The notes under the pieces were generated by a model that had not been told where the DNA came from, did not search any database, and was given only the letters and a program-made list of their open reading frames with translations. A stretch of 25,083 nt of DNA from positions 1 through 25,083 of the IMG/VR virus record IMGVR_UViG_3300044700_000166; one strand, given 5' to 3'. This document shows positions 1 to 25,083 of the stretch, piece after piece. The stretch comes from a virus. How positions within the stretch are numbered: the first letter of the stretch is position 1; each line of letters starts with the position of its first letter. The position numbers and the translations under genes are program-made.

Positions 1-431
1 AAAACCAACTACAAAATGAATATGTAGATATTAAAGATATAACAAACTGGAAAGGCAATCGCAAAAGTCCCTACTCCCTTAAACTAACAGATTACATACA
101 AACAGATAGTCAAATACATTTCATAATAACTAATGTTGAGGTTGTATTTGACTATTTTGAAGGATATGAGAATAACTTAGATTATACCTACTATGATTAT
201 AAATATGAATGTTTTTTAAATCTTAATGACCTATTCTACTCTTTAGGATTAGATTATTACCCACCTGATAATGATAATAACTTTATAGGTATAGATGATA
301 TAGTAATAAATCTACTTCTTAATAGAAAAGAGTTTAAAGATTGTGATAGTATTTACTCAGCAACAATAATGGTAAAGAAACCAACAAAAGAGCTTAGAGA
401 TATTAGGCTTGAAATGATTGGTATAGTATAA
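1..431 (+). CDS. Unknown protein, C-terminal part (5' end outside window)
   Basis: An open frame enters from the left edge (first full codon at position 3) and runs 142 codons to a TAA at 429-431. No start is visible, so the gene is partial. The product is acidic and rich in Asp, Asn and Tyr, for example FEGYENNLDYTYYDYKYE and DYYPPDNDNNFIGIDD, and ends KPTKELRDIRLEMIGIV. I see no signal peptide, membrane segment or catalytic motif and do not recognise the family. Its codon content is as A+T-rich as its neighbours and the frame is uninterrupted, which supports a real gene. It is the only plus-strand gene in the window, converges on the leftward structural operon and shares a terminator with it, so it probably belongs to a different transcription unit, perhaps another expression class. 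The gene call is fairly secure; the function is unknown. Confidence 0.75.
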   Translation, partial: NQLQNEYVDIKDITNWKGNRKSPYSLKLTDYIQTDSQIHFIITNVEVVFDYFEGYENNLDYTYYDYKYECFLNLNDLFYSLGLDYYPPDNDNNFIGIDDIVINLLLNRKEFKDCDSIYSATIMVKKPTKELRDIRLEMIGIV

Positions 432-432
432 A

Positions 433-465
433 GAAAAACCCTCCTAATATTAGGAGGGTCTTTTT
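433..465. terminator. Bidirectional intrinsic terminator between convergent genes
   Basis: Positions 438-459 form a perfect inverted repeat (11 bp per arm, core CCCTCCTAAT/ATTAGGAGGG). An A-run (434-438) lies on the left and a T-run (461-465) on the right, so either strand gives a G+C-rich hairpin followed by U residues. It starts two bases after the stop of the plus-strand gene, and its T-run overlaps the stop codon of the leftward connector gene. It should terminate both converging transcripts. Confidence 0.9.
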
Positions 466-1054
466 AATAACCACCAGTTGGGTTTGAACCATTTGGTCCG
501 TAATAGTATCTATTTCTCTTTCTATCCCAATACTCTTTGTCTTCTAAATAAATATCACTATCATAAGTATTATTCATATTAGGGTATATTTGTTGTTTAT
601 TACCATTAGCATCTTTTGATTTCAACCATAATGGGAAATCAGTTGAATATTCGCATAAGAAATCCTGCACTCTCTTTTCAAAATACTCTGCTCTATTTGA
701 TAACTCATTTTTTAGATACTTCATTTCATCTAATGAAACTGGATCAGCAAACTCATCTCTTAACTTAACAGCTCCTTTATTTCTTATTTTAAATGATAGA
801 AATGGTAGTGCTATTTCAGCACTTCTATAAGCTATACTTTGTTTGATAATATCAACTAACTCAGTTTCTATTGTTGATAATGTATTGCTTTTAATCTTAG
901 TATCTAAATCATCATACAATAACTTACCCAACAACTCTCTTGTATAGATAAGTTGTGCAGTTTCTATATGTGATGATACCTCAGTAACATCAACATTATT
1001 ATTTATTGGTGTTAAAGATTTTAAATATGATTGTGTAATCCAAATAATATTCAT
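464..1054 (-). CDS. Head-tail connector (adaptor) protein, probable
   Basis: A 196-residue, mostly helical protein starting at an ATG preceded by an A-rich leader. The N-terminal half reads like phage head-tail adaptors: AQLIYTRELLGKLLYDDL (about residues 33-50), then a Leu/Ile-rich helix and LPFLSFKIRNKGAVKLRDEF (about 84-103). The C-terminus is charged and Tyr/Asn-rich. Such proteins are expected to sit beneath the portal ring and join it to the tail-side neck proteins. The gene lies directly downstream of the portal gene (16-nt gap), which fits that role, and it is the last gene of the leftward operon, ending inside the terminator. I infer connector from composition and position. The alternative is an unrelated neck or minor head protein. 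Confidence 0.6.
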   Translation of the reverse strand: MNIIWITQSYLKSLTPINNNVDVTEVSSHIETAQLIYTRELLGKLLYDDLDTKIKSNTLSTIETELVDIIKQSIAYRSAEIALPFLSFKIRNKGAVKLRDEFADPVSLDEMKYLKNELSNRAEYFEKRVQDFLCEYSTDFPLWLKSKDANGNKQQIYPNMNNTYDSDIYLEDKEYWDRKRNRYYYGPNGSNPTGGY

Positions 1055-1070
1055 AACATTTATCTTTTTT

Positions 1071-2219
1071 TTATATAACCATAGGTTTTAACCTAAAGTC
1101 AACTTTATATCCATTAGCTAATAGTAGTCCATTAACCATATTTTCAAATACTTTTTGATCTGGTTGAATAACATACTTGTTAAAACATTTAACTTTTGTT
1201 TCAAAATCACCACTACCAAGTTGTCCTGGTATAGATAATCCAAATAACTCTGGTGTTGTTGCTCTTTCTCCTGTTAAAATCTTTTGTGTTATTTGATCAG
1301 ATATAACTACAAACTGCTTATCAACATTTTGCACATCAACTGGTGTAACATCAGGTGCTAACTCTTTACCATCTGAAAATATAACCATTGCTTTACCAGC
1401 TCTTTTAACACCACCAAAACTTCTTTTAAGACCATTTACAACATCATCTCTTTCTTCTTGACTTGCTGGTTTTCTATAAAACTTAACTAATACAGAAGGG
1501 TTAAAACCATTTTCTATAAGAGATTTATAGTATAAACCAACTTGACTTTCTAATGTAATCCAATCCATAGCACCAAGATAAGAAGGCTCACCATAATACT
1601 CATTAGAAACTTTTTGACCTGGTATATAAAGTAGTTGTCTATGATTTTCTAAATCTCCTCTATTGAAAGAGTAAATACAAACTTCATCTTCTCTTCTATC
1701 ACTCCAATCTCTTTTGTAATACCATTCTTCAACTTTACCATCTTCAAACTTTCCACTTCTTAGTTTAGAAGGGTCTATTCTATTAACTTCAACTATTCTT
1801 GTATGATCTAAACTCCAAATAACTTCTAAAGCCATAGCTCCGAATATTTGATAATCTAATGATAACTCATACCCGTCTTTTTCTATTTGTAATAAGATTT
1901 GATATATTTTAACCTTATCTGCTTCATCTAAATATGTTTCATTTATTTCCCAACCTTCTCCAATAACCATTTGAGCCTTAGTTTTAACTATTGCTTGGTG
2001 TGTAGGTGAGGTATTATACATATCTTTTAGATATTCAGGGTAAAGATTATCTATACCATAATCAACCCATTCATGGTTTCTATTCTCTGTAATAACTGGT
2101 AAATCAGTTTGAGCACCTAATGAAAAACTATAAAGTCCATCATCAACACTATTATTCTTTTCAACTTGAATAGGTGTTATAGGTTTTTGTTTATTAAAAT
2201 CAAATCCAAAAATCTTCAT
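1071..2219 (-). CDS. Portal protein
   Basis: A 382-residue protein matching phage portal proteins, which form the ring at the capsid vertex through which DNA is packaged and ejected. The features I rely on are: an N-terminal segment leading into WVDYGIDNLYPEYLKDMYN and SPTHQAIVKTKAQMVIGEGW (about residues 51-90), typical of the early portal region; a clip-like middle with VNRIDPSKLRSGKFEDGKVE and GQKVSNEYYGEPSYLGAMDW; and a C-terminal stem/crown part with QITQKILTGERATTPELFG and an FETKVKCFNKYV helix. It is slightly short for a portal, as small portals can be. The ATG at 2217-2219 is preceded by an A/T-rich leader and no Shine-Dalgarno. Unusually, it lies at the far downstream end of the operon, about 21 kb from the terminase gene, which in most phages is its direct neighbour. 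Confidence 0.88.
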   Translation of the reverse strand: MKIFGFDFNKQKPITPIQVEKNNSVDDGLYSFSLGAQTDLPVITENRNHEWVDYGIDNLYPEYLKDMYNTSPTHQAIVKTKAQMVIGEGWEINETYLDEADKVKIYQILLQIEKDGYELSLDYQIFGAMALEVIWSLDHTRIVEVNRIDPSKLRSGKFEDGKVEEWYYKRDWSDRREDEVCIYSFNRGDLENHRQLLYIPGQKVSNEYYGEPSYLGAMDWITLESQVGLYYKSLIENGFNPSVLVKFYRKPASQEERDDVVNGLKRSFGGVKRAGKAMVIFSDGKELAPDVTPVDVQNVDKQFVVISDQITQKILTGERATTPELFGLSIPGQLGSGDFETKVKCFNKYVIQPDQKVFENMVNGLLLANGYKVDFRLKPMVI

Positions 2220-2229
2220 TTTACATTTT

Positions 2230-2631
2230 TTATTTTATAAGTAATCTACCACTTTCTAATATTGTACCATCAGTAGTTGATATATCAGTATTTGTGTTAG
2301 GGACAGCCCAAACCTCATAGTTCCATTGCGAAGGAGTATCATTAATAACCTCTAAACCACCGTTTGAGGCTGTAACTCCACTAACATTAACAGCGAAAGT
2401 AAACTTGTTAGACCTAATCCAAGCCGAGCTTCCACTATTTTCATCACCACTTGGGTAAGATTGTGTTGATGCTAAATATAAATATTCATCTTCTGTAAGT
2501 TTATCAACAACCTTAAAAACATAGTGGTGTGTATTTATTATATCACTACCACCATCTAACCCATTTATTATCAAATCCTCTGTTAGGGTAAAACTAACCG
2601 TAGAATAAGTACCATTATTAAGTGTTATCAT
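2230..2631 (-). CDS. Small beta-rich virion-associated protein, unknown
   Basis: A 133-residue protein counted from the ATG at 2629-2631; a TTG two codons earlier is open but less likely. The sequence alternates hydrophobic and polar residues and is rich in Ser, Thr, Asn and Gly, for example NNGTYSTVSFTLTEDL and WIRSNKFTFAVNVSGVT, and ends WNYEVWAVPNTNTDISTTDG, so it is probably a beta-sandwich. It has no signal peptide or membrane segment. It sits between the tail-tube-like genes and the portal, after a terminator, and its stop is 10 bases before the portal start, so the two are probably co-transcribed. Similar small beta proteins occur among the neck and capsid genes of Bacteroidota phages. 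Head decoration or neck component is a guess from context; I cannot assign a role. Confidence 0.6.
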   Translation of the reverse strand: MITLNNGTYSTVSFTLTEDLIINGLDGGSDIINTHHYVFKVVDKLTEDEYLYLASTQSYPSGDENSGSSAWIRSNKFTFAVNVSGVTASNGGLEVINDTPSQWNYEVWAVPNTNTDISTTDGTILESGRLLIK

Positions 2632-2670
2632 AATCAAAATATATTTTTATATCTATTTGTTTATTCTAAT

Positions 2671-2697
2671 AAAAAACCCAAGAAATAATCTTGGGTC
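2671..2697 (-). terminator. Intrinsic terminator after the long tail-tube-like gene
   Basis: Positions 676-683 and 689-696 within 2600-2700 (that is 2676-2683 and 2689-2696) pair over 8 bp (ACCCAAGA/TCTTGGGT) around a 5-base loop. In the leftward direction the stem is followed by six T residues (2671-2676 on the plus strand is an A-run). It lies about 20 bases after the stop of the 278-aa tube paralogue and before the 133-aa gene. Confidence 0.8.
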
Positions 2698-2717
2698 TTT
2701 ATATATTTATTTACTAC

Positions 2718-3554
2718 TTATATTGAAGTAAGATAAGGTAGAATAGCTGATGCTTGAGTTTCATAAGCTTGTAAAGGTTCCATAGCTGTAAAAGTTACGG
2801 TATAACCATTTGCGTCAGATTTAGCAGTTCCAGAACCACCTTCAATACCTGAAACATAAGCTCCTTCTGATAATCCAAACAACCAATATATACCATTACT
2901 ATCTAAAATAATAACAATCAACTCTTTTTGAGCTGAAATAAGTTTTTCAATAAAAGATCTTTTAGTTGTTTCTCTTCTTGATAAAGCCATAGTAACAACT
3001 TGATTAAAGAAAGTTGTGCCATTAGCCATATCAATAGCAACCGTTTCTGTATAGTTACATACATTTTTATTAGTTTCAACTTCATAAAGTAAATAAGTCC
3101 AAATACTTTGATTTGAAGTATTGTTAGGTGCTGGACCAACAGCGACCGTTCCTACTACTGGTGTAAAACCACCAAAATCTGGTGTAATAGTAGTTATGTT
3201 TGTTCCAGAGTTGTATGAAACTGATGTAAGATTTCCATTCCAGTTTCCTCCACCAGTTTGTGAAGTATATGAAAACTTTATTCTTTTTCCAACTTTTATC
3301 CTATTAGTTAAATCACCAGAAACTTGTATAGTAGTAATCACATAGGATCCAGCCACAATAGTTGTATTTATAGTTGCATTTGAAGTAATCAAATATATAC
3401 CTTTGTCTAAGTTAGGTGATATTGAGGTGATTTTACCACCACTTATAGTAGGTGATAATGTATTCCAGTCAGCTATCCACAATCTATTAACACCACCAGT
3501 ATTTGTATCACAGGATCTAACTAAACCTGCTGAGAGTGCATTACATATTGCCAT
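2718..3554 (-). CDS. Tail-tube-like protein, long paralogue with inserted domain
   Basis: A 278-residue protein clearly paralogous to its upstream neighbour (180 aa). Both begin MAICNAL, share a CDTN.GGVN motif near residue 16, and share a long C-terminal block containing ETNKNVCN, NGTTFFNQVVT, RRETTKR, GGSGTAK and NGYTVTFTAMEPLQAY. Between these blocks the long form has about 100 extra residues (roughly 45-152), rich in Thr, Gly, Ser and Asn, with VAGSYVITTIQVSG and LTSVSYNSGTNITTITPDF, which looks like an added beta-sandwich. Tube proteins stack as hexameric rings to form the tail lumen, and an added domain would decorate the outside. The gene has its own terminator on either side. The tube assignment rests on abundance signals, position and the paired gene pattern rather than a diagnostic motif. 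A minor-tail or capsid-decoration role is possible. Confidence 0.65.
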   Translation of the reverse strand: MAICNALSAGLVRSCDTNTGGVNRLWIADWNTLSPTISGGKITSISPNLDKGIYLITSNATINTTIVAGSYVITTIQVSGDLTNRIKVGKRIKFSYTSQTGGGNWNGNLTSVSYNSGTNITTITPDFGGFTPVVGTVAVGPAPNNTSNQSIWTYLLYEVETNKNVCNYTETVAIDMANGTTFFNQVVTMALSRRETTKRSFIEKLISAQKELIVIILDSNGIYWLFGLSEGAYVSGIEGGSGTAKSDANGYTVTFTAMEPLQAYETQASAILPYLTSI

Positions 3555-3574
3555 ATTATTTTTTTATTTTTTAT

Positions 3575-3612
3575 GAAAAAACCCACACACCATAATGGTG
3601 GTGGGTTTTTCT
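3575..3612 (-). terminator. Intrinsic terminator after the short tail-tube-like gene
   Basis: A G+C-rich stem formed by 3581-3592 and 3596-3606 (ACCCAC...CACCA with TGGTG...GTGGGT, one bulged A, three-base loop) is flanked by an A-run at 3576-3581 and a T-run at 3606-3610. Read leftward it is a hairpin followed by T residues, about 25 bases after the stop of the 180-aa gene. The flanks would also let it work rightward. Confidence 0.8.
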
Positions 3613-3630
3613 AAATCATTCCACTTATTA

Positions 3631-4173
3631 TTAAGCTACTACAGCTGAAATAGCAGTTGGATCAACTTGATAAGCTTGTAAAGGTTCCATAGCAGTGAAA
3701 GTCACCGTGTAACCATTTTTATCAGCTTTTGCTGTTCCTGAACCACCTTCAATCGCAGTTACATAAGCACCCTCAGAAATACCGAAATACCAGTAGTTTC
3801 CGTTGCTATCTAAAACAATAAGTTTTAAAGGTTTTTGACCTGCGATAAGCTGATCAATAAAAGTCCTTTTAGTTGTTTCTCTTCTTGTAAGTTCCAAAGT
3901 TACAACTTGGTTAAAGAAAGTAGTTCCGTTAGTCATATCAATAGAAACCGTTTCAGTAAAGTTACAAACATTTTTGTTAGTTTGTATTTCCCAAAACTTA
4001 GTTGAACCAGTCATAGTAACCACATCAATCCAGTTTCCAACTTGTGGAGAAGAAGCTGCACCGATAGTTTCAGATGCATTAGCGAAATCAGTAACAAAAA
4101 TCTTATTAACACCACCCGCGTTAGTATCACAACTCTTACTTAAACCACCTGTTAAAGCATTACATATTGCCAT
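3631..4173 (-). CDS. Major tail tube protein, probable
   Basis: A 180-residue protein beginning MAICNALTGGLSKSCDTNAG, a small Gly/Thr-rich beta protein with repeated motifs shared with the next gene (NGTTFFNQVVTLELTRRETT, GISEGAYVTAIEGGSGTAK, TVTFTAMEPLQAY). There is no signal sequence or membrane segment. It lies between the capsid gene and its own longer paralogue, and strong hairpin terminators follow both this gene and the capsid gene, the arrangement expected for the most abundant virion proteins. I infer that it is the major tail tube subunit, polymerising around the tape measure. Being the shorter, domain-minimal copy, it is the better candidate for the bulk tube. No experimentally defining residue is visible, so a capsid-associated role is not excluded. 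Confidence 0.65.
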   Translation of the reverse strand: MAICNALTGGLSKSCDTNAGGVNKIFVTDFANASETIGAASSPQVGNWIDVVTMTGSTKFWEIQTNKNVCNFTETVSIDMTNGTTFFNQVVTLELTRRETTKRTFIDQLIAGQKPLKLIVLDSNGNYWYFGISEGAYVTAIEGGSGTAKADKNGYTVTFTAMEPLQAYQVDPTAISAVVA

Positions 4174-4192
4174 TTGTTTAATATTTATTTTT

Positions 4193-4217
4193 ATATAAAG
4201 GGGTCATTTAAGACCCC
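4193..4217 (-). terminator. Hairpin terminator after the major capsid gene
   Basis: GGGGTC (4200-4205) pairs with GACCCC (4212-4217) around a six-base loop. Read leftward the stem is followed by TTTATATAA, a short and impure U-tract, so it is weaker than the hairpins after the two tube genes and may allow read-through. It lies about 20 bases downstream of the capsid stop. Confidence 0.65.
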
Positions 4218-4237
4218 GTTATTGTATTGTTTTGTTA

Positions 4238-5167
4238 TTAGTTGTAGAATACTACTTCAGATCCGAAAATATATCCAACACCAAACTTAAACTCACCAAT
4301 CATTCTTACAACTGGAACACCAGTTACAGATTTTTGTGGTAAAACCGAAACATCTTCAAAATCAGACATTAAATCTGTTAATAATAACAAGTTAGATTTT
4401 CTTGCTGCAACCATTCTAAATGTAGAAATACCAGGAGCTACTGATAACTTAACATTTAAGAAGTGTAACTCACCGTAGTTTTGCATGTAGTATGCCTCAG
4501 AAGATGCAGAAGCTAATGCTTGTCTGTATGCTCTATGAACAGAAGGAGAAATAAATATTCTTAAATCTTCAGCGTCAATAATAGCATTTGGAATAGCATT
4601 ATAAACTTTAGTCAACTCAGCGATTACATTTGCAGAAGTGATAGAAGCTGTAGCAGCAACATCAATAACAGCACCATCAGCTAAAAGTTGTTTTTCTAAA
4701 CCATCAACTAATGATAATGGGTAAGAAGCAGTAGCTGTATTACCTTTCCATACTAACTGCTCAGTATCAGCAGAGATTTTTTCAGCAGCTCTTGCTAATA
4801 AAAAGTTTTCAACGCTATCTGGCATTATTTGATCTGAGTTGGACCCAGGTCTTAATAGTTCCGATAAGTAGTTTGTTTCAAAAGTTCTTTGGCAATATTC
4901 CAAGTTGATTTTGATAGGCGCAACCTCAAAAGATTTTTGAGATAATGTACCCTCACCAGTTGAAGAAAAGCTACAATCTGCATCTTGCAAAATGTTTCCT
5001 AAATCTAACTGACCCAACTTAACTTTTGATTTAACATTCGGAATAAGTTTAAACTCTGATTTAGAGTTTCCTGTTAATAGAGCCACCGCGTAAAAACCCT
5101 CAAGGTCTTTTCCATAGAAAGTAGTATTATCCGTGAAGGCTAACTTAAAGTTTTGTTTGTTATTCAT
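4238..5167 (-). CDS. Major capsid protein (HK97 fold, probable)
   Basis: A 309-residue protein with the look of an HK97-fold capsid subunit. It has an N-terminal arm; a beta-rich E-loop-like part with CSFSSTGEGTLSQKSFEVAP; a helical spine containing DSVENFLLARAAEKISADTE (about residues 117-136); an A-domain with AEDLRIFISPSVHRAYRQAL (about 200-219); and a final strand segment GEFKFGVGYIFGSEVVFYN. It lies directly downstream of the protease-scaffold gene, the classic order for capsid morphogenesis genes. HK97-type subunits assemble around scaffold and then expand on packaging. No long N-terminal delta domain is visible, which fits a scaffold supplied by the upstream gene. The ATG at 5165-5167 is preceded by a run of A residues. 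A hairpin terminator follows. The assignment is strong by context and sequence character. Confidence 0.85.
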   Translation of the reverse strand: MNNKQNFKLAFTDNTTFYGKDLEGFYAVALLTGNSKSEFKLIPNVKSKVKLGQLDLGNILQDADCSFSSTGEGTLSQKSFEVAPIKINLEYCQRTFETNYLSELLRPGSNSDQIMPDSVENFLLARAAEKISADTEQLVWKGNTATASYPLSLVDGLEKQLLADGAVIDVAATASITSANVIAELTKVYNAIPNAIIDAEDLRIFISPSVHRAYRQALASASSEAYYMQNYGELHFLNVKLSVAPGISTFRMVAARKSNLLLLTDLMSDFEDVSVLPQKSVTGVPVVRMIGEFKFGVGYIFGSEVVFYN

Positions 5168-5207
5168 TTTTCTATTTTATTTTTTTTATCTCTTAATATA
5201 TAAAAGA

Positions 5208-5735
5208 TTATTTTTTTGTAGATTTTAAAGACCAGATTTTACTAACAATCTTGCTTTCTTTAGCTTCTCTTTCAATAGTCCTATCATCTTTTTTAGTAAT
5301 AGAAGGAGCACCAGCGATAGCCGATAACTTCTCAATCTTCTCTTCTAACTCAGCGATTTTAGACATTTGCTCATTTTCATTTGTAGCTTCTTCCTCAGTA
5401 GTTTCTACATTTTCAAGTTTGTCTAATCTTGTTGATAACTCAGCAATAATGCCTCTTAACTCATCAAATAAAGGTTTAACTTGTTCCAACACATCAATAG
5501 ATGGTGCTGTTTCAGTTCCTTCAACTGCCATTTCTTCATTATCTTCATTATCAGCAGTGATAAGCTCAGCAACTTTACCACCTTGTGCAATGATTTTAGT
5601 TCCATCTTCTAACTCATACTCACCGTCAGATAATGGTTCTTTAGTTCCATCTTCTAAAACAATAAATATATCTTTACCGATTTCAGCATCACCATCCCAA
5701 GTTAAAGTTAAACCGTCTTTTGTTTTTACTTCCAT
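5208..5735 (-). CDS. Nested scaffold protein from internal start (candidate)
   Basis: An ATG at 5733-5735, in frame inside the protease gene, would give a 175-residue protein containing only the beta repeat and acidic coiled-coil scaffold part (MEVKTKDGLTLTWDGDAEIG onward). The bases just before it resemble the gene-start leaders used throughout this window (GATAAAAATAAAAATATAAATCTT then ATG), although here they also code for a low-complexity Lys/Asn linker. Nested scaffold genes inside protease genes are known, lambda C/Nu3 being the standard case. That this one is used is inference; it could simply be a flexible linker. Confidence 0.5.
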   Translation of the reverse strand: MEVKTKDGLTLTWDGDAEIGKDIFIVLEDGTKEPLSDGEYELEDGTKIIAQGGKVAELITADNEDNEEMAVEGTETAPSIDVLEQVKPLFDELRGIIAELSTRLDKLENVETTEEEATNENEQMSKIAELEEKIEKLSAIAGAPSITKKDDRTIEREAKESKIVSKIWSLKSTKK

Positions 5736-6305
5736 AAGATTTATATTTTTATTTTTATCCACTTTATTAGTGGTCATTTCTACTAACTCAGTTCCAGCCA
5801 TAATCTCAACAGAAAAACCTTTAACTTTTTCAGTTTTAACTTCATTTAACCAGAAACTTTCATCCTTAACTTTAACTCCACCAAACCAAGATCCTTTAGG
5901 TAAATCAAAACCATATTCTTGGCTTTTATCTACTTCACCTGTGATCCAGTTTTGTAAAAGGACAGCTTCAACTTTTCTATCAGAGTGTTGAAAGTTGAAT
6001 ACATCACCAAGCTTATTTTCATTAAACTTATCAGCAATAGATTGTATTGTATCTTCATCAAATACAATATTATATTCATTACCTTTTTCATCTCTTCTGT
6101 AAATAAGTTTGTTTGGTATTAAAAGAGGTCCAAACAACATTTGTTTGTCTTTATTTACCTCAAAATAAAACTCTTCAATCTTTCCAAGTTTTATCCAATC
6201 AACCTCAATAGCTGGTGTATCTACTAATGATACGGCATAAACTCCTGTTTCATCCTCTAAATCAGGGTTTATTACTACTTTATAAGTCGGTATTTTTTTT
6301 TCCAT
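5208..6305 (-). CDS. Prohead protease fused to scaffold (XkdF-like)
   Basis: A 365-residue two-part protein. Residues about 20-170 match the prohead protease / XkdF-like family: VYAVSLVDTPAIEVDWI near the start, MLFGPLLIPNKLIYRRDEKG, then the likely catalytic His in NFQHSDRK (H107) and likely catalytic Ser in VKGFSVEI (S165). Residues 190-245 form a small beta repeat (LTLTWDGDAEIG, VLEDGTKEPLSDGEYELEDG), followed by a long acidic Glu-rich coiled coil (about 270-330) and a basic tail, which is scaffold-like. The protease should cleave scaffold and itself inside the prohead before DNA packaging. A Lys/Asn linker (179-190) precedes Met191, a probable second start (see the nested entry). The gene is immediately upstream of the capsid gene. 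The function is well supported; the catalytic residues are assigned by eye. Confidence 0.85.
   Translation of the reverse strand: MEKKIPTYKVVINPDLEDETGVYAVSLVDTPAIEVDWIKLGKIEEFYFEVNKDKQMLFGPLLIPNKLIYRRDEKGNEYNIVFDEDTIQSIADKFNENKLGDVFNFQHSDRKVEAVLLQNWITGEVDKSQEYGFDLPKGSWFGGVKVKDESFWLNEVKTEKVKGFSVEIMAGTELVEMTTNKVDKNKNINLMEVKTKDGLTLTWDGDAEIGKDIFIVLEDGTKEPLSDGEYELEDGTKIIAQGGKVAELITADNEDNEEMAVEGTETAPSIDVLEQVKPLFDELRGIIAELSTRLDKLENVETTEEEATNENEQMSKIAELEEKIEKLSAIAGAPSITKKDDRTIEREAKESKIVSKIWSLKSTKK
5736..5759 (-). promoter_or_regulatory. A-rich leader before internal scaffold start (candidate)
   Basis: Read leftward, this stretch is made almost only of A and T, with two A5 runs 6-20 bases ahead of the internal ATG. 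It is very like the leaders before the capsid, tube and portal genes and contains no Shine-Dalgarno. Within a coding region such a stretch is unusual, which suggests a translation or transcription signal. Confidence 0.4.
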
Positions 6306-6342
6306 ACTAAATATATATTTTTTTGTCTATTTTTGTAGATTT

Positions 6343-9300
6343 TTAAAACTTGGTTCTTCTTTCTACCTTCGCAACCTTCTCTTGTGAGTTTGTTATCGCA
6401 TTCTCAGAAACAGAAACATTTTTGTTTGCTTCATTCATAATCTGTTGAAGCTCTCTCATAGTTTGACCATCAAGACCAACTACAACCGGTTGTGAGGTAC
6501 CCATAATCATAGGTGTATTCTTTCTATTAGATAAATCTACTATTCCACCATCAGCGAATGTATTTTTCATAGAACCATCCATATTTGGTATCGGAACGCC
6601 ACCACCAGCTACATTTATAGCACTTAAAATAGGTGCAAACATTTTAGTTGATTTAGCGTTGATTACACTTTCACCATTAGATAGTTTAGCAGTTATTTTA
6701 TCTTCTTTTGGTCCACCTGGTCCTGTTACTAAACCACCTGTAGCATAAGCTGGTACATATTCTTGAGAAAGAACCAAACTTTCTTGTAAAGCTAACTGAG
6801 CTGCTAAGAAAGCTGCTCCTGGAATACCTGCGGGCCAACCAAGAGTTGCGAATGTTTTAGCGATTGCTACACCATATTCTATAAGAAGTTGTGCTGCCTT
6901 ATTAGCTCTTTCAGCTTCAAATCTCTTTTTAGCAATAGCATCAGCTTCTGAGTTTCTTTTATCTTCAGCTTCTTGTCTTTTTAAATCAAACTCTTCTTGA
7001 ATAGCCAATGCACTCTCCTCAGCAGCTGTCCTATTTGATATACTATCTTCATAAGCTCTCTGCTCATCATCAATACGCTTTAATGTGTCTTCATATTTCT
7101 TTTGAGATAATCTATCTTCATTTTGATATCTTTGAGTTAATACCTGTAAAACTAAGTCAGCAGCCATTTTCTCTAAATCAACAATCTTTTTAACAACCTC
7201 AAACTTTTTCTCAACTTCTTCTTTATGTTGTTGATCAATATAAGCTTTTCTTTTAACAGCATTATCAGCAAGAGCATTTTGTCCTTTTTCACCATAAGTA
7301 ACTTGTATAACAAGTAAGTTTTCCTCATGATTTAGTTGCATTTCCTCTCTTTTCTTATTATACTCTTCTTGTGTAATCTCTCCTTTTTCAAGTGAGGTAA
7401 ATAACTCATATTGTGATTGCTCATAATATCTATTTTCTAAATCGGTTAGAGATTTTAACCTATCTTGTAAACTTGATACAAGTTTAGTAGTTTGTTCCGG
7501 TAAAATAGCTGAAAGTTTATCTAAACCAAACTGCTTAACAGGATCTTTAACCTCAACAGCAAATGATTTACCAACTAAACTTTTAGTAATCTCTATTTGT
7601 TCCTTTTCTTTTTCAGTTAATACTCTATTTTCATCTTTAGCTCCTTTTTCAATAAGTTTAACTCTTTTATCTATAATATCAACAAGAGATGCATTTATCT
7701 CACTTTCGGTGTCTTTAATAGTTTCAAACTTATCTTTGTAAATAGCAGCTGATAATAAGTTAGTTTGTCTCGCATTACCAACTTCTTTATCATTAACTTC
7801 TCTTGATAGGTTAAGCATTTGTTGGACGGTTCCAGTATACTCATCAACTCTACCATTAAAGTTTATCATACTTTCTATATTTCTACTAATAGCTTTACTA
7901 AATCCATTTATATCAGCTTCTATAAATGATATACCACCACCACCTAAAACCTGTGTAAGATTAACAAACTTTTCTAACTCTTTATTAAAATCATCAGTTA
8001 CTTGTATACCATTTTCAAGATCTTTTGAATAAGATTTGACCTGTGATTTAAGTTTTTCACCTTGCTCTATTCTTGCTTTAGTATATTCTATATTCTTTTC
8101 ATCAGCTTTTATCTGATCCTCTTTAAGAGATATTCTTTGTTTAAGTATATCTACTTGTGCTTGAAGATCTATAACCGTATCTCTATCTTGCATAGCATTA
8201 GCATCATCAATCTGCTTTTGAAGCTCTGTTATAGCCTCTAAATCCTTTCTAATATTTTCTTTTATATTTTTAATATTAGTTTCTTGGATCATTTTAATAT
8301 CTTCCTGACTTTTTTTGATAGTTTCGGAAACACCTTTTGAAACTTCCTCTAATGCTTTTTTACCATTATCACCGGTGTTTTTTATTAAAATATCAGTCCT
8401 TGTCTTTATGAAATCAAAAAATCTATTATATTCTTCTGTTGAAAGCACTATTCTTGCACTTTCAGTAAGAGCTTCTTTTTGTCTTTTTAACTCTTCTTCT
8501 AATAGTTTTGTCCTAAGGTTTGAATATTTAGTTTGAATAACTAACTTAGCTTCTTCTGTTTGAGTATTTAACTCTTTTATTTTATTATCAATCTCAATAT
8601 TCTTTTTTAAATATTTTGTCCATTGCTCTGTAAATCTTGGATCATTAATATTTCCTTTAACATCTATTTTTAATGTTAACCAATCTTTACTCTTTAAAAA
8701 CTCTTCTTTTTGTTTAGTTAAAAAATCAGATGATATTTTTTCAATAGCATCAGTTTCTTCTTTTTGAGATAATAATGCTTTTTGTAGTTTAATATCATAA
8801 GTTTGCTCCCAACTATCTAAAATAGTTTTTTGAATATTTAACTCATTATCATAAAGTATATCATTTAAGGCATCAATATCAAATACAAAATCTTTATAAT
8901 CATTCTTTTGTTTATCTAAACCTTTCTTATTTTCTTTAGCTTTTTGCTCAGCCGCCTTTTTAGCCTCAGTTACTTCTTTATTTTTAATAACTTGTCTTTC
9001 AAGAGCATATTTATTTTCATAACCTACGGTTGCTCTAAGGTTTTTATCAACAGCATCTAACTCTTCTTGATTTTTTTTAATCTTTTCATTTAAGGCATCA
9101 GCTTCTTCATCCTTACCATCCATAATATAGTTGGTTCTCATTTTTCTTTGCTCAACTAATGTCTTTTCAAGTTGTTTTTGTCTCTTTTTATCATTTTTCT
9201 CTTGCTCATTCAATAACTCAATATCAAGTTTATTAAGTTCCTTATTTGAAGCACCTTTACTCTCAGCTAACTTTTTTCTATTCTTTATTTCATTCTCAGC

Positions 9301-9996
9301 TAAGTCAGCTTGATTTTCTAATAACTCTTTACTAAACTCTAATGAGCTATTTAAAGCATCATTTTTCCTTTTTAAGTCATCAGTTGAGCTTGAGAATATA
9401 GCATAAACACCAATCAAAGCTGTAACAGCACCAATCAATATACCGATTGGGTTAGCAGTCATAGCCGCATTAAGAGCTCTTTGTGTAATAGTTGCTGTTC
9501 CATTAGCAACTGCTAACTGAGCTTTAGAAACCGTTTCTTTACCAACTAAACCAACCGTTACACTTCTAACAATATTTTGAGCTAATAAAGAAGCCGTGCT
9601 TTCTTTTTGTAATATCTCTCCGATTGCCATTAAACCATTTAAAATAGCCATAGCTGATTGGACTTTAAGTAAAGATTTTTCAACAGCTTCATTTTCTGAA
9701 CCGAAAAGAGCAGCAGCACCTTGTACCGCACTAAAAGCACCAGCAATACCAGCACCTATTTCAACAAAACCTCTAAGTTTGAATAAATCATCTCCTAAAG
9801 CTCTTGTTGTTGCATTTAAATCACCAATCTTATCTTGTAACTCACCAGCAGTTTGTGTTATTCTATTAAAAGCATCTGATCCTTCTTCTACTTGTAAAGC
9901 AGCTGATTTTAGATCTCTAAGTGCTTTCTTTAACTCAGCAACCGTTTTAGCACTATCAGCTGCGTCTATGACGGCTTTAATCTTTATTTCATCCAT
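6343..9996 (-). CDS. Tail tape measure protein
   Basis: At 1217 residues this is the longest protein here, and it has tape-measure architecture. An N-terminal helical part (ELKKALRDLKSAALQVEEGS) carries small-residue-rich hydrophobic stretches (about residues 79-101), and a clear hydrophobic segment PIGILIGAVTALIGVYAIF lies near 183-201. A very long, highly charged coiled-coil middle follows (about 205-1040), then a second hydrophobic region (about 1045-1095) ending in a Gly-rich motif ATGGLVTGPGGPKEDKITAK and LSNGESVIN, a common tape-measure C-terminal signature. The protein fills the tail tube, sets its length and is ejected with DNA. If one residue spans about 0.15 nm, the tail would be on the order of 180 nm. 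Oddly, it is separated from the tail chaperone by about 12 kb of tail-tip and fibre genes and sits directly before the prohead protease. Confidence 0.92.
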   Translation of the reverse strand: MDEIKIKAVIDAADSAKTVAELKKALRDLKSAALQVEEGSDAFNRITQTAGELQDKIGDLNATTRALGDDLFKLRGFVEIGAGIAGAFSAVQGAAALFGSENEAVEKSLLKVQSAMAILNGLMAIGEILQKESTASLLAQNIVRSVTVGLVGKETVSKAQLAVANGTATITQRALNAAMTANPIGILIGAVTALIGVYAIFSSSTDDLKRKNDALNSSLEFSKELLENQADLAENEIKNRKKLAESKGASNKELNKLDIELLNEQEKNDKKRQKQLEKTLVEQRKMRTNYIMDGKDEEADALNEKIKKNQEELDAVDKNLRATVGYENKYALERQVIKNKEVTEAKKAAEQKAKENKKGLDKQKNDYKDFVFDIDALNDILYDNELNIQKTILDSWEQTYDIKLQKALLSQKEETDAIEKISSDFLTKQKEEFLKSKDWLTLKIDVKGNINDPRFTEQWTKYLKKNIEIDNKIKELNTQTEEAKLVIQTKYSNLRTKLLEEELKRQKEALTESARIVLSTEEYNRFFDFIKTRTDILIKNTGDNGKKALEEVSKGVSETIKKSQEDIKMIQETNIKNIKENIRKDLEAITELQKQIDDANAMQDRDTVIDLQAQVDILKQRISLKEDQIKADEKNIEYTKARIEQGEKLKSQVKSYSKDLENGIQVTDDFNKELEKFVNLTQVLGGGGISFIEADINGFSKAISRNIESMINFNGRVDEYTGTVQQMLNLSREVNDKEVGNARQTNLLSAAIYKDKFETIKDTESEINASLVDIIDKRVKLIEKGAKDENRVLTEKEKEQIEITKSLVGKSFAVEVKDPVKQFGLDKLSAILPEQTTKLVSSLQDRLKSLTDLENRYYEQSQYELFTSLEKGEITQEEYNKKREEMQLNHEENLLVIQVTYGEKGQNALADNAVKRKAYIDQQHKEEVEKKFEVVKKIVDLEKMAADLVLQVLTQRYQNEDRLSQKKYEDTLKRIDDEQRAYEDSISNRTAAEESALAIQEEFDLKRQEAEDKRNSEADAIAKKRFEAERANKAAQLLIEYGVAIAKTFATLGWPAGIPGAAFLAAQLALQESLVLSQEYVPAYATGGLVTGPGGPKEDKITAKLSNGESVINAKSTKMFAPILSAINVAGGGVPIPNMDGSMKNTFADGGIVDLSNRKNTPMIMGTSQPVVVGLDGQTMRELQQIMNEANKNVSVSENAITNSQEKVAKVERRTKF

Positions 9997-10022
9997 TTAT
10001 TAGAGTAATATTTTATCAAAAT

Positions 10023-10038
10023 ATAGTTTTTCAACTAT
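10023..10038 (-). terminator. Weak hairpin between C1q-like gene and tape measure
   Basis: Read leftward, ATAGTT-GAAA-AACTAT forms a 6-bp stem with a GAAA tetraloop, followed by ATTTTG. It has only one G-C pair per arm and a poor U-tract, so at best it is a partial terminator or RNA-processing signal ahead of the tape-measure gene. Confidence 0.25.
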
Positions 10039-10044
10039 TTGTTT

Positions 10045-10692
10045 TTATATTTTCCAAGTTGTAATAATAACAGAAGGTATTGCTGGTACAGGAGATACTG
10101 GATTAACTGCTTTTAATAATATCTTATCACTTGAAGCCGACCACATTAACTCAATATAGTCACCAGCATTTATATCTAAAAGAAAGTTCCAAGAAGGTAT
10201 TGTTTCAGCACTTGTTCCTTGAATAGCAACTTGTGATGCTGTCCAAGGTATATCAACACCATTCTTTCTTAACCATATAAAAATATGTTGTCCTGAACCA
10301 GAAGACATATCAATCTGTGCTGAAAACTGATAGTTATACACACCTTTATATTGATATGTTGTTTTAGTTCCATATGTTGTAATGTAAATACCATTAGACA
10401 TATCTGTTACCTCACAATACATAACACCTGTATTTGTTAATATATCATATCTTGTATTTGTAGCATCAGCGTGTTGGTTTGCTTCACTATGAAATGAAGC
10501 ATAAATACTACCAGGAGTTGAGCTTGTACCACTATTAGCAAAATATCTACTTTCAACCAACTCATATAACCACTCACCTTCAGTCATACTAAAAGTAAAT
10601 GGTTGAAACTCACTAACAACTATACTTTTGTTAGTTTCATCATAGTCCATAATAAACTTATTGGTACTTAAATCTCTTAACTTAATACTCAT
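10045..10692 (-). CDS. C1q-like receptor-binding / fibre tip protein
   Basis: I place the start at the ATG at 10690-10692 (MSIKLRDLSTNKFIMDYDET, 215 aa), one base after the stop of the 55-aa gene; an ATG at 10728 would lie inside that gene. The C-terminal 140 residues look like a C1q/TNF-type jelly roll: VYNYQFSAQIDMSSGSGQHI, FIWLRKNGVDIPWTASQV, SWNFLLDINAGDYIELMWS and a final IPSVIITTWKI. This pattern is common in structural proteins of marine tailed phages and forms trimeric heads on fibres or appendages. Position at the end of the fibre cassette, after collagen-like proteins (collagen stalk plus C1q head is a common pairing), suggests a surface-binding tip or accessory fibre. The domain call is by pattern; the receptor is unknown. 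Confidence 0.7.
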   Translation of the reverse strand: MSIKLRDLSTNKFIMDYDETNKSIVVSEFQPFTFSMTEGEWLYELVESRYFANSGTSSTPGSIYASFHSEANQHADATNTRYDILTNTGVMYCEVTDMSNGIYITTYGTKTTYQYKGVYNYQFSAQIDMSSGSGQHIFIWLRKNGVDIPWTASQVAIQGTSAETIPSWNFLLDINAGDYIELMWSASSDKILLKAVNPVSPVPAIPSVIITTWKI

Positions 10693-10693
10693 A

Positions 10694-10861
10694 TTACATA
10701 TTTTGTTTAATGGATTGGATTTCAGCATAAACTTTTAATAGCTCAGCTTCTTTTTCAGCTAATAACTCTTCATCAGTTGGTACTGATACCTCAAACTCTC
10801 TAACCTCAACCGTTCCATCTGGAAGGTAAGTTTCTATTCTGTCTATTACTATTTTTGGCAT
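10694..10861 (-). CDS. Small 55-aa fibre-cassette protein, unknown
   Basis: An ATG at 10859-10861 opens a 55-residue frame that fills the gap between the two fibre genes and stops at 10694-10696, one base before the next ATG (TAA-T-ATG). The start has the usual A-rich leader. The protein begins MPKIVIDRIETYLPDGTVEV, continues with acidic PTDEELLAEKEAELLKVYAE, and ends in a short amphipathic helix. Tight coupling and codon content like the neighbours support a real gene. Small proteins of this sort (a short strand followed by a charged helix) occur among phage tail-fibre genes and may help fibre trimerisation or attachment. No family is recognised with certainty. Confidence 0.75.
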   Translation of the reverse strand: MPKIVIDRIETYLPDGTVEVREFEVSVPTDEELLAEKEAELLKVYAEIQSIKQNM

Positions 10862-10879
10862 AATATTATATTTTATTTT

Positions 10880-11740
10880 TTAATGAAATGAATAACCTAA
10901 TGCTATTATTTGTTGAAACTCATTAACTGCATTTACTGAGTTACCACCAGAAGAAACTGCTGGCATAGAAGCTGGTGTTGATGCCGTGTAAGCGCATATC
11001 CAAGTCCAACCCATATCTCTATTTAAAATGGAGGTTGCTAATGATATATCTGCATATTGTATTGGAACCGATCCTAAAAACTTTAAAGAAAGAGAACCTG
11101 TTTGATAGTTTCTTATAGCCATATACCAAACATTTTTATATGTGTTTGAAGATAAAGTATGATTTAACCCAGAAACAACTTTTAAACCAGTTGTAAGTGT
11201 GTTTATATCTACATTTGTATCAAGCTCTAAATCTCCACCTGTGTAAAAACCATTAGCATCAAGTTTAGATCTATAAATAAGTATTCTTACTTGAGCTAAA
11301 CCAAGTCCAGCCGCACCAGCACTCATTATTCTAAAACAAACCTCATCTATTACCTCTCCAGGGTTAGCATAAAATGTTTGAGCGTATATTCTCTCACCAC
11401 TTATAGTATTTGTTGTAGTGGTACCACTCGCGCTTTGATGAGTAAGTTTATAGATTTTAGTTGCATTACCATTAAGTAAATAAGGCACCGTTTTAGTAGT
11501 CATTATAGCATCTCCAACTCCACCACCACTTCCTGCTGGTCCTGTTGGTCCAATCGGTCCTGTTGAACCTGTTGCTCCCGCTGGACCTGTTGCTCCCGCT
11601 GGACCTGTTGCTCCAGTTGCACCTATTCCTCCTGGTAAGTTTGTTATTCCAGATCCATCACCGAAAAATGGTCCATAAAAACCAGCTGATGAAACCGTAC
11701 CAGTTATAAATATATCTTCTCCTATTCTATTTAGTCCCAT
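10880..11740 (-). CDS. Collagen-like tail fibre protein
   Basis: A 286-residue fibre protein. The N-terminus carries the fibre motif FFGDGSGITNL (about residues 24-34), shared with the upstream 1053-aa protein. A collagen-like Gly-X-Y stretch follows (about 38-72, GATGPAGATGPAGATGSTGP then GPTGPAG), and then a beta-rich globular C-terminal domain (about 75-286) with NTISGERIYAQTFYANPGEV and LGLAQVRILIYRSKLDANGF. Phage collagen repeats form trimeric stalks, so this is probably a trimer with a C-terminal binding head. The gene follows the 1053-aa gene with only 3 bases between stop and ATG, so they are co-transcribed. The shared N-terminal motif suggests it derives from, or docks like, a module of the larger fibre. 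Confidence 0.8.
   Translation of the reverse strand: MGLNRIGEDIFITGTVSSAGFYGPFFGDGSGITNLPGGIGATGATGPAGATGPAGATGSTGPIGPTGPAGSGGGVGDAIMTTKTVPYLLNGNATKIYKLTHQSASGTTTTNTISGERIYAQTFYANPGEVIDEVCFRIMSAGAAGLGLAQVRILIYRSKLDANGFYTGGDLELDTNVDINTLTTGLKVVSGLNHTLSSNTYKNVWYMAIRNYQTGSLSLKFLGSVPIQYADISLATSILNRDMGWTWICAYTASTPASMPAVSSGGNSVNAVNEFQQIIALGYSFH
11568..11621 (-). repeat. 18-bp tandem repeats encoding collagen triplets
   Basis: On the plus strand, the 18-mer CCTGTTGCTCCCGCTGGA occurs at 11568-11585 and 11586-11603, followed by an imperfect copy at 11604-11621. It encodes Gly-Ala-Thr-Gly-Pro-Ala units. Exact tandem copies point to recent slippage and allow stalk length to vary. Confidence 0.85.
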
Positions 11741-11743
11741 ATC

Positions 11744-14700
11744 TTAATATTTTTTTTGTTTTGTTTTTATATGTGCTGTTATTGTGTAGATATAACCATC
11801 AGTAAATGTGCTATCCCAAAAGAAGTCATATCTATCACCAATAATACTACCTTGTATATTGATACCCCAGTTTCCGTTATACCATACAGGGTCAGTTCCT
11901 TGTTGTGTATCAGTTGGAAGTATAGGGTAGAAGTTATTTCCACCATCATAATAACCATTTTTTCTAATCTTATAAGTCATAAACTTTCCAGAAGCACTTT
12001 GAGATCTGATAAAGAAATCTATTTCATAATCCATTATAGCATATTGCACATAGTTATCATAAAATAAAGTCATACTACCTGGTGAGCTTGCGTCAAATGT
12101 CCAAGATTGTGACCTTTCTAATGTTTGTAGTTTATCATCAACACCTGGTGTAATAGCTGTGCTAACAAAGTTTTTATAGAAAGTCCCAAGTGCCATTTGC
12201 CATTCTGTGTAGTCAGTTGCCAAGTTTGTAGAACCAGCCTTCATACTTATAATCTCATTAGTAACCTCTATTGTTGAGTTATAGTCATTATCAAGTGATG
12301 AAATATATACTCCATCTGGATCAACAAGAACCGAACCAGTTGCTGATACTGGACCATCATCAGATATTATACCAGTTTTCATACCAGGGTCAGCATTAGC
12401 ATATACTTTATCAGTCCTTGTCCCATAAGTATCTGTAATACCAAGTGTTATTTCTGATTGCACCCAATCTTTTGTTACTAATGAAAGTCCAGTAAAGTTT
12501 GGTGAGTAATCATATACATATTGAATACCAGCAAAACCTGAACCACCATCAACATAGAAATGATTATTAGCATACATGGAAATATCTTCAGCATTTACCG
12601 TAACATTACCATCAGCTTGGACTGCTACATTTCCTAATGCTCCTATAATATCAATATAAGCTTCTTCTCCGGCTGTGTTGTTTATTGAGTGTAACCTCAT
12701 TGCTCCTGCTAATGAACCACCAAAATCTACTTTATGAGTTAAGTTTGAAGATAAATAAGTTTCATCAGAGAATATCTTTTGCCCGTCTACAACCTGAATA
12801 TCATTAGAACCAGTTGTATTACCAAGTGCTAATGTTTGTGCTAATGTTTGAGAAGCTGTACCAGTCGCACCTGTTGCTCCAATCGGACCTTGTGGTCCAG
12901 TTGCTCCTTGTGGTCCTGTAGCACCAGTTGAACCAGTCGGTCCAGAAAGTATAAGTCCATCAACATACTCTTTATCAACAAGAGACCTGTTTGTAAAATC
13001 ATCTGAATAATCATCACCATATTGAATACCAGGGAATAACTCACCAGTTCCTGTAACTATATGTGAGTTATCAGTAATGATATGAGTAACGGATTCCGAA
13101 CTTATGTTATCTTCAACTTTTAATCTTATGGTATGTCTGGTAACATCCACAGAACCATATTTATCAGTTCCTAAAACATTTCGGGAAGAAAATATCTCTG
13201 TTGATGTTGGTGTTAATCTTATTGAAGTTTGGTCACCAGCTTCTTCTGATATCATTTTAGGATACCATCTAAAAGTAGGTCCATCATATTCAAATGTAAA
13301 TCTACTATCTATGGTATTTCCAGATAGTTCTATGTTATCACTATCACCACTACCTAATGGATCTCCTGATAATACAATATCATTACCATTTGTAGTATTA
13401 CCTAATAATAAGGTTTGTTCCAAATCTTGTGATGAAATAGCACTATCAACATACTCTTTATCAACAAGAGATCTGTTTGTGTAGTTATTAGAGTAATCAG
13501 CAGAGTATTCTATACCATTAAAAGTTGAAGCAGAAGAACCTGTGCTTTCTCCAGTTACAACTATACTATCTCCAAGTTGTTGTATTTGTGTATATTGATC
13601 TGTAAAAGTTTCATCATATACAGAAAGTATATTTCCATTTGAAACACTACTTTCCATACCAGCCATAGAACCGTCATTTCTAACATGTGTAAAAGTAACA
13701 CCATTTAGTTTCTTTACAGCAAGATCAGATCTTAATATGTTATTATCATTACTGGACATATAAATACCATCATCAATAAAACCATAAGCAAAACCTATTG
13801 TATTATCATTATTAGTTGAGGTAATAGAATATGAACCATTAATAACTATGTTGTTAGGTCCTGTTGTATTTGATACACTAAGCACATCAGATAAAGAAGG
13901 TGTAGCACCAGCAGCAATACTTGATAAATCAACTGAATAAGAAGCACCATCGGTTCTATCAAATACTAAAGTATCTCCACTTAAAGTTGCTGAGATTGTA
14001 TAAATATCATTTGAAAATGTACCTGTAAATGTTCCATAAAAGTTTCCACCATAAAACTCAGCTGCTGAAACAGAAGTTAATGAGTTTATACTTTGAAAAG
14101 TTGTTATTTCTTCTTGTATAATAGTGCCATCACTTAATAATATGTTTAAGTTGTTATTTGTATCATCCCAGAATATACTTGATATAGACATACTACCTAA
14201 AATAGGTGTTAAATCTACTCTGTAAGCGTTTGAAATATCATTTCTATCAAATACTATCTCATTACCACTTAAAGTAGCTGAGATTGTATAATAGTTTGAA
14301 TAAGTACCAATAGGTAGGTTAGTTAAGTTTGAACCATCACCATAAAAATAAGATGCTGATATTCCCCAACCATTTGCGTTTATATTTGATAATATATTTA
14401 TTGTTCCATCATTAGAGCTAATATTACCATTTAACTCAGTAATACCATTTTGAATAAAGTTACTATTAAACTGAACCGGGTTTGATATTGTACCACCTAA
14501 CCAGTTAGCATTTATTCCTGTTAAACCAGAACCATCACCAAAGAAAGCACCACCTTCAAAAGTATCAGAGTAAATATATTGTGTATAAATATTTGAAGTA
14601 GTTATACCAATAGATGAAAATGTTGGTGCATAAATAGGACCAGTAGCAGTTCCACCTGAAGTTGGTATAAAATCACCAGTAAATGATAATGTACCACCTG

Positions 14701-14905
14701 TGGCTCCTATTTGATAAATACCACTTTCTCCTCTAAACCAAGATTTACCATCAGCGACATTAAAAAATGTTTCACCAACATATAAGTCGGTTGGTAACCA
14801 AGTACCATCTGTGTGGTCATTTGATAATGGTATTGTTGGAACCTCTCCTGGGAATGTAGAATATTTGGTTATTATTCTTATATCTTTATCGCTTTCACAA
14901 CTCAT
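11744..14905 (-). CDS. Large tail fibre protein with collagen stalk
   Basis: A 1053-residue fibre. The N-terminal part (about 1-75) ends in ESGIYQIGATGGTLSFTGDF and probably attaches to the tail. Next come repeated fibre motifs: FFGDGSGLTGI, YFYGDGSNLTNL and a degenerate third copy, each near a YTISATLSG...VFDR unit. The middle holds a larger repeated module ending in SLVDKEYVD or SLVTKDWVQ (three copies) and associated with LGNTT..NDI. A collagen-like stretch lies near residues 653-683 (GATGPQGATGPQGPIGATGA). The C-terminal 150 residues (WTFDASSPGSMTLFYDNYVQ onward, ending KTKQKKY) look like a separate beta-sandwich head. No peptidase S74 chaperone motif is seen. Such repeats are typical of homotrimeric receptor-binding fibres. 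Internal DNA repeats show module duplication. Confidence 0.82.
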   Translation of the reverse strand: MSCESDKDIRIITKYSTFPGEVPTIPLSNDHTDGTWLPTDLYVGETFFNVADGKSWFRGESGIYQIGATGGTLSFTGDFIPTSGGTATGPIYAPTFSSIGITTSNIYTQYIYSDTFEGGAFFGDGSGLTGINANWLGGTISNPVQFNSNFIQNGITELNGNISSNDGTINILSNINANGWGISASYFYGDGSNLTNLPIGTYSNYYTISATLSGNEIVFDRNDISNAYRVDLTPILGSMSISSIFWDDTNNNLNILLSDGTIIQEEITTFQSINSLTSVSAAEFYGGNFYGTFTGTFSNDIYTISATLSGDTLVFDRTDGASYSVDLSSIAAGATPSLSDVLSVSNTTGPNNIVINGSYSITSTNNDNTIGFAYGFIDDGIYMSSNDNNILRSDLAVKKLNGVTFTHVRNDGSMAGMESSVSNGNILSVYDETFTDQYTQIQQLGDSIVVTGESTGSSASTFNGIEYSADYSNNYTNRSLVDKEYVDSAISSQDLEQTLLLGNTTNGNDIVLSGDPLGSGDSDNIELSGNTIDSRFTFEYDGPTFRWYPKMISEEAGDQTSIRLTPTSTEIFSSRNVLGTDKYGSVDVTRHTIRLKVEDNISSESVTHIITDNSHIVTGTGELFPGIQYGDDYSDDFTNRSLVDKEYVDGLILSGPTGSTGATGPQGATGPQGPIGATGATGTASQTLAQTLALGNTTGSNDIQVVDGQKIFSDETYLSSNLTHKVDFGGSLAGAMRLHSINNTAGEEAYIDIIGALGNVAVQADGNVTVNAEDISMYANNHFYVDGGSGFAGIQYVYDYSPNFTGLSLVTKDWVQSEITLGITDTYGTRTDKVYANADPGMKTGIISDDGPVSATGSVLVDPDGVYISSLDNDYNSTIEVTNEIISMKAGSTNLATDYTEWQMALGTFYKNFVSTAITPGVDDKLQTLERSQSWTFDASSPGSMTLFYDNYVQYAIMDYEIDFFIRSQSASGKFMTYKIRKNGYYDGGNNFYPILPTDTQQGTDPVWYNGNWGINIQGSIIGDRYDFFWDSTFTDGYIYTITAHIKTKQKKY
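12961..12994 (-). repeat. Intragenic direct repeat, copy 1
   Basis: A 34-bp stretch nearly identical (one mismatch) to 13447-13480. Both encode the SLVDKEYVD motif of the large fibre gene, and they lie 486 bp apart in the same frame, so recombination between them would delete or add one module. Confidence 0.85.
13447..13480 (-). repeat. Intragenic direct repeat, copy 2
   Basis: Second copy of the 34-bp repeat at 12961-12994 (C/T mismatch within ...AAGAGAYCTGTTTGT). It encodes TNRSLVDKEYVD. Confidence 0.85.
13954..14003 (-). repeat. Intragenic direct repeat B, copy 1
   Basis: A 50-bp stretch matching 14242-14291 at about 43 of 50 positions by eye. Both encode the YTISATLSG...VFDR unit of the large fibre protein, spaced 288 bp (96 codons) apart. 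Confidence 0.75.
14242..14291 (-). repeat. Intragenic direct repeat B, copy 2
   Basis: Second copy of the 50-bp unit at 13954-14003. It is more diverged in its centre than at its ends. Confidence 0.75.
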
Positions 14906-15009
14906 ATTATTAATAATATTTTTTATATAACCTAAATATATTTTATTTAAGTATTGTTTTTTACAAATGTGTATTTATTGGTATTATTATATCATGATGT
15001 TACATGTTT
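14906..15009 (-). promoter_or_regulatory. Longest intergenic gap, possible fibre-cassette promoter
   Basis: These 104 bases are the longest non-coding stretch inside the leftward operon. Read leftward they contain ACATTTGTAAAAAACAATAC and then TATATTTAGG, which loosely resembles a Bacteroidota promoter (TTTG, then TAnnTTTG) but with a spacer of 23 rather than about 19-21 and a mismatch at the last G. A TTATATAAAAAATATT block lies just before the ATG. No hairpin terminator is seen. A promoter here would allow the fibre genes to be expressed separately; the evidence is weak. Confidence 0.3.
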
Positions 15010-18000
15010 TTACTCTAAACTAATACCGGGTTTAAATCTATCCCAGTTTGAAGTATCTTGACCACCTTGTATCTTAATACAAGCATCAACAGAGTTTTTA
15101 CCACCAGAAACAACAGGTTGTTTGTGTAAAGTAGTATTTACACCACCTCTATAAATAAGTGGATCAACACTATTAGCAGGTTGTATAGATTTTATACCAT
15201 TTATGTAAGATACATTACTCTCATTTACAAGTGCGTTATCACCAATAATATTAACATTAGTTAAACCACCAGCAACCGTGTTGTTATTACCATTTATTTG
15301 TACATTTGTGCTATTATAAACTCTGTTATTATTACCACTAACTCTAACGGCGTTTGCTCTCGGTGCTACATAGTTATTTGTTCCAAATACAGAAACATCA
15401 CTATGAAGTGGATAAACATTTAAACTTGAAATATCATTTTTAAGACCAGTCCAGTTATTAGGTGGTATAACATCAGCCCATTTTGTATTTGCTGGTCTTG
15501 GAGAATAGATTGTTCCCGTTCCACTTGATGAAACAACTGGGAAGGTTGAAGGATAACCTGTTCCTGTTCTCCAAGGTCTTCTAACTGGTATTTCTTCATC
15601 AACACTAATCCAACTATCAGGTGTCCAGTTTGGTATAACCCAACCACCAGGTGTAGGGAATACAGGTGTTGGTGGATTAATCCAAGGTTTTGGTGATGGT
15701 GGAATAACAGGTATTGGGTTTGGTGTAGGTAATGTTCCTGGGAAGTTAGGATCAGCTATCTTACCACCATTAATATCAAAAATATTATTAGTTTGACCTT
15801 TAAATGATTGTGTCTTTTTCAATCTAAATAACTCAACTATACCTGTATTATTAAGTGGATTGTGTGTAACTTTATTTATTCTATACCAAACCTCATCAAC
15901 TTGTATAATATCTCTAACATCTAAGTTAATCATATCATTTTCAGATAAGACAACATTACAAGTTAATAAGTGAGAGTTTTTATCTGTAATCTCATCTAAA
16001 TAATCAGAGTAAAACTGATTGAATAATGTATTTAAAGTTAAGTTATTCCATTTAAAGTAATACTTTTTACAAATACCCCAGTTTAAATCCCATTTTGGAT
16101 TAAGTGGATTATCTAAATGACCAGCATATGGATAATGTGTTAACTGCAAACCTTTACTTGTTGAGGTTGATTGTTGATAAATGTTTTTAATATACCAAGT
16201 AGAGCAAGGTAATAAACCACCATAGAATAATATTCTAATACCTGGTTTTTGATAAACTCTTTTATCTTTATCAATCTTTGTAAAAGAAGCCATATATTTC
16301 TCTCCATCAAGAAGATTTACTATTGGAGAGGCAGCAAAATCTAAATCAATATCAGTTGTTTCTACAACAAAGTCACTATTAACTTCTACTTTCTTTGAAC
16401 CATAATGATCTTCTATTGTTGATTTAAACTCATTATCATAATCAATATTCTCAAAAGTATCATCTGTATCATATTGAAAGTTATAATATTTACTTGATAA
16501 GTCATAAAGAGGTTCAATAATCATATCAGCATCTCTATCAACTTTATAAGTCCAATCTTTTACAACAAGTTGTCCACCACTTTCATAAAACTTATCTCTT
16601 GGTTCAATAATAAAAGTTCCATCTTCTGTTAATAACCAATATAAGTTAAACATTTTGTTTAAGTTTTTGATTAAGTCAATAGCCTTCATATCAGGTATAA
16701 AGTTATTCATTTGTAACCAATCACCATCAGCAACAGAAGTATCAGCTAATGATATTAAGGCAAATGAACCTTCATATGGGTTATAAACACTATTTGGTGG
16801 AGCACTTGTAAATACACCAACACTTTCATATGGAATAACACTTAAAAACATTTCGCAGTTTCTTTCTGGAGAACCAAAAGAAGCAGGGTCATAAGTTTTA
16901 TACTTATATTTTGAACCAGTTGTTGATAAAGATACTCTAACAAAAAATGTTTCACCAGCTCCAATATATTGTGCTTTAATAGAAGTAGCAACCTCTTTTC
17001 TAATGTAAAAGTTTCCAGGTAGTGGTGATCCACCATAATATTCTTCTGGTATAAGAAACTCATATTGATCTGAAGCCCATACTTTACCACCAGAAGAAAC
17101 AATCTCAACCTTAATAGGTATATTTCTACCTGCTTGAAAAGCTAAACCAACTATATCAGTTCCATTATTCCAACCATTACCAGTAAATCTTAACTCTAAT
17201 ATTAGATTAACATTAAAGTTATATTTACCACCTTTTAATATTTGAAACCTACCAGTTGAAGGATTATAATAAGAAGATACATCTGTTGAAGGTATAGTTG
17301 TTTTATTATTAAACTTAATAGTATAAGGACCATAAGATTTACCAGTTTCAGTTGGTAGTAAAGCTATTTGATATCTATTGGAAGTATTATCAAATCTAAC
17401 CCAACAAGTCCTTTCTTTTATTTGTTGGTCTGTAAGTTGGACAGAGCTATCATTACTATCTATTTGAGAAAAACCTGGTATAATCAATCTTCTAAAATAC
17501 TCGCTATTTAAAAATGTTGAGTTATATTTTACATTTTGTGATTTAAGTATTTTATCAAAAAGGGTTTTAACATAGAAAGAAGGTTTGAAGTCACTTGTTT
17601 TCCAATCTGTTTGAGTTGTCTGACCTGTCCAAAATGTAGGATAAACATAACCATAACCTAACTGAAAATCAGTAAGTTGTCTATTAACATAGATACCTGG
17701 TCTATGTAAACCATATTTTACAATAGGAGAAGCAAATAAAGGGTATTGATAAGGAGCCGATAGTTTATCATTAGGATCTAATGGTCCCCAACTCTGAGCC
17801 ACTACTCTATTTGTAATAGGGTGGTCAAACTCACTCATATCAACTATATCTCTTAAATCAAAATCAGATATATCAGCCCAAAAACTACCAAGTTTAGAAT
17901 AAACCGTAACTTCATAAGAAGTAATCTTCATTCCACTTCTTGTAATCCTATTTACCTGTAAATAACCAGTAAAGTATTGTTTATCATTTACTTCAACCTG

Positions 18001-18261
18001 ACAATCAATCTTTCTTGTTGGATCATAAGCATAACCTTCAAAACCATTTTCAAAAATATGTTGAAATGTTTGATTATTTCTTTTTGAACCTGGTAGTGTA
18101 AAAGTTTGTATATAGTCAGTTGCCTTTTTATCAGGCTCTCTAACATCAACAAGTTGTATAACCGTATTTATTGTTGTATCATCATCTAAATCTAAATATC
18201 CATCAACATAATAATCAGTTGATAGTTTTTGTCTTACAAGTATTCTTATATTATTTGCCAT
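15010..18261 (-). CDS. Tail hub/tip protein with beta-helix-like C-terminus
   Basis: A 1083-residue structural protein. The N-terminal part (IRILVRQKLSTDYYVDGYLD, VREPDKKATDYIQTFTLPGS, GYLQVNRI) resembles large tail-tip proteins I associate with Bacteroidota phages. A middle domain contains DMKAIDLIKNLNKMFNLYWL then EDGTFIIEPRDKFY, a pattern expected in hub proteins that cap the tube and hold fibres. Around residues 835-885 there is a Pro-rich linker (PTPNPIPVIPPSPKPWINPP). From about 944 to the end the sequence turns into an Asn/Gly/Val ladder (VSGNNNRVYN, VQINGNNNTV, VNIIGDNALV, VVSGGKNSVD), which looks like a short beta-helix. The C-terminal part may bind the host surface or a fibre. It starts 17 bases after its neighbour's stop. 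Hub is inferred; a general minor tail protein is the safe reading. Confidence 0.65.
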   Translation of the reverse strand: MANNIRILVRQKLSTDYYVDGYLDLDDDTTINTVIQLVDVREPDKKATDYIQTFTLPGSKRNNQTFQHIFENGFEGYAYDPTRKIDCQVEVNDKQYFTGYLQVNRITRSGMKITSYEVTVYSKLGSFWADISDFDLRDIVDMSEFDHPITNRVVAQSWGPLDPNDKLSAPYQYPLFASPIVKYGLHRPGIYVNRQLTDFQLGYGYVYPTFWTGQTTQTDWKTSDFKPSFYVKTLFDKILKSQNVKYNSTFLNSEYFRRLIIPGFSQIDSNDSSVQLTDQQIKERTCWVRFDNTSNRYQIALLPTETGKSYGPYTIKFNNKTTIPSTDVSSYYNPSTGRFQILKGGKYNFNVNLILELRFTGNGWNNGTDIVGLAFQAGRNIPIKVEIVSSGGKVWASDQYEFLIPEEYYGGSPLPGNFYIRKEVATSIKAQYIGAGETFFVRVSLSTTGSKYKYKTYDPASFGSPERNCEMFLSVIPYESVGVFTSAPPNSVYNPYEGSFALISLADTSVADGDWLQMNNFIPDMKAIDLIKNLNKMFNLYWLLTEDGTFIIEPRDKFYESGGQLVVKDWTYKVDRDADMIIEPLYDLSSKYYNFQYDTDDTFENIDYDNEFKSTIEDHYGSKKVEVNSDFVVETTDIDLDFAASPIVNLLDGEKYMASFTKIDKDKRVYQKPGIRILFYGGLLPCSTWYIKNIYQQSTSTSKGLQLTHYPYAGHLDNPLNPKWDLNWGICKKYYFKWNNLTLNTLFNQFYSDYLDEITDKNSHLLTCNVVLSENDMINLDVRDIIQVDEVWYRINKVTHNPLNNTGIVELFRLKKTQSFKGQTNNIFDINGGKIADPNFPGTLPTPNPIPVIPPSPKPWINPPTPVFPTPGGWVIPNWTPDSWISVDEEIPVRRPWRTGTGYPSTFPVVSSSGTGTIYSPRPANTKWADVIPPNNWTGLKNDISSLNVYPLHSDVSVFGTNNYVAPRANAVRVSGNNNRVYNSTNVQINGNNNTVAGGLTNVNIIGDNALVNESNVSYINGIKSIQPANSVDPLIYRGGVNTTLHKQPVVSGGKNSVDACIKIQGGQDTSNWDRFKPGISLE

Positions 18262-18278
18262 TTACTTAACTTATTTTT

Positions 18279-20534
18279 TTAACTTCTGTTGTAAAAGTAT
18301 GATCCACCAAAGTTAGATCCTCTTTGTATATTTCTTGCATTAGATTTAATAACATCAATAATCATTTGTCTTAAACTACCAGTTTCAGTCATATTTCTCT
18401 TATCTAAAAGAGTTGGTTGCTCTGTTGTTAGAGTAACTGGGAATATAAGCTGTTTAGTTGTAAAGTCATTAGAATAACTTTTATCTATGATATAAACCTC
18501 TGGACTTTCATAAATATACATTAACCAATCAATAGTTTCTTGATCTATAAAGTCAGTCCTTAAAGTCCAAGCCTCAATAGAGTTTGTATCAAATGTTGTT
18601 GTTCCTCTTTGTCCTGCTGTATAAGTATATTTTGTACCTTCATAAGATTTTAACTTTCTATTAAAAGTGTTTCTTGTTATATTTCTATTTTTATCAGTTG
18701 GTAAATCAAAGTCATAGTAATCAAAACCACCTAACTCATTCATCCACATAAGAGTATATCTTTTCCACTTTTTATCACAAGGACAAGATATAGTAAAGTT
18801 CCAAGTTTCTCCTGCTGGTTGATATTTCTTATAAACACCATTTATTAATGTTGATTGAGAAATCATATAAGAATAAGGTGTTACTTTATAAGAAGTTATT
18901 GTGCTACCAAACTCAGAGAATGTATTGTCAATCATATTTTGAGGACCAATACCAAATGTTGCTAAACCATATTTAGAAACCGTTGAAGGTGGTGTTTCAG
19001 CATTAGGATCAAGTCCAATACCAATAAGTTTTATTCTTTGGGTCATAGTCAAAGTCCAAGGGTGTGTAGTATCAACATTAAATATACTTGTGTAACCTAA
19101 ATCTAAAACAATATAAGTCCTACCTGTTGTAGAGTTATAATCAGAAGTTATTATTCTAATACCATTATAGTTAGCATTATTCCAAACCGTACCAACTTTC
19201 TGCCAACCAGCTACATTTAAATAAGTTCCATTAGTCCACTCTAATGATTTATTACCATTAAATATAAGTAATGTTTTACCGCTATACATAGCCTTATAAC
19301 TTGCTCCACTTAAAACCGTAAAAGATACATTAGTTGAGATAGGTGGGTAAATAAGTGATGAAACAGCTTCAACAATAACACCATCATAGTTATTAAAACT
19401 TCTACCAGCATATAAGTTGTTAAATATTGGCATATTAAGATTACCTAATGCTGAAAGAGTAAAGTATTGATCGGTACAAACAGAAATAGTTTTTCTTGGT
19501 CTTCTTGTTAAAAATCTTCTTGTTCCATTATAAGCAAGAAAAGACCACTTAGTTGGTTGATAATCAAGTAAATCTTCATATTGAAATACACTATTCCAAG
19601 CAACAGCTAAATCAGTTTTTGTGTTTATTAAATCTCTTTTAACTGCATTATTCAAAGGGAATATATGAATAGTTGAAGAAGATATATCTGTTTGATAAGG
19701 TATATTTGTTTTAACCGTATATGTTTTAATAGAACCAGATATTGATGTTTGTGTAATACTTTTAATATTCCAAGTTGTATTATTTAAGAAGGTTGTATAA
19801 GTATTTGTTGTATCATCTGGTATAGTTGTAATAGTATCTCCACTACTGATAAAAATATCAGCATTTGATCTATATGTAAACTGATAGTAAGTCATACCAT
19901 CTTCACCAATATAAGTAGAAAAGTTAGTCCAGAAACCTTGTATAGCATAAGCACTTGATACATTAACACCGGCAATAAATGGTGTGTTTAAAATAACCCC
20001 ATTACTTGAAAATCTTGTATCATAAACTTTCCAAGCTCTATTAAGAGTTGCATTTGAAGTACCTTGTATTAAGATAGAACCATTATTATTAACATTACCA
20101 TAAGAAACATAAGAGCCATATATAAGAGGTGTGCTTAATACAAATGATGCTTTTGATCCAGGTACACCGATAATATTACCTGCAAGAGAGGTTGTTATTT
20201 TACCACCTCTATTAACTTCTTCTCCAAAAGAAACATAATAATCTTTATAAGCAGAATAAGGTATAGTTATTCCTTTTGCTTTCCAAGGCAACTCATATGT
20301 AATATAATCTTCTAATATTCTACCAATATCAAATATACCATTTTCCCCACTTGATATATTTGGATTGTGTCTTAACTCACCTATTTTAGATCCAGCTGCC
20401 GTATAAATCTCGCATATGTATCTAAATGAAGGAGTATATTTCATATCACTTGTTACAACAAATGGTAGTCCATTATAGACAGGGGAATATTTTGTTGAAA
20501 GTCCGTCATAGGGCCTACTTATAATACTTATCAT
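18279..20534 (-). CDS. Distal tail / tail-tip structural protein, probable
   Basis: A 751-residue Tyr-, Thr- and Asn-rich beta protein without membrane segments or signal peptide. The N-terminus (IISRPYDGLSTKYSPVYNGL, IFDIGRILEDYITYELPW) and a C-terminal part with KRYTLMWMNELGGFDYYDFD, EAWTLRTDFIDQETIDWLMY and a final helix resemble large structural proteins of Bacteroidota phages. The LGG.DYYDF-type segment recalls distal-tail (Dit-like) proteins. Its ATG overlaps the stop of the tail-completion gene (ATGA), so the two are translationally coupled, and the 1083-aa hub-like gene follows. Together these suggest it is part of the tail tip between tube end and hub. I do not recognise a defined catalytic domain, and the exact role is inferred from order. 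Confidence 0.6.
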   Translation of the reverse strand: MISIISRPYDGLSTKYSPVYNGLPFVVTSDMKYTPSFRYICEIYTAAGSKIGELRHNPNISSGENGIFDIGRILEDYITYELPWKAKGITIPYSAYKDYYVSFGEEVNRGGKITTSLAGNIIGVPGSKASFVLSTPLIYGSYVSYGNVNNNGSILIQGTSNATLNRAWKVYDTRFSSNGVILNTPFIAGVNVSSAYAIQGFWTNFSTYIGEDGMTYYQFTYRSNADIFISSGDTITTIPDDTTNTYTTFLNNTTWNIKSITQTSISGSIKTYTVKTNIPYQTDISSSTIHIFPLNNAVKRDLINTKTDLAVAWNSVFQYEDLLDYQPTKWSFLAYNGTRRFLTRRPRKTISVCTDQYFTLSALGNLNMPIFNNLYAGRSFNNYDGVIVEAVSSLIYPPISTNVSFTVLSGASYKAMYSGKTLLIFNGNKSLEWTNGTYLNVAGWQKVGTVWNNANYNGIRIITSDYNSTTGRTYIVLDLGYTSIFNVDTTHPWTLTMTQRIKLIGIGLDPNAETPPSTVSKYGLATFGIGPQNMIDNTFSEFGSTITSYKVTPYSYMISQSTLINGVYKKYQPAGETWNFTISCPCDKKWKRYTLMWMNELGGFDYYDFDLPTDKNRNITRNTFNRKLKSYEGTKYTYTAGQRGTTTFDTNSIEAWTLRTDFIDQETIDWLMYIYESPEVYIIDKSYSNDFTTKQLIFPVTLTTEQPTLLDKRNMTETGSLRQMIIDVIKSNARNIQRGSNFGGSYFYNRS

Positions 20535-21055
20535 TCTTTTAAGTCATTTTTTATGAAGTTATTTAACTCCTCTTTTATATTAGCAACTATGGCTTCACCA
20601 AAAGCCTCTGTTAGTTTTCTTAAATCTAAGTTTTTTTCTAATGGTGATGTAAAGTTTAAACCTTTTACTGGTGTATAAACACTTCTACTCTTACCACCAC
20701 CTCTTACAACACCCATTTTACTTGAATAAAAACCACCTCTGGCTATCTTAACCATAATAGGATAAACTGCTGATTGTGGTATTCCCTTTAATCTGGCCCA
20801 GTTTTCAATATCTTTCTTAGGTGGAAATCTACCAGGGTTTCTACCCTTATCAACATATTTACCATAATCAGCATATTCTATAACCAAGTTCCAAACTCCA
20901 TTATCAACATAAACATCATATGAAAGAGATTTTAAAAGATTTCCAGAGGCAATAGCCGGTCTACCTTTATAACCTGCTGTTATAATGGCTTTCATTTCAT
21001 CAATAATCTGATTACCAACTTCCTCTAACTTTTTATATATGTTATCTACTTTCAT
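20531..21055 (-). CDS. Tail completion / neck protein, HK97 gp10-like
   Basis: A 174-residue protein counted from the ATG at 21053-21055 (MKVDNIYKKLEEVGNQIIDE); a TTG two codons upstream is less likely. It has the gp10-like layout: an N-terminal helix, then IASGNLLKSLSYDV (about residues 37-50), VIEYADYGKYVDKGRNPG (about 59-76), KKDIENWARLKGI, and a final helix. These proteins bridge the tail end and the connector during head-tail joining. The ATGA overlap with the next gene and the position just after the tail-terminator-like gene fit. The family call by pattern is good; whether it acts on the tail side or head side is less certain. Confidence 0.78.
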   Translation of the reverse strand: MKVDNIYKKLEEVGNQIIDEMKAIITAGYKGRPAIASGNLLKSLSYDVYVDNGVWNLVIEYADYGKYVDKGRNPGRFPPKKDIENWARLKGIPQSAVYPIMVKIARGGFYSSKMGVVRGGGKSRSVYTPVKGLNFTSPLEKNLDLRKLTEAFGEAIVANIKEELNNFIKNDLKE

Positions 21056-21069
21056 ATTCAATCATTTAT

Positions 21070-21504
21070 TTAATAATCATCACAAGGACTATTATTCATA
21101 TCTGTTATTAATCTTAAATCAGTATACCAACCAGTATTGTAATCTACAAATCTATGTGTAAATGGTAAACAGATTGGTCTATCATTAACCCCATAATCAG
21201 GATCACTATTTCTAAACACTCTAATAACATCAATAAGTGTCCTTAATGTGTCTGATAGTATTTGTTGTTGTTTGCTATCATCAGTATCATCAATATCAAA
21301 TACTAAAACTCTAATAACATAAACTAAATCATTTTCACCAACCTCAACTTGTTGTGGAACTATCCAAAGAAATGGATAATCACCTGAAGTTGGCCCTTCT
21401 GTTTCAATCTCTGTTATCTCACCACTACCAAATCTTTTGATAAATGGGTTATTTGAGGCTATTACCTCAAACTTATTTATAATCTGGTTATATGTTAAAC
21501 TCAT
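21070..21504 (-). CDS. Tail terminator-like protein, probable
   Basis: A 144-residue protein: TYNQIINKFEVIASNNPFIK at the N-terminus, then GDYPFLWIVPQQVEVGENDL, and a central strand-helix block with VYVIRVLVFDIDDTDDSKQQ followed by LSDTLRTLIDVIRVF. The alternation of a first helix, antiparallel strands and a long helix resembles tail terminator proteins, which cap the tube and complete it for joining to the head. It lies between the tail chaperone and the gp10-like protein, a usual place for this function. The N-terminal pattern resembles small structural proteins I associate with Bacteroidota phages. The role is inferred; a general neck protein is the alternative. Confidence 0.6.
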   Translation of the reverse strand: MSLTYNQIINKFEVIASNNPFIKRFGSGEITEIETEGPTSGDYPFLWIVPQQVEVGENDLVYVIRVLVFDIDDTDDSKQQQILSDTLRTLIDVIRVFRNSDPDYGVNDRPICLPFTHRFVDYNTGWYTDLRLITDMNNSPCDDY

Positions 21505-21506
21505 AC

Positions 21507-22303
21507 TTATTTATATTTTTTTATATCCATTTCTTTTTCATAACTCAACCATACTAAACACTCTAATACTGGTTTTGATACTACTGCTTCCGTTTTTGTT
21601 ATATCTCCATCACAAAGAGAATATATAACTCCAATCCAACCCCATTTATCAGTTTTATCATTTATGTTGTCGGCTTGAGCGTCCTGTATGGTCCTTCTTT
21701 TTTTATCCACTCCGCTATCTTCATCAATAGCTCTGAGTAACTTTTCATCGGCGTCACTTTCCCCTCCGTCATCAGTCCTAAATAGTCCCTCAAATCTTCT
21801 GTATATCTCTCCACGCCATTCCAAAAAAAAAGTATGTTTGACCAAACAAACTCCATATTAAGCTCTAACATAATCTTAACTCTATCTTCATCAAACTTAT
21901 AAGGTTCTAACTCATACTTTCTTGTTAAGAGGTTTCTACTCTTAACTGGTAAAACTAATATAGAAATAATGTTTTCAATATTATCATCAAAACCAAGTTT
22001 GTAATATTCTTCTATATCAACCATTTGTGCAAGTGTTAACTCATTTAATGCTGTTAAACCATACTCATTACCATCCACTTTAATAGTTTCAACCCTTTTA
22101 GCTTTTGGTAGGTTCTTAACCCAAGAATAACTTTCCCATTTACTAAAAATGTATTCAGGTGTATTATTCTCAACCTCACTAAATGATTTATCTTCTATAA
22201 TAGCAATCTGCTCAATAAGTAAATCAATCGCTTCTTTACCTTCTTCTTTAACATTCATTAGAGCCTTTGCTTTCTTTAAACTTATATCTTTCCAAGTTTT
22301 CAT
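21507..22303 (-). CDS. Tail assembly chaperone, -1 frameshift fusion (gpGT-like)
   Basis: Predicted 265-residue product made when ribosomes slip back one base at the A7 heptamer (21698-21704). Residues 1-202 come from the zero frame and are followed by 63 residues from the -1 frame (RRTIQDAQADNIND onward, including KWGWIGVIYSLCDGDITKTE and PVLECLVWLSYEKEM, ending at 21507). The -1 frame has no ATG between its opening and the overlap, so it is unlikely to be translated on its own, yet its unique part reads as a well-formed helical protein. Tail chaperones in many long-tailed phages are made as a short form and a frameshifted long form that coat the tape measure during assembly (lambda G and GT). 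The gene sits just before the tail-terminator-like gene, consistent with that role, although the tape measure is far downstream. Confidence 0.75.
21662..22303 (-). CDS. Tail assembly chaperone, short form (gpG-like)
   Basis: The zero-frame product, 213 residues, starts at ATG 22301-22303 (MKTWKDISLKKAKALMNVKE) and ends with EWIKKEGPYRTLKPTT. It is helical and acidic to neutral, with NELTLAQMVDIEEYYKLGFD (about residues 86-105) and FVWSNILFFWNGV as notable segments, and has no membrane signal. By analogy with lambda G it should bind the tape measure and recruit tube subunits, and be absent from the finished virion. The last 11 codons after the slippery site are specific to this form. The Arg/Thr/Pro-rich tail and the somewhat higher G+C of the overlap are expected where two frames are both constrained. 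Confidence 0.75.
   Translation of the reverse strand: MKTWKDISLKKAKALMNVKEEGKEAIDLLIEQIAIIEDKSFSEVENNTPEYIFSKWESYSWVKNLPKAKRVETIKVDGNEYGLTALNELTLAQMVDIEEYYKLGFDDNIENIISILVLPVKSRNLLTRKYELEPYKFDEDRVKIMLELNMEFVWSNILFFWNGVERYTEDLRDYLGLMTEGKVTPMKSYSELLMKIAEWIKKEGPYRTLKPTT
21698..21704 (-). other. Slippery heptamer for -1 ribosomal frameshift
   Basis: Read leftward the sequence is ATA AAA AAA GAA in the zero frame, that is A AAA AAA followed by G, a canonical X XXY YYZ slip site at which both tRNA-Lys can re-pair. GCGGAG lies roughly 5-10 bases upstream and could act like the internal Shine-Dalgarno of dnaX, though Shine-Dalgarno use is weak in this genome. I see no obvious stable stem just downstream. 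Confidence 0.8.
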
Positions 22304-22325
22304 AACTAAAATATATTTTATCTTT

Positions 22326-22520
22326 TTATTGTTTTTGAGCCATCCACCACTCTCTCATTCTATTGTATATTCTTTCTCTACAAGCGGGACAACTTCTATT
22401 CCATTCTTTTAAATCTGGAAACAACTGATTGTGTAAGTTAAACAATCTATCACATTGCTCAGCATTTATTTTATCTTTACCTTCTAACTCTAAAAGGAGT
22501 ACATTTATATCTTCAAACAT
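22326..22520 (-). CDS. Small CxxC protein, unknown
   Basis: A 64-residue protein. An acidic helical N-terminus (MFEDINVLLLELEGKDKINA) is followed by a C-terminal motif SCPACRERIYNRMREWWMAQ with Cys44 and Cys47, then a basic helix. A single CxxC could be half of a metal site completed by dimerisation, or a redox pair. The start is one base after the stop of the membrane-protein gene, so the two are co-translated. Small proteins ending in C-x-x-C-(K/R)-type helices occur near terminase and tail genes of Bacteroidota phages, but I know of no assigned function. A regulatory or assembly role is possible. Confidence 0.65.
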   Translation of the reverse strand: MFEDINVLLLELEGKDKINAEQCDRLFNLHNQLFPDLKEWNRSCPACRERIYNRMREWWMAQKQ

Positions 22521-22521
22521 A

Positions 22522-22779
22522 TTACCATAATATTTTTTCTATAAGTCCTGCTAAAACGGAACTTATTACTGCTATAACTGGATCAAATGTAAATAAGATT
22601 GTTACCCAAAATGTTAAACACTTTGAGCAATAGAGTAATCTATGAAAGAACCTCATATTGGAACTCATTTCATCATACTCTTCTTCTTTAAATCCAAACC
22701 ATCTCTTTATCATTATTACTGGTTCAGCAACTACCAATAGGTAACCAAAACAGGCCCAAGCAACTATACTTAATATCAT
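22522..22779 (-). CDS. Small membrane protein with CxxC (DUF1360-like)
   Basis: An 85-residue protein with a hydrophobic N-terminal segment (about residues 3-24, ILSIVAWACFGYLLVVAEPV), a charged loop (25-46), then LLYCSKCLTFWVTILFTF with Cys51 and Cys54 leading into a second hydrophobic stretch (57-80). The RLL.C..C..FW pattern recalls the DUF1360 group of small membrane proteins. It probably spans the inner membrane twice with the CxxC near the surface. Its ATG overlaps the stop of the sigma-like gene (ATGA), so translation is coupled. A membrane protein in the middle of a terminase-tail operon is unexpected. It could be holin-like, involved in exclusion or assembly at the membrane, or a virion component; none is supported by a specific motif. 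Confidence 0.65.
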   Translation of the reverse strand: MILSIVAWACFGYLLVVAEPVIMIKRWFGFKEEEYDEMSSNMRFFHRLLYCSKCLTFWVTILFTFDPVIAVISSVLAGLIEKILW

Positions 22780-23384
22780 AACTTTCCTTTTATTTCATTT
22801 TTTAACTCTAACATTAGGTTATAAATAGATTTTTTACTCTTATAATAAACAACTTTACCATTTTTATCTTTTCTAAAAAAGTGGTACTTCTCTTTTATTT
22901 TATCATATGATAAATCTTCTAAGAAGTATGCCTTAAATAGTATTTGTTGTGATTTAGAAAGAGTTGGGTATATCTCATGTATTTTCAATATATTCTCTAC
23001 TTGATCATCAGTATAGATTGTTTTTAGATCTTTTATATAATCAGCTTCATCTAAATCAGCACTAACCTCTGTTGCTATTTCAGGCATTTCCCACTCAGTA
23101 GCCATATTATTATATTTTTTTGAAAATGGCGTTGTTGAGTATTTTGCTTGTAGTTTCATCCAACTAATACTAAATGCTGTTAAGTCATTATAAGTATTTG
23201 GGTCATTACTTAAATAAGGTAATAATCTTTCTTGATTATCATATATGAATAGGACTAACTCTGAAACTAAATCATCATAGTTTAGTTTTTTACCTTTCAT
23301 AATATTTTTTGCACAAGTCCTAATAAAATCATATTTAGAGTTTATAAACTTGTCTATGTGTGTTTTCCATTCACTCTTTTTCAT
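22776..23384 (-). CDS. Sigma-factor-like protein
   Basis: A 202-residue helical protein with the outline of a small sigma-70 family (ECF-sized) factor. Residues about 16-80 (YDFIRTCAKNIMKGKKLNYD, DLVSELVLFIYDNQERLLPY) resemble sigma region 2, which binds RNA polymerase and the -10 element. After an acidic linker (about 98-125), residues about 142-198 (LSKSQQILFKAYFLEDLSYD, SIYNLMLELKNEI) resemble the helix-turn-helix of region 4. The region 4-like part is interrupted by a basic insert (FFRKDKNGKVVYYKSKK). If functional it would direct host RNA polymerase to phage (late) promoters. It follows the terminase gene in the operon it might control. The call is by pattern only; a packaging-associated DNA-binding protein is the alternative. 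Confidence 0.6.
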   Translation of the reverse strand: MKKSEWKTHIDKFINSKYDFIRTCAKNIMKGKKLNYDDLVSELVLFIYDNQERLLPYLSNDPNTYNDLTAFSISWMKLQAKYSTTPFSKKYNNMATEWEMPEIATEVSADLDEADYIKDLKTIYTDDQVENILKIHEIYPTLSKSQQILFKAYFLEDLSYDKIKEKYHFFRKDKNGKVVYYKSKKSIYNLMLELKNEIKGKL

Positions 23385-23415
23385 ATATTATATATATTAT
23401 TTTTGAGTGCTTCCC

Positions 23416-24588
23416 TTAGAAAGATATAAACTCATAACCACCTGATTTAGGATTGGTTCTCTTATTATAAAGTATGGCATATCTCATAGCATCCATAGCA
23501 TCATCAAACATTTTGATAGGTTCATCAATCAGCCTACCTCCAACTTCTTTCCACTTATAGTTTTTAAACTCTCTCTTTAAGTTTAATGATTGGTGGTGGT
23601 AGAATAGTTTAGAAGTTTTAACAGCATCAATACCTTCACTAACATTTTTATAAGCATTAACAGCATTAAAACCATTTCTTATTAACTCTTCTATTATTTC
23701 AGGTCTGGCCCAATCACATACTATAACTTGAGATTTAGATATACCTAATGATTTTATCTTTTCTATTAGATCTAATGAAGTTAAATGTGTTTCATATATT
23801 AACTCTTGGACAAACACCATATCCTCTCTAAAACTACACTTTACAAGTGCTGTTGAGTGTTTAAAACCAAAGTCAAGTCCTAATATAACTCTATCATAAG
23901 AAGGTAAGTCATCAACATAAGATTTTTGGTGTGAGTAAATAGTATGAGTTGATTTAGTTGGTAGTCCGAGTGCATAAATATTATAATAATCAGGATCAAC
24001 ATTTATTAAATCTTCTATATCTCTTACTTGTTGTTTAGGTAAAAATGTATTATCTTTGTATGTAGAGTGTATAAATACGGCATTATCTTGTTCCATAACA
24101 TTATAAAGCCAATGCTCATCATCGGAAGGGTTAAAGTCAAAAAAGAGTTTATCAACGGTTCTCATTTTAAGTTGTGTAAAATCTTCTAATGATAACTCAT
24201 TACTTTCATTTGCCCAAAGTAAATCTCTTTTTCTACCTCTAACTTTTTGTGCATCATCAATAGAGAAAAACTCAACTCTTGTTCCATTTGGAAATGTGTA
24301 TATGTTTTCAGTTTTGTTATGGTGACTTTCTTTATATAACTTTAACTCATTCATTATATCAAAAAAATCTCTCATAACAGAACCTCTTAATGCTGGAAAT
24401 GACTTTCTAACAATACTAACAATCTTATCACTATTTTGAATACAATAAAATATTATTAACTGGCAAAGAGAATAGGTTTTACTACTTCTTGAACCACCTT
24501 GATTTATAATAAATCTAACCTCAGGGTCTTGTAAAGCATCCAGATTTCTTGAAAAAACATTTGTATGGCGTAAAACCAACTCACTCAT
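23416..24588 (-). CDS. terL: Terminase large subunit
   Basis: A 390-residue DNA packaging motor with both expected domains. ATPase: Walker A-like GGSRSSKT at residues 31-38, Walker B DLLWANE at 122-128 with catalytic Glu (near 127), and a coupling-type motif FDFNPS around 150-155. Nuclease (RNase H-like): ILGLDFGFKHSTA with Asp239, VIVCDWARPE with Asp292, and KMFDDAMDAMRYAI with Asp362/363/366 as metal ligands. It looks like the PBSX/Terminase_3-type group and is of short but complete length. It cuts concatemers and pumps DNA through the portal. The ATG abuts the stop of the preceding small gene with no gap. The sigma-like gene follows. The best-supported gene in the window. Confidence 0.96.
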   Translation of the reverse strand: MSELVLRHTNVFSRNLDALQDPEVRFIINQGGSRSSKTYSLCQLIIFYCIQNSDKIVSIVRKSFPALRGSVMRDFFDIMNELKLYKESHHNKTENIYTFPNGTRVEFFSIDDAQKVRGRKRDLLWANESNELSLEDFTQLKMRTVDKLFFDFNPSDDEHWLYNVMEQDNAVFIHSTYKDNTFLPKQQVRDIEDLINVDPDYYNIYALGLPTKSTHTIYSHQKSYVDDLPSYDRVILGLDFGFKHSTALVKCSFREDMVFVQELIYETHLTSLDLIEKIKSLGISKSQVIVCDWARPEIIEELIRNGFNAVNAYKNVSEGIDAVKTSKLFYHHQSLNLKREFKNYKWKEVGGRLIDEPIKMFDDAMDAMRYAILYNKRTNPKSGGYEFISF

Positions 24589-24849
24589 TTATTTTCCCTT
24601 CTTTTTTTTAGATACTTCTTTAACTAACTTATTAAAATCTTCTGGTGTTTCAACAGGTAATATTGCTGGTATCTCAACACCTTCAACTTCTTTCCATTCT
24701 TCAAACATAAATCTTAAATCTGGGTTGCTTTCCCAAACAAGTTGTAGTTTTTCATCTGAATAACCTTCTAAGTTATAACTTACTCCATTATGTTTAATAT
24801 TTCCTTTATATTGATCTTTAATCTTTACTTTCATTTTCATTATTTTCAT
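24589..24849 (-). CDS. Small unknown protein between terminase genes
   Basis: An 86-residue protein from the first ATG in the frame (24847-24849); ATGs at 24840 and 24834 and a TTG at 24861 are alternatives, and I cannot choose between them with certainty. All overlap the end of the upstream gene by 17-44 bases. The N-terminus is Lys/Met-rich; the core has NIKHNGVSYNLEGYSDEKLQ, VWESNPDLRFMFEEW and a Pro-containing VETPEDFNKLVKEV before a basic KKKKGK tail. It could be a small DNA-binding or adaptor protein that works with the terminase, or part of the small-subunit function. No family is recognised. Its stop touches the terminase ATG, so expression is coupled. Confidence 0.65.
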   Translation of the reverse strand: MKIMKMKVKIKDQYKGNIKHNGVSYNLEGYSDEKLQLVWESNPDLRFMFEEWKEVEGVEIPAILPVETPEDFNKLVKEVSKKKKGK

Positions 24850-25083
24850 TTTTAGTTTCAACCAGTTTAATGACTGAAATAGTGTTTATTTTATCTCCAT
24901 CTGTTGTTATATCAACTTTCTGTGGCTTATGTAAGCCAAGTAGTTTATTCATTTCTTTAATAGCGTCTAATCTAATCTTTTCATTTTTAGTAACCTCTAT
25001 CATTTGTTCCAATCTTGCCTTAGCATTCTCAAAACTTTCTTTGTGCTCTTCTTTAAACATATGGTGTATCATATCTCTACTCT
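24818..25083 (-). CDS. Terminase small subunit-like, cut by window edge
   Basis: The frame is open to the right edge, so the true start may lie outside. The first ATG inside is at 25070-25072 (84 residues from there). The product has a helical segment ENAKARLEQMIEVTKNEKIR and the typical small-terminase ending DAIKEMNKLLGLHKPQKVDI followed by TTDGDK, with an acidic Asn/Glu-rich tail. Small subunits recognise the packaging site and regulate the large subunit. The fragment lacks the N-terminal DNA-binding domain expected in a full-length protein, which fits truncation by the window. Position, two genes upstream of the large subunit, supports the call. Confidence 0.65.
   Translation of the reverse strand, partial: SRDMIHHMFKEEHKESFENAKARLEQMIEVTKNEKIRLDAIKEMNKLLGLHKPQKVDITTDGDKINTISVIKLVETKNENNENESKD

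Follow-up and report, generated by a model that had tools for sequence, protein, structure and literature searches.

Control of tail length by a fixed ratio of two chaperones counts as a textbook case of ribosomal frameshifting, and Xu, Hendrix and Duda reportedly described in 2004 that the tail-assembly frameshift is conserved among dsDNA tailed phages. In the E/E' tail genes of phage P2 the ribosomal site is T_TTT_TTG. The tail-assembly frameshift of dsDNA tailed phages, with lambda gpG/gpGT as its example, has been reviewed, and from the same source it is known that in E. coli A_AAA_AAG is highly shift-prone and U_UUU_UUU much less so (PMC5009743). Two product lengths can also arise by transcriptional slippage, for which T runs longer than eight are known sites (PMC3711429) and which operates in Shigella mxiE (T run) and Thermus dnaX (A9) (PMC3711429, PMC5009743). 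The RNA polymerase of E. coli, with its hybrid of 8-10 bp, prefers to slip on poly(T) (PMC6260861); the hosts considered here are Bacteroidota. A limited literature search found no report of transcriptional slippage in a phage tail chaperone.

The window analysed here, a virus record of 25,083 bases, contains on its minus strand a zero-frame gene ('G') of 213 aa, which starts with ATG and spans 22303..21662 (coding part 21665..22303, stop codon 21664-21662). It is overlapped by a long -1 frame with an open stretch of 21857 to 21510, a stop codon at 21509-21507 and its sole ATG close to the C-terminus. The earlier note had recognized both frames and proposed a G/GT-like gene with a programmed -1 shift, a view that is now backed by about 240 relatives. 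The site of the shift is placed differently here, at a run of nine T (T9, 21823..21831), which is the only T run of nine that the window has on its coding strand and whose zero-frame codons are ATA CTT TTT TTT TGG (I-L158-F-F-W). A -1 frame stop codon at 21858..21860, 26 nt 5' of T9, is the upstream bound on the shift. Past the run, the -1 frame encodes a 'T' part of about 105 aa (21510..21822), with the sequence L-E-W-R-G-E-I-Y-R-R-F...KWGWIGVIYSLCDGDITKTE... The fusion is predicted to have 265 aa, as in the earlier prediction, since a shift at T9 or at the A7 run proposed before gives the same length. Its junction peptide in the window would be SNILFFLEWR, and the zero-frame counterpart is SNILFFWNGVER.

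Like lambda gpG/gpGT, this locus presents an overlapping gene pair in a tail-proximal structural module, a frame change in the -1 direction and, as predicted products, an N-terminal protein and a scarcer C-terminal extension. It differs from lambda, which has its own heptamer, by the near-invariant T9, by a zero frame that extends 59-248 nt beyond the site (range over the relatives), and by its position after terL and before putative tail terminator/completion genes instead of before the tape measure; sequence homology to gpG/gpGT is not detectable. P2 E/E' shares the T-rich slip site, the tail gene and the -1 frame, but P2 requires a 7-base heptamer whereas the run here has nine or ten T whatever the codon phase. 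With mxiE and dnaX the locus has in common a homopolymer of at least nine at the frame change and two product lengths, although those are bacterial genes and this is a phage gene. Cultured relatives in the comparison are Nonlabens phages P12024S and P12024L, whose gene 38/40 is homologous, follows terL and contains the same T9 (L122:9431-9439 in P12024S) and the same -1 'T' part. Their annotation lists two separate hypothetical proteins; the frame change went unrecognized and the long product is missing.

Carriers of the gene are marine and freshwater phages, and hundreds of relatives have kept the T run. All 14 relatives from the first search (33-51% identity) have exactly nine T where the -1 frame becomes conserved. 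Wider searches with alignments of the zero frame and of the -1 frame yielded 166 unique contexts, comprising 160 with T9, five with T10 and one false regex match (L043) whose actual run is T9; four loci outside the regex pattern were inspected by eye and all four carry T9. The prediction that new members would have at least nine Ts was made before 80 further contigs were scanned, and their 77 unique contexts proved to be 69 T9 and 8 T10, with none shorter. Over the approximately 240 distinct contexts, about 95% have T9, 13 have T10, spread over several lineages, and none falls below nine. With the 'T' part as the sole query, at least 573 contig stretches of IMG/VR were matched. Scans of GTDB gave no close relatives in bacterial genomes, a search through the 176-aa neighbour protein gave no relatives either, and in gut Bacteroidota phages with a terL match the next gene has neither a T9-type site nor a frame change.

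The codons of the run are unusually constant. The two Phe codons read TTT-TTT without exception (112 of 112 sequences), whereas in the same comparison the commonest codon of other conserved two-fold positions reaches only 55-80%, and Phe outside the run of this gene is TTT in 79%. Elsewhere, T9 runs on the sense strand number only four in 718 kb. Judged from these comparisons, the T run is under selection. Over the 18 codons past the run, the -1 frame has a BLOSUM62 score of 1.84 per position and 35.7% identity, compared with 0.55 and 22.2% for the zero frame. The zero-frame protein is conserved through F159-F160 and its tail beyond F160 is not; the conserved -1 peptide FLEWR..YRRFEGLF begins at T9. 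Upstream of the run, the -1 frame lacks ATG, GTG and TTG in 111 of 154 contexts, and six relatives have a -1 stop codon no more than 3 nt away from it. Because of this conservation past the run, the missing start codons and the close stops, the -1 segment is evidently entered by changing frame at the run itself. A programmed -1 frame change at T9 rather than at A7 is strongly supported, since TTT-TTT is invariant, start codons are lacking and stops lie near the run. The place, the -1 direction and the conservation of the frame change are likewise supported by the aligned relatives.

We propose that normal transcripts (U9) would give the 213-aa G-like protein, and that in some of the transcripts or rounds of translation a change to the -1 frame at T9 would give the 265-aa GT-like fusion, composed of G residues 1-160 and about 105 residues of the -1 frame. 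In the form that we favour, nine rU:dA pairs would fill the 8-10 bp hybrid of the host RNA polymerase, which could realign and add one U, and the resulting U10 mRNA would be read into the fusion by ordinary translation. We infer that both proteins are made and that their ratio is set by the length of the run, not by its codon phase. The pair would then act in tail assembly as a chaperone, like lambda gpG/gpGT.

The alternative with the best standing is programmed -1 ribosomal frameshifting on the lambda G/GT principle, in which two Phe-tRNAs slip in tandem on U_UUU_UUU within T9. Since this heptamer is present in the zero frame in all contexts and in all codon phases, the ribosome is a real candidate, and the tail chaperone frameshifts studied in other systems are ribosomal (PMC5009743). 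Where the frame changes, the zero frame thus shows the X_XXY_YYZ pattern of ribosomal -1 sites, and the homopolymer of conserved length (A >7 or T >8) that characterizes transcriptional slippage is there too, as T9 or T10 in all contexts. One point against the ribosome is the length of the run: seven Ts would be enough for it, yet the run is never shorter than nine. Nine T are maintained in all three codon phases, namely phase 1, encoding (L/V/I)FF(W/Y/C/S) as xTT TTT TTT Tyz, phase 2, encoding (N/S/G/T/A)FFL as xyT TTT TTT TTG, and phase 3, found in L069 as CGG TTT TTT TTT G. A T8 version such as xyT TTT TTT Tyz would keep the heptamer and use residue types known in the family, yet it occurs in none of the contexts and the run length stays constant across the phases. 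Part of the surplus T content is, however, forced by hydrophobic residues that are encoded in both frames.

In a tree of 155 sequences the codon phase changes five times, and the two flanks change oppositely in every independent pair of the tree (three on firmly supported branches, five in the best tree). A sign test on the three firmly supported independent phase changes falls short of significance (p = 0.25), because there are only three pairs. A conserved RNA structure was not found around or downstream of the site, where the mean folding z-scores of -0.05 to -0.40 are no better than in the rest of the gene, and no Shine-Dalgarno-like motif near the site was apparent by eye. Neither a downstream structure nor an upstream Shine-Dalgarno-like stimulator is always required for -1 ribosomal frameshifting, and the lambda G site also functions without a strong stimulator. 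The weakness of U_UUU_UUU in E. coli weighs further against the ribosome (PMC5009743). Because the run length is fixed in three phases, a conserved RNA structure was not found and published work on slippage points the same way, we favour slippage of the RNA polymerase over slippage of the ribosome, with modest confidence and from sequence comparison; the ribosomal mechanism, which the earlier note had assumed, is the less probable of the two. With slightly less assurance we extend this reading to a large Bacteroidota-type phage group, which may set the ratio of its tail chaperones by polymerase slippage on an invariant T9 and not by ribosomal frameshifting.

The slip site first proposed for this gene was A_AAA_AAG at 21698-21704, on which the ribosome would shift by -1. 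The heptamer does exist in the window and is correctly phased (ATA AAA AAA GAA, with A7 at 21698..21704 on the minus strand, 33-40 bases before the zero-frame stop), and A_AAA_AAG belongs to the sequences that slip readily in E. coli (PMC5009743). The alignments contradict it, since none of the 14 first-search relatives has A7 or any other XXXYYYZ heptamer there and the frame change lies about 125 bases further upstream, at T9. The earlier note itself had counted relatives with a disrupted A7 run against its site; because such relatives exist, the site is refuted. Moreover, the conserved -1 segment FLEWRGEIYRRFEGLF would be lost from a product shifted at A7, which does not contain the peptide that begins at T9. 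Runs of A7 or longer are common, with 15 on the window's coding strand and about one per 2 kb in the relatives (353 sense-strand runs in 718 kb), and this unconserved one is probably incidental. A shift at A7 is accordingly a reading to which we give hardly any weight. The peptide across the KK-RR junction and the reporter over 21690-21720 that had been suggested as checks would be in the wrong place for a frame change at T9.

It is just as improbable that the -1 frame forms a gene of its own (the annotation in P12024S, gene 39), started independently or by reinitiation coupled to the zero-frame stop. The zero-frame stop of P12024S does form TAATG, but the relatives do not generally keep this arrangement, as TAATG or TGATG is found in only 22 of 154 contexts. 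The peptide conserved in the -1 frame already begins at the T run, in many cases 100 nt upstream of the zero-frame stop, and the 111 contexts without a start codon before the run offer no entry there; T9 would also be left unexplained. A phase-variable contingency run, an assembly error or a pseudogene is the least credible of all, for although homopolymers slip during replication and sequencing and T8 and T7 occur in two noisy 'plasmid' records, the length hardly varies across some 240 distinct contig contexts and two cultured phages, where a phase-variable run would differ among close relatives.

Returning to the frame change at T9, the identity of the products as a tail assembly chaperone is quite probable, and is suggested by the layout and the logic of two products rather than by homology. 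As in G/GT, two frames overlap and are joined towards the 3' part of the first gene by a -1 change that the relatives have kept. Chaperones of the G/GT type bind tape measure and tail tube proteins and do not occur in virions. The identification as tail chaperone in the earlier note thus fits the layout and the neighbouring genes, but sequence homology to a known chaperone was not found: Pfam and NCBIfam gave no convincing match, and among the solved structures of the PDB there was none by sequence or fold. Since no such similarity was found, the gene is classed as one that works like a G/GT chaperone and not as a proven member. The AlphaFold2 model of the zero-frame protein (pLDDT 88), computed with an alignment that leaves aside the cultured phage, is a mixed helix/hairpin domain as far as the run, with about 97 in the core and a drop past residue 150, and the 'T' part is modelled as helical with moderate confidence (72). 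Among the predicted viral structures of BFVD, matches were obtained to P12024S and many phage proteins, while those to annotated chaperones are weak (E=0.17 and 0.65). Two BFVD entries, A0A516L5A8 (260 aa) and A0A6J5SVK3 (241 aa), each match the model of the zero-frame protein as well as that of the 'T' part, which suggests, at the level of predicted structures, that some relatives carry both parts as one uninterrupted gene, as if the frame change had been lost. In Flavobacterium phage 6H the zero-frame protein has just a remote relative by fold, and T9 is missing; the locus (L206, ~9990-10930) shows a T6 run and a downstream open frame, and the frames do not join there.

What is new here is the near-invariant T9, its presence whatever the codon phase and the argument for polymerase slippage that follows from them. 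If this is true, phages can set the chaperone ratio at transcription, in a family of at least 500 viral contig stretches, and the two-protein logic has been shifted from translation to transcription. The T9 family would then be a natural experiment in which run length tunes polymerase slippage. The annotation of the gene is also corrected, because the long product is unannotated in both cultured carriers, P12024S and P12024L, where it is directly testable.

The frameshift gene lies downstream of terL and is followed on the minus strand by a 144-aa gene (21070..21504), a probable tail terminator by a weak match and by analogy with L008:6768-7211, and by a 176-aa protein (20531..21061) with a weak match to HK97-gp10/Neck1-like tail completion proteins. 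The tape measure protein of 1217 aa (6343..9996, minus strand; phrog_25241, E=2e-15) is encoded on the same strand about 11.5 kb downstream and does not adjoin the frameshift gene. Between terL and the frameshift gene, at 22776-23384 (minus), a protein resembling a small sigma factor is encoded, and in P12024S, too, a gene for sigma-70 region 2 lies close to terL. The gene order of the window is unusual (464-25083, minus), with the terminase and tail-proximal genes followed by fibres, tape measure, protease, capsid and tail tube, and the portal last. Two 'plasmid' records, CP045836.1 (L204, Lysinibacillus) and NZ_CP040811.1 (L205, Escherichia fergusonii), share 99.7% identity across 12 kb and are full of broken genes, with T8 and T7 in the phage frameshift gene; both seem to be a single phage genome, perhaps a contaminant, in which homopolymers were misread. 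In the window, the adjacent genes at 2718-3554 and 3631-4173 (minus) encode proteins that are alike in their N- and C-terminal parts and are probably tail tube duplicates, one of them with an insert.
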